From positions 1,364,001 to 1,428,000 of the forward strand of contig LSAX01000003.1 in NCBI GenBank assembly GCA_001557505.1: a stretch of 64,000 bases of DNA, given 5' to 3'. Source of the stretch: Reticulascus tulasneorum. Its lineage: Eukaryota > Ascomycota > Sordariomycetes > Glomerellales > Reticulascaceae. A model generated the notes under the pieces. It was not told the origin of the DNA, made no database searches, and worked only from the letters and a program-made list of their open reading frames with translations. This document shows positions 1 to 64,000 of the stretch, piece by piece. Each line of letters begins with the position of its first letter. The stretch's first letter is position 1. The translations under genes and the position numbers were made by a program.

Positions 1-349
1 ATCACTCGTGACATACCGTCACTACGCCACCCTATTCTTCATCGTCATCTCGACGTCCACCGAGTCGCCGCTAGCTCTTATAGACTTGATCCAGGTATAT
101 GTCGAAGCGCTAGACAAGCTGTTCGAGAACGTATGCGAACTTGACCTCATCTTCAACTTCGAGACCCTCCACGCCACGCTAGGAGAGATGATTGTTGGAG
201 GAGTAGTTATCGAGACGGGTTTGGATCGCATAGTGGCAGGAGTCAGAGCCCAGGGAACCGTTGCAAAGCGCCCTGTAAATGAAGGGCGAGGCGCTGGCCT
301 GGGATCTGGCTTGAGTATGGGAAGTAATTTTGTCTGGCACGGACGGTAG
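1..349 (+). CDS. APS3: AP-3 adaptor complex sigma subunit, 3' part
   Basis: This is the small (sigma) subunit of the AP-3 clathrin-adaptor-like complex, which sorts cargo from Golgi or endosomes to the vacuole. The gene runs off the left edge. The first complete codon is at base 2 and about 115 codons remain, ending in TAG at 347-349. The visible part carries very well conserved sigma-adaptin sequence: YRHYATLFF at the start, then DLIQVYVEALDK and FENVCELDLIF, followed by the GEMIVGGVVIET helix. After that the sequence becomes a poorly conserved Gly/Arg-rich tail, as in other fungal AP-3 sigma proteins. The missing N-terminal half, about 75 residues, lies outside the window. The choice of AP-3 over AP-1 or AP-2 sigma rests on the conserved block; family membership itself is secure. 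Confidence 0.93.
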   Translation, partial: SLVTYRHYATLFFIVISTSTESPLALIDLIQVYVEALDKLFENVCELDLIFNFETLHATLGEMIVGGVVIETGLDRIVAGVRAQGTVAKRPVNEGRGAGLGSGLSMGSNFVWHGR

Positions 350-597
350 AACGAGAATGTACAATTGAATGGGAGATGTGCATATTCTCCTGATACTATT
401 ACACATGCGCTCGAACGGGTATAGAAACAGCAAAACTCCAACCCAAGTATAAATGTAGAACAGTAATGTATCGCTCAACCTGATGATGGTTCTTCCGGTG
501 GAGGCGGACGTGGCGCGTCTGGTCGTCGGTCATATCTTGTGTCGGGGGTGAAGATGCCAAACACAGTTCGAAAGCGTTTCCGAAACTGTAGGGTTTG

Positions 598-989
598 TCA
601 GATATCAAGCGCCACACGAGAGACGACGAAGCTGTTGTATACCTCCTCGGATGGCCTGTATTCAGTACCGAAGAATTCGAGTTCCGAGAATAGAAACGTC
701 CACAGCAAGAAACCTGAGATGTTGATTAGCTCGACCGTAGCTGGGAGGAGTTATTGTACTGACCCGTGACAGTAACTAGCTGAATGAGTTTGATGGCTTT
801 GTTCCACCTCGGTCGGGCATACGCCAGAGCCAGCCTCCGCTTGTACTTCTTCTCGAACCGCAGCTGGGCTTGGGGAGTCAACCTCGTAAAGTCTGGCGGC
901 CAAACTTTCTTCGTTTTGTAGGGATTGTTGAAAACTGTCAACGGCGAGGCGGCAGACCCAGCCATGCGACGGATAAGGGTAGGTAGCAT
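598..989 (-). CDS. Small single-pass membrane protein, probably mitochondrial (hypothetical)
   Basis: The product is 113 residues from two exons: 989-764, then 713-598. The 50-nt intron has donor GTCAGT, a CTAAT branch point and acceptor CTCAG. Splicing replaces a premature end with a good hydrophobic stretch (LIQLVTVTG joined to FLLWTFLF), giving one membrane helix at about residues 68-86 and then a short acidic tail. The N-terminus is short, basic and free of acidic residues (MLPTLIRRMAGSAAS), which resembles a mitochondrial targeting sequence. It is followed by a basic region containing WPPDF and FEKKYKRR. I recognise no family; the layout fits a small inner-membrane protein, but that is inference. 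It is convergent with the AP-3 sigma gene and divergent from the leucyl-tRNA synthetase gene. Confidence 0.6.
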
Positions 990-1404
990 AATTGGCTTCC
1001 GAACGGGATTTCTGTAGTAAATTCGTTGCGAAACTATTCGACTGCAGCATTGGCATCGATGATTCGTCGCGAGAAGAGCTTTGTTTGCTCAAGAAGACTC
1101 GCCTCGGGTTGAAGCGAGAGCCCCAAGCACAGCCACAGTCCGTGCGCTCTGCATGACACAAGCCCCTGTGGAAGTTGCCAAAGGATGGTAATAATTACCC
1201 CGCCACCGATGGAGGGGCAGACTCATCTGTAAAACACCAAAAAAGTTCGTGACTCAACTTTCGAGGAAAACATCAATCGGAATCACGGTACATTCGAGCG
1301 CCTCGATGAGTCAATGCAACATTTGAATCCTCGAATAGAAAGTTCTTGACATTACTCGATTCCCCTCGCGCTGCTAAGGTTAAGTCCAAGCTGATACCGA
1401 TACC
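990..1404. other. Divergent intergenic region
   Basis: This 415-bp stretch separates the start codons of the small membrane protein and the leucyl-tRNA synthetase, so it must hold both promoters. I see no clear TATA box and no extra coding exon. Confidence 0.5.
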
Positions 1405-4400
1405 ATGGCGAGCTCGACCGCGACAGCCCTCGAAGGGCTTACCGTCTCCAAGACGAAGGAGTTGAAAGGAGTATGCAAGCTCTTGTCTTATGATGCTTAT
1501 ACATCTACTGACAATGATAACTTCAGACTGAGAAACGAGATCATCTTATCACCACCGAAAAGAAATATCAGCAAAAATGGGCGGAAGACCGAATATTCGA
1601 AGCGAATGCTCCTTCTATCGACGAGATCCCATCCGGCTCTGTGTCAGGTGCTGATCTTCGAGAGAAATATCCGTGAGATAGCTATGGAGATATATGGAAT
1701 GGCTTATTCTGACTATGAAATACAGGAAGTGGTTTGGCAACATGGCCTATCCTGCAAGCTCTTCGTGTTGTCTCTCAGCCTGGTTTAGTCCTAACATCCT
1801 CAACAGTACATGAACGGCCGTCTCCATGCAGGTCATCTTTTCGTAGGTTTCCTCATTTCGCGATAAGACTGTCTTATACTGATTGAGACGTTTCCCAGTC
1901 CCTCAGCAAGGTCGAGTTCACCGCTGGCGTTGCGCGCATGCAAGGCAAGCAAGCTCTGTTCCCAATGGGCTTCCACTGCACCGGCATGCCGATCAAGGCC
2001 TGCGCCGACAAGCTCGTCAATGAAATCGGGCTGTTTGGTCGCGATTTCGAGAACTATAAAGAAGAAGATGCTAGTGAGATACCGAGCGGTGCCGATGCTC
2101 CAGCAGCAGCCAGAGAAGATGTGACCAAATTCACAGCCAAAAAGGGCAAGGTTGCGGCCAAGGCAGTGAAGATGCAGTATCAGGTTGGTCCATAAAGCCA
2201 CGTTTAATACTTCGGCTATCCTGTTGACGATCGTAAAGTTTCAAATCATGCAGTCGATGGGAATCCCCATACAAGAGATACACTTGTTTGCCGATCCCCA
2301 GTACTGGCTCGACGTCTTTCCTGCATTCGCCATACAGGACCTGCAAAACCTCGGGTCTCGTATTGACTGGCGAAGAAGCTTCATTACGACGGATGCTAAT
2401 CCTTACTAGTAAGTTATTTGTGACTTTCTGGATATGTCGTGTACTGACTCGGCTCTTCAATAGTGACAGGTACAGGCGCCCTTATTCTCGAGGCTCTTTT
2501 GTTCTGTGATGTGACACATAGCATTGTGACTAACCACAATCTAGCTTCGTACGTTGGCAGATGAATCGCCTGAAGGAGCTGTCCAAAATCAAGTTCGGCA
2601 AGAGGTACACAGTTTATTCGGTAGGTCTAACCGTTCAGACGCTGGACTAGCCAGCCATCTTTCCAGGGCATAGCACTAATTTGGCGATAGATTAAGGATG
2701 GTCAGCCTTGTATGGACCACGATCGATCTGAAGGCGAAGGAGTTGGTCCTCAGGAATACACGGCTTTGAAATTGAAAGTGCTCGAGTGGAGTAATAAAGC
2801 CGCGGAAGCTTTGAAAGGAAAGCTCCCAGCCGAAGCCAACGTCTTTCTGATACCGGCAACCCTAAGGGCCGAGACTATGTATGGCCAGACGAACTGCTTT
2901 GTTGGTCCAAAGATAGTGAGTTTTCCGATGCTGGAATGGTCGCGTCATTACTGACCCCCTTCAGACATATGGCGTCTTCAAAGCATCCGAGAACAGCTTT
3001 TATGTCATGACGACACGAGCTGCTCGGAACATGGCCTACCAAGGTATCTTTGTCAAGGAGGGTGCGATTGACCAAACGGCGGAAATTCAAGGCCTAGACT
3101 TGATTGGCACTCTCGTCGACGCTCCTCTTTCGTTCCACAAAAATGGTGTACGAGTACTGCCTATGGATACAGTGCTCCCTACGAAAGGCACAGGTGTTGT
3201 TACTTCCGTACCGTCAGACAGCCGTATGTGTCCCAAGGCAGTTTATATACAGAATATCTCAATGATACTAACTTCTTTTACTAGCCGACGACTATGCCAC
3301 CGTCATGGACCTCAGAAAGAAAGCCGACTTCTACGGCATCCAGAAAGAATGGGCCGAACTAGAGATCGTTCCAATTATTGACACGCCACAATATGGAGAT
3401 CTCTGTGCTAAGTTCTTGGTTGAGAAATTGAAGATATCGAGCCCCAAAGATACTAAACAGCTCGAAGAGGCGAAAGGTCTCGCCTACACAGAAGGATACT
3501 ACAAGGGGATAATGAAAGTCGGGGACTTTGCTGGAGAGAAGGTTGAGGACGCAAAACCCAAGGTTCGACAGCAGCTTATCGTAAGTACCCCCGAATACTG
3601 CTACCAGTCGACTTAATCTGATGTGGGCCAAACAAAGGACGCCGGCCTTGCTTTCGCCTATTCTGAACCCGAGAAGAAGGTTACCAGCCGATCTGGAGGT
3701 GCGTATATTGAAATGGAGCCCCCCCTTCTTTGTTTTCTCCCGCTATCATTGCCAGAGTCATATACCACTGGGACTTGGTTTCATCTGTTAGGCGGTTTAT
3801 GGTTAGGCTGACCAATTCCAGATGATTGCATCGTAGCACTGCTGGATCAATGGTATATAGACTACGGCGAATCGAGTTGGCGAGCTCAAGCCCTAGAATG
3901 GGTCGAGAATGTCGATGGCAAGGGCCTCAATACTTTCAGCTCTGAAACCAAGAACGCTTTCCAGGCTACTCTTGGATGGCTGAACCAGTGGGCTTGCGCT
4001 AGGTACGTTTCCCGGTTGCTACGTCTTCCCTTCAAGCCAACTTGCAGTGCTGTTACAACGGTTTGTTGTCATTGGCAATATGTCTAATCCTCGATAGGTC
4101 GTATGGTTTGGGCACGAAACTCCCCTGGGATCCACAATTCCTGGTTGAGAGTCTGAGCGACAGCACCATCTACCAGTCCTACTATACTGTAGCGTAAGTT
4201 TCACTGATTTCCCGTCTTTCTTCTGTGCCTAACGATCTTTTGTAGGCATTTCCTTCACAAGGATATCTATGGTAAGGAGAAGGGCTTGGCGAACATTGAT
4301 GTGGACCAGATGACAGACGAAGTCTGGGATGCTGTTTTCTGCAGGCGAGATCTTAGCGACGAACACCTTGCTAGCTCGAAAATCCCAAGAGCTACCCTGG

Positions 4401-5863
4401 AGAAAATGCGGAGAGAGTTTGAATACTTCTATCCAGTTGATATGCGGTCATCAGGTCGCGATCTGATCCCAAATCACTTGACCTTTTTCTTGTAGTAGGT
4501 GGCTCTGACATTCACAGGCAAAAGGATACGGGTGTGTATGATCAACGCTGACTATGATTGTGTTTAACAGTATTCACTTGGCTATATGGAGCGAGAGTCC
4601 AGAATACTGGCCAAGGGGTGTTCGGTGAGTGGATTTTCCCAAGTACAATGGCATAGCAGGTCTCGCTAACAGCAACAGTACCAATGGCCACTTGATGCTA
4701 AACGGAGCCAAAATGGGTATGATGGACAATCTAAGCGTGTGGCGAGTCTGGCTGCTAACATTTTGGCAGCCAAATCAACAGGAAACTTCATGACGATGCG
4801 AGATATGGTCATAAAGTTTGGGGCAGACGCCAGCCGCATCGCGCTCGCAGACGCCGGAGACAGTACGAGTGATGCTAACTTCGAGGAAGATGTGGCCGAC
4901 TCTTCAATTTTGAAGCTGTACACTTTGAGGGAATGGTGCGAGGATATCCTGAAACAACACGCGCGAGGTGAGCTCCGGACCGGTGCTTTGGACTTCTTCG
5001 ACGACATCTTCCACAACGAGGTAAACGCCATAGCAAAAGAGGCCATCTTGCAATACGAAGAAACCAACTTCAAGCTGGCACTCAAGGCGTCGTTTTTCGA
5101 CCTCACGAATGCTCTTAGTTCGTATCGCGAGGCAAACTCTGGCGGAAAAGTGCACGGGGACCTTATTGTGAGGTATGTCGAGCTTCAGGCTTTGCTCCTG
5201 GCCGTCATAACGCCGCATTGGTCAGAGTATGTCTGGCTTGAGCTCCTCGGCAAGAATTCGACGATTCAAAGCGCAAGATTCCCAAAGATCCCCGACACGG
5301 ATCCAGGTCTCATCGCGGCGCGGAAATACATCACCACGACATCATCCAATGTGAACTCTGCGGAGTCGCTCCAGCTGAAGAAGAAGGCTAAGGGCAAGGA
5401 GACATCATTTGATCCGAAGAAGCCCAAGAAGCTCACGATTTTCATGACGGAGAGATTCCCCGAATGGCAGCAAAAATACATTGATCTCGTCAAGGAGCTG
5501 TGGGACCCGGCCACGAAGACGATTGATGATAAGGAGCTCAAGGGCAAGATTGCCAAGATGGGCGAGATGAAGAAAGCGATGCCGTTTGTACAAAGCATCA
5601 AGACTCGCCTGCAGGCCGGGGAAGCTGCAGACGCTGTCCTTGAGCGCAAGCTGGCATTTGATGAGAAGAAAGTACTTATTGAAATGGTGCCGCTGCTGAA
5701 GAGGACGGCGGGTCTGGTTGGAATCGACGTAGTCAACGTCGCGGAAGGCGCCAAAAAGGGGACCAACGTAGCTACAGGAGCGGCAGTGGAGGACTTGCCT
5801 CCGAATGCCGAGAGTGCCGTGCCGGGCAATCCCAACTATCTATTCGTCAATGTGGATACTTGA
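1405..5863 (+). CDS. CDC60: Cytosolic leucyl-tRNA synthetase
   Basis: A class Ia aminoacyl-tRNA synthetase that charges tRNA-Leu in the cytosol. I place 18 exons: 1405-1470, 1527-1672, 1726-1753, 1807-1842, 1899-2183, 2239-2408, 2464-2469, 2545-2620, 2691-2915, 2965-3223, 3285-3580, 3638-3698, 3822-4002, 4098-4193, 4246-4494, 4571-4624, 4679-4716 and 4770-5863. Together they give 3366 nt, or 1121 residues, the usual size for fungal cytosolic LeuRS. The HIGH-type motif reads HAGH at residues 87-90 and the KMSKS loop reads KMAKS at 756-760. Between them lie the DWRRSF and QMNRLK blocks and the large CP1 editing insertion. The C-terminal anticodon-binding and extension region is one long exon. 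Exon 7 is only 6 nt, and intron 3 appears to use a GC donor; both are required to keep conserved residues. The start sits just before a TKELKG block typical of the family. Confidence 0.95.
1754..1806 (+). other. CDC60: GC-AG intron 3 of the leucyl-tRNA synthetase gene
   Basis: The 53-nt intron begins GCAAGC instead of GT and ends CAACAG, with a CCTAAC branch point about 15 nt upstream of the acceptor. Removing exactly this segment joins ATGGCCTATCCT to TACATGAAC and gives MAYPYMNG directly before the HAGH motif, which is what the enzyme family requires. No GT donor nearby restores that sequence. Confidence 0.85.
2464..2469 (+). other. CDC60: 6-nt microexon (exon 7) of the leucyl-tRNA synthetase gene
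   Basis: The six bases TGACAG lie between acceptor AATAG and donor GTACAG. They join TA of exon 6 to C of exon 8, giving NPYYDSFVRW. Skipping the microexon keeps the frame but loses the conserved Asp-Ser pair that follows NPYY in the family (yeast LeuRS has NPYYDAF). The flanking introns are 55 and 75 nt. Confidence 0.85.
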
Positions 5864-7376
5864 TTGGGGGGCATGGAGGACAGGTGGAAGAAAGTTAAGA
5901 TCAATTTCCAAGGAAGACACGAAAAATGGGTTGATTTGTTTCCTGTAGAGTCGAGTATGAATATGACTATTGAGTTGAGCATGACTCCTTTTGCGACAAA
6001 TGATTGACTGTATGCAATCACAAAATAAAATGGCCAGCATTCTGTATGTCGGACATGTCACATCACCCAGTGCCACAGCCAACTTCTTCAGTGCCGTCTT
6101 CTTGATCATGGATTGTTTCGTTCCCCCGTACTACCTAAGGTACGCAGCTTTGCACAAAGCAAAGCTAGGTGGTTGATGGTCCGTGTGGCTGTCGAGCAGA
6201 CCGTTTGGAACTTCCAACATCCATTGCGGGGTGGCTGGTGAATGCGCGCCAAATCCAATTGGCTGAATTAAAAGCTGGCGCGGCTGGTGCAGCAAACTTG
6301 GCAGGCACCCCTGCTGGCCCAGGTCCAGATGCGCTAAAATCGATGCCAGCCCCTGTAAAATGTGGTGTGGTGGGGTTTTCCCAACCTCACGGCTTTTTTC
6401 TTGACGATGACGCAACTTCTGCGGACGTGCGAGAGTTCGGCCTTTACTCCTCGATATTCGTGCGTACTTACTGCAGCCGGTTGTATACCAAGCTATTGCG
6501 TCTTTCGTGCTATGACGAGATCTTGGAACGCACCTCCTCCCGCAATTGCTCTGGTGCGGTAAGAAGGGGGGGAAACAGTGCCAGCCAGAATGTTTGGTGC
6601 TTGGACTGGGAAGCGTCACATCATAAACCTTACTAGACGAGCTCCGAAAAGCTTTCAGGAGTTGTTTTGATCAAACAGCGGTACACTAAATCCACTAATC
6701 CCGCCTGCGCTATTGCAGCACGGCCTCTCCGTCCGTCTGGATTCTGTTTCTATTTTCACGTATTTGTCTGGGACTTGTTGGGCAGCTAAAACGAATCAAA
6801 GCGGCTGGCAGGTTGATGTGGTACGAATAGATACTGCACGCTTCTTCCCCAACCACGTTGAGTCGGATCCGAGGTCAAGGGTCACATCAACCTCTGCCCT
6901 CTCATTGCGACATCAAACCAACCTTCCAACGTCTTTTGCAGCCAAGCTGCACCTTTACCCATCCACCCATACCCTGGTCAACGGCCTCCATCTTGTTTGA
7001 TCCCCACCCGACCCTGTTCTACTGTACCCCTCCCCCTCCCACCCCTCGTGCTCGGTTCCTGGGAAACAGAAGAGCCCAGAGTCCGCATCGCCTTGGCGCA
7101 AGTGCGTTACTTGATGTCGGCGGGCCATCACCTTGCAAGCTGGCTGCCTTGCTTGCCTCGCAACAAAGATGATGTCGTGCAAGCTCCCGTTTCCAGCAGG
7201 GCTAGTGCTGGCTCCCACCCCTGTCCTACCTTGCTGCCGACGATCTATATATCCTGCCGTCCAGCCTCTTGCTCTGCATGCCATTTATTGCTCCTCGTCT
7301 CAGTCTGTCTCTCATTCTCGGCATCGGAACTCAAAGAGCATAAGCTTCCAGTAGCAATCCTCTTTAGCCACTAAAC
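5864..7376. other. Intergenic region, no gene seen
   Basis: About 1.5 kb between the leucyl-tRNA synthetase and the Thr-rich protein. It holds only short uninformative reading frames. The last 400 bp are pyrimidine-rich (CCCACCC and CTCCCC runs), typical of a fungal promoter and 5' leader. Confidence 0.5.
7246..7252 (+). promoter_or_regulatory. TATA box of the Thr-rich GPI-type protein gene
   Basis: TATATAT lies 125 bp upstream of the ATG at 7377, after a CT-rich stretch. The spacing suits a fungal core promoter with a leader of roughly 80-100 nt. Confidence 0.5.
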
Positions 7377-7959
7377 ATGCGCGCCTTCCGAGTAATCTCC
7401 GCCGCCGGCCTTGCTGCCGCGCAGCTGACTTCCATTGTCATCTCTGATGGCATCACCACCACTCTGGTCCTCCCCGTGTGGCCGGACTCCACCTCCACCG
7501 TCGTCGTCACCGTCCCGGAAACAACAGTGACTGTCGGCCGCCCGACGGTCACCCCATTCACAACATTGACGCTCATAGACACGACCGTTCTTGACAGCTC
7601 GTTAACCACGACTGTCTATGTTGACCCCACCGCCCCTGTCGAGACCATCTCTAGCACCGTCACTCAGACGACAACTGTCACCCCTGGTGTCACAGTGTCG
7701 GCCACAACATCCATCACTGTAGTTGTGCCACCTGTTAGCTGTAAGTGCTACCCCAATGTGTATATCCGGCGCAAAGATTCATCTGCTGATACTCTGGGCA
7801 GCTTTGACTTTTACCACCACCACTTTCTTCACTTCGTCGCCAAACGCGACGACTTCGCGGCCAGCCGTTGTCCCTACCGCTGCAGCGGAGAAGGTCAACC
7901 TCCCAGGATCCGTGCTGGGGCTGATTGGATTTGGTGTTGCTGGGCTCCTCATGTGGTAA
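7377..7959 (+). CDS. Thr/Val-rich secreted protein with GPI-anchor-like C-terminus
   Basis: The product is 173 residues from exons 7377-7740 and 7802-7959, separated by a 61-nt intron (GTAAGT...GGGCAG). The N-terminus (MRAFRVISAAGLAAAQ) is a likely signal peptide. Most of the mature chain is low-complexity Thr, Val, Ser and Pro, with repeated TTTV, TVT and VPET-type words, so heavy O-mannosylation is expected. Splicing adds a C-terminal hydrophobic stretch (VLGLIGFGVAGLLMW) that ends the protein, which fits a GPI-attachment signal. This points to a cell-wall or plasma-membrane surface glycoprotein. There is no catalytic domain and I recognise no specific family. Without the intron the frame runs into a polar, non-hydrophobic end, which supports the splice. 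Confidence 0.8.
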
Positions 7960-8624
7960 TACGCGCGAATGGGTCATGAATTTATGTGCAGTTTATGGAT
8001 GAAATGCGGCGTTCGGCATTGAGCAGGCGGGCTCTGTGATTTAAGGCGTTTATCGGATCATTGCATGCAAAAATTGGCTGCAAAGGAGCGAGTGGAGTTT
8101 AATACAACCACTAGTAATTGATATTGACAATTCAAGTTTTCACCTTCAACATCCAGACTAAACCAAGCACGCCTGCCGGCTGCGAGTATCTAAATCAAAG
8201 AAGACGACGACTCCCAGTATAGAGTACTTCAATCCTGCCACCCTCTGCCGCGTTGACCCGGCATGGCGAGTCTGACGCTCGCAACATTGTGTTGGGAGCA
8301 GAAGCTTGTCTTGCTGCTCACTCCGCAACTCCGTCCGCGGCCCAGTCTTTGCCTTCCCACTGTGTTATGCACAAAACGTTGACCGCAAAGTGTGACACCC
8401 CAAGATGGCGATCGGTGGTATTTATGCTTATCGACCATGGATAAACACTCCCATGCCACGACGCGCCGAGCGCGAGAATCGCTTCGCTTCATCGGGATTG
8501 GCGCATGAGATCGCAGGCTCGCCAAACGCGACAGTGGCGCAGTTGCGAGGCGGTGGCCGTGTAATCTCCTTATACTGCTCCTCCAAGATTGATTTTTCAA
8601 GTCCAAGACCATCTGACGGTAGGC
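7960..8624. other. Convergent intergenic region, no gene seen
   Basis: 665 bp between the 3' ends of the Thr-rich protein gene and DPH3. Only short unsupported frames are present. Confidence 0.5.
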
Positions 8625-8969
8625 CTAGGCGGCGATGGGTATCTGGGCAGCAGTCTCATCGATCGCGGGCTCGGGTTCAGGTTCGGGATCCTTCGGCAGG
8701 TCATCCTAAGCAGCGGTTAGACATTCCACGACAAAGCTACGGACATGCAGCACTGGGTTTCTCGCAAATACCTTGTCAAAGATGACTCGGATCATCAGGC
8801 TGCAGCTGGGACAGACCGCGATGTCTTCCTCGTCACGGAGGTCGGACAGCAAGATCTGGAATCTGTCGCCACACGGGCACGGGTAGTGGTAGATCTCAAG
8901 ATCCTTATCGTAGGTCATATCCTCAATCTCAATCTCGTCGTAGACCGCAATCTCCTCGTCGTCCGACAT
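8625..8969 (-). CDS. DPH3: Diphthamide biosynthesis protein 3 (CSL zinc finger)
   Basis: DPH3 (yeast KTI11) is the small redox-active metal protein that supplies electrons to the Dph1-Dph2 radical enzyme in the first step of diphthamide synthesis on elongation factor 2. It also supports Elongator function. The 92-residue product comes from exons 8969-8772 and 8705-8625. The intron (GTATTT...CTTAG) falls between FDK and DDLP. The CSL zinc-finger motif is complete: the metal ligands are Cys31 and Cys33 in CPCGDRF and Cys53 and Cys56 in CPSCS. An acidic N-terminus and a Glu/Pro-rich tail match fungal orthologues. The gene is divergent from the ABC transporter at 9534. Confidence 0.95.
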
Positions 8970-9533
8970 CTTCGCGCGTTTTCTTACTCGCGGCGTTCTT
9001 GTGTGAATAAAAGGATGTAAGCCCCCTCGAATATCGAAACTGAGTCAAACACTGAGGATGGGCTATGGAGAATTATTTTTTTGCCCCGCGTGTCGTGGCG
9101 CTGTCTCTACCCCGAGAAATACGAATGCCGATGAAAGCCACATGTGGCTCGTGCTTCAGCAGACGGATCACATGCTAAGGTAGCTGCGTATCGGCTTTAC
9201 CTGGGTGGGGCTAGTGGCATTTGGCTTTCTCCAAACGGCCGAGGGAGAAGCTCCTTCGGGAACTGAAGCATACTCGCTCGGGTGTGCCTGTGTAACCCTG
9301 TGACCGTCATGGTTTATTCCCACATTCTTCTACCACCGTGGACGAGCTCGCAACGCCGCATTCGAATTGCCAACTCCCATAGCAGAGCGCCTCAAACAGA
9401 CTCGAATGTATTGACATTGACGAGACCTTCAGTCCAATGCCCATGGTCCTCCAGCTTCGGTGACGTCGTCCTCCGCGAACCACTGTCGCGACCGACGAAG
9501 CTCTCTCCTGGCTCTTAGAGCCAGTCCTCAACC
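8970..9533. other. Divergent promoter region
   Basis: 564 bp between the start codons of DPH3 and the peroxisomal transporter. No TATA box or coding exon is evident. It contains GTGGGG and CCCCGCG words, but I cannot assign binding sites. Confidence 0.45.
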
Positions 9534-11825
9534 ATGGCCGCACAATCGAAGCTCACCCTACCTCTCCCCCGGGACCGTACTATCCGTACCATCATCACCG
9601 ACCTCACGCGCCTCTACCTCTCCAACCGCAGCCGCATCACCCGCGCCGTCTGGCTGACCCTCTTCGTGGCCCTCGTCAACCGCATCCGCCATGCCATCTC
9701 TGAGCAGAAAGCCGCTTCAGTGCGCGATGCGGCCCAGCGCGCCGCTCGCAGCGGGACTACATCGGGCGGCGACGTGACGGACGCGACCAAGAAGAAGCGG
9801 GTCGAGTTGAATCGAGAGTTCTTCCGTTCACTGCTGCGGCTCCTGAAGATCGTGGTGCCCGGGTGGCGGAGCAAGGAGACGAGGCTGCTGATATCCCACT
9901 CGTTCTTCCTCATCATACGAACCTTGATTAGTCTGAAGGTTGCGGCAATGGATGGTGCGATTGTGAAGAGCTTGGTCAAGGGAAATGGGAGGGAGTTCTT
10001 GATGCAAATTGTCTGGTGGATGTTGATTGCGGTGCCCGCGACCTTTACAAACTCTATGGTTTGTCTCCATGCGGCCTTGGATTAGCTGTTCTTCAACTAA
10101 CATCGTGTAGTTATCGTACCACCAAGCCGAGCTGTCGTTGAAATACCGAACCCGACTGACACAGCATATCCACGACAAGTACCTTTCGAAGCTTACCTTC
10201 TACGGAATCTCTGCTCTCGACGACCGGATAAACAACCCGGATCAGTTGATTGCGGTGGATGTCTCCAAGTTCTCAAATAGTTTGGCGGAGTTGTACAGTA
10301 ATCTGGCGAAGCCCATATTGGACATGGTGGGTCCGCCGTCTTCCCTTTCGCGTGTTTTATTGCTAACTCACGGCAGACTGTCTATACATACTCGCTATCA
10401 AAAAGTGTCGGTGGCGAGGGGGTGGTTTTCATGTCGCTTCTAGTCCAGCTCTCGGCAAACGGCATGAGAGCACTGACGCCGCCTTTCGGCAAATACGTCG
10501 CCGACGAAGCACGCTTAGAAGGCGAGTTCAGATTCCAGCATTCGAGATTAATCGACCACAGCGAAGAAGTAGCGCTATACGCTGGCCATGAAGTAGAGAA
10601 AGATACACTAGACAAAGGCTACTTCACGTTGATCAAGCACGTCAACTACATTCTAAGAAGGCGCTTCTACCACGGATTTATGGAGGATTTTGTCATCAAG
10701 TACTTTTGGGGAGCGCTGGGCCTGCTGCTCTGCAGCGTGCCAGTGTTTGTGAAGATCCCGGGCGAGATTGCATTGAATATGGGTGATCGGACAGAGAGCT
10801 TCGTCACCAATCGGCGTATGCTGTTGTCGGCTTCCGATGCATTTGGCCGGGTGATGTTCTCATACAGAGAGATTATGGAGTTGGCTGGCTATACCTCTCG
10901 AGTTGCCACACTACTGGAGGTTATGGATGATATCCAAGCTGGTCATTTTGAAAAGAAGCTTGTCTCGAGCTCAGGGACCGAGAACAATGAAGCTGTACTC
11001 AAAGGAAGAGGCACTGTTGTGGAGAGCAAGGACATTCAATTTATCGATGTGTAAGTTTGATCTCGACCTTGGATGATCCAGCACTAACCAAGGCATAGCC
11101 CAATCATATCTCCCAACGGCGACGTCCTTGTCAAGGCCCTCTCTTTTTCCCTCAAACAAGGCGATCATCTCCTCGTCGTCGGCCCTAATGGTTGCGGCAA
11201 GTCGTCACTCTTCCGCATCCTCGGCGGACTCTGGCCAGTTTACGGCGGTACCGTGCACAAGCCACCATTCACAGATATTTTCTACATCCCGCAACGCCCC
11301 TACCTCTCCCGTGGTTCTCTCCGCCAACAAATCACATATCCTGACTCCCTGCGCCAGATGCGCGCCAAGGGCATCACGGACGCAGAACTTCTCTCCATCC
11401 TCTCCACCCTTGGCCTCGAGCATCTCCCGGAAATGTACGACGCCGGGTGGGACGCAGAAGCTGAGTGGCGCGACGTACTTTCCGGCGGGTTGCAGCAGCG
11501 CGTTGCGATGGCGCGGCTGTTCTACCACAAGCCGCGCTATGCGATCCTAGACGAGTGCACGAGCAGCGTGACGCTGGAGACGGAAAAGGCAATGTATGAG
11601 AACGCAAAGAGCTTGGGTATCACGCTCATGACAGTTAGTCACAGGCGGAGCTTATGGAAGTATCATTCGAGGATCCTGCAGTTCGACGGACAGGGCAATT
11701 ACGTGTTCACCAAGCTAGACGCGGACAGGCGGCTAAAGCTTGAAGATGAGAAGGAGGACCTCGAAGTTTTGTTACGGCAGGTGCCGGAGCTTGAGAGGAG
11801 GGTGGCGGAGCTGACTGCTGAGTGA
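9534..11825 (+). CDS. Peroxisomal ABCD-type half-transporter (fatty acyl import)
   Basis: A subfamily D (ALD/PXA type) ABC half-transporter, the class that dimerises in the peroxisomal membrane to import long-chain acyl-CoA for beta-oxidation. Exons are 9534-10058, 10111-10326, 10377-11050 and 11099-11825, giving 713 residues. The order is a basic N-terminal region, membrane domain, then nucleotide-binding domain. The ALD loop NPDQ lies near the end of exon 2. The nucleotide-binding domain shows Walker [10 protein letters not shown] at about 500-508, the signature at 599-602 (LSGG followed by LQQR), Walker B YAILDE at about 619-624, and a switch histidine in [12 protein letters not shown], a strong match to ABCD1-type proteins. 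The usual signature is LSGGEKQR; here Glu is Leu. I cannot tell PXA1 from PXA2. It ends with a short coiled-coil-like tail. Confidence 0.93.
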
Positions 11826-12144
11826 AGTGGCGAATGATATCCGTTTAGTCTAGCATTGAGCGTGTATATGTACCTTGGAACCAATATCTATATGATCGAA
11901 AATAGGAATCCTAAAGAGATGCGCTTGCAAAGTCATATCATGTGAGTTCACATCTTGGAGGTGCTTTCATATACGAACGTGGTTTCTCAATATGTTTTGA
12001 GTCTATGCTTTGAATACATCTACATGAATCGTTTCACTTCTCCCGAGGTATCAATCCAGACATGGCCAAACCAGAACAGCAGCCATAAACACCGAATCCC
12101 CCCTCCCGCGCCGCCATTGTGCGCACGAGGCCAATATTTCTTCC
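11826..12144. other. Convergent 3' intergenic region
   Basis: 319 bp between the 3' ends of the ABC transporter and the RBR ligase. AT-rich, with no coding signal. Confidence 0.5.
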
Positions 12145-12299
12145 TCATTCCCAATCTCCGTCGTCGCTCCATTCGTTGTCGTCCTCTAGATTATTGGGAT
12201 GGAACTTGCAGTCCTCCTTGTGGATGCTGTTATCGTGCTGCACGATCTGCTTGTGATCCGCGCCGCACTCGTAGCAAAACTCGTGTTTGCACTTGACGC
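12145..12299 (-). other. Alternative terminal exon B of the RBR ligase
   Basis: Acceptor CCTACAG precedes GC in the same phase as exon A. The exon encodes VKCKHEFCYEC, then a segment with NSIHKEDC and an acidic C-terminus (NEWSDDGDWE), ending in TGA. The cysteine spacing matches exon A residue for residue over the first 11 positions, which indicates exon duplication. The longer His/Cys-containing tail looks like the usual end of fungal RBR proteins, so B may be the ancestral form (inference). Confidence 0.75.
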
Positions 12300-14889
12300 C
12301 TGTAGGTCAAACGCATTAATAAGTATCACGACACATAAGTTCAGAAAAGCTACTGTTGCAGCAGCAGCATTAATAGTAGTGAACATGTGGGTCGGTGACT
12401 GGTGGGGTGCGGATATGGTGTTTGATGCGGTGGCTGGACTGCAGTTGGGACCGGGCTCAACGCCTGGCAGGAAGGTTGCCGCCGGTGCAGGAGATACTAT
12501 GTCCGTTTTTCCAGATATTGTAGCAGCCCCAGCAGAACTCGTAGCGACACTTGATGCCTGTGAGATGTTGGCTTGTGTTCATCAAAAGCGTAGGGGGATG
12601 GTGAGGATAGGAAGATGAAGGAGGGGGGTTGAGGCAGGGGCAAAGGTGACGATGCTGACGCACCATGAAGTCTCCAGCTTTTATAACAATGTGTCTCGAC
12701 GGATGGGGAGGAGCAGGGTAGAGTAACTTACATGTCATATGCGAGCTGTTGTGGCAATTGTTAGTGATAGTTGGGACATGGGCTTTGGATCTGATAACTC
12801 ACCACCCTTCATTCTTCTCAATGGCCCATCCGCAACCGGGACAGGGTTTTGTCGTTTCCGCAACCTTCGCAGTACTCTGCTCCTCCTCCCTCTTCCGTCG
12901 CGACGCGATCTTCCGCGCCAGATCCGCCGCCTTTTTCGCCCTCTCACGCTCTTCTCGCTCTCTAGCCTCACGCCTCGCGATCTCTGCTTGCTGCTCCGCT
13001 TCCAGGCCCTGCGCCATGGCCCGATCCGCATCCTCTTGCACCCGACGCAAGGTCTCCCACTCGTCGTTCTCGATCTCGATCCGTGATCGGAAATTCTCGG
13101 GGTCTGCGATGAGCTGGTCGTACTCCTGACATGCGAGGTTCTCGTGCCAGGCAACGTTGTGTACGAAACAGGAACGGTGGCCGCAGTGTAGGCAGTTGAC
13201 GATGGGTTGATCACTGCCTGTGTCGTGGATTTGGCCGGACCCGCAGCCCGACGTACACCAAATGAAGTTGGACGCCTCGGACATGGCTGCTCGCAATGCG
13301 AGCGCTTCGTATCTGAAGCCCATTAGCTCTGTGCACCCGGACATTGAAGAAAGGGCTACTCACCGAGCAAAAGTTTGTTTGTCGGCGTACTTTTGGATAT
13401 CGACGTAGTCTAGCAGCTCCCTGCACTCGGGGCAGCGAATCTCCGTCCACAGCTTGCTGCTCAGATCCGATTGGATTGACATCTGTAGGCAGTCCAGGCA
13501 GGTGGCTGGAGAATGTGCGCATGTCGGCGTGACACTAAACAGCGGGAACATGGCAACCTCCTTCGTCTCAGCACAGATAGGGCACTCCCGTGAACCGCTG
13601 AGGTCCTCTGCCGTCAGCCGCTGCCTCGTTAATACAACGTCGGCCGTATCCGCCGACTTCTGATATCTCTGCCCAAAACTGAACCGCTTAGTGAAATCCT
13701 AAAATGCCGAAAAGAGTGACAAGAAAACAAAGCCCACCACGCCACCACTCTGCTTTAGAGAGTGGCGGTCTCCCGTGGGCTCGTCGAAGCGTCTGGGGGC
13801 TTGGTCGAGGACCTACCTGAAATCATCAGCGGCTAGATCTCCACCATTGCTCCGGCTGCCAAGCGTTTCCTGGCTGCGGAGGAAGGCCAAGGCCATGGCC
13901 TGGTCTTTTTGCTCGAAGAGGGCTACGTACGGGTTATTTGAGGTCGACGTGGATGAGGTTGGCCGCGACGTTTCTGGTCGGACCGGGATTGGTGATGTGG
14001 TGGCAGCGGAGGTTGTCGCTGTGGCTGGTGCAACGCCTTTTCCATTCGCTAGCAACGGAGACGTATCGAATTCAGAGTCGTCGAGTATGGATGCTGATAT
14101 GGGCAAGTAACCACGTCTTGGCGCCGCGCTGGTAGACTCTGTCGGAGGTGGTGTTACATTTGGCGCCGTAGATAGGGTTTCCGGATGTGTATCATATGAT
14201 AGGGTTGGCAGAGCGAAGTCGAAATCAGCCATGATATCGTCGCTGATAGCTCGGTAGTGAAAGGCAGGCCTGGCCAAGTCTTGGGCAGGGGCAGGCTCGG
14301 CAGGGCCAGGTACCTCATCCTCATTGTCGCTTCTTAGTGTGAGTGCCTGGACCTCAGCTTCCTCGTCCGTCTCTTCGTCGTCGTTGAGAACGATCGAGTC
14401 CTCGTAGCTCCTCGGCGGCTCCTCGTCGTCGCCGAAGCCACCCATGATAGCCGGGTTCACTCTGCCGTAGTAACTCGCCGTCCCCGCATTTGATGTGGAC
14501 GGCGACGTAAACATTGTGTTGGTTGGCACCGTGTCTACGTACGGCACATATCTAGGTCCAGAAGAATCGGGAGGTGTCTCAGTGTGAGTTACTGCAGCTT
14601 CCGTCTCAATTTTCGGAGGTAGAGTCTCGCCCACGGGGCTGGGCTGAGGGGGTTCTACTTGAAGCGGAACCTGGATGGTGGTGGTGATGGCTGGGGCTGG
14701 TGGTGCCTCCTCGTCGTAGACGTGCAGCACCCGGATGGAAGAGCGAATGCCCTCGTCGTTGCTCGACTTGGAGGTAGTATTTCCAAAGCTCGATGTCGAG
14801 AATGACCAGCGAGATGGAGATGAAAGAGGGTCGCGTTCACGCGGTTGGTGCAAGGCTCCGCTGACTTTCTTTTTGAGTGAGCGAAACAT
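12145..14889 (-). CDS. RBR (RING-IBR-RING2) E3 ubiquitin ligase with alternative terminal exons
   Basis: An RBR ligase takes ubiquitin from an E2 onto a RING2 cysteine and then passes it to the substrate. Exons are 14889-13817, 13678-13364, 13312-12803 and 12745-12732 (14 nt), followed by one of two terminal exons: A at 12557-12457 (670 residues) or B at 12299-12145 (688 residues). Residues 1-360 are acidic, Pro/Ser/Thr-rich and probably disordered. RING1 starts at Cys390 (CPIC). The IBR domain runs about 482-523 (CTSGCGSG, then CLHCGH). It is followed by a long charged Arg/Glu/Lys-rich helix at about 525-605. RING2 starts CPGCGW at 620 and continues CSHMTC, where Cys638 aligns with the catalytic cysteine of HHARI-type ligases. 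The Cys638 codon is split T|GC across the last junction, and both terminal exons begin with GC. Which terminal exon dominates cannot be seen from DNA. Confidence 0.9.
12457..12557 (-). other. Alternative terminal exon A of the RBR ligase
   Basis: Acceptor CTCACAG precedes GC, which completes the catalytic Cys638 codon. The exon then encodes IKCRYEFCWGC and a 21-residue tail with a His-x3-Cys pair (GHSISC), ending in TGA. It restores the full set of RING2 zinc ligands. A GT within the exon (CATA|GTATCT) has the phase needed to splice onto exon B, so inclusion of both is also formally possible. Confidence 0.75.
12732..12745 (-). other. 14-nt microexon in the RBR RING2 region
   Basis: The 14 bases lie between acceptor ACAACAG and donor GTAAGT. 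They supply C, then Ser-His-Met-Thr, then T. This joins TG of the upstream exon and GC of either terminal exon into CSHMTC, the invariant RING2 core. Leaving it out breaks the frame. Confidence 0.85.
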
Positions 14890-17650
14890 GCTGGTTTCGC
14901 CTGGGTGGAATAGTGCAGGCTGCGGCGTTCAGTTGTGGTCGCAGCCTGAGTTCCAGCATAAACTACCGCATCCTAGAGGAATATGCTACGGACGAGATGG
15001 TGTGATTGAGGAATGTTCTGGGATCAGGGACAACCTGGAGGTCGAAGAGATGGAAAGACAGAGAGTGAAGGGTAGTAGTGCCTCACAACGTCAACTGGAA
15101 ATACTGCGACGACAGTCACTCCGGGAATCGAAATGAGCGAGGCTCCAACGGAGGACTCATGGATGGAATGAGGTTCATCAGTGCGCTGGATCACCCTGGC
15201 GATGGGAAACCACATGCCACAGGACTGCGGTTCGTCAGTCACTGCTCCATTGCCACCTTTGGGACCGAAGTAGAAGTGGGGGGGAGCCGGCTGCGGGGGA
15301 GGCTGATTTTCAGGTCACTGGGATTAATTAGGCGTTGCCCGGCGGCTGGCGCTCTACAGAGCGAAGAGGTTCACAGGCTCCGAGATCGCCAACCCAAGCC
15401 GCTGAAAGCCTCGCCTGACTCCGCTAAAATGCTCTGTAACTCGGGTATGGAGTTGGGTGCAGTGGCTGTGAGGCCCCTCCCCCACTCTGCGCTTAGAGGT
15501 CACTGCACCTCAAAATTGATTCCGACACCTTTCAGTACCTAGACTAGGTCCGATGAGCCAATCAGCCCACCAACCCCAGGTTGAGTCTAGTCCCACCTGG
15601 CAGAAGTACCGGTACATCCACCCTAGCTCAACGTAGCCTGCCGCAAAAGTACGCCCACACTAGACCTGGCTGCCTATCTGCCTACCGAGGGCCAAGGACT
15701 TTGGTTGTTGTTCAGCTTGACGCCAGCCATTCATCTGCCACGAAGCTATCACGCATGAAGCTGCAGCCTGCTTGCCTTTGCGGTTACGATGAATGGTTAG
15801 ACACATATCGCATGACGCCAAAGAAGCATGTGCTGGCCTGCTCCAAGATTGTGTAGTTGATTTTATCCCTTCCAGTGTGGTGACTAGACCCCATAGCATG
15901 GGGTTATAATCGACGTGCACTTCCTGCAGCTTTCATGTCCTGAGTTATCGTCAAGTCTTACGAGTGATTTGATTTCATTATGTACTTGTGTCAGTGTAAC
16001 CACCCGGACTTTAAGGAACTCCAGATATACAACACATGGCCTTAGGCTCCCCCAGTATGAACTCTGACGTACGTGCCTGTAATAACGCTTACAAGTGACT
16101 ATGCAATATCTATTACAAACCAGGTGGGATCTCCATTCCCGAGAATACTGTCGCGATAGGTTAAAACGTAATAAACGTCTAATTAAGTGCACGATAGAGG
16201 CGCAGACTTCGAAGCAATAGAAAGTTGTCGACAACACTGGGTATGGCATGCACTAACTACCTAATATAACCATAGAAATGGCTGCGTCTAACCACTGATA
16301 TCATTGTAATGGGAACGTCTAATTATTTACTGCTCAAGCCCCGCCAACGTTCAATCAGATACATCCAACACCACAGTCAAAACTACAGGCACATTGTCTT
16401 TGCACCTCGCCTCCTGTCGCCTTTGGCAATCCAAGCACTGTGTTTACCGTGGCGTCCCCGACCACCTAGCCTTCGTTGTCTATATCGAGTACGATGTCGA
16501 GCTTACCAGGCCAAGCCGTACTACCCACACGGTGCTGGCTGAATCAACTAATGTCCCGACATGGTCATCGTTGCAGATCTAAGCAGCACGACCCCGTCTC
16601 TCAGAACACATTGAACATACTCCAAGAGACGTCAACTCAAGCGCGAAGACAGCGATAGCGAGAACCAAAAGCGAACTCAAACCCCCTCGTGGAGATGGAG
16701 CTTATAGAGCCGCGGGGGAAACATTGGTGTCTCTAGTTGAAATGTGTCTTGAATTCGCGCCGATTCACCATGCACGCGATGAAAGGTGTCGGTCGTAAAT
16801 CATCTGTGTGATGGCCTACTCATGATGAGAAGACCTAAGCAGATAAGAGCACTGGCCAGACAGAGTACGCTTGAAGTTGGACGTCTTCGACGAATTCGTA
16901 CCTCAAATGAATTTTAATGGCCGCGATCAGTCACAGAGCCTTGAACGTGTCAACTAAACGGTAACGCCATATACCATGGAACAGTAAGGTTGACGGCGTA
17001 GGGGACCGCTTTGGCAGATGTGTCAAAGCCTGTGGAAGAGGCGTGGTACCAGCAAAACCCTCAACAGAGCCCGTCAACTTCCATAACTGTTGCTGACAGC
17101 GCGCTTGGCAGCGGATTTGATTCCCTGCTTCCTGTGAAACAGCGGTATGGTGCCGGTGCAATTTTCGTCTCGTGTGCGCCCCCGCGCGCAATTGGACTGT
17201 TGCGCATCGCTGGGCTGGCTATTACCAGGTGCCAGGAGCAATCGATATGTGTTGATCTCGATTCATGCGTGTACCTGGGTACGGGTAAGTTAATCCTCAT
17301 TGGCGCTCCTGCAACCTCCTTTATGCCAAGCTCACCGAGCCTCCTTGATCGTCGCCAGGGTTCGATCATAGGCGCTCCCGCCTTTTTTTTTTGGGAACCA
17401 CGGACAATATAACAGAGTTGGAGCCGCTCTATCGAACTCTATGTCTTTTATATGCATTGCTCTTGTAGAAGAGAAGCGACCACAACTCTGCAATGTGCCT
17501 CAGCTGCTGGTCGTCTCTGTGAGCAGTGCTGATGCGAGTAGCGGCGGCGCAAATGATAATTCAGCTCCTACAAACCTATATCGCTTTGTGCCGCGCGCAA
17601 GTTAGCTGTTGCAAAGCGACGACGTGCTGGTGCAAATGTGAGATAACAGA
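14890..17650. other. Long intergenic region, no gene seen
   Basis: About 2.8 kb with only short frames lacking recognisable protein features, read on both strands. It includes TACCTAGACTAGGTCC near 15535, a T10 run near 17383 and a GGTTCGATCAT word at 17351 that superficially resembles a tRNA T-loop. I see no supported gene. Confidence 0.5.
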
Positions 17651-20600
17651 ATGATTCCTCGGGATGAGTACAACGGCCGCGGGGTAGCGAAGGATTTAGG
17701 AAGGGAAGGCTTTCTCGTTGAGACTGGTCAAAGTCAGGACGGAAGGATCACGGCGAGCGTCCTCTATCTTAACCGCTTCTTCCTAGCTGGCCTCGCTTTA
17801 TTATATGCTGGTATGATTACGGTGCTGGAGGTGCTCAACCAATTCTCCGAACGCCACCACGGCCTGGCTGCTGCTGTCGAGGACCAGCACTATCTTTGGA
17901 AATATGGCCCGACATTGAGTGAGTAATGATGCCATTCCATGTCTGTAAGGGGGACTGAATGGGAGATTAACAAGCGGTTGTACTTAGTCTTGACAATTGT
18001 TGCTGCTATCTGGAGCCAGATCGAGTACCACGCAGTTCAGCTGATGCCGTGGCTATTATTGAGGCAAAACCCTACCACTCATGGCATCAATGGGCTGCTT
18101 GTGGACTATTTGACTCCTTTCAGCATTATGTCATTATTCCGATCAGTCGCAAATAAGCACTTTCCAGTGGCGCTTGGGATCCTAGGAGGTGCGGTTCTAA
18201 AAGGTCTTATTGTCGTCTCCACGGGTCTGCTTGAACTGGAGCCACAGGAGCTGACCAGATCAACCAATTTCACGACCATGAACCAATTCAACTTGAGCAC
18301 AGTCATGTCGGCAGCCACAGTCGTAATGACTGGGGTGACTATATGGTCTATTAAGAATCAGAATATGTCCTTCCCGCCGGGAACCACGTCTACAGTGGCT
18401 ACGCAGATGTTCACGCTATCGGATATCGACATGCGTGTGCCTCTCCTGCTGTCCGCAAACGTCTCGGTCTTCGAAGCAGCGGCAAACTGCCAGACCTTCA
18501 GCTGGGAGTTAGACACAACCCTGATCAAAAATGGAAGCAATACTATTCAAGATTACCTACCCAGGGATTTCATTGATCAGCTCGCCCCGTACTGCATCGT
18601 CGGGTTTGATGGTACCGTAGATATTGAGTTTGGAACTTTCATCGATGAAGGGATCAATCGCATAGAAGCCATGCGGGTTCTTGATCTATGCCCGAACGAG
18701 CTTGCGCTCGAAGATGGAGACACACATCGCATATTCTTCCCATTTCGTTATGATCTCTCAGCCAACACAACTGGCGTCTCGGCACTGCTCTGCCGTCCCA
18801 CCTATTCGATCACGCAAAGACAGGTAACAGCCTCTGGGGTTGGCACTTCACTCAGCCAGGATGACCTAGTTGTGTCACCAAGCACTCTGTCAAACAGCAG
18901 CCTCGGCGTGCAACCATTACTAGTCACGATGGGGATATTTTCTTCTATTGGCTCCACTCTACTGGACGCTGTCGATGCAGGATCTCGCGATGAGTATAAC
19001 CAAGATCAATGGTATGACATCATGAACCTAACCTTCCATCGGAACTCCTTTCAAGTCTACCGCGATGTGAGTTACTTCCGCAATGCATTCGAGACAGCTT
19101 TCAAGTCCACGGCAGCACAGACCATAAACACGAGAGGAATGGCTCCCTTGAATGCGACTATTCCTGGCACCATTGTCTACGTTAGCCCTAGGCTCATCGT
19201 CATCGACGTGTCGCTACGACTGATGCAAGGTCTCTTGGGAGTATTGATCCTCGCGTGCGTCGGCCTGTGTTTCTATGACTTCTCTGGGTTGCCGAAGAAT
19301 CCGGGAGCGCTGATCGAACCCGTATCTGTTCTCTCCAGGAGCGATGAACTTCAGGGGCTGTTGAGCGGCAGCGGATCGGGTAGCCTCGACGATCTGGATC
19401 GCACGTTGCGCAGTTTCCAATTCAAGTCCACCCCTGAAGGCCCTGCAGGGGCCTTGATGATCAATATTGAAACCGATATCGCGACCGCAAAGACAGAAAC
19501 CGAAATCTCCAAAGGTTATAACAACAGATCGGAATGGTGGCTGCCGATGCCAGCTTCAATGGCCTACAAGATCGGGCTCATATGCTTTACTCTTAGCCTC
19601 ATGGCGGCACTCGAAACTCTTCTGCAGCTATCACAGGACCGTTACGGGATTCTGCCCGTGCCGATAGAGGGATACTCGAAGTATGGGTGGCTACTCTTGC
19701 CAGCATTATTGATGGCATGCATGTCTTTGGCCTTTGGAGCGGTTGGCACCAGCGCCAAAATATTGCATCCCTACCAAGAGCTGCGACGACGTCGACCAAA
19801 TAACGAGGATGCCATGCTTTTTGACCCCTTAGGTCAAGTCACGCTTCAAGCAATTCCTCACAGCGTCAAGCAGAGGTATTGGAGCCTCTCGGCAGCCATG
19901 TTCCTCTCGGTGCTTGGTCCATTGCTTACCATTGCAGCTAGCGGTCTCTTTATGGCCCAGATTGCTCCTAGTGTGCAATCAGTAGATCTTCCATTGTCCG
20001 GCTGGTTTGACCTCCGCAATGCCACCACAGCTGACGGGATAGCCTTGATAAATAGCGACAGCTCGTTTCGAGCTCCCACCAAGGATTCCATATTCAACAT
20101 GGCAATACAGTTCCAAAACCTTTCGTTCCCTAAGGGAACGTATGACGAGTTCGCTTTTGCCGCAATTGACACCGACTCCTTCCTGCCACTCCTCGGCAAG
20201 GTCAATATGTCTTCTACAACATTGCAGGCACGACTGCCCGCCATCAGGGGAGAGTTGAATTGCACCGTCTGGTCCGTTGACGCGTCCGCGAATGGCAAGC
20301 GATCGCTGCGCAAACCTCTCCTCATGCCCATGCTACCAACCTTTGTGCCTATTACGATTCCACCCGGCTGCACGTACGATACCACACCATCAAACAATAC
20401 CGTGCTTGGGCTTCTACGGCGGGCCGACTACGGCAGCCCTCGCGCTGGGTTCTTTGGGTATTGGGCCGACACGCAGTGGGCACCGCCCAATGCTACTGAT
20501 CTGGCTGGGTTTCGCGACCCCTTCTCTATCTGTAACGATGCGCGACAGCATCTGTTCTTCTTCTACGGCCACAGTAATAACAGCAAGAAAACGGACCGGC

Positions 20601-21484
20601 TTCTTTATACAACGGACCAGCTGGACGTCTTGCACTGCATGCCGTTCCTGGAAGCTATGTATGTTGACACGACGCTGATGTTACCCAGCCTTGCCATTGA
20701 CCTGACGGCTCCTTCTCCAAGTCCTGTTGCCAGTAGCATCATGATGTGGGACGCAAACAATGCCTCAGCTAACACGCTGCCATACCCCGGATTTCCCGGA
20801 CCCGGAGTCGTGAACCTTGACGCTCGCCTCGAAGGCATCTTCGCTGCGCTGGTGCATGGATACCAAGGGCAGCCGGCTGACGAGATCATTGGTGGGCAGA
20901 ACACAACGCGGATGATGGATAGTCTGAACCATCTATTCCGCCAGATGGTCGCACAGTCGCTCCACTTCAACTATCGAACATCGATACCCACTTCCGGACC
21001 ATCTAATCGGCGCAGGGCAGACATAGCTAGCGCCTTCGGCACGACGTCGCGTCTTGTTGACCGACCTGCGGCAGGCGCACTATTGGACGGAGCTCAGAGA
21101 CGCTTGGTACAAAGCGCCATATCAACCCGATTGCTCGAGGCGTTGCTCGCGGTCTTGGTTCTGTGTACTATTCTTGTGTGCGCGCTCGGAGGCGGTGCCC
21201 GTGTAATTCCAAAGAATCCGGGGTCGCTGGCAGCGCGAATGAGTCTATTCGCCGAGAGCAATATATTGGGTCGAATAACTGAACATGAGATGGGTTTGAG
21301 GAAAACGCCACTGCTGAGAGTTGGAGAGTCATTTATTCTAGGCTGGTGGTATCGCAGTGACAGTGAGCTATCAGTGAGATCGAAGCAAAAGAAGTATTAC
21401 GGGGTGGATATATGGAATAGTAGTGTAAGTGCACTATATAGCCCTATAGAAACGGAAGTTAAAAGGGATAGTAGATCAAGTTAA
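17651..21484 (+). CDS. Large multi-pass membrane protein of the DUF3433 type
   Basis: The product is about 1254 residues from exons 17651-17918 and 17988-21484. The intron has donor GTGAGT and acceptor ACTTAG, and splicing gives GPT-L-ILTIVAAIW, a typical sequence for this fungal-only membrane family of unknown function. The protein is built of two similar halves. Each starts with membrane helices, continues into a long extracytoplasmic segment rich in Asn-X-Ser/Thr sites, and closes with a membrane helix followed by a PKNPG motif (LPKNPGALIEP at about 523, IPKNPGSLAARM at about 1162). A central group of helices lies at about 610-680. There is no enzymatic motif. The ATG chosen is the first in frame and an additional upstream exon cannot be excluded. 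Long Asn-glycosylated loops suggest a plasma-membrane location. Confidence 0.82.
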
Positions 21485-22147
21485 GGTAGTAGATAAAATA
21501 CATGTTAGCCTTCGCCATTTGCATTAATACTTCCTAAGGTTGGGAACATACCTTGTTCAGACAAATAAGTTGAGCTGAGATTTCCAAGGTACCGTGACCC
21601 ACTAGCAAGGTGGGAAGTGACTGCCCAGTATTTTTGCACGAAAGTGATATTCGTAGGCCCTCGTAGAGTGATCATTAAGTTATTTCAATTCCTATTTTTG
21701 CCCTTTTCCATATATCTTGCTTCAGCTATCCAGCCTATAATCGTCAAGACACCTGACCGCATCAGTATCCACTCTTCCACCTCTGGTGCCCTCTGCCGTA
21801 AGTATTTACAGTCACGGTAGTAAAAGGGCTCGACAGTAGTGGTTAGGTATAATAGCTAAATTGCAAGATGCTACTTTATAGTGACTGAGAGTATTCATTG
21901 CCTAGCTTTGCATAACAGACTAGGTAGACGAAGGAGGTGCGTTGCCTGCGCGGCCAGGCTTGGAGAAGAGGAGTTTGGACGCCTTGTGTAGGTCCCCTAC
22001 TTGTGTGAGAAACAAAATGAGGCGGGCCTGAACAGGGACGCTACAATCTTGATGTCTCAAAACAAAACATGACTGGAAGAAAACAGAAACAAAGGAAAAC
22101 AGGAACAGGAACCATCCTGGTGAGCCAGGCCTGCCAGCGCCAACACA
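21485..22147. other. Convergent intergenic region, no gene seen
   Basis: 663 bp between the 3' ends of the DUF3433 gene and the small secreted protein gene. No coding signal. Confidence 0.5.
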
Positions 22148-22587
22148 CTAGCAAAGACCGGCCTGAGGGTCGGACCTATTGTAGTACGACAAGGTTAGAG
22201 ATATTCTTTGCCATAGTTTGGATGCAGGTCATGGTTGGGCAGGACTTACTTGTAAAACCAGTTGTCTATAACGCTCTCGCCACCATATTTGCAGCCTCCA
22301 ATCTCGTCCGTGAGGCGCCGCACGCAGTCGGGGTCGCTAATAAACGCAGTGCCGGCACCTTTCCACTGGACCGCGAACTCGGCCCTCTTCCCGCTCCCAA
22401 TATTCCAGCAGCCTGACTTAAACTCGCCAGGTGCAAATGTACCAGCAACTTTGGTATCGCAAAGAGAGACAGCCCCCTGGGTTGCGGCTCCCTTCTGATC
22501 ACCCCATTCTTCGCCGTCACCGTAGCAACCAGCTTGGACGGTTCCAAGGACCGACGCTAGAACAGCAATGAGGGTGGTTGGCTGCAT
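22148..22587 (-). CDS. Small cysteine-containing secreted protein (hypothetical)
   Basis: The product is 121 residues from exons 22587-22250 and 22175-22148. The 74-nt intron (GTAAGT, CTAAC branch point, CAATAG acceptor) adds a conserved-looking end, SDPQAGLC. A signal peptide is clear (MQPTTLIAVLASVLGTVQA), with cleavage before GCYGDGEEW. The mature protein has six cysteines, at GCYG, SLCD, SGCW, PDCV, GGCK and the C-terminal Cys, so three disulfides are possible. No enzymatic motif is present. It resembles small secreted proteins found across Pezizomycotina, where some act as effectors, but no role can be assigned here. A TATA box lies 134 bp upstream, which suggests a regulated gene. Flanking DNA is repeat-rich. 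Confidence 0.8.
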
Positions 22588-22720
22588 TGTGAAGTCGAGT
22601 TTAGACGGTAAATGATCTAGTAGAGGTTTGAAGCTTTTTGTGAAGTAAAGATGATATGATGAGCTGATGTGTCTTTGGTAATGCTAATGTTACTAGAACT
22701 TCACTGAGTTCAACAGCCCT

Positions 22721-22727
22721 TTATATA
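22721..22727 (-). promoter_or_regulatory. TATA box of the small secreted protein gene
   Basis: On the minus strand the sequence reads CTCTATATAAAGGGC, about 134 bp upstream of the ATG at 22587. Confidence 0.6.
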
Positions 22728-22771
22728 GAGGTTACCTTGGCTGCTCACAAGACAATTCGTGCTTGGCCGCG

Positions 22772-23500
22772 TACAACGCAATCCACAGCTCGAGATCCTC
22801 CACTCACAAGTTGAGTCTCTCTGCTTTGACTACAGCATAATCAATTATCTCGCCGGAAGTCGTCGGGATTCGCTCCTGCCTCTGTGATCTACTCTTGGCA
22901 TGGCAGATCAGCGACTAGATGTGCTTTGTTCCACACAATGTAATCCACGGGTCGAGAGTCTACTTTCACATTGCGTGCCTCTCTGCTACGCTTACAGCCT
23001 GGTAATTTATCTCACCGAAAGTCACCGGGATTTGCTCTGCTCTTGGCATAAGATACCAGCCACTAGATGCTACGCGAGGTTTAGGCATGGAGATGTATTA
23101 CAGCCGTCTTGGATCTGGTGAGAGCTGATCGTTTGCCAATGCATTGTTTGAGCACATCGCATTCGGCTCTAATGAATCCTCCTTACATGCTTCACGGCTA
23201 GCCTGGCTAGGTATGATTAGAAGACTTGACCCAACCGCGCCCAGAGGAAGTACGTAACCATCTCGGAGGTGGTCATCGGGTTGTGCTCTGCTCTGGCGTG
23301 ACGTGCAAGCCACTGGTAGTTACGCAACATTCGAGTGGAACTCTACCCCAACTGTCTTTAATTTGGAGAGAGTTGAGTCTTTTTGCAGTTGATTTGTTGA
23401 GAATATCTCACTCAGCTCTGATGAATCCTTTTCGGATCCTGCACAACCAACCAGGCGATGATCTGAAGACTTGGCCGAAGAATTCCTCTGTTGGAAACTA
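22772..23500. repeat. Diverged direct repeats
   Basis: Two kinds of repetition overlap. ACAACGCAATCCACAGCTCG near 22772 recurs as ACACAATGTAATCCACGGG near 22933, and both copies continue into similar sequence (GAAAGTCACCGGGATTTGCTC against GGAAGTCGTCGGGATTCGCTC). A longer unit of about 250 bp starting near 23023 recurs at about 23271. It has matching landmarks: GCTCTGCTCTTGGC, then GCCACTAGATGCTACGC, then TCTAATGAATCC, then GAAGACTTG. Many of the differences are C/T or G/A, but by eye I cannot show directional mutation. Confidence 0.65.
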
Positions 23501-23882
23501 AGGCTTCTTCAGGCTGAGACAAGTCACAGTTTCGATTAGGAAAGAAATTTGAAATAACACACGTGGTGTTCCTGTTCGTCTATCTTACGTCAGATGATAC
23601 CAAATTGATTGTCGTGATGTAATGCGGCTGACCCGCGCATAACCCTTACTCGGCGAAATACTCTCGTAGGGCTTAGAGGTTATTCCACACTTGTCTAAGC
23701 TAAATGACTAGTGACCGTTTACGCCATTGTTCGCCCCTCTCGCGCTTCAGCTCCAGTGGTGGCAGACTTGTGGGCTTAAGGTCCTGTTCAAATCCATGCC
23801 CGATTCCAAACAAAATGTACATGGTAGTCCAATCTAACCGCTCCCTTTCTTCGTGATTTATCGGCACTTGTCCAATGAGCTA

Positions 23883-25778
23883 CTAACCCCATCTAAATGG
23901 TGCCCAGCCTTCGCTTCCTTCTCGGTTACCCTTCGAGTAATAGATGTGGTTGATGATCGGCCTGTCGCCGTTCTCGCGGAACTTCTCCCGCTTCTCCTGT
24001 GGCCCCCAGGCCACAAGCATCTGCTGCCGACGAACAAGCACGGGCTCCTTAATGGCGTCTTTTCGGCCAATTTGTCGCATGAGCAGAGCCGGGGCCACGG
24101 TGCAAACGTTTTGCAGATGATGGTATAACTCCTTCTTGGTTGGCGGAGGATCAATCTTGGCCAGATTAAACGCCTTGCGGTTCTGCAGGATGTTCTTGCA
24201 GTCCAGCTTGCGAAGGTTGTCGATGAAATCTGACGACGTCTCCAGTTCGCCACCATGACCCCAGACAATGTATGGGTTGATGTCGAGGTAGAAATGGTGC
24301 GTTGATACCTGAAGCTTCTCGTACAGAGCCATGGCCGGCTTGATGCAGCTGTCCTCGAAGTTCTTGAAGAACCACTCGTACTTTTCTTTCTTACAGAAAA
24401 CTCGCAACAAGCTGCCAAGCTCGATCGTCATTTCTCGGGTCTTATCTCTGCGGACCCCTCTGAACTGGGGAGAGCTGAGGATGGCGTTGTAGGCCTCTGC
24501 TGTCCATGTTCGGATAGCGAAGAGATCTGTTTCCGACATGTTAGCACTGCCCGAGGAGAGTCCGGGCCAGGTGTTTGTCTTTCTCACCTCTCTTCGGTTC
24601 AACACTTGTCTGCATGGCAGATTCGACAAAGCTCAGCACTTCGACGTATGAGGATATGGACCCGTAGAGGATCTTTTGGAAAATGTTGTCGTGGAGGTAG
24701 CGCATTATAATCGAGATGACGATGTCCTCGTCTGTCTCTGGGTACATGGCTCCGTGAACAAGATCTGGGTATCCCTGTAACGCCCTCTTGAATCTCGCGG
24801 AATCAGTGGGACGTTTGCGTGCAATATTCGAAATCTCTTCCACGCCGGCGGGGTGGTCATCCAGCAGAGGCGTAATGAATTTGGTGACCCAATCCGTTAT
24901 TCCTTCAATAAGATCGTCGTAGTCCTGCACATTTATTAGAACACTGGATCTGCACGAGGAAAGCTCAAACATACTCGTCCAACTTCTTCTGGTGTAAGTT
25001 CCTTCCGGTAGGGCTGCAAGCTGAAAATATGCGATTGGGCATCTCTCAGTTGCTCCTTCAATGTTGTGTTCTCTGCGAACAGCTTCTTCATCTCCCCGGC
25101 CAGCGACTCCGTGTCCTTCTCGACTTCGCTGAAGCCAGACTCTAGCTCGCTCTTCATGTTTAGAATCTTGGCTTCTGCCCGCTCGGCTTTCTCCTCCGCA
25201 ATATCAGCTCGGGCGCTGGTTTGGTCGAGCCGCCTCTGCATCTCCTCGAGTCGCTGATACAAGCGTGACTCTTGCGAAGGGTTGCCGCTGTTCTTGCGCC
25301 GTAGAGTATGCAGGTCGTCTTTCGATTCGGCTGGTGGTGTTTGCGGTCTTGAAAGGAGACGGAAGTCAGCTCCGATGTCTGAGGATGAGGTGCCGAAGAC
25401 CGGTGGTGGTAGGCTGGAGATGCGGGAAGGAAGGAGCTCTTGGAGAACCGCTTGCCTTGAATTTTTGTCTTCCCCAGGACGCTCGACCGTGGTGAACCCC
25501 ATCATTTCAATCTCGGTGGATTCTGTCGGGCTGCCGGATTCCATCTCATGGTTCTGCTGCTGTCGCTGGAGGGCGGAGCTGTACGAGGCCTTCATATCGT
25601 CCAGCTGAATCGTTCCGGCGTCAGTCTCAATGGGCAACTTTTCGGGCAAGCGCGGCTTGCTATCCTCTCGATGTTGCGGCATGGTTGGATCTGGTGCGAA
25701 TTCTCTCCTGAGGTCTTCCATGAAGGCAAGCGGGACTACTTGCTGTCGCGTTTGTGCTTTGAGACTCGCGATCACCAC
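23883..25778 (-). CDS. Coiled-coil protein of unknown function
   Basis: The product is 594 residues from exons 25778-24975, 24924-24588 and 24526-23883. The introns are 50 and 61 nt with good GTATGT and GTGAGA donors, and frames match at every junction. Residues 1-165 are polar and probably disordered. Residues about 170-260 form a strong coiled coil (RLEEMQRRLDQ onward, rich in Glu, Lys, Arg and Leu heptads). The C-terminal 330 residues are a mixed helical domain with well-formed sequence (FKRALQGYPDLVHG, FFKNFEDSCIKPAMALYEKL, RRQQMLVAWGPQEKR) that I do not recognise. There is no signal peptide and no membrane segment. The second Met (residue 20, MEDLRREF) is an alternative start. The layout suggests an intracellular scaffold or regulatory protein, which is inference only. 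Confidence 0.8.
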
Positions 25779-27932
25779 GGCAATCTAGTGAGGTTCGGAT
25801 ATCCTTAGGTTGGTCACAGGGAGAGAAAGCCAGATCAAGGGTGTCGCGAGGCTCGGAATGAGGGTGGGGGAGAAGCAGGAGGGTGTAAGTAAACGAATCG
25901 AATTGATACGTTTTGATGTCTCAGCCTTTCGATGTATCCAGGAGGAAATGTCTCTCCTCTCGTATCCTCTGCCTTGGGTTTGTACCGGCCTGTTTTGTCC
26001 ACGTCCTTGCTGCCGATGGGTCTTGAGATCAATCAAAATGCGCTTGCCCATGGAGGGGTAGCTGTGAGGTGAGAACCCACTCAAGGCGGAACTAAGAAAT
26101 CATGAGGTACCTAGGTAGGTCGCAGTTGTGGCGGGGCAGTGCAAGGCAGCCACAGGCTTCAGGCTTCAGGCTCAGTCTGCTGGCGGGGGGGATTGTACTG
26201 GTACAAGGAGCTTCGTGGTGATGTTCTCTGTTGGGGGAAGGGGGCTGGGATCTGACTGGACGTTTCTACAGTCTTGCATATCAAGCTCGGCGTTCTTTTG
26301 TCGCCGTCTTATCCGCTCCCACATCCATGGCAGCAGACGTGGGGCCGTAGAATCGAATCATCGATCAAAGTTCGGGAGTTTTGCTGCTGCTTGGAACGCC
26401 CTGTGCCGGCTAGGCTACCTAGTCTAGGTGTTAAACATACTCCGCCACCGGGCCACCTGCGCACCATGAAACGGGTTGCCCCATCGTTCCCCCCACCTCA
26501 CTGTACGACAGCCTTACCTGATAACAGGAGACTTTTCACGAGATAATTACCTCCCGGCAGTGTAGAGGTAACTGTATTAATCAGTCAAGCTTGGCAGAAA
26601 AGTGAACGCACATGCAACAATACCCGCTGAGCCGAGGCAGAGAATGACGCATCAATGCTCCATTCGGGGTGCCAACAGGTTGATGGCCTCAAAATCCAGC
26701 CTGGAAGTTACAGCGGACGTAGCCTGCTTCAGTAGCTTGTTCAGCAGGGTGAGAACCCTAATTAGTAGGCACTAGTTAGACTAGGTCCCCCAATTTGACA
26801 GGTGGAAGTAACCGCCAGCTTACCATGGGCGGGCAACTAACCTACGTGCCTATCTTGCGAATTACTGGGGTAGCTCATGTAGTGGTGAGCCTCTGACCAG
26901 CGGAGCTGCAGCAGTGCATTCCCTGGAGGTGGGAGGCTGTCCAGCCAGGACGCATGATGCCTATCGGAGGCAGGTTGGGGCACAGGCTCGCCCAATAGCG
27001 GGTTGCGACGCTGCGGCAGCCTCCTAAGGAACCCCGGAACCACTACCCAACTTATTTGGCTAGGTGCCTTAGCCTGCCAGGTGGCTAGATACGTACCTTC
27101 GACAGTGATCCTATCAAGGTACTTTGGTTGCCCGTTAACGTTAGCATACCCTTCCCCGCCCTAGTGCTGCGTTCGGTGACCTCTAATTATTGGCCTTGGC
27201 AGTCGCATTCCACCAGCCAGGCCGACTAAGTTACCTTAAATCTAGGACTCTTTTGACGGACGCCTGAGACTCGATAGACAGATATGATGGATGCGGGTGG
27301 TGGTTGCCTGCCCCACCAGTGACAACCTCTAATATACCTACATTCCATTCCATCATCCTCATATCGTCTGTCTTGTGAGTGCCTTGGTCGAACCCTCCGA
27401 TTCATTTCACCATCCTTGTCACACCAGTCACTGCCTCTCCGTCTGGTCCATCTGTGCTCCTTTTTTATTCCCAGTGCCGTCCGTAGTACCTCGAGGCAGA
27501 TTCACCCGCCCAGCCGCAGTTCATCGACTTTTCGAATCAATAAGTCTCGGTATCCTCATAAGGCTAGCTGTGGTAGCCTTTGGTCTGGACTTCGCCTTTC
27601 TCCATCCCATCTCCGTTCTGTCTCCAGCCTTTCCTTTCTTTCAACTTGGTTCGCCCGGTCTGACTGCAACCGAGGGCCTCGATTTCCTGTTTGGCAACCA
27701 AGCCACATCGAGTCACTCCCATCGCCTCCGATACCTACTTTCACCTACATAGTACGCTAGGTCTCAAAGGTGGGGGGCTGCCTAACGACGACCTCGACCA
27801 CTTCACTATCCCCTCCTCTTTTAACCTTTGTGTGTCACCACCACCTAAACTCATATTTCTCGTGGAAACCACATCTCGCAAAATTTTGATACCCCGAACG
27901 ACGTTCAAGGCGACCATCATCCGTCGATCACC
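25779..27932. other. Long divergent intergenic region
   Basis: 2.15 kb between two divergent starts. The right 550 bp (27380-27930) are strongly pyrimidine-rich, like a fungal promoter or 5' leader. The middle holds several partial palindromes of the GTACCTAGGTAGGT type (26106, 26420, 26770). No coding exon is supported. Confidence 0.5.
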
Positions 27933-29919
27933 ATGGAGTTCGAGAAGCTCTCTATCAGCGAGCGAAAGATCATCGTCGGTATCGACTTTGGCACCACCTA
28001 CTCCGGTGTAGCCTGGGCTGAGACCCAGCGAGCTGATCGGAGGACTGCCATCACCACATGGCCCATCAGCAAGACCGCTCGCGAAGGCGAGTCTTCTGAC
28101 AAGGTCCCGACCAAGTTGAGATATTCTGGCAACGATATCCAGTGGGGATTCTCCATTCCCATCACTGCTCCTCAGGATGAGATTATTGAATGGTTCAAGC
28201 TGTAAGTTCCATCCCTCCTGCCGTTCCAGTCTACGCCTTGATACGGAATTTTCTTTCAACTGCATTCCTTCTTGTCACATATTGACTGAGACGCAGCGAC
28301 CTTGACCCTTCCCTGCAGAGCATGGGACAGGCGGTCTCCTCAAACGCCGCCAGAGGTGGCCGCAATGTTGACAAGCTCGTCACGGATTATATTTCCGCCC
28401 TCGGAGATCATCTCATGTATACTCTGCGTGAGAAGCTTGGTGAGGGAGTCGTCCAGAGCACGCCTCTCGAGTTCGTCGTGACTGTCCCCGCCATCTGGTC
28501 CGACCTCGCCAAAGACAAGACAAAGCAAGCCTGCCAAAAGGCACCGGGTTTGTCCGCCACAAAGACGCCCATTCACCTCGTCTCCGAGCCCGAAGCAGCT
28601 GCCATCTATGCTCTTCATGGTCTCGATCCACACGGTCTCAAGATCGGTGACACCGTCGTCGTTGTTGACGCTGGTGGTGGTACCGTCGATTTGATCTCTT
28701 ACACTATTGCCAACCTTAAGCCCATCCTGGAGGTTCAGGAAGCCGCTCCAGGATCTGGTGCTTTGTGTGGTTCCACCTTCTTAAATATCAGATTTGCCAA
28801 GTTCCTCAAGGCAAAGCTGGGCAAGGAAGATGGATTTGATGAGGAGGTCATGGCGGAGGCCATGGAACAGTTTGAGAAAAAGGTACGGCAAACCAAACAT
28901 GTGCAGGAGCAAACGATCTGTATGCTAACTTCAATCAGGTTAAACGACAGTTTACACTTAGCGCCAGCCCGGATGAAACCTACACCATTCCTGTTGGTGG
29001 CCTTGCAAACAATAAGGAGCTTGGCATCAACCGTGGCCGGTTCGCTCTGAAGGCATCTGATCTGCAGACCATCTTTGAACCTGTCGTACTCGAGGTTATC
29101 AAGCTGGTAAAAGATCAAATCACGGCGAGCAATGTGCCAATCCGGGCAATTCTCCTTGTCGGTGGTTTTGGTGCATCCAACTACCTTAAGGAACGGCTAC
29201 GGAACGCAATCGACAAAGGAATCCAAATCATGCAACCGCCAAACGCCTGGCAAGCCGTTGTACAAGGCGCTGTTATGAAAGGTCTCGCCCTGAGCGCGCC
29301 TGACAAGCTCACCATGATCAAAATCCAGAACCGAAAAGCTCGCAAGCACTATGGTACTGAGTGGCGGACAAGATACGACGATAAGCTCCACGGTTACTTG
29401 CGCGACAAGCGTCACTGGTGCGGTCTCGACGGCTGTTATAAAGTGTATACCATGGAATGGTTTATTCAACGCGTAAGTTCGCCGTCCTATACAAGTGTAT
29501 GTTTGGAATTAACATGTGGCAGAGTGATACTGTATCGGAGAACGAGCCATTCTTTACATCATTTGTCTGGACCGGGCTGGTTAGCCAAGGGCGAATTAGG
29601 AAGATTAAGATGGACATCTACGCCGACCGGACTCCTCGGGACGCACCGGTGGCTCGCGACGACAATGTCTCGTTGCTTTGCCACGTCGAGGCAGACGTGA
29701 GCCACATTCCCGAGAACCTCCTCGCCCGGCGGCAAGGCAATGACGGACAATGGTACTATGAACTCAGCTGCAAGATCGAGGCTGTGTACCTGTCTGCATC
29801 CACCACCTATACCCTCCTCTACAACAGTAAGATTGACCCAAATCTCAAGTTCCCCGTACTTGCGTACTAACAATTTGCTAGACCAACGATACAACACCGT
29901 CACTGCCGAGTATGTCTGA
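27933..29919 (+). CDS. Atypical Hsp70-like ATPase-fold protein
   Basis: The product is 576 residues from exons 27933-28201, 28297-28882, 28939-29472, 29523-29826 and 29882-29919, all frame-consistent. The N-terminal half is an actin/Hsp70 nucleotide-binding fold: phosphate-1 loop GIDFGTTYSGVAW at about 17-29, a mid-domain VSEPEAAAIYAL helix, phosphate-2 loop VVDAGGGTVDL and the adenosine motif LVGGFGASNYL. This pattern matches the HSPA12-like fungal proteins rather than canonical DnaK. The C-terminal part (about 400-576) is not the beta-sandwich substrate-binding domain of classical Hsp70. It is a charged region specific to this fungal group. Such proteins are numerous in ascomycetes; functions are mostly unknown. 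There is no signal peptide, so it is probably cytosolic. Confidence 0.88.
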
Positions 29920-30371
29920 GAAGAGTTTGAATGGATATAATGAACTAGGGCCGCATTGAAACGATCCACAGATCGCATTGGAGTCTAGAGCAATGGTTCT
30001 TTGATTACGTAGCTTGCTTAGCTGATGGAAATGACAACTTATGTCATATGTATACTTTAAATCGATGACCTAGCTGTAGTGCTGGATCAATCATTCAACA
30101 AGTTGGTTCACGTGAAGAATGTAACTTTCGCAATATGCGCTGGACATGCGAAATCTGCTAATCTGTAGCCGCCTTCGAGACGGACCGTGGAATACCTTAT
30201 TTTTACATGATATTAAACTGTGCAATCCCACCTCGGACGCTTATAAACTATTACCCATCTAGCACCCACTTGGCATCAACAAACCGTCTAACTATTCAGC
30301 TCCTGCCCACTGTAGTCCGACGTTTTCCGGAATCCTTGCCAAGCAAGACCTACATCGAGTACTTTAAATTA
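29920..30371. other. Convergent intergenic region
   Basis: 452 bp between the 3' ends of the Hsp70-like and SDR genes. AT-rich, no coding signal. Confidence 0.5.
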
Positions 30372-31462
30372 TCAAGACAAAGACGTGACACCTGGTTGAA
30401 TCTTTTCCAGTTTCTGCTTCAGTTCCTCCCAAACGAGCTGCTGCAGCTTGGCCCCAGCATCGCCCTTAGCAAGGCCAACAGTCGGCGTGATCTTGCAATC
30501 CGGCAGGTACTGTCCATGTGATTCGGGCCCGACACTGCCGCCGTACACGATTGTGCGTGAACCAACCTCAGTGGGGCGCATTATCCTCTTCACTAGGAAG
30601 CGACGGATACCGCTAATGTCGTGATCGCGATGGAGTTCACTTTCGCAGAATCTAGATGGATCAATAGAGAGTTAGCAACCTGTGGAATAGACTGAGTCGA
30701 GATCCAGCGACTTGTACCCGTAGGCAAGGAGGGGGGAGGGGGCTGGTCTTACCCAGGAGCAACACAGTTCACAATAACATTGCTAGAGCTGAATGGGGAC
30801 ATTGCGGCGATCTGCTTGGTGATGAGAATGGCCAGCAGCTTTGTAGTTTGGTAGCGGTCCATTATGTTTGCAGACTTCTCGTCATTGAGTCTCGCAAACA
30901 TTTGGCCGGCCAGAGCATCACGCTCGTTAAACTTGGCGACCTCGTAGAGCTCCGAGCCGGTGACTGTGAAATGCGTCTGTGTCTTGTACTGCGCGGCCGT
31001 CTCGCGGAGTTCGGGATGTATTAGACAAGCTAGTAGTGCGAGGGAGACGACATTCGTAGTGATCGATTCCTCGTTGTCCTCGGTCTTCTGGAACACGTTC
31101 GGCCACATTGCGGCGTTTGCGAGGAAGACGTCGAGACGGGGCAGATTACTCTTGACTCTAGCCCCGAAGGCTTGAACGGAGTTGTAAGAGTTAAGGTCCA
31201 GCTGCCATACTTCGAGGGTGCCGGGTGAACACAACGTTGTTGCTTGGATGTCTTTGGCTGCGGCTTCTCCTTTCTCGACATTCCGACAGGCGATGATGAC
31301 GAGAGACGCGCCGAGGCGGACAACCCAACGGGCAGCTTCTTTGCCTAGGCCTCCGCTACCTCCAGTGATGATGACGACTTTTCCCTTGAAAGATGCGGTT
31401 GGGACGGGCGGTTCAGATATAAACTGGCGGTTGATGAAACCCAACAGGAAGCTGAAGGACAT
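30372..31462 (-). CDS. Short-chain dehydrogenase/reductase (SDR 1)
   Basis: A classical-type NAD(P)-dependent oxidoreductase of 329 residues, from exons 31462-30753 and 30651-30372 with a 101-nt intron (GTAAGA...ATCTAG). The cofactor loop is TGGSGGLG at 33-40, followed by CRN at 59-61, which suits NADP(H). NAAM at 116-119 replaces the usual NNAG. The catalytic Ser is probably Ser170 (VTGSELY), and Tyr204 and Lys208 form the YQTTK active site. The hydrophobic N-terminus (MSFSFLLGF) may dock on a membrane. Long C-terminal regions like this are found in retinol-dehydrogenase-like fungal SDRs, several of which sit in metabolite clusters. It is divergent from the Zn2Cys6 regulator at 32057, so the two may be co-regulated. 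The substrate is unknown. Confidence 0.9.
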
Positions 31463-32056
31463 GATGAACTAAATAAAAAGGCTTCGGCTATTCTTGACGT
31501 ACACGTCTTGTTTGCTTTCTTGTTTGATAGGGGATGAGCGTCTGCTTATTATTAGAAGAGAGAATCGTAGGAGATGTAGACCAGATGGACGTTTGGTTTT
31601 CTGCTGGGAGACTCGACTCCTGATAAGGACGGCGTCGGAGAGCGTCTTTTTGACTTTCAATCTTCATCATGGGACAGGGAAGTGGCGCCGGTGTTTACGG
31701 ACATTAAAAGCGAGACCCCCTAAAACGCGAGGCATTGAGGCCATAGTCGAGATGCAAGCCGAGAACACTTCGATGTCGGTGATTCCATTACGATGAACCA
31801 ATTACGGGGCTGACCGGCGGGGGATGGGGACACGCTAGTTCGAAAGTAGTAACCGAGCTGTGGATTTCCCGGGGGTGGGATCGCAATCTGGCGGCAAGTC
31901 ATGAGCCTGCATAGACGGCATGGATCCGCCTCGGACACATTCTTAAGAGCCCAGGCTCCCCCTCGCGGTAGTAAATCGCCCGTCTCGGTTACCTATTTCG
32001 TCCAGCACATCTTACTTATCACATATGAACAGAATAGTTGACTCTCTCCAGAATTA
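31463..32056. other. Divergent promoter region of SDR 1 and the Zn2Cys6 regulator
   Basis: 594 bp shared by two divergent genes. It contains several CGG words and an ACCGGCGGGGG stretch at about 31812. CGG triplets are the usual half-sites for Zn2Cys6 factors, but I cannot identify a specific pair. Confidence 0.45.
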
Positions 32057-33468
32057 ATGGATGGCGACGTTAGATTCCGGGTTCTCTCGGCAAGCAGCTT
32101 TGATCCGACGGTCTGTGGATATAGGAAGCGCAAAGTGTACCCGAAGACGAGATCTGGGTGCCTCTCATGTAAGGAGAAGAAAGTCAAGGTACGTATGCGC
32201 TCTGGTAGGCCGTGCTCCGGGTTATGACGTACGCAGGGCTAAGCCTATGAAAGTGTGATGAGGCAAAGCCGGCCTGTGCCAGATGCCGAAGAAACTGTCG
32301 GACATGTGAGTATGTTCGGCAAAGCGACAATGATATGAAAGTGTGTCGATTGGATCAGTCCGCTGACCAGGGCGGCAATGGTGGCCTCTCTATTCTAAGT
32401 GCTGTCACCGTGATCCCATTCTCGTCGCCCAGTTCAAAGAACGGCACGTCAAGCATCCATCTCATGCAGCACTTCCAAAGACACTGGGCCGAGATATTTC
32501 ACATGCCTCAAAGCCAAGAGATCATCTGGCTCTCCAAGTCCAGCCCGCTTGTCCGCAACACTATCCTCGCCATCGCCGCCTGCCACCTCCGGCACGTCTC
32601 ACCTGGGGTCCTGCAGCACCGAATCGCCGAGCACTTCCAGGCGGCCCTCGCCATCGAGGGCTACCAGAGTCTTCTTGCAACTCCCCGGGAGAAGCTGGAC
32701 CACTCAGAAGTGAGCACGCTAGTCCTTAGCGCAATGCTGCTCAACATGCTCGCCTTCGCGCTGCCCGAGTTGGAGGCGGCGGAGGGTGACGAGCTAGATC
32801 CGAGCAGCTCATGGGTCTTCAGCTCTCGCAAGGACCGGTTGGCGTGGCTGGCACTGCAGTCAGGGGTCCGGCCTCTCATGAAATCCATGCCGGCAGATGT
32901 TGCAAAGACTGTAGACTTCGTCGCGGGCATATTCCTCGGCCCCGAGAAGGAGAAATGGGCCTTTAGGACTGCGAGTCCAGGATTGGAAGGCGTACCACAG
33001 ATTTGGATAAAGTTCTTCGATCTGGACAGCAGCCGCGACGGCTATGAATGTCGACCGGCTCCCGATGCTATTCACGTTTCGCTGTATGAGAACATGGCCT
33101 CGACCGGCGCCATGCCTAGCAACATCTTTCGTGCGCCTGTGCAGCTCTTAACGCATCTGCAGAATCTCGATCCCGCCTTGCTGAATGTGTTCCAGAGTCT
33201 CGGGTTTCTAGGGAAAGTGCAACACGATTTTCGGTCGTTGCTGTACGATAGGGATCCGAGGGCGCTGTGGCTGTTTGGCTATTGGCTCGGGTTCATGTGC
33301 CGCTACGAGGATATGTGGTGGTGTGGCAAACGTGCAAGGAGGGATTATACCGCTATCTGTATGTGGCTTGATCGACTGGGTCTGACTCAACAGCCCGGTG
33401 CTGATGGGGAGTTGTGGAGAGAGCTGATGACGCAACTTGAACTGGCGCCTAGGTTCGCCTGCACTTGA
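32057..33468 (+). CDS. Zn2Cys6 transcription factor
   Basis: A fungal binuclear-cluster regulator of 448 residues, from exons 32057-32188 and 32254-33468. The 65-nt intron (GTACGT...GAAAG) splits the zinc cluster, and splicing joins CLSCKEKKVK to CDEAKPACARC. The six ligands are Cys35, Cys38, Cys45, Cys52, Cys55 and Cys62, in the C-x2-C-x6-C-x6-C-x2-C-x6-C spacing, preceded by basic residues (RKRK, KTRSG). The remainder is a helical activation and regulatory domain with QHFQRHW and LAIAACHLRH, like the UPC2-type regulators common in ascomycete gene clusters. The ATG at 32057 is the one in frame with the cluster. An overlapping ATG at 32061 is in another frame. It lies between SDR 1 and the esterase, and so is the best candidate regulator for this block. 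Confidence 0.9.
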
Positions 33469-33594
33469 AATGCACAAGTTGAAGAAGACGGTATTGAAGG
33501 AGGCCCGATATTGTTTCTGTGGTCAGGCGAGGCAGAGACTCCCAACGCATCTAGTCGAGCCAAGAGCCGATTCCACTATCCCATTTCTTTGTGA

Positions 33595-33819
33595 ATGACG
33601 GCCATGCTCGAACCAAACCTCATATGGCAGCAGCTTCAAGATGTTATTCGATCCGATCCTAGTGTTGAGATGGTTGGCTATAATTATAAGGTGCATTGGG
33701 ACAAAAGGTACAGAAGCGACAGCAATTATGCGGAAGGAGTCTGGAGCATCGACAATGAAAGTTCTCAGATTTACTTTTACTTGAACTTTTCCGAGGGTTC
33801 TCTTGAAGTCGGCATCTAA
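33595..33819 (+). CDS. Doubtful small open reading frame
   Basis: A 74-codon frame. Its sequence looks protein-like, with alternating polar and aromatic residues toward the C-terminus (VGYNYKVHW, YAEGVWSID, IYFYLNF), as in a small beta-rich protein. There is no signal peptide and no recognised family. It could equally be chance or the tail of a lost gene. I give it low weight. Confidence 0.25.
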   Translation: MTAMLEPNLIWQQLQDVIRSDPSVEMVGYNYKVHWDKRYRSDSNYAEGVWSIDNESSQIYFYLNFSEGSLEVGI

Positions 33820-33949
33820 CAGGCGAGCAGCTGTTATATTAATTATTGATAGCACCGATTTCATGAGATATTGGGCATGAAATCGATAGATCAATTGCTT
33901 TGATAACTGAGATAGCTAAAGGGATTGGGACATCCGGGCCGCGGAGGAC

Positions 33950-34007
33950 ATGCAAAGCCGCGGAGGCGATCCGCGGCGCCGCGAATCCTACAGGATTCGC
34001 TTTGCAT
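33950..34007. repeat. GC-rich nested inverted repeat
   Basis: The arms ATGCAAAGC and GCTTTGCAT are perfect complements 58 bp apart end to end. Nested inside are GAATCC-TACA-GGATTC (a 6-bp stem with a 4-nt loop) and two CCGCGG palindromes. GCCGCGGAGG also occurs twice, at 33939 and 33957. The element is much more GC-rich than the DNA around it. Confidence 0.7.
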
Positions 34008-34397
34008 TGCCTTCTTGACCATCAGAGCATATACGTAATGAACCGATAAGCACTGGGGAAATCGATAGCAAGAGAGAAAGACGCAATGAATACATGAAAT
34101 ATCTTTAGCACTTCTAATTAACCTATCCAAGTATTGACTGATGCTGGTGCTTGTCTTGGGGCGTTTGAGGAGATGAACACAATACCAGCTAGACTTTCTC
34201 GGCCCATAGACCACAGAAAGTCAGCTCAACATTCTGATGAATTGGAACATTGTGTCCAACCCCTTGAGGAGTCCCCTACGAGTTTATTTCCATCGCCATA
34301 AACAGATTGCGTGTAGTTAGGGTCTGGCGTGTTCGTGACATTCCGAGTAAGCTCCAGGATAGCTCAAACATGACCATTAACTTATCATGCCCACTCT

Positions 34398-36136
34398 CTA
34401 AATGGGAACTGCTGCAGCCTTTGACTTCCAGAAACGACAACGTTCTTCTAGCTGGGAATAATCAATGTTGTCGAATGAATTTGGTGTTATGACGAATTCT
34501 TTGTGCGATGAGAAAGGAAGCACCCCAGGAATGGACGAATTTGTTAGCTTGAGTGTGTTAGGGTTTCCAGTCTCAAAAAAAGAGGCAAAAGCGCCAGTAA
34601 AACCCTGGTAATGGAGCAAGTCCGATTGCTGCACAGGATTGGGCATGTACCACTAGTCCAGAGTTTTAGCATATTGTCTTTCTTGTCTCCCTATAGTTTG
34701 TGTCCTTCATGAAATAGAAAAGGAGAGCAGGCGGACTTACCCATTGCGTGTCTGTGGCATGATTGGCAGGAGGGATGCTGTACTCGCCAACCCAGCCGCC
34801 CTTAGGGGCGAGACTACCAAGCCAGAAGGCTGGGCAGGCGAGCACGCTATCGCGATAGATGAGACCGGCACGCGTGAACGAGTCGTTGTAAGAAAGCCTC
34901 TCGGTAGTAGAGACTGCCGGATAGAGATGCTTGGTAGCTTGAAGATCACTGGCAGAGAACGTGGGAAGATAGCCCTGCAGCCAACTATCAAATGACGGCT
35001 CGCTTGTATCTGGTGAGTTGCCAGAAGCCGCCATCGCCTGAAGGCTAGGCGGCATAAAGTAATCGCCCTCACGCGTATTATACATCCCCCAGGCGACCTC
35101 GGCGTTGACATCAGTCGGTGTGACTTCAGAGAGTGGCCTCGGCAAGAAAATGCCATCGATCACAGGTGCCCAGGTATATTGAGATGTGGCGTATAAGTGG
35201 CTGCTGACGACTATCGTATTGGCTGCTCGAAGGACACTAAGATTGGCTGTTTTGAGGCACTGGAGGCTCTCTGGCCCGGAGCAGCCTGTGAGGTTCGCCA
35301 TCCTGTCATAGAGATCCTGAGCCTCCGGGCTGTCGTGCTTGTATGTCTTGGGCCAATAAGGACTAGAAGCCAGGGCCCTCTTAAACAAGGGAGGGTCGTG
35401 CTTCCGGCCGATAACCTGGGCCACGACGGAACCGGCGCCTGCTGATTGACCCCAGAGGCTAACATTGTTTGGGTCGCCACCAAAGTTCGTAATGTACTTC
35501 TGCACCCACTTGAGAGCTGCTTCTTGGTCCAATAGGCCAGGGTTGAGGTCCGAGTAACTGTCTTCGGCAATTTCCCTGCCGGGGAGAAAGCCAAAGACGT
35601 TAATCCTATAGTTAGGGTAGACGAACAGAATGTCTATTGACTCCGATACATTTAGGACCGGAAATCCAGAAGGGGGCATAACAAAAGAAGCCCCACCATA
35701 CACAAATCCACCTCCGTAGAAGTTTACCACAACAGGTTTGAGAGCCTCACCGGCCGTCCACGGCCGCGAGTACAGACCCAGATAAAGACAATCCTCAGAT
35801 CCGGTCTACCGCATACGTTTCAGCATTGGACTTTCGAGAAAATGGAAAGAATCAGGCAGTTCCTACTTCTCGTGACGGGCAAGCGGAGAACGTCTGGGAC
35901 GAGTTATAGTCACCAACGACCTGGAAAGGCGGCTGTGGTGCTCGGAATCTGTTCACACCCACTGGAGGGGCTGCGAAAGGAATCTTCTGCCAATATGAGA
36001 GATTGTACTGAGCATCGTACGACCCTTTAAAGGTGCCATAGTCGAGTGAGGCTGTAAGAGTTGCTCCTATAGCGTGTTTCGCGGCGAGTAGCACCAGCGA
36101 GCATACGCGAACGGCAAGAAAGTATGACAGAACCAT
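34398..36136 (-). CDS. Secreted type-B carboxylesterase
   Basis: An alpha/beta-hydrolase of the carboxylesterase/lipase type B family, 529 residues, from exons 36136-35867, 35805-34741 and 34652-34398. A signal peptide is present (hydrophobic CSLVLLAAKHAIGA). Family marks are complete: the SEDCLYL motif near residue 93, oxyanion-hole GGGF at about 121, nucleophile Ser211 in GQSAG, acidic residue Glu336 in NTREGDYF, and catalytic His439 in NHATD. The first intron uses donor GTAGGA and acceptor GCGGTAG. It is supported because it joins the N-terminal block directly to SEDCLYL. The second removes an in-frame stop. The enzyme probably hydrolyses ester substrates outside the cell; specificity cannot be read. 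It shares orientation with the DUF3237 gene upstream. Confidence 0.9.
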
Positions 36137-36646
36137 TGCAACAGCAATAACAACATTGATCGCTTAGAAGCAGTAGAACGTATAGCACATCCAGAAACCG
36201 GGCTCTCGACCTGAGGTACGTACTGTTTATAACATGAAATTCATCATATATGATACCAGTCAGGCAACATCATTTCGGGGAACGGAAACGTGGGATCGGG
36301 ATATGGGGCTAAATTGGTTCTACTACGAAATACAACAGTTATCCCGCTGTGGGGTAACCTAACATTAGGCTGAGGACAAATGGACACCGATCGACATTGC
36401 CCCTCGAGCCTGTGGATGGACGGTAGCGATTCAGCTTTGGGTGACATGTCCCAAATGAAACCGTCTTGCAGCGAAACTTGTACAGTGCATGTAGTGTAGA
36501 AATTGACTAGTCATTGCAACATCTGGCTTGCCATTACGGTTCCTTTTGTAGACTTGGAATCGTTATTTTTCCAGATGAATTCCGCGTTCCGTCCATTGAA
36601 AAGAAACTTGTATAGCTCGAGGTAGACCTTGGTCATGGAAATATCG
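36137..36646. other. Intergenic region upstream of the esterase
   Basis: 510 bp between the DUF3237 gene and the esterase start, presumably the esterase promoter. No coding exon is supported. Confidence 0.45.
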
Positions 36647-37254
36647 TTATTCATCCTCGGAAGGGATGACACCTGGGGTAACGAGCTAAATGAGATCAGC
36701 CACGGCGTAGGGTAGGTGAGCATTGGCGAAGACGAGATACTCACCTGCCATACGTCGAAAGTAAGGTCAGTGGCAGACAAAATCTTCAGAATCCCGACAG
36801 CAATAACAAAGTTGAGCCAGTAATAGGTCTCGTTACCCGTCTCATAAGTTAAACGTAGGTGAACAGTGCCATCGGGCTGAGACGTCCCGGTTTCGAAGAC
36901 CTGGATATAGGCACCATCATCGGTCAGGAGAATCTGCCGGACGTTGGCGGTAATGGTGTTATTGACGTCAAGCAGAACCCAGTCTCCGCCGACAGGCACG
37001 ATTGTTCCTAGTGTGACTCATGGTTAGTACCACCGCCTCCGTGATGGAAGTTCAAAGTCCCAAATACCTTTGAGTCCTGGTCCTACAAAGACACCATTAG
37101 CAACGGGGAATATCATCCTCCTTCCCCATGGACCAGTTCCGATATCAATGATATCAGAGGCAGTTGCGTTCCCTGTATACAGGTACTTGAGACCAGGGCG
37201 TGTTGGGATCACTGCACTACATAGCCCTGCTAGCATGAAGATGTACGGGAGCAT
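36647..37254 (-). CDS. Secreted DUF3237 family protein
   Basis: The product is 162 residues from exons 37254-37068, 37007-36745 and 36685-36647. Both introns are about 60 nt (GTATTT...CACTAG and GTGAGT...ATTTAG). The last exon encodes only 12 residues (LVTPGVIPSEDE) but completes a typical ending after TFDVWQ. A signal peptide is likely (MLPYIFMLAGLCSAVIP). The rest is the DUF3237 beta-barrel: GPWGRR, GVFVGPGLKG, GGDWVLLD, YYWLNFV. DUF3237 proteins are small, of unknown biochemical function, and widespread in fungi and bacteria. The secreted form next to a secreted esterase in the same orientation suggests a shared extracellular role (inference). Confidence 0.85.
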
Positions 37255-37372
37255 GATGATGTGAGGAGACTTGTCTTTCTTAGAATTTCTTCACGAGGAG
37301 CTTGCACCAACAGTAAATTTTACGACGAAGTTGAAGGAAGAACAGCTAGCATGTATCAGCAATCGAGGTCCC

Positions 37373-37379
37373 TTTTATA
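37373..37379 (-). promoter_or_regulatory. TATA box of the DUF3237 gene
   Basis: The minus strand reads AAATATAAAAGGGACC, about 119 bp upstream of the ATG at 37254. Confidence 0.55.
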
Positions 37380-38548
37380 TTTCAACTTGAGCTGATCAAT
37401 AACAAATCATGTGCCAATATTACGTTGTTCACACATGCGTGTTACTGTGGTATTTCGCCCCATACAGGCAGGATTGTTACACACGCCGGGGAAGCATGTT
37501 ACAACCATTCGCTATAGTTTACGAGTGTAACTGTACTGAGGATAGTTGTGTTGGTCTGATTTATCTCATTACTGGCGCTGAGCTCCGACTGACTGGAAGC
37601 AGTAGTCATGGAGTGAATGATTCTGTTGCAGAGACGAGGCAGAGCATGAATATTGGAGGCTATGCACGTCAGCATCGTGCATATAATCACTCTTGTTTAC
37701 CATAGCCACGTTTGAGCCCGAGAGGCACATTTAGTCAACGATAGCATCCCCGTTCTGGCTGGCATTATCGAGTCTTTTGCTGGCGGGTCACCCACCTCGC
37801 GACTCGACACAGATATCTGGAGAGAATGGCTGCGTCCATCTCTGATCCAGCAATAGAAGCCTAAAGCGCCTGAGAACGACCTGTTTAGAGAGCCAGAAAA
37901 CACCTTATTCCATTGTGGCATCAATGTTCAGTACGTAAGCTTGAACTGGGGTCGCGAGACATCAGTGATCTAGTTTTATTGTCGGTGACTTGGAATGGAA
38001 ATTTAGCAACATGTTTCCCCCATTAGTATATGACTAGAGTAATTCTCAAAACACGACGACAGATCTAGGAATGGGCGAGGCGGAGAGTCTCGGGGAGAAA
38101 TCGGCCGGCGGATTGACCTTGTTGCCGAATGGAAATGCAACTACTGCTCTTTGGTAGTATGTCCGATGAAGTGGAGTTCTGCTTGCATTAATCCCGATCA
38201 CTCCGTCTCGCTTCGTCAGATATGCTACGTACTGTACGGTGGTGAACTTTTCCAAGACACAAATCCAAGGTTAGGGGTTCTGGGCTGAAGAACGGCATGG
38301 ATAAAGGAAAGAATTTGAAGTCATTATTGGGGACCTGCCTCTCGGTGTTAGCGACAGAGCTTATGATGCCGATTAGGCCGAACGCCAAGACACTGCAGCC
38401 CACGTTGACCGCACGAGAATCTGCAGCTCACGTTGCCTGCATAAGCTAGCCCGATTTAGCATCACGGTACATCCTTGCATGCCTCCACCCGTCGCAGTCT
38501 TGCCATCGAGACGGGATATGCTTAGTTCCTGTTGATGGAAAGTTATCA

Positions 38549-38555
38549 TATAAAG
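38549..38555 (+). promoter_or_regulatory. TATA box of SDR 2
   Basis: CATATAAAGG lies about 120 bp upstream of the ATG at 38671. Confidence 0.55.
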
Positions 38556-38670
38556 GACTACGATGACGCCTAATCCGGTGGCAGAATCAAAAACACTTCA
38601 CACAAGCCAAACGCCCAAATATACTTTCTTTACTTACGTTTCTCACCAACAGACTGCTACCAATCTCGCC

Positions 38671-39933
38671 ATGTCGGCCGTACACAGCCTTTGTAAATCC
38701 GTGTTCCCTTCAAAACCCACCTTCACTGATAGTGATATCCCTTCTCAACGAGGCAAAGTACGCTTCTCCTTAAATATGGTAAAGCGTGTATTCCGAATTT
38801 CTCTGACTAACACCCGCGCAGGTGTTCATGATAACGGGGGGGAACGGTGGCCTAGGCCAGTGCCTTGCGACGATGTTATACGCAAAGGACGCCAAGGTTT
38901 ATATCGCTGCGCGATCTAAGGATAAAGCCCAGAAAGTCATCGACGAGATCAAGCAACTACAACCCGATTCGGTCGGCGAGCTAGCTTTTCTAAAGCTTGA
39001 CCTAAGCGACCTCACGACCATAAAGCAATCTGCTGACGAGTTCCTCGCCAAAGAATCACGCCTGGACATCCTGTGGAACAACGCGGGCGTCATGGTACCG
39101 CCGCAGGGATCCAAGACAGTGCAGGGCTACGAGCTGCAGATCGGTACAAATAACGTCGCCCCGTTCCTGTTCACGCACCTGCTGCATCCAGCTCTTCAGG
39201 CGGCAGCGAGGACAGGCGAGGCCCGCGTCGTCTGGGTGACGTCTAGTGCGGCTGCAGTGACGGCACCGAAGCCGGCCATCGATTTTGAGAATATGGACTA
39301 CAAGCGTGAGGAGGCGATTTGGACAAAGTACGCGCGCAGCAAGGCGGGCAATGTCATCCATGCTCTTGAGTTTGCGCGAAGAAGTAACAAAACCAATGAC
39401 GGTGTGGTTCATGTGGTATGTATATCATCAAGAGCATTCTTTCGAGATCAACTCCCAGTGGTATGGTTTCTGGAAAGCTAACTCAACCTGTTTGTGTGTT
39501 CGTAGTCCGTGGACCCTGGGTTTCTTAAAACGGGTCTTCAGCGCTCAACGCCAGCGTACCAAGCTTTCATGCTCGTAAGTCACATCATGGCTGATGATAT
39601 CCCCTGCCTCCTGCTCTATCGATTTTATCGTGGTGGGCTGCAGCTAAGCAGGCGTTTTGCTAATGTGTAAGCTCAGAACTTCATTCTGGCAGAGCCAAAG
39701 TTCGGCGCATATGGGCTGCTGTTTGCCGGACTCCACCCAAGTATTAGCAAGGAAAACAATGGTGCCTTTGGTCAGTATTAACCCCATAGAGCAACCATCG
39801 ACGACTTGTGCTGATTTGATGGCCAGTTTCTCCTCCGGGACGGTTGGACGAGATCCGGAAAGATTTTCTAGATGAAGAGTTCGGACGAAAGTATTGGGAA
39901 TGGACGGAGGAACAGATTCGGCCCTATCTTTGA
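38671..39933 (+). CDS. Short-chain dehydrogenase/reductase (SDR 2)
   Basis: The product is 316 residues from exons 38671-38757, 38822-39415, 39506-39574, 39677-39770 and 39827-39933, with consistent phases. The cofactor loop is TGGNGGLG at 34-41, ARS follows at 59-61, NNAG at 115-118, Ser170/Ser171 (VTSSAAA) are the candidate catalytic serines, and Tyr199 and Lys203 give the YARSK active site. DPGFLKTGL after the active site and an aromatic C-terminus (KYWEWTEEQIRPYL) are typical of fungal retinol-dehydrogenase-like SDRs. It is similar in plan to SDR 1, 8 kb away, although sequence identity appears low. It converges with the bZIP gene, only 121 bp apart. Confidence 0.9.
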
Positions 39934-40054
39934 TGTAACAGATGTTCCCTTCACTTGCTCCAACTTAGACTGTTTAATAATCATGATCATAAAGTGCGCA
40001 TAGCACACTCACCATTTCGTATTCCTTCTTTGCGCCGCAGTTGTTATGTCCATA

Positions 40055-41199
40055 TCACTGCATCGACCGCCACCACGCGCTGTTTTTCCAGATGTCAGAA
40101 TCCCTGCCGCCAGTGAGAGATTCCCATTTTTCCAGGAACCACGGGGCTGCTTCCCAGCTTCGCGCATCCCACGGAGTCCCGTTTCCCCGGCCGTTGAGAG
40201 ACTGAGCGGAGGAGCCCCAGCACCGGATGCCGTCATTCATGATGTCGAGGCAAAGCTCCTCATCGTCGATTAGTGGGGGGTCATGAGAGACGGCAAAGCA
40301 GATGTTCGAGCGGAACACAGGCCATGGTATCACATCAAAACACGGGTGATGTGCCACGACTAGTTGAGTCGCAGTCGGGATAAGATCGGGCTTGGTGTCG
40401 TCAGCCTGTTGTCTAGACGGGTACTCAGGTCCATCTCGAATAATGTCGTCTACAGGAATATGCAGATGGGCCGCGTTTGCAAACATCGCTGCTGCCAGGG
40501 ACTCTCTGGAAATCAGAATGCGATTGACGTGTAAATGAGACTGTGTGGGCGCTGCAGCGCCCATGAGCATAGTTTCTTTGACGCGGTCGCGATTGATCTC
40601 ATCCCAAGGCACGTTCAAGGTAATCAATACACGAATCCCGGCGATCGCCACAGCCTTCATGTCGACATCGCCCACTGCGGACTTAACCATCTCGAGCCAG
40701 GACCGTGCTGATATGTCTTTGGCGCTTTCGAACATATCGAAGTCCATAGCATAGCCAGAAACAATGAGACCGAACTTAATGACATTGCGGATGCTAAAGC
40801 CTTCCTTCGCGAGAATCCAACGGAGGATCTGCCGCTCGCGCTCACTACAAGAGGTGATCGCAGAAAGGATATCAACACTAGATACTCCCAGACTAGGAAG
40901 GCCGTTGCTGTGGGACTCGACAATCTGCTGCCTAGTCAGCTGTTGCTGAGGCGGCTGGGCCAATTGTGGGGAACCTGGCATGAGAGAAACGGAGGGCACC
41001 GATGGAGCTAGAGCTTCAACGGCTAGTCTCTGAAGCTGCTGAAGTCTCGCCTTTTGTCTTGCGCCTGCAAGTTTCACAGTAAATATGATGTAGCAACATA
41101 TTGTGGGTCATTTATTAGCTTACGATAATTCCGCTGAGAAGCGGCGTTCCCAGCACGACGCCTCGGCGTTGACCTCGAGGTCTGTTGCAGTGGCTCCAT
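40055..41199 (-). CDS. bZIP-type transcription factor with DUF3425 domain
   Basis: The product is 361 residues from exons 41199-41124 and 41064-40055, with a 59-nt intron (GTAAGC...TTGCAG). The short first exon holds most of the basic region. Splicing gives RRRAGNAASQRNYRARQKAR and then a leucine-spaced stretch (LQQLQRLAVEAL), a compact bZIP domain at the extreme N-terminus. Residues about 120-360 match the fungal DUF3425 domain that usually accompanies such bZIPs: WPVFRSNICFAVSHD near 280, followed by aspartate-rich segments and the closing WFLEKWESL. Proteins of this type regulate stress and metabolite genes. It sits next to SDR 2 and the GFA protein and may control one or both (inference). 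Confidence 0.88.
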
Positions 41200-41672
41200 T
41201 GCGCATCACTAACCGATCTTCCAGAATCCAAGAGGCAAATCGCGGCAAAGAAATTGTATCAATGGAACCGTCGGGGGGAGTTATACCGCGTCGACATGCG
41301 ATCTGGAGAGTGGGAGAGAAGAAAAACACGATCTGACAGAGCGTGAGCGACTGTTCGTTCTGACCCGTCCCCCCACTTGATTGATTACATAATGGCTCAT
41401 TATAGTCACTACTAGATGCACTGTACGGAAGTGATGGGGATTCCCTTGGCTGTACGCATAATTGATGCTACAAGACAGCATACAACAAATAGTTGATGGA
41501 AGAAATCTTGAAAGCTTGAAGTGCATAAATGTGGTTTGACATTGCATACAGATTCAAAACTAAAACCTCGGTTGGACCAAAATCCCCACCTACCAAAGGC
41601 AGGTTGGCAGCAGTGTTCGCAGAAGTGACTACAATAGCCTGGATGCAACCTGTTGAGGTGCAGTGCAATTGG
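41200..41672. other. Intergenic region between GFA and bZIP genes
   Basis: 473 bp upstream of the bZIP gene and downstream of the GFA gene. No coding signal. Confidence 0.45.
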
Positions 41673-42893
41673 TTACTTCTGAGCTTCCGCTTCCTTCTCC
41701 CTCTTAACCCTCCTCCAGTCTTTCGGGTAGCCTCTGTCGAGTCTCCATTGCTCGCTATGTTCCTCCGCACTCTTAGCAAGGCCCTCTCTCCACCCGCCTT
41801 TCACGTCATCAACATTCGAAACTCTTCCAAATCCCCAAGTCAACATCCCTTCCGCTCTTGCACCGTCCGGATGATCCAGCACGCCGGCAGCAACATCAAC
41901 CAGATCCGGTCGGTCCTCAACGGCATAGAACACCGAAGCCGAACATCTCGAGCAAAAGTATCGTTCCACATCTGGAGAGCTCTGGTAGACCGCGAGGGTG
42001 CCGAATCTCGGGTCCTTGTCCTTTGCCTCAATAGCAGCTTTGAGTTCAGATATGGATTGCGGAAACGACGGTGGCTCCGTCGTCGACTCCGCGATGAAGG
42101 TGATGTGGCTAAGCAGCGCGAAAGTCCAGACGGGCAAGTCATTGCCAAACCAGAGACGACAGGAGTCGCAGCCATCGATGCTGGCGGCGTATTTAAACGT
42201 TTTCGGATCAACGAAGAAGGGCAGCTCCTCTTCAGATTTGGATTCGAGATCGTTGCCGGAGCGCAGAAGGAAGCTGACGCCCTTACATTGACAATGGATT
42301 GGAACAACTGGGGGCGAGGTCTTCAGCTCTGCATGTGAAACCAGGGAGTTTGCCGGCCAGTCCAGCGGGAGTTCTTCGCTGATTTTACTCCTGCCTACCC
42401 ACCGCTTCACCTGACTCCCATCCGGGGCCTTGCGGAGCCACATCGAGGCTCCGCCGTCGACAGTATCTCCCACAAATATGTGATTTGTATACTTCACCAA
42501 ATTCGGCACGTTATCTAACGCGCCGGTGAGGACGCAAAGCTCTTCTCCTGGCTCTGTCCCGCGGCAGAAGAGCTGGCTAGAGCACGTGCCGCATGAGAAG
42601 ATGTTCGTCTTTTTGCTGAACTCATACTTTTTCAGCAACGTGATATCTTCTGCTTGATTCGGCCAGATCGTATCTGAGAAATACAGGGCGCCGGTGAGGT
42701 GGCGGCATGAGTTGCAGTGGCAGCATGTCGCTTCAAGTGGGAGGGAGGATGCGGGGATGGAAGTAGTGAAGGTGTGGGTTCCGCAGAGGCAGCGGGCTGT
42801 GACCGACACTTCGCCGTTCTCTTCGCTGGTCATCTTGGCCACTATATTACCATCTAATTTTGAAGATGGATGGACAGAGGCAAAGAAATTCAC
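41673..42893 (-). CDS. Double GFA/CENP-V-domain zinc protein
   Basis: An intronless gene of 406 residues. It has two tandem GFA (glutathione-dependent formaldehyde-activating-like, also called CENP-V) domains. The first has CLCG, CCHCNSCRHLTG, then CGTCSSQLFC. The second has CQCKG, CDSCRLWFG, then YFCSRCSASVFY. These are the usual paired zinc-ligand sets of the fold. Family members bind zinc and some act on glutathione adducts; formaldehyde activation itself has been questioned for several, so the reaction is left open. Met21 (position 42833) is an alternative start immediately before the conserved region. The C-terminus is basic and Trp/Arg-rich. Confidence 0.87.
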   Translation of the reverse strand: MNFFASVHPSSKLDGNIVAKMTSEENGEVSVTARCLCGTHTFTTSIPASSLPLEATCCHCNSCRHLTGALYFSDTIWPNQAEDITLLKKYEFSKKTNIFSCGTCSSQLFCRGTEPGEELCVLTGALDNVPNLVKYTNHIFVGDTVDGGASMWLRKAPDGSQVKRWVGRSKISEELPLDWPANSLVSHAELKTSPPVVPIHCQCKGVSFLLRSGNDLESKSEEELPFFVDPKTFKYAASIDGCDSCRLWFGNDLPVWTFALLSHITFIAESTTEPPSFPQSISELKAAIEAKDKDPRFGTLAVYQSSPDVERYFCSRCSASVFYAVEDRPDLVDVAAGVLDHPDGARAEGMLTWGFGRVSNVDDVKGGWREGLAKSAEEHSEQWRLDRGYPKDWRRVKREKEAEAQK

Positions 42894-44853
42894 GAATTTT
42901 AGAAGTCATTTGGTAGACGAATCCCCAGAGATCTGCGCACTGCGTCACCACCAGCGTCTATTGAAATGCAGGGACGATGACCACCCCGCATATGATAAGC
43001 CGGATCAACAATCAGCCATTTGTGTGCGTGTAAGCCTTCACAAAGCGTCGCTGGATCCAATGTGACTCATGTTAACGTTCTCACAACATGACATGTCAGG
43101 CCACTAATTGACCTGTAGGTAGATCTCACATGACTTAGCCAGAGAAACTCTGCATTGCTTTCGTGTTCTCTCGATCTGCGCTGTCTTCCACCTTTGGCTG
43201 CTCAGGGGCGGTGGGGGCATTGCACTGCTGGTTAATTAGTTGATCGCCGAATTGTATCATCTCTAATGATCCTTCGAGAAGTGTATCCAGGCCCTTGACC
43301 TGCTAAATTGGCCAGCGAGTTTGAGTTATTGACCCTAGATCTCAGGCACCTTGTTCTCGCGCCAATTCGCATGCTGGCTGGGAACTATTCCTCTACTCTG
43401 ACAAGACCGAGGAAGAGGTTTGGGGAACAAGTCGCGAAAGCGATCTTGTTTCCGGGAACCCGGTTCCTTCATTGGGCCGTACAGATTCCGGTTTAACGCT
43501 GCCCGATAAGGGCTACAGAATGGCCCGCCGACGGGTTGACACGCGAGACGACGCAACGAGTTTCCAGCCACGAACTAATTAGTAGGTCAAGCGGGCCGAT
43601 AAAAGACCAAGTGCTAAAATTGGTCTCAAGGCCTTTTCAGGAAAAGATGCTGACTCTTCATCCTGCGGGCAGTTCACATCCATTGCGCCTCCGCCTAGAT
43701 GTGGGATTCGCAGGCGGTGCAGATGCATGGGGGGCGTTGGCATGGCCCCAAACCCCTGACCAAGCGAGGCTCTCGACCTGCCAATGACTCGCCAAAGCTT
43801 TCAGTGTTGGCCCCGGAATCCGGCCTTTCCACATCGATAAACATGGCCGGCTTCTCCATGTCCTTAGGTTGTTGGTAGCAGATATCATCATCTGGAACGA
43901 GGACAGACCCGATATGGCCAAACACTGAATAAGTCGCCCGTCGACCAGACAATGAAGCGCCAGTCTTTCGCGAGGTCACGTTCTTTTGCGGCCCAGGAGG
44001 AGAATGGTCTGTCCGCTCCCGGGGTGCTTACAATCTGGAGAATGGATCATCTTGCTACCCCGCCAAGCCATGAACCCCTACTCGAAGTGTGCAGAAAACT
44101 CAGCCCTTGAAACCAGCACCGTTGCGTTGCTGCAAGCCACCCCCCAAGATTGGCCAAAGAGATCGCTCTGGCTGCCAGCCTCAGTGGGGCACTCCCGCAG
44201 TCTCAAACGTAAATCCTTCAACCCGTCTCTTGACGTGATTATTTCGAGATCCTGGATTTTAATGCTGGCCCGTCTGACCTTTGGCCCCTTAATATCGGCC
44301 TTATCAAGCCTTATCGAACACTCGGGCTCATCCGAACCAGTGAGATCAAGACCTGTCATGCCAATTGACAGCAAGCTCAGGGATTCCCCCAGACAAAGAT
44401 TTGCCAAGCCCATCCCATACTGACTCGATGATCCTCGCTCCCACCAGCCCCGAGGCTGATTTTGAGTTGTTGGTTCTGTTTGTTCGTGCTCGGCCTGCAT
44501 GGTTTCAAAAATCTTGGTGTTTTGGGACAATATGGCGGGCTGTTTTGCACCCTGGGTCTGGGATCATCGGCGCATCACTCTCTCTCTACCGGGCAAGTGG
44601 CATGGCTGCCGGGCAGGGGAGATGGCATTCTAGTAATATGTAGTCTAGCGGCGAACCTTCAAATGCAAGCTTCATCTCCATCTTCTATTTCCATCTGCTT
44701 GTCAGCTTTGCAAGGCGGTGCTCGTGGGATTTTCGTTTCTTTCCATTCTTTCGTTGACGCTCTGCGAGCTACTTGATTTACGTTCTTCCTCTGTATTTGT
44801 CTACACTCGTTGATCAGGTCATCTTCGATTATTTCAATCTTCTTTTCTTCAAG
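42894..44853. other. Long intergenic region, no gene seen
   Basis: About 2 kb. Frames of 80-150 codons occur on both strands around 43500-44500, but their translations lack domain-like features and overlap one another. The final 250 bp are CT-rich, like a promoter and 5' leader. Confidence 0.45.
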
Positions 44854-46684
44854 ATGGTATTCTCTCGCTTTAGCTGCTTGGCCATGGCCGTGGCCTCCCT
44901 CGTTATGGCAAATCCCACTCCGATGCCCATCAATCCCCGAGACCTATCTTTCCGGCCGGTAACAAACGAGTTGCTCATCCGCGAGGCACGTGAACGAGGA
45001 CTCTTCGTGCCCAGATCTCCCCTCGATCTAGTGCCGCTCGACGAATCTTCTCTCCTAGAGAAGCGGATATCAGAGGATTTCAGTTTGGAACAGACCCTGG
45101 AGAACGAGGTCCTCTTTGATGGGTGGGTACTCATCCCCTCCATGGTATACCTCATCGATTCTTATTGCTCTCTAGTTTCTCCATCCCGCTTTTCGCCGGA
45201 CCGCCACTCCTAGTCGTTTGCAGGAGGTGCTGCACCAAAGGCACAATTACTGCCTCACTGACAATAGAGGATATCATCGAACCGACGCTGAGATTCGATC
45301 TGAATGGCCTGGAGGCGTTCATCGAGCTTGATGTGGTCTCAAATGCGAGCGCCAGCTTCGCCATCCCTCTATTCCGCCAACCGCCTTCACCCTTGGGCAT
45401 AAGCATCCCTGGAGGTCCCAAAATTGGGCTCTTGTTCTTCGTCGACTTGATCATTTCCGTCTCGGCAAGCGTGGACTTGACTGGAGGGTTCATAATCAAG
45501 CTACCGGATGAAGCATTCGTCGAGGCCAGCATCTTCGATGGCGTTGTTGGTGACCTTGGCTTGTCGGTGTTCCATCCCTTGTGTTTGCACTCATTCAAGA
45601 CTAATTATACTCGGATTTTAGTGATGGTATCGTCACCAAGGAGATACCCATTGTCGTCAACAATGGCGCAACCTCCGTTACGTTCCAAGCAGATCTCCAG
45701 CTGCGAGCCCAGCTTGGGATAGATGCATCCACAGACCTCGCCTTCCTCCCAGGACTTCCAGATATAGGTGCCGCGGCGGAAGTTGGTGTGTTTGTGAACA
45801 TTATCGAGTTCATCGCCACTCTCGGTGTTGTGGAGGATTGTGCTCTCCAAGCTACTGAGGAATTCAATCTGAATGTCGGCGCCTTTGCCAACTTCGGCGT
45901 CGAGATCAACACTCAGACTTTCGGAGCTGTGCCTTCCGTATCAACCACGCTTCTCGAGACAGCCTTTACGCAATGCCTAGTCGCGAACGGTTTGCCGTTC
46001 CCAACTCGAACTGTAGAGCTCCCCACAGGGACTGCCGCAAGCTGCCAGGCTGTAGTCACGGGAGCGGCTGTGGCAGCTCCAGCTCTGCAAACTGGAAGTG
46101 CTGGCGGCAAAGGCGTCGTAATTGTAGCTCTGCCAGTGACAACCGCACCACCGTATCCCGTCAAGAGGTGCCCAACCTGCCATGCTGGCAATGCCACAGC
46201 TCTACTTGCGACGGAGACGGTTTTCGCCACCAGTGTTGTCACTGTCATAGGCTGTGCAGCGCCTGTTCCCAACTGCCCTGCGGACATGCAGAGCACCGCA
46301 ACGTATACTTCTACTATTTGTGCCGATAAACCAACTCCCACTGGCCTGTGCCCAGATATCGCGGATCTAGTACCATTGCCCAGCGTCAGTACTCCGATCG
46401 TCGGAACTTTCACCGGTCTTCCAGCGACTACCACCAGCCCCGACGTCACAGTAACAGCCACCACGTCAGTTGCTACTTTTACTTTTACTCCGCCTACACA
46501 ATCGCCGGGAGGTGTATTTTTGGAACCGAACTCGACAGCTACTATTCCAAGTACAGGAACCGGCTCCCCAGCTGCAAGCACATCCGGGCCGGTGTTTGTA
46601 AATGGCGGAATCCCGGAATTGAGGATTGGCGCGAGTATGGTAGCAATGGTTGGTGGCGTCGCAGCGTTGGTGGTCCTGTTTTGA
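44854..46684 (+). CDS. Secreted GPI-type cell-surface glycoprotein
   Basis: I place exons at 44854-45122, 45224-45562 and 45622-46684, giving about 556 residues. The acceptor at 45223 is part of a CAGGAG tandem site. The donor of intron 2 is uncertain: GTCGGT at 45563 and GTGTTT at 45581 are both in phase, and the first gives the more usual 59-nt intron. The N-terminus is a signal peptide (FSCLAMAVASLVMA). The middle 300 residues are a beta-rich domain seen in fungal surface glycoproteins (GLLFFVDLIISVSASVDL, EIPIVVNNG). The C-terminal 200 residues are Thr/Pro/Ser-rich with paired cysteines and end in a hydrophobic segment (VAMVGGVAALVVLF), a GPI signal. It is probably a cell-wall or plasma-membrane protein without known activity. 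Confidence 0.8.
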
Positions 46685-47061
46685 GCAGATAGGTCGCAGG
46701 TTCCTTGTAGTCGTAAGTCATGAGGCCATGGCAGACATTGTGGACTAGGGGTTGCATTATTGTTTTCATAGGATAGATACCCTTCAATTGGCACGATTTC
46801 GGTAACTTTCCCCAGTGCAATAAGCTGAGAAATCCGTGTGTGAGCTGAAATCCAGTCCCGGCGATATTGACTGTCAGCCCTGCTAACCATCAGATTCCCC
46901 TAGAAATGCGCCTCCTTTTCGCAGGGAAGCACGAGCCGAGCACCCCCCAGTAAATTGGAAATTACCTAATTACTTTAACAAGTGTCGAACCAAGTTATCA
47001 ATTGCTACTGAGCCGCAATTAAATTTCTTCCCACTTTCAACCTCACATTCTCTCAACCACG
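46685..47061. other. Intergenic region
   Basis: 377 bp between two secreted-protein genes in the same orientation. AT-rich near the second gene. No coding exon. Confidence 0.45.
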
Positions 47062-47958
47062 ATGGTCGCGCGAGGCATGCGGTATCGTCTGCTACTAATA
47101 GCTGTTAGTACCATTGTGCATGCCGTAGATGTGATTCTCAATGTTACAACGCCAGTCGTCACTGCCAACGAGGACTTTACCGTGTTGGTGAATTTTACCG
47201 ACAGCTCATGGAAGTGGGAATGCGGCGCTGACTGGGACACTCACGGCTGCGATTGGCCGTTCTTCAAGGTCACAGTTGAGACCGATACTCAGTTCTGGCG
47301 TCACGAAGCTGATAGAAAGCCTGGTGCCATCATATGGTGGAGCCATTTCTGCTACATTGCCGGCTGCGTCAGCACCAACCTCAGCTCATTCAACACCTCC
47401 ATCCCGGCAACGACGTTCCCCGCCGACGGTTATACGTACACGTTAGCCTACACCCTATTTCGCCAGGCTGACAATGGTTCAGTCGAGACTTGGTATCCCA
47501 CTTTTGCGGGAATTGACGCAAGCAGCTTCAATATCTCTGGCGCGATGGCGGAGTGGACTGATGGCGAGGTGACGAACGGCTGGTATCCTCTTGAGCGGTA
47601 TGCCAGGGACCTGCCTTGTGAGGCAGTTCCCTGTGCGCGTGAGTGCTTCGTCAAGGCGCCTTATTTGTGGAGACGCCCGTCATTGGAAGATTGGGAAACG
47701 TTGGATGAATGCGTCTTTGCATGTCCGGGGTACGGATGGGAACCTACGAAGGATTGTATCGTCAGGAATGTCATCGAGCCTCCAGCAAACGAGACGAACC
47801 AAACTTTGGGTCCCAGTTCTACCGAAGTGATCAGCCCTGCGACTCCAACCTCACCTACAGCCCCAACTTCAACCCCCAATTCGACCTCTGCTCTTTCGAT
47901 GTGGACCACCCTTAGCTTCTGGTCCATGGTCACGTGGTGGGGCTTGCGCTCTCTTTGA
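47062..47958 (+). CDS. Secreted cysteine-rich protein with GPI-like tail
   Basis: An intronless gene of 298 residues. A signal peptide is present after a short basic start (YRLLLIAVSTIVHA). The mature N-terminal region is beta-like with several Asn-glycosylation sites and Cys/Trp-rich words (WECGADWDTHGCDWPF, HFCYIAGC). A central cysteine cluster follows (LPCEAVPCARECF, ECVFACPGYGW). The last 60 residues are Thr/Ser/Pro-rich, followed by a moderately hydrophobic end, so GPI anchoring is possible but weaker than in the preceding gene. I recognise no family. The two adjacent secreted-protein genes are not obviously paralogous. Confidence 0.8.
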   Translation: MVARGMRYRLLLIAVSTIVHAVDVILNVTTPVVTANEDFTVLVNFTDSSWKWECGADWDTHGCDWPFFKVTVETDTQFWRHEADRKPGAIIWWSHFCYIAGCVSTNLSSFNTSIPATTFPADGYTYTLAYTLFRQADNGSVETWYPTFAGIDASSFNISGAMAEWTDGEVTNGWYPLERYARDLPCEAVPCARECFVKAPYLWRRPSLEDWETLDECVFACPGYGWEPTKDCIVRNVIEPPANETNQTLGPSSTEVISPATPTSPTAPTSTPNSTSALSMWTTLSFWSMVTWWGLRSL

Positions 47959-48678
47959 GTGAAAGTCTTCGCTCAGCCAATCCATCATTATTCACGAGCT
48001 GCATCTCTTAAGCGCCATTACACAACCGCATGTATGTGTGCCATGCGAGACCTACTCGAAGATATGGCCATGGCTCCAGTCAGGTCCCACCTCAAAACTG
48101 ATGCTCGGGTCACTGCAGAGCAGCGGCTTCGCCATACACAAGACGCAGTAACGCGACGCCTGCAAATGCAATAGCGTGCATCTCATAGTTGTGCAGGGTA
48201 CCCAGAACAGCATTACCCTTCCTTTGAATTTGTCGCAGTCTCTCAAGCCAATAAGACCTTCGCACCAGGAAGTGGCGGACCAGTCCTTTGTGTGAGGCTC
48301 TTTTTCTTTTTATCTGGCCGCGACATTGCACGTCTGGCTTACGCCTGGCGCACGTGTGGGGTGGGCGAAACCGACAGTTATGCGTTCGTCTGATAGTCCA
48401 ATCAAAGAATCAAGCCGAAATGCGGCTACAATGTAACAGTAGTTGTACATAATGAATGAGAAATCTATTTTCCGATTAAAAAACAGCCAATACACCCGTG
48501 ATGGCGTTGTGCAAAGCAATGACCCTGTCGATGGTCCTCCTAGGGACAGATACATCAGTACACACTCATGAAATCCATGTCTACCCTGATCAGCCTCTTG
48601 CAAGCCGAACCTCTACGATCGCTCATCTATGTGTCAGGACATTCGACTTCAACTCGTTGAACCAAACCCGGACATCGA
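47959..48678. other. Convergent intergenic region, no gene seen
   Basis: 720 bp between the secreted protein and the flavoenzyme. Only unsupported short frames. Confidence 0.5.
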
Positions 48679-50127
48679 CTAATGCCGAAGTGCGGACCAA
48701 ACGCCAATGAGCCCCCCGAACGGCCACGACACGGCCAGTCGACCGCGCCATGTTTGTGCCTCCTTCTCTTGCATCACATCCACCTTGACCTTATCATACA
48801 CAGTCGGAAGAGTAGTTGCAGAGTACTTCTCCCTTAGGTCATCGTACCACTTCTTGCCATATATGTCCCAGAACTCCTCTTCTGGGTAGTACGCATGCGA
48901 ATAGAGTACTTTACGGCCACCTAATTCCCTGAGTTTGGTCTCTAAGTCCCTGTTCAAGCCGTGAAATACATCCAAGTCCTTTGAGGATTTGCCCCACACT
49001 CCCACATTCAGCAGCGGCTGAGGTGATTCTCCTCCCGGCTGCGTGGTGTGCGGATGAAAAGTCGGTGCTTCTATTGGCGGTAATGGGCAAAGCCATAGCG
49101 GCCAGATGCTGAGGGTATCGGACACCCAGTTGATGAAATCCGTGACTGTGGTGTAAGGCAGAGACAGGTCGTGTACAATATACTTGAAGGTCATTCTGCT
49201 ACCGCCACCAAGTCCGGCCCGGTACAGCGTGCTGGTGTCCATCAATGGATTTAAAATTCGCCGCGTAATCCTATTGAATGGCACAAACCAGAAGTACTTG
49301 AACGCCGCGGCACCCATCCAGAATGCCCCACGGTCGTACCGGAATAGATACTCTCTCAGCGGTATATAGTCCACAGCTGGGGACACGTGACCTGATGACA
49401 TCCTTTTGGCATGAAGATAGAACCAAGGATCTTGCGACCTCAGAAAAGTTTGTACTTTAACTGAAGGCGGCAGTTCATCGGTCAGCTCACCGGTAATGAC
49501 TGCCCCGTGAGTTTTTGAGAAGAGAATGCCTTCAACATAGTCGTTTTTCGGGGTTTCGATCTCCTTCTGAATTGCTGCAACCGACTCCGGGACAGTCTGA
49601 AAGCGGTGGTACGTTGTCTTGACGTACTTGCTGGCTTTGATGAGCTGAACTTCTAGCTTCGTCACGATGCCGAGTGTCCCGAGAGCTCCAGCCGCAGCTC
49701 TAAAAAGGTCGGCTCTCTCGGATTCTGAAGCGGTAACAATTTCACCCGTTGCCAGAACGATCTCGACGGATTTGATAGTGTGATCAAATCCTCCGTACTT
49801 GAAAGAGCTGCTCTCCCCCGCTGATCCCGCATAGCCTCCTCCAACGGTAATGCCGAAAAACTCCATCACGACCGGAGGGAGCAAGCCATGTTCGAGAGTG
49901 GCTGTCAAGAGCTTATCCATCGAAACATTGGGCTCCACGATAGCAGTGCTTGCCTGCTTGTCGATCTTAAGAACATTGGACAGTGCGCTAATGTCGACGA
50001 CGCGCTTGTTGTGGGCGGGACGCGTACTGTTGGTCGAACCATGGAAGATGCGGAACGGTTCCTTGCGACTGTGAAATTCTTTGACTACATCAGATATTTG
50101 GCGAACACGCTGATCATGAGCATCCAT
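48679..50127 (-). CDS. FAD-linked oxidoreductase, delta(24)-sterol reductase-like
   Basis: An intronless gene of 482 residues. The N-terminal PCMH-type FAD-binding domain is recognisable: FHGSTNSTR near 30, VEPNVSMDKLL, GITVGGGYAGSAGESSSFKYG near 115 and AAGALGTLGIVTKLEVQL near 150. The order and wording match DHCR24/DIM1-type reductases, which reduce the side-chain C24 double bond of sterols using NADPH and FAD. The GESSSFKYG segment is especially close. The human-type N-terminal membrane helix is absent. Ascomycetes do not need DHCR24 for ergosterol, so the real substrate may be another alkene, perhaps a plant sterol or a metabolite (inference). It lies in an oxidoreductase-rich part of the window. 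Confidence 0.85.
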   Translation of the reverse strand: MDAHDQRVRQISDVVKEFHSRKEPFRIFHGSTNSTRPAHNKRVVDISALSNVLKIDKQASTAIVEPNVSMDKLLTATLEHGLLPPVVMEFFGITVGGGYAGSAGESSSFKYGGFDHTIKSVEIVLATGEIVTASESERADLFRAAAGALGTLGIVTKLEVQLIKASKYVKTTYHRFQTVPESVAAIQKEIETPKNDYVEGILFSKTHGAVITGELTDELPPSVKVQTFLRSQDPWFYLHAKRMSSGHVSPAVDYIPLREYLFRYDRGAFWMGAAAFKYFWFVPFNRITRRILNPLMDTSTLYRAGLGGGSRMTFKYIVHDLSLPYTTVTDFINWVSDTLSIWPLWLCPLPPIEAPTFHPHTTQPGGESPQPLLNVGVWGKSSKDLDVFHGLNRDLETKLRELGGRKVLYSHAYYPEEEFWDIYGKKWYDDLREKYSATTLPTVYDKVKVDVMQEKEAQTWRGRLAVSWPFGGLIGVWSALRH

Positions 50128-51729
50128 TGTGTTGGAGGATCCAATTCAGGCTCTAGATGGTTCGCAGAATCGTGGGTGAAGTCCTTCTCGCGATGAACAG
50201 TGAAGTTAGAATTGAAGTGGGTCATGGCCTAAATCCTAGCACGGCTGTCCCCGTAATAAGGATTATGTCAGCGGCATTTCCAGAACTGGCTTGCCAAGGA
50301 TCTAGCATATGTCAATCAGAAGAAAAGCAAATATTGACAAGATGCCGTGTGGTTTCTAGTATGTGCTAGTGCAATGCCCATTGATAAGGCAGAAAACATC
50401 ACAGTCTTCAAATCACACCAACTTGATCCCAACCGACGTCGTCGATTTCCACACCCATGATCCTCGGACAACCAACTGGGTGACGCACGGATTGGGCCTG
50501 AGACCTAGGAAGAGGTTTTGATTTAAAGAGGAAAGCATAAATTTCCTTGAGAATTGCGTGATTAGATAGATTATAAATTCGAATGTTCGTCGCTACTTCA
50601 GGTCGAGCATTCTCTTCATTCCCAATCCACGGAAATATTTTTGTCTTGACGCCGTTTGGGCCGAAATGGGCTTGTTCTACATCTGATATTACTCCGCTCA
50701 ATATACTTAATGGTCTGTGTTCGACTTTTGATGCTGCTCGGCTGAAAGACGTAATCGCGAAGCGCTACTGGAAACTAGGTCTACGTGGACTTCTCGAAAT
50801 CACTCGCAATAAGGGGCAGTCATGTCCCGGTGCTGAGGCCTATTCAAAGTTCTTGGAGATACCCACTTCATCATCCGGAGGACCCAGACCCTGTCTGCTC
50901 TGCTCACCAACGATAGTACCCTACAGGTCCAGTGCCGACCATTTTACGTACTACAAGTGCTTAGATTGCCCTTCATCCATTCGACTTACCGAGTGAAAAG
51001 TGTGTTTCTCTTAGGAGACCGATTTTCAGTTGACCAAAGACTTCGCCTGCGTATTCGAGACGGGACGGTCGGATTTGTCATCTGTAATTTGTAATATTAA
51101 CCGATCTAGTGATACAGATTATTTAAGGTTTGGTTGATTCGTTATCACTTCTAATTGCGCATGTGACGGGCGCGTGGGGGACTGATGAGGTGATAGCTCC
51201 TGTATCTGCCCATACAACAAATGTTGGCCGGTTTCCATCTGGTGTTCCGCTACATTTTTGATCATTTTGCTTTGTTAATACCCCTTGTCTGCCAAATAAA
51301 GTGGAGTACCCAACACGTCTTAAATCGATCACTCAGCTCATGTTGAGTAATCAGTTTGTGCTATCGCACCTCTTGAGGTTACCTGTAACCCAGCATCATG
51401 CAACATATGGGCTTTGCCCCTGGAAGGTGCTCAACTTTTCATATTGTGTGAACTTCATCAAGAATCGGGTTATCCGAGATCACATGGAGTATGAGGTGTA
51501 TTTCGAGGGTTTTTTCTTGCGCGGGCTACGTTCTTCTTGGTTTACCTAATAAGCCAGAGTTTTCCTTCAGCGTTCATTTGGCTTCCGTAGTTTTCAATAC
51601 TGGTGCGCATTAACAATTTGTTAGTGGCATATCTGGTTGTGTATAAATGGTTCACAGCCAGGGATCAAAAGGACTTCTACGAATTTAAGACTACATTAAA
51701 ATGTTCAACCACTCTATACAATTATCAAA
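50128..51729. other. Divergent intergenic region
   Basis: 1.6 kb between the starts of the flavoenzyme and NmrA-like gene 1. A 137-codon frame at 50583-50996 (+) ends in two CxxC pairs (CLLCS, CLDCP), but its translation is otherwise featureless. I do not call it a gene. Confidence 0.4.
51642..51648 (+). promoter_or_regulatory. TATA box of NmrA-like gene 1
   Basis: GTATAAATGG lies about 85 bp upstream of the ATG at 51730. Confidence 0.55.
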
Positions 51730-52848
51730 ATGCGTTTGATTAAGAATGTTGTGATTGCTGGAGTACGTCATATCTTCTTCATTTAACGGACAGTGCCATC
51801 CCGATCTAACCATATACCGCCACATAGGGTTCCGGAAACTTGGGGTCTCACATCATCCGCGCTCTCCTTGCTGCTGACTTTAATGTCAGCATTCTTTCTC
51901 GTCGCGCATCTGTCCCGCCTTCTCAATTCACGAATCTCGTCCGCGTCATTCAAACAGACTACTCCTCTGCGTCGCTCGAGTCTGCTCTCGCGGGCCAGGA
52001 TGCAGTACTCTCTGCCTTGGGTTGGGGAGCAGAGCATAATGCTCAAACAAAACTGCTCCATGCTGTGGTCGCGAGTGCGAGCTCCAAGTCCGGAGATGGT
52101 GTTCAGCGATTCATACCGAGCGAGTTCGGTATGCCTAACCTCGATATCAAGGGTCACCCGGAGATAGTGAAAATGATCGATGGAAGACTTCAATTTCGAG
52201 AAAAGATGATCGAGGCCGTACGAGAGAATCCCACACTTTCTTATACCGGTATCTTCACGAGCTTGTGGTTCGATTGGGTTAGTCTACAGTTCTTTCGAGT
52301 ATTGATTGTCTAGCGTTCGAGGCAGCGTTCGACGAAGAGTGCAAGAGAAGACCGAACGATTCCACCGGCAGCTCAGCTAACTCTTTAAACGACAGGGTCT
52401 CAAATATGGGCTGCTTGGTTTTGATTTATATGGCCAATTCGCTGAAATGGTGGACTCTGGTAATCAGCCTTTCGATGCCTGTGACATGGCCACCATCGGC
52501 CTCGCTGTTGCGGGCATCCTACGAGACCCGGCTGAGACCGCCAACAAGTACATCACAATCACCTCCCACAAGAGCACACAGAACGAGGTTTTGAAAGAAC
52601 TGGAGCGCAAGACGAGATCCAGCTGGAGTGTTACACATAATAAAGGGGAAGAATCGTACGCGAAAGCGTGGCGAATGATTCGGTCAGGGTATAATGGCTG
52701 GCCGAAAATGCTCCAGTCATACGTCTTCAGAGACCGAGACCCACCGATTGATGCCCCGGGTACTCTTAACGGAAACGAGCTTCTGGGAATCGGTTACAAG
52801 GATGTGAGGGCTACTATAGAAGAAGTCTATGAAGAGTTGTTCGACTAG
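51730..52848 (+). CDS. NmrA-like / isoflavone-reductase-type NAD(P)-binding protein 1
   Basis: The product is 311 residues from exons 51730-51762 (11 codons), 51828-52277 and 52396-52848. Splicing of the tiny first exon gives VVIAGGSGNLGSHIIRALL, the Rossmann glycine motif (GxxGxxG) at the N-terminus, and the basic SRR that follows favours NADP(H). FIPSEFG near residue 110 is the conserved NmrA/isoflavone-reductase-like motif. Members are atypical SDRs: some reduce phenylpropanoid or lactone-type substrates, others act as redox sensors for transcription factors. The second intron (118 nt, GTTAGT...CGACAG) is long for this window. The substrate is unknown. Confidence 0.88.
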
Positions 52849-53297
52849 TGATCCCGGGATTAGTCCTACCGACGATAATAGGGAAAGCTTTCTTGATCAC
52901 AGCCATAAGTTGCTAGGGGAAATAGTATACTGGAGAGAGAGGATAAATTAGTGTATTGAAAGGAACTATGATCTAGGCTTCAAAATTGAATCCAACTCAA
53001 GTGTGATTATTGAACTTGAATCCAAGAACTCCAGGCATCCTATAAGGGGCGCTGAAAAGTATTGCCAAAAGCCCAGATTTGAAATCGAGGTAAGATGAAC
53101 TGTATCGATCTATTTAATTAGTAATTGAGAATCCTTCGACAGTGCGTCGGCCAAGTCTTCTATGGATCATTCGGAAACGATTGGGTATATAAGGTTCAGT
53201 TATGTATACCGCACATAAATACTTGCAATATATAGTAGGATCATAAAAAGTTCATTCAATTAGTTAGTCTCGAACTTGAAGACAACAAAATCGAAAT

Positions 53298-53990
53298 TTA
53301 AACAGCTGCCCTGCGTGTAAGCCCTTTCGTCAGAACGCCGTTGTCCCAGAAAGTCTTCCCAACATAAAATTCCACTTGCCCTTCAACTTTTACTTGGTCC
53401 GCAAACGAATTCAATGGTCCTCTTCACAGAGATTCCAACTCCCTTCTGGTTGCCCTCCCTCGGAAAAGATATCCTATCCTGTTGATGAATCGAACGACCA
53501 CCCTTTTCATGACGACCAATATTCACAGTAGATATTCTATTCTCCGCAACCAGTTTCTGTACTTTCCGACCAAATCATGGCTTTCATCACTTCCCAGATC
53601 TCGGCACCGGTAGAAAGAGTAGGTAGCTCCATTAATCACGTAGAACTATGCACTTAGGGCGAACCAGTTAGTAAAGGACCGCGAGAAGTCGCAATATACG
53701 ACAACTGTGCCTTTGACCAAAGATCCTGTTTAGTCGAGTCCATTTGCAATTGCCAATGAGAGTCTGCTCTTGCGAACAAAGACTAGTCGCAACAATTCGG
53801 TTGGTTTTTAAATATTGAGATTCAAAACCGACGAATTCTCGTGGAAATATGCAGTCGAATGTTTTTTGTTGACCGTGAGGTCGACTTGAAGTCGTTTGAC
53901 TCTCAAAACCTCCGTGTATCTTGATACAATAGGATCTTCTCCGTCGAGTTGTTGAATGCTGCAAGGGTCACAGAGGAGGATACTTCCCAA
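53298..53990 (-). pseudogene. Possible decayed gene of unknown family
   Basis: Three protein-like pieces occur in order on the minus strand, in different frames. At 53990-53808 a frame includes DGEDPIVSRYTEVL and KRLQVDLTVNKK. At 53574 to about 53410 another includes KVQKLVAENR, SIHQQDRISF and KGVGISVKRTIEF. The last stretch, about 53412-53298, reads ADQVKVEGQVEFYVG, then KTFWDNGVLTKGL, and ends in TAA. Joining the last two pieces needs a frameshift near 53412. No intron of plausible length fits. I do not recognise the protein, and the call rests only on how protein-like the pieces read. Confidence 0.3.
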
Positions 53991-54309
53991 ACGGAATCAT
54001 TTCAGACCTGACTCTCAAATTGGGTGTGATTTGTAACCATATTTGATTACTTTCTAAGCTTCAATACCAATCATTTCATGATAAGTAAGGTACCGAATTC
54101 GGCAATTTCAGGTTATGTTTGACTACTCTAAACTCCAGCTGGATTTTGAAACCTCCCTCATCCCGTAAAGAATGCTTCCGCTGAGGTTCCGAAGAAATGA
54201 ATTCCATAAAGGAAAATTTGAACGTCCAGTCCACAGGCCAATGAAAAATATGGTGCTGGTGGTCTGCATGTAGCAGTGAGTTGACCCTGTTGACAAGCGG
54301 TGTCCGAGG

Positions 54310-54514
54310 GCATTCTCTCGGGTTGATTAGTGAACGTTGATGTGATCCAGATGCATGCACTGGGACAGATGACCAACACCGAGTTAACAGTAGAAATGAG
54401 ATTCTCCGGGGCATTTTCTGAGGTTGATTAGTGAACAAGGTGGGATCCGTATGGATGTACTGGGACAGATGATATGATCACCGAGGAGCTTCATAACAGC
54501 AGAAATGCGGTTCT
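54310..54514. repeat. Imperfect tandem repeat, 101-bp unit, two copies
   Basis: Copy 1 begins at 54310 and copy 2 at 54411. Matching landmarks are GGTTGATTAGTGAAC, then ACTGGGACAGATGA, then CACCGAG, then AACAGTAGAAATG (AACAGCAGAAATG in copy 2). The copies differ by substitutions and small indels. Confidence 0.75.
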
Positions 54515-54639
54515 TTTTAATTAGACAAAGCCGAAGTATAGAAAGTATACAAAGTAGAGAGGATCAGTTCTCTGCCCCACCTTCATATTCTTCGTAGTCC
54601 ACCAGTCTCGAAAGCCACGTTTCACTTAGGCGAACTACG

Positions 54640-55725
54640 ATGTCGGACTTGTTTAAGCCGGTTCTCCTTTTTTTAGGGGGCTGTGGTGTACAGAACACAG
54701 CTATAGCCAAGGGGTTTGCTGCAACTAACAAATACTCGATTCGAGTGCTGACTCGCTCAGTTACAGCCCCTCAGGCTATTGAGTTAGCAAAATTTCCTGG
54801 CGTGAAGCTCCTTGAAGGTTCCGCTTATGATGAGGATGACTTAGCCATGTCATTCAAGGGTGTTGAATACGTCTTCGTCAATACGAACGGCTTTGCTACA
54901 GGCGAGGCAAAAGAGATCTACTGGGGCATACGAATCTTTGAACATGCGATGTGGGCTGGAGTGAAGCACTTCGTCTACAGTGGCTTGCCATATGTATCAA
55001 AGAACGGCGGCTTCAATCCTAAGTACCGCGTGCCATTTGTTGACGGCAAAGGCAAAGTTACACGTAAGTATTCTTCATATGCGTCAACGCCGAGATCACC
55101 AAGCTAACTACTTTCAGAATATCTCAAAGCCCAGCCTCAGGGGCCAATGAAATGGTCCATCTTGTCCTCTGGGCCCTACGCCGATCGTCTATGGGATAAC
55201 GCTGCCCCCAAAGTCGAGCCAGATGGAACATACGTTTTCCCGCTTCCCCTAGGGCCCACGGGTGCTATGCCGTTAGTATCTCTCCCCGACATGGCGAAAT
55301 ATGCAGTCTGGATTCTTGAACATCCATCGCTCTCTGCCGGATTAGAACTTGGTGTTGCAATTGCCCATGTCACTGGGTCCGAGCTAGCCGAGGCATTTAC
55401 GAAAGTGACAGGCAAGAAGGCTCGTTGGGACGACGTACCTCTTGGTGAAGTGCTAAAGGTCTTTCCTCCGGGACGCATTGGCGCATCGATGTCGCCAGGG
55501 TTTGACGACAAGACAAACTTGACCGCAGCAGAACATTTTGGACCTTGGTACGAGATTTTCAGGGACAGTGGGGGAAATACAGGTTGCTGGAAAAGGGACT
55601 ACAAGCTCTTAGATGAGATCCTGCCAGATCGGGAACGTACCATTGAGGAATGGATGCGTAGGGAAAAGTACGATGGGGTACACAAGCAAGTCTTGAGAAC
55701 TGGTCTATCATTGCAGGCATCTTAA
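54640..55725 (+). CDS. NmrA-like NAD(P)-binding protein 2
   Basis: The product is 343 residues from exons 54640-55063 and 55118-55725, with a 54-nt intron (GTAAGT...TTTCAG). The N-terminal Rossmann motif reads FLGGCGVQNTAIAKGF, where the usual GxxGxxG becomes GGCGVQN. It is followed by RVLTRS, which suits NADP(H) binding. Blocks VKLLEGSAYDEDDL, VFVNTNGF and HFVYSGL are typical of NmrA-family proteins such as NmrA itself and HSCARG. The normal catalytic Tyr-x3-Lys is not evident, so it may be a sensor rather than an enzyme (inference). It is only distantly similar to the NmrA-like gene 1.8 kb upstream, so recent tandem duplication is unlikely. Confidence 0.87.
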
Positions 55726-56041
55726 CTAGTATCTGGTCGATCAAAGGCTCGATTGGGGTGATGTCACTGGCTAGACAAGCAGCGTATTTCGAGGCGACAA
55801 GGACTCCGCAGGTAATAATGTCCCCAGATAAAAGCAAGATCTTCCATGCAGGACAAGGCTGAGTTTTGAAATCCTGGTTACATCCCACATAGCGTGAACA
55901 TACACTTTGCTACTGTAACCTAGTACTCCTAAAGCTCCAGAGATGTAGACCCCTTTAAGGAGGCACAACTCCAATACAAGATAACCCGATCAGCCTGACG
56001 GGATAGTGCTTGTTACTTTTGTAGATGGGCTACAATGTTAG

Positions 56042-56263
56042 TATCACGAGGCACCAGCAACCAACTATTTTGACACTGTCCATGAATGGCTACCAATTAT
56101 TGACAAAGCCGAGTTCTTGGACTCATCTTGGGTCTATGATAGCACAGAATTTGACGACGGCATTGCAGGGATGTTGTTGGGCCACTACTCTCCTCGACCG
56201 GTAACTAGTCTCGCGCGTGCGCCAAGGATTATTCGCTGCACAGCGCTCACTGTTTTAGGATGA
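56042..56263 (+). pseudogene. Possible relic of a fungal transcription-factor middle domain
   Basis: A 73-codon frame without a start Met encodes NYFDTVHEWLPIIDKAEFLD and then SSWVYDSTEFDDGIAGMLLG. The first block strongly resembles the conserved YF-x-x-(I/V)H-x-W-(F/L)P-I segment at the start of the fungal-specific transcription-factor domain. A stop precedes it, and downstream sequence shows stops in every frame. No zinc cluster is visible upstream. A fragment of a lost Zn2Cys6 regulator is the likeliest reading. Confidence 0.45.
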
Positions 56264-56630
56264 TCATTCCTTACAGTGCCTGTCAATACATACCCTTACT
56301 TCTACCTCGGACGGTAAAGATATGCAGGAGTTCAACCAGCCTAATACTGGATTCGGCACTCAAACACGCCGTTGGTCTCTATAACTGCATTAAACCTCTT
56401 CGTTCAGCGACAACACGAAGTACGTCTGCAGCGCTCTTCTTCTTAGGCATTGTTACGAGTTAGGTACCGATGACAATCAAGCAAAAGAATGATTCGGGCA
56501 AAATACTGACCAGGTAAAAAGAATGGGATCCAGACGAACAAGTACTCCAGAGCTCGCACTGCCATCGTAAGGTACAGCCCAGGGGCACAAACTCAACCGT
56601 TCTCGATGCGTTACCAGATCTCAGACTCAA

Positions 56631-56658
56631 TGTTATAGTATATATGTTATAGTATATA
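56631..56658. repeat. AT-rich 14-bp tandem duplication
   Basis: TGTTATAGTATATA occurs twice in perfect tandem, followed by further TATA-rich sequence to about 56676. Confidence 0.8.
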
Positions 56659-57734
56659 TATGGTATATAATTGATATGTCTCGCCTACGACAAAAGAGGA
56701 TCTATTATAGTAGGAGGGCTTATGTAGGGAATGCCCAATGCACACTTCCCTTGTCAAACCTCTTGTCATTCGTGGGCCGCCTACAACGTTAAGTATCTAC
56801 TCTACCAGGTCGAAACTTGGTGAGGAATTGCCAACGAGGGTAAAGATATTCATATAAGGCATACGCACAATTATCCCGTGCCGTTGGGAAAGAGTACGTG
56901 GCTCTAAGAACCCGAAGCTACTAAACTACGGACTTGACGAAAGATTGATTTGACCCACATCATGGTAGAGAGCATAGTGCGAGACGAGATACGAAAATAC
57001 GCCCAGTAGAAGATATTGGCTTTGTGGCTTGGTCCCAGTAATAATATTCTGGCAGAAAGTACCTTCTTATTGTCGAGAGTAGGAGCGGGGGGGCTTCAAT
57101 GGGAATGTACGGACGTAAAGGAATGCTTTAACAATGAATTCACATCTCGAAGTTGTCGTACAACGGCCAAGATGCGAGACAAAATTTCTTTGATGGGTAC
57201 GTTAGTCTACCTTTGCGGTTCAGTAATCATCCCGACGCCAGGAAACGCCAATTGGCACACCGCCACTGAGGGGATAGTCTTGGCCTCTCTTTGCCACTTC
57301 ACACGGCACTTTTCGATTGAGCATCGTAATTGGGTCATTTAATCTCGGAGACTGCTGGGACATTACAAGTTCCGCATCCCTGCCCAAACTAAACATAAGC
57401 AATTGTAGATCGGATGTCCCGTGACAGCGCGTTCGGGTCGTGAATTCATCCATGCCCAGAGACGCCACTTACACGTCGCGCTTGGCATTTCAGGCAGAGA
57501 AGCCGATCTGGCGCAATTGTATTCAAAAGGGGCGGAAAGGGAAGATGAAGCAGACGGGAAGTGGGAATAAGATTCGAAGATAAATATGGGTGCTCGTACC
57601 CCTTCTAGCAACTTCCTCTTCGGCGTCACCATCTCATCGCCACTGATTCAGGCATCATATCATAAGCATCGTTATTCTCGTCGAGACCATATCGAACTGA
57701 AATTTTCCGACCATTCTCTCGTCTGTCAACCACA

Positions 57735-58199
57735 ATGCATCTTCCGGCCGCCCAAGCGCCCACTTTCTACATCAACCTGCACACAGCAGATGCGGAGGCC
57801 GCCCTCGCCTTCTTCCAAGCACTTGGTCTGACACAAATCACTGAGTACTCCGATGACAAGACCAAATCATTCCGTCTGCCTGCTCCCAACGACAAGATCT
57901 GTCTCATGATCCACGTAGTCGCACGATTCAAGGAGTTCATGCGCCCCAACACTGAAGTAAACGACGCGACCAAGACAACCGAGTCACTCTTCTCCCTCAC
58001 GGTCGAGAAGAAGGAGGAAGTGGACGAGTGGCTTGCCAAAGCGGTCAAGGCCGGCGGCACTGGTGATCCGTATACTCTGACCGGATATGGCAGCGAATGT
58101 GGCATGTACACCCGCAGTTTTGCGGATTTGGATGGGCACATTTGGGAAGTGTGTACTATGACTGGAGACTGCGGTGGTGAGAAAAAGGAAAGTGCTTGA
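57735..58199 (+). CDS. VOC (glyoxalase/bleomycin-resistance-like) superfamily protein
   Basis: An intronless gene of 154 residues with a single VOC-fold unit pair. It starts FYINLHTADAEAALAFFQAL, the typical beta-alpha opening of the fold. It ends SFADLDGHIWEV, the standard DPDGHxWE-like close that carries the metal-ligand glutamate. A central segment (DKICLMIHV) provides the probable partner strand. This small type includes many uncharacterised fungal and bacterial proteins; true glyoxalase I is longer and has other conserved residues, so I do not call it glyoxalase. There is no signal peptide, so it is likely cytosolic. Confidence 0.85.
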   Translation: MHLPAAQAPTFYINLHTADAEAALAFFQALGLTQITEYSDDKTKSFRLPAPNDKICLMIHVVARFKEFMRPNTEVNDATKTTESLFSLTVEKKEEVDEWLAKAVKAGGTGDPYTLTGYGSECGMYTRSFADLDGHIWEVCTMTGDCGGEKKESA

Positions 58200-58431
58200 T
58201 TAGAACTCGTTGACCTAACTAACGCAGTGATCCTGGTTGAGGATATTCCGTTGGATATGTTGATTGATCAAGTTTATGCTCACTTGGCACGAGGTCTACA
58301 ATGTTAATCAAAAGCTGGTTACATTCCATGCCTGCTCCAAGTTATCCGTAGTTCTCCATGCAGCCGTGACTCGCCGAACCTGTTCCAAGCTCTTTTTAGA
58401 TTGCATTAGGTATTGAATGTCTCCTAAAAGG

Positions 58432-59274
58432 TCATGCTGTTTTTGTGCAAATTGCAATGATGGATTTTAACGGCACTCCTACCGCTTGTGTTCCATCTTT
58501 TCGTTCAAATGACTCCGCCATTGACTCTAGGACCTGGGGAAATAAACTCCTGGCCTTTATTTTGTCTTCCTCATTCCAATCCTTGAATGCCCCACCAGCG
58601 AAGCCTGCAAATATCAGGTCGCTTAGTGAAGCAATAGTATTCGCAGCATAATAGACAACTACAGTTGATGTCTTAACATCTTGGAAACCACCCTCTCGCA
58701 TTATCTGCTGGTAATGGCTTGGACGAAACCATTGTTTGGGCAAAGGGAGATCCCACGGCTGCTCGTTGGGATGAAGAGCTAGCTGAACCTTTTGGATGAC
58801 GGGAACATAGCCTAGAGCCTCCCATCCAGTCACTATGGCCACGCCTCCTGGTTTTAAAGTGCGATAGATCTGGCTCGCGCCTTTTGCAGGGTCGGTGAAG
58901 AATGCAATCCCTAGATTTGTGATGGAGTGGGTGAATAAATTGTCCGGAAACGTCAGCGACTCGCCCGGCATCACATGGCTATGAATAGTTGGCTCGTTGG
59001 CGAAACGATTCTCCGCGATCTCCACCATTTTCGATGCACCATCTGCTACATGAATGACTGGTTTCTGTTCCATTTCTGAGAGCGTTTCGAGAATGATATC
59101 AGCCACGACCCCTGTGCCGCAAGCATTATCGAGAATGACTGATTCGGAGTGGATCTCGGGTAGCAGCGGAATCAGCTCCTCAGCCAGATCCCGCGTGCTT
59201 CCAGCAGAGGCTTTTTCATAAACTGCTGCATTAGCATTGAAAAAGTCCAATGCTGTAGGTGGTGGTTGAGCCAT
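58432..59274 (-). CDS. SAM-dependent class I methyltransferase
   Basis: An intronless gene of 280 residues starting at MAQPPPTALDFF. An upstream in-frame Met at 59337 would add 21 residues with no family similarity. Motif I is VILDNACGTGVVAD near residue 48. An acidic ribose-binding position follows in HVADGASKM. Motif post-I to IV appears as SITNLGIAFFTDP, and the motif near LKPGGVAIVTGWE at about 145 closes the fold. These are the marks of UbiE-like small-molecule methyltransferases common in fungal metabolite pathways. The substrate is unknown. It lies tail-to-tail with the VOC gene, 232 bp away. Confidence 0.88.
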   Translation of the reverse strand: MAQPPPTALDFFNANAAVYEKASAGSTRDLAEELIPLLPEIHSESVILDNACGTGVVADIILETLSEMEQKPVIHVADGASKMVEIAENRFANEPTIHSHVMPGESLTFPDNLFTHSITNLGIAFFTDPAKGASQIYRTLKPGGVAIVTGWEALGYVPVIQKVQLALHPNEQPWDLPLPKQWFRPSHYQQIMREGGFQDVKTSTVVVYYAANTIASLSDLIFAGFAGGAFKDWNEEDKIKARSLFPQVLESMAESFERKDGTQAVGVPLKSIIAICTKTA

Positions 59275-59946
59275 GCTTTGAAGCTCACACGTTCGTGGCT
59301 TGTGTGCTGAGAGCCGAGATTGTGATTCGTGGCACAAAGTGAGTTAGTCCGGGTGTTCGAGATGGATATGCAGCTTGGAATAAACTGGAAAGATTTTGAG
59401 GTAGTTGTCCTTTAGTTGACGCTGGTGAGTGTGAGTGGATATTAATATTACGAACGAAGGATGGACAATGGTATCGTGAGCTCGTCATTATGATACGTGG
59501 GATTCTGTACTGACAGGGATCCTGACACGAAGGATCTATTTATGAGCGGCTGCCATTGGTCTTATCAAATTTCAATCCAAGCTTGATCGTGGAGACGGTC
59601 AAGCATTCTCATCCTGATCCTATAATCGACTGTTATAGACTGGACACCACCGACGATTGCTGATATCAGCGGCATAACCGCCCTAGGCCACCACATGACC
59701 TCCGAATCGTACCTGCGATTAACGCTAACACATATTTCTGCCTGGCTGAACCTCGCCAACTACATCAATTCTCTCCGTCCGGCATTGTCTCGGTTCCCCT
59801 CGTTGAATTGGTTTCAGGATTAAACCCGATGGTTATCAATTGCAGGCGTACTTGCTTGCGTCAACGAAGGATCCTCTTTCCAAAAGGGAAAAAAAAGTCT
59901 GCCTCTCCTGGGATGGACCGGCCCTGGGAAGAATGCGCAGTATCGC
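59275..59946. other. Intergenic region upstream of the methyltransferase
   Basis: 672 bp between the end of the glycosyltransferase gene and the methyltransferase start. No coding signal. Confidence 0.45.
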
Positions 59947-61053
59947 TTAAACCGCATCGAATGGGTCGTCAATCTCGATGATTTTGGTGTCATACATGTC
60001 TTTGGCGACAGGATAGAGTGCTCTCGCGAAGTTGCTCTGCCTTTCCAGCACGTATCGTGGGCTAATGTGATCGAAGCTCGGAACCAGCGGGATATTCCGG
60101 ACACCAGGCTGAAAACCGTGAATCATATAACTGTCAAAGAAATGCCGCTCCCAACTGTCATGCAAGCTCTCTGGTCTGTCCCATAGATCTTCATCTTGCT
60201 TCGATTCATGCTGAGGTAATTTGTCGCCCTGAACTACTCCCTCGAGATTGGATTTCCAATCCCCTTGTGGCTCGTAAAACATGCTTAGGTGCTTCGGGAG
60301 CCAACTTCCCGGCGCGAACGCATTTTGATCCAAGATCAGCACCTCCCCGGACTCACGAGCCAAACGCTCGCATATTCCCATGAGAAGAATATTCGAATGC
60401 GTTGTATATTTCCCGTTATACACCTTGTGCATTCTGTCTTTGTACAGCGTGCTCATCTTTGACCTTTTCCTCGAGAATATTGTCCCACTATTAACTTGTA
60501 GTTGGCGGCCTTCAATCCGTCCAACAACTGCGGCGAAGCCTGTCTTGCGCAGAGCCACAACGTCCCTCAACGCGTATACATCCCAGTCAATGTAGATGCC
60601 CCCGAAGTTGTGCAAAACTGTCGCGCGGATGAAGTCTGCCTTATGTTCTTCGTATGTAATCTTGTGGCCATTCTCTGAGTTCGCTGGCGCATCAACGTGG
60701 CTAATATGCACACCAGGTAGTGTGACAATAAGTTTGCTCCATTTCCCTGATAGCCCGGCACGAGCTCGATCAATCACAGACCGTCTGACATTCGTGTGTA
60801 GGTAGATACTCTCGGGGTGCCAGTGTGATTTGGCAGCATATACGGAGAGAAAATGCTTAAACTCAAAATTGAGATCGGATGCTGGATCGCTTTGTGTCCA
60901 CACGTAATGTATGATGTTTGGTATATCGGTATTTTGTCGATGTAAAGGTATGGTGATGTCGTGAAACACTAGAGGTCGAAAATAGAGGATGGCAAAGAGG
61001 AGGAATATGGCGATAGCTGGGCTCATTAACTTGCTCCGTGCCGACCGCGCCAT
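59947..61053 (-). CDS. GT32-like glycosyltransferase, type II membrane protein
   Basis: An intronless gene of 368 residues. A short basic N-terminus (MARSARSKL) precedes one membrane helix (AIAIFLLFAILYFRPL), so it should be a Golgi type II protein. IPNIIHYVWTQSD near residue 44 is the usual opening of the GT32/OCH1-like fold. LHNFGGIYIDWDVYAL near 145-160 carries the Asp-x-Asp metal and sugar-nucleotide motif in the form DWD. Fungal members transfer mannose or other sugars to glycoproteins or lipids. The donor and acceptor here cannot be read from sequence. A conserved HFFDSYMIHGF block follows near 310. Confidence 0.88.
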   Translation of the reverse strand: MARSARSKLMSPAIAIFLLFAILYFRPLVFHDITIPLHRQNTDIPNIIHYVWTQSDPASDLNFEFKHFLSVYAAKSHWHPESIYLHTNVRRSVIDRARAGLSGKWSKLIVTLPGVHISHVDAPANSENGHKITYEEHKADFIRATVLHNFGGIYIDWDVYALRDVVALRKTGFAAVVGRIEGRQLQVNSGTIFSRKRSKMSTLYKDRMHKVYNGKYTTHSNILLMGICERLARESGEVLILDQNAFAPGSWLPKHLSMFYEPQGDWKSNLEGVVQGDKLPQHESKQDEDLWDRPESLHDSWERHFFDSYMIHGFQPGVRNIPLVPSFDHISPRYVLERQSNFARALYPVAKDMYDTKIIEIDDPFDAV

Positions 61054-61382
61054 TCCATTGAAGTAGGGGTGCCTGACTCTTCAAGCACAGCTACAGGAGT
61101 CGAACTGGCAGTTCTAGATGCTGGAAGATGAATGGTGGTATAGCTATGTGTACCAATATCATCTTTGGGGATGGAAAGAAGTCCAAACGTGCGTGATCTG
61201 ACAAAGAAGCCAGAATGCAATGAAACGCTGATGGGATAGCCCATGCGATACATACTGACATGTACGTAGTGATGGATTTTAGGCTAATGCCAAGATATGT
61301 TACACTGCTGCAATTGTAGGATGAGATGCTATGTTAATATTATCATGACCCCGGCGAAAAGATCTCCGGGTTACCCAATTGC

Positions 61383-61412
61383 GGCCCCGCATTTGCCGAA
61401 GAGTGCGGGGCC
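61383..61412. repeat. GC-rich stem-loop
   Basis: GGCCCCGCA and TGCGGGGCC are perfect 9-bp complements separated by 12 nt. A second pair, ACCCCGGCG and CTCCGGGTT, is only partial and lies directly upstream. It could be a folded RNA or terminator structure, or the footprint of a small mobile element. Confidence 0.65.
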
Positions 61413-62627
61413 AAGCTTTTATCGTCCTGTATTAACCCCTCATCAGGTACTTTATGTTTTGTCATTCCTATAGCATAATAAGCCCAAGTTACGCTGAATA
61501 GTGAAAGCGTTGTCTAGTGACGAGGTTCTTGTTTCATATCGTCTAGAGAGGTAAACAGGTGAATAGTAGTAGAGAAAGTGACACTTGTTCGCTCAAAGAA
61601 AAGAAACCCTACCTAATTGAGAAGTTCTTCACACATTGGCCTCGGATAACACCTCAAATCAACTTCATGGTCTGTTCATATTAAGGGGATAAAGTCAGCA
61701 CAAGCTGCCAACCTCATGATGGTACAGTAATCTGGGATAAGTTGCTGTCTTGCGATTTATTTATAAAACTGTTGCGGTGAATCTTGGCATGAGTCGTTGC
61801 TGAAGAGACCAGATAGCTTAGGAAATATGAGAATGCTCCGCAAGGGGGAAGATCACCACTGTGCTCCTAGAAAGCCTGATGGTCTTCTTTATCTTGTCAT
61901 GATTTAGGGTCAAGTCCTTATAGTCGATCTATGTCTTCTTGCGTTGACTGTGTCTTGCCCGTTAACCTTGCCCTGAGGCATAGATTTCTCATAACATCGG
62001 TAGCCTTTGGGTCTCACCCAAGTTTTGAGATTGTGAACAACCAACATAGAAGCGACAAGCTAAGTGGCCATTGTGACTATGGAAATGGATATATCGGTGT
62101 GGATGCTGAAGTGTAGCAGCTGGTGGTAGTGGTAGCGGCGAGAACAGCCTCATCATCTGAGGTTGGATTAACTGCGCGTCGAGATTGTGAGAAAGAAATT
62201 GAGTTATCCAAGCAGAATGTCATTATTACGGCTAAAATTCTTAGAATCAGACCCTCGATATACCGCACCTTCGAGGGTGGCAAACCGCTTTCAGCCAACG
62301 CTCACCAACATACCATTGGACGGTTACTTCCTGCAGGGTCCTTCCAAGTTCCAACCGCTGGAGCCGACATTGCAGGTTAGCAAATGAAGCGACCAGCTTT
62401 ACTTTCGTGCATGCATGCATACTGCTTAACTTTATTAAATCAAAGTAAGCGACATATTTACCGATTCTGGAGCCCAAAAGGCCTTTTGTAGGCGCGGTAC
62501 GATTATGCTGACATGACTTACCCCTGATGCATGCATGACCTCAGCATCCTTCAAATGCAGACGCCACAGCACCTGTTTATGTTGCGTAACAGCGAAACAC
62601 ACTGGCAGGAACAGGTGCCATTACACC

Positions 62628-62634
62628 TATATAA
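62628..62634 (+). promoter_or_regulatory. TATA box of the last small secreted protein gene
   Basis: CCTATATAAGC lies about 85-90 bp upstream of the ATG at 62719. Confidence 0.6.
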
Positions 62635-62718
62635 GCTGATGTTTTCCCACGATGGAGACGTGCAGTGCTGCAAGGTCTTGGAGTCAGAGCTTCAAGGTGC
62701 TCTCAGTTGACCACCGAG

Positions 62719-63411
62719 ATGCATGGCATGCTTATCGTCTCGGTCTTCTTGGCCGGGGCAGCTATCATCTTAGCTTGTACTATTCCCAGCGCACTACCAC
62801 TCTCGAACACCATAGCGGAAGAATTCGGGATCCAAGTCCAGAATCCTTCATTCCCGGAAATACACAACCGCTATATGAACCTGAACGCCGCGGGCGGTGG
62901 TGACCAGCATCTATATCTCAGTCCAGCTGGTGCTTCTGCGTTCAACCTAGTCCTTAATCAAGGCGTGATCGAACGCGGTCTCATTCACGCTGTGATCAAT
63001 GGCCAAGTAGGTTTGACTAGCATGAAAGGCGATGACAGAATACTACGGTAGACTAAAACATTGGCAGTATACGGCAACAGACAACACAACCAAACTGTTC
63101 ATGACAGCACGTAAAGACCCGAGGGCCGTCTTTAACCCTGTTTATGCCTGTAACCCAGACACCGACGAGTTGCAGATCGTGTTGGCCCTTCAGACCCGCC
63201 AAAATTCTCCACCTGGTGGGCATATCTGCGTACGATTGGCGTCAGGCGCCAGGCATGAGTTCCGGTATTCGCCTCCAGGGAACCCTAGTAAGCTACCAAT
63301 CTTCCAACCATACTTCAGAACGCTGCTTACTAGATGTTGCGTGAAGCGAATGACCTAAACAAGCCGTGCATGGCTGTGAATCTGGTTCTCGTGCGTCCTG
63401 GGGCGAACTGA
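62719..63411 (+). CDS. Small secreted protein of unknown function
   Basis: The product is 190 residues from exons 62719-63006, 63068-63287 and 63347-63411. Introns are 61 and 59 nt with donors GTAGGT and GTAAGC, and all phases agree. Splicing removes two in-frame ends and joins well-formed sequence: VINGQ to YTATDNTT, and SPPGNP to TNDLNKPC. A signal peptide is clear (MLIVSVFLAGAAIILAC). The mature protein is rich in Asn and Gly, with cysteines at YACNPD, HICVRL and KPCMAV. There is no enzyme motif. The conserved-looking words EIHNRYMNL and DPRAVFNPVYAC suggest a family of fungal extracellular proteins, but I cannot name it. A TATA box upstream suggests inducible expression. Confidence 0.75.
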
Positions 63412-64000
63412 CCAGCCTCACAACTAGTAGCACACATATTGCCAGCAGCTCCAACTAAAATGATTGGCTCTATCGGAATGCCTTATTTTGGACCTGAAGC
63501 TGTTACAACTGAAGTTATTTTACAGAAATATCACATGTGTCGCTGTTTGGGCTGCCATTTTGGCAGTCCACGCCCTCAATTCTCAGAATGCCCAAACATT
63601 CTCGTTCTTCTCAGAGTCCGCTATCTCTCAAGGGCCAACAAAACCCTAGATCATTGCTCGCAGCGGAGCCACCTCCTATAATATAGAAGCTCTTTCTATG
63701 TCATAGAAACCCACCTGCTGTAATAGTGCCTCGTAAAAAATGCTTGACGTCTTTCGCCAAGCTATTTATTGCAATATAGACACTAACAAAAACCCTTATC
63801 CAGGCTACACTACATCAGTGCTGCAGCAATGTTACAAAAAGAGGATTAAGGCTTGCTGCCGAAACTGACAGTAGACTCCTCTGGAAGCCCAAAGCAGCCT
63901 GGGGATAAGACCAGAGAGTACTGCTCACCGAATACAAGCTATATTGTGAATAGGCAGAGACAGCCAAAGCCCTTGCTAGAGAAGTTGTGGTGGATTTCTC
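63412..64000. other. 3' flank, possibly containing a mobile-element relic
   Basis: 589 bp to the window edge. From about 63720 one frame reads as broken protein-like sequence interrupted by TAG/TAA codons (AETAKALAREVVVDF near the end). The stops look like CAG/CAA to TAG/TAA changes, which would suit repeat-induced point mutation of an old element. This is weak evidence and the element is not identified. Confidence 0.3.

Follow-up and report, generated by a model that had tools for sequence, protein, structure and literature searches.

The window analysed here, a 64,000-nt stretch of contig LSAX01000003.1 from the ascomycete Reticulascus tulasneorum, carries on its minus strand a gene for an RBR (RING-between-RING) ligase, which was read as four shared exons followed by one of two terminal exons, A or B. 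All introns are bounded by GT and AG, and both products are open over their full lengths of 670 aa (A) and 688 aa (B). The parts of the gene are as follows.

13817..14889, minus strand: exon 1, N-terminal region; putative ATG at 14889, GT-AG junction, open frame
13364..13678, minus strand: exon 2, RING1 region; placed by its junctions, with RING1 recognised by position and cysteine pattern only
12803..13312, minus strand: exon 3; IBR (BRcat), linker, first Rcat zinc pair (C620/C623) and the TG of the catalytic cysteine codon
12802-12746, minus strand: intron that splits the catalytic C633 codon (TG/C)
12732..12745, minus strand: exon 4, a microexon of 14 nt; third base of C633, S-H-M-T and first base of C638
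12558..12731, minus strand: intron to exon A, 174 nt
12731-12300, minus strand: intron to exon B, 432 nt, with exon A inside it
12457..12557, minus strand: alternative terminal exon A; completes C638, then C641, E644, C646, C649, H657 and C661
12145..12299, minus strand: alternative terminal exon B; completes C638, then C641, E644, C646, C649, H664 and C668

Gene organisation and the two terminal exons

The acceptor of exon 2 was chosen by eye as one that keeps the frame and fits the relatives (FGQRYQ). The terminal exons are separated by 157 nt and lie behind a single donor (12731), from which both can be reached in one phase. The first-pass annotation had placed A at 12557-12457 and B at 12299-12145, in equal phase and each starting with GC, and the AG acceptors (ctcacag/GC and ctacag/GC) and open frames of both products bear this out. 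The spacing C-x2-C-x4-C-x2-C that it had seen in both exons is also real. The exon A product stops 9 residues past its last zinc ligand, and exon B specifies a longer loop before H664 and, after C668, an FHP motif and an acidic tail. Loose matches to a branch site occur 24 nt 5' of A (TTGAT) and 16 and 7 nt 5' of B (TTAAT and TTGAC, respectively), a suggestive placement that may bear on competition between A and B.

Pieces of an ABC transporter (9519-11825, plus strand; ABC_membrane_2 at 9519-10085 and ABC_tran at 11088-11825) are convergent with the RBR gene, at a distance of about 320 bases from exon B, and resemble a peroxisomal fatty-acyl ABC transporter. A CSL zinc-finger protein (PF05207; 8706-9044, minus strand), which we take to be probably a DPH3 homologue, and a 1184-aa open frame with DUF3433 (PF11915; 17930-21484, plus strand) are also present. 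Scanning the window against Rfam, with gathering cut-offs, and for tRNAs returned nothing.

Exons A and B were tested against chance in several ways. On the two strands of the window, the pattern C-x3-F-C-x2-C follows in phase after two of 1,000 acceptor-like AGG[CT] sites, and these two are A and B. Each exon is found at a single place in the 42.8-Mb genome, except for one further match to A at E 0.9. For other RBR loci of the genome, the exon-wise matches at E up to 10 numbered 17 for PF01485 and 12 for PF22191. The nucleotide similarity between the exons is weak (24 of the 35 first bases are equal, and 61 of 2,000 shuffles reached the local alignment score), so that descent of both from one duplicated exon is a possibility at most. 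Codon usage was learned from frames of at least 350 codons in the window, among which there may be antisense shadows. Synonymous codon choice is coding-like in both exons, with a score as high in fractions of 0.0055 (A) and 0.0005 (B) of 2,000 base-composition draws. The plain codon score mixes in amino-acid make-up, and the synonymous-only score was added afterwards; by the plain score A is not separated from shuffled sequence (as high in 38.9% of 1,000 shuffles), and a value as low occurs in 3.6% of 279 coding windows.

Domain identity and the active site

RING1, IBR and Rcat are present in the order that defines RBR ligases, and IBR and IBR_1 score above their cut-offs with either end, while IBR_2 is above its cut-off with A and just below it with B. 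In the B product, IBR (PF01485) covers residues 463-524, and no Pfam match at E up to 0.01 was found upstream of residue 463; outside the RBR part this product has no Pfam domain. The RING1 region gave no separate RING family match in the Pfam profile search. Over residues 390-688 the best-matching relatives are 68-75% identical. IBR_1 (PF22191) was matched by a 56-aa Rcat-A piece at E 1.2e-14 and by longer RBR pieces at E 4.3e-13 (A) and 7.7e-11 (B), and the Rcat sequence matches those of ARIH2, Cullin-9 and parkin. Like parkin, HHARI/ARIH1, ARIH2/TRIAD1 and HOIP, the protein has an IBR and an Rcat after a RING1-like region, a catalytic cysteine with a histidine two residues on and a glutamate further on, and the corresponding zinc-ligand spacing. 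It is unlike these ligases in that the second half of Rcat comes in two exon versions within one gene.

Eight Rcat zinc ligands are predicted, namely C620, C623, C638, C641, C646 and C649, together with H657/C661 in A or H664/C668 in B; both ends in the window carry this final His-x3-Cys pair. In ARIH2, C310 is the putative active-site cysteine and C300 and C318 bind zinc, according to the portion of PMC3817463 that was available. Counting in the alignment, C633 of EGC-SHMTC falls on ARIH2 C310, which makes it the catalytic cysteine, and C638 falls on ARIH2 C315, a position that comes after the active-site C310 and before the zinc-binding C318. The proposal of the first-pass annotation that the GC at the start of each terminal exon completes the catalytic cysteine codon is consequently wrong: the alignment puts that cysteine upstream, in the shared part, and the residue that A and B complete is C638, a zinc ligand. 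The catalytic triad of parkin is Cys431/His433/Glu444 (PMC3940038, consulted in part). By its spacing the catalytic histidine is H635, encoded by the microexon, and the residue that fits Glu444 is E644, which A and B each supply separately; C633, H635 and E644 thus give a catalytic cysteine with a nearby histidine and glutamate in the sequence alignment. Since C633 and H635 are encoded upstream of A and B, the thioester-forming cysteine and its histidine are common to both forms.

Predicted structures were examined for two relatives. The AlphaFold model of P0077, which is A-ended, is poor overall (mean pLDDT 54.3), with Rcat predicted as four strands at about 71-83 and at 62 in the block with the last ligands. 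That of P0002, which is B-ended, has a mean of 68.9; four strands occupy the corresponding place, and a helix is added at 508-518 (about 86). This extra helix is predicted in the relative, not in the window's own protein. In Foldseek, the Rcat of P0077 superposed on parkin over 42 columns (1.6 A, 52% identity) and on ARIH2 over 38 columns (0.9 A), and the P0077 model gave no match at E 0.001 or better. P0002 matched 38 RBR structures at E <=0.001 with low whole-chain TM-scores, and with whole-chain rmsd mostly of tens of angstroms, so that these matches support the domain set and not its arrangement.

End types among relatives

Relatives were collected in three protein searches, which together gave 140 different proteins among the matches listed (120 of 124 from one of them). 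One of the searches scored only the candidates with the most shared words, and Leotiomycetes and Eurotiomycetes were thinly sampled. A scan of viral contigs found no relative there. Among the 140 matches listed, 19 C-terminal ends are A-like, 56 are B-like, 28 stop at GW and 37 are of other types, the last class including an MMETSP match (P0121) that is probably not an orthologue. These end types are mostly taken from gene models, in which predictors may have picked the wrong exon.

A-like ends occur in Colletotrichum, Neonectria, Fusarium, Tolypocladium, Chaetomium and Thozetella, as well as in two doubtful others. Colletotrichum belongs to the Glomerellales, Chaetomium to the Sordariales and Thozetella to the Chaetosphaeriales; the remaining genera (Neonectria, Fusarium and Tolypocladium) we assign to the Hypocreales. 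In the Sordariales, the A end is represented by P0079 and, doubtfully, by P0083, and P0127 and P0130 are likewise doubtful as A ends. P0130, from Aspergillus unguis, has a short A-like end with H-x3-C followed by two residues; if this end is real, exon A is older than the Sordariomycetes. The B-like form is also found in Hyaloscypha (P0096) and Aspergillus (P0102).

Residues are conserved in both exons among the relatives. Ten A ends picked by hand, that of the window among them (F. oxysporum, P0083 and P0130 were left out), all keep C, FCW, C, H and C at a mean pairwise identity of 0.54, and eight hand-picked B ends, the window included, keep C, FC, C, A, H, I, DN, H, C and HP at 0.61. The differences in loop and tail between A and B are consistent across genera. 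The A end of F. oxysporum has H-x-C in place of H-x3-C, and because its last zinc pair is altered in this way, exon A may be decaying in that species. One B-like relative (P0081, a protein from an lgn contig) has GR-DHMTC at the expected site of the catalytic cysteine, which may mean a ligase that has lost catalysis or a wrongly read junction.

Several misread Fusarium models appear to hide an A exon. In P0118 (F. oxysporum), a single locus, the intron is read through, an A start follows in frame (RKCNYQF), and B-compatible letters come after it out of frame, a B match made without a shuffle control. Three odd tails (P0040, P0052 and P0093) are all compatible with an out-of-frame A exon by the core and loose patterns, and two of the three by a strict Fusarium pattern; each of the three patterns was met in 0 of 1,200 shuffles. 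Three further A-ended proteins, P0027 (jgi) together with P0029 and P0042 (both lgn), are free of intron read-through and stem from sources whose longest contigs measure 4.2-5.4 kb. They are probably transcript assemblies, a point on which the source labels are silent, and clustering at 90% identity hides whether B-ended copies accompany them. A genome model from F. culmorum (P0098), which matches P0029 at 89% identity in the first 393 residues, stops at GW.

The first-pass annotation had looked to conservation of both exons in related genomes as a check. Both end types do recur among the proteins of relatives; the two together in one relative are seen only through P0118. As far as the predicted proteins go, the comparison establishes both end types across one orthologous gene in the Sordariomycetes. 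It is unlikely that a working ligase comes from one of the exons only, the other being a product of splicing noise or in decay. Such an account is in keeping with the plain codon score of A, the changed zinc pair in F. oxysporum, the greater frequency of B-like ends (56 against 19 among the matches listed) and the reach of the B-like form to Hyaloscypha and Aspergillus, but it fits poorly with the coding-like synonymous codons of A, the residues kept in the ten hand-picked A ends, the A exon apparently hidden in three misread Fusarium models and the three probable transcript proteins that end in A.

The 28 models among the 140 listed that stop exactly at GW, before the microexon, bear on a different possibility. 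In the window, reading into intron 3 would likewise stop before the catalytic cysteine codon is completed, and intron retention makes up most of the alternative splicing described in fungi (PMC3597508, in the part available). The region could thus serve mainly as an on/off device, in which retention of intron 3 or 4 truncates the ligase before Rcat is complete, while the difference between A and B itself has little effect on catalysis. This is compatible with a gene that has two ends, and as the principal role of the region it seems improbable: the GW ends are most simply explained by predictors that missed the 14-nt exon, and the loop and tail differences between A and B hold across genera.

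Whether one gene or two underlies the two ends was assessed from a tree of the common part, with 43 rows comprising the window, all A proteins except P0077 and P0130 (17 of 19) and a hand-picked 25 of the 56 B proteins. On this tree 12 changes of the A/B label are required, and the starred branches force 12, compared with a mean of 13.4-13.5 for shuffled labels, of which 131-137 of 500 were as low. Labels so close to the shuffled scatter indicate that the ends do not mark two paralogue clades, and such scatter would be expected where a single gene offers annotators a choice of two exons. The tree carries the caveat that the long branches of P0127 and P0063 meet. The rows of the F. oxysporum group (P0085, P0086 and P0064) form a long branch beside the other Fusarium sequences (0.92).

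Near-identical pairs point the same way as the labels. In F. oxysporum, the A-ended P0085 (strain Fo47) and the B-ended P0064 (from a different strain) share 97.2% identity over 606 aa of the common part; coming from two strains, this pair alone does not place both exons in a single genome. The A-ended P0086 and P0094, a model with intron read-through, share the locus name FOIG_03643 and are 100% identical over 531 aa. Two paralogous genes, one A-ended and one B-ended, mistaken for one are a very improbable source of the two ends: apart from the long F. oxysporum branch, this reading is largely refuted by the scattered labels on the tree, by the pairs that differ in end while nearly identical in their common parts, and by the placement of A and B 157 nt apart behind one donor, each in a single copy in the genome.

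Splicing of A into B as an internal exon, for which three of the five GT sites in A keep the frame (12548, 12497 and 12461), was also considered and set aside. Among the matches listed, none of the 140 proteins carries two FCxxC half-domains within its last 140 residues.

Proposed exon swap and its relation to known systems

The reading that we prefer, at a probability of about 0.8, is that this fungal RBR E3 ligase gene has two alternative terminal exons that swap the C-terminal half of Rcat. This keeps the core of the first-pass proposal of one RBR gene with two interchangeable Rcat ends, which is well supported by the comparison (interleaved branches on the tree, the 97% identical F. oxysporum pair and one single-locus gene model), and drops the idea that these ends complete the catalytic cysteine codon. 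The donor at 12731 would be joined to one of two competing 3' splice sites, the proximal site of A across an intron of 174 nt or the distal site of B across 432 nt. Everything through Cys633 and His635 would be shared, and the swapped part would comprise the equivalent of parkin Glu444, the last two bases of the C638 codon, five further zinc ligands, the loop and the C-terminus. Form A would have a compact Rcat that ends soon past its last ligand, and form B a longer loop (with the extra helix predicted in a relative), the FHP motif and the acidic tail. Both mRNAs are probably made in this species by alternative splicing, and both proteins would be expected to be active ligases.

The diversity of RING2 among RBR ligases is concentrated in its C-terminal half, as in HOIP, RNF216 and HOIL-1, and insertions there reportedly set the acceptor or chain choice in HOIP and RNF216, as has been suggested for HOIL-1 (PMC9834252, portions of text). 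In those ligases the variants belong to different genes, whereas here they would belong to one. Because the thioester residues are kept while the half that reportedly sets acceptor or chain choice in other RBR ligases is swapped, the A and B forms may differ in acceptor, chain type or regulation. From HOIP and RNF216, a change in acceptor or chain choice is a reasonable guess, and ubiquitin transfer or autoinhibition may be altered, as the first-pass annotation had proposed. More tentatively, and with rather less than even confidence, splicing might switch the Rcat half that defines acceptor and chain, on the same thioester cysteine, to give two ubiquitin outputs, an arrangement that would be of sufficient age to be common to Hypocreales, Glomerellales and Sordariales.

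Parts of this arrangement have precedents. The fungal SKI7/HBS1 gene uses competing 3' splice sites to make two proteins and is conserved in this across distant fungi (PMC3597508); the present gene would resemble it as a single fungal gene with competing 3' splice sites, and differ in that the SKI7/HBS1 segment between the sites is included or skipped before a shared end, whereas here one terminal exon would take the place of the other within a catalytic domain. Human parkin (PRKN) has many splice isoforms that differ in their RING domains, with H1, H2 and H20 reportedly the only ones that have Ubl, RING1, IBR and RING2 (PMC9117662, in the sections available). Parkin isoforms thus have or lack domains, whereas each end here would complete the same domain in another version. 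In animals, homologous mutually exclusive exons swap two similar versions of one protein stretch (PMC7954323, PMC9741552); unlike them, A and B are terminal exons with their own stops, occur in a fungus and have weak nucleotide similarity to each other. Genome-wide splicing studies exist for Verticillium dahliae and F. graminearum (PMC5294800, PMC3577648), the former with alternative last exons among its event types, and such a gene is not named in the portions of their text that were available, gene lists aside. The first-pass annotation knew of no described RBR gene with alternative Rcat ends, and none appeared among the open-licence papers listed.

In RBR ligases it is the second half of RING2/Rcat that varies and that has been linked to acceptor and chain choice, and a gene that swaps exactly this half and leaves the rest unchanged would offer a natural controlled experiment on its role. 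It would also be a case of conserved fungal splicing that alters a catalytic domain and not the presence or location of an enzyme. The 14-nt exon at the active site may explain why many database models halt just before the catalytic cysteine is completed.
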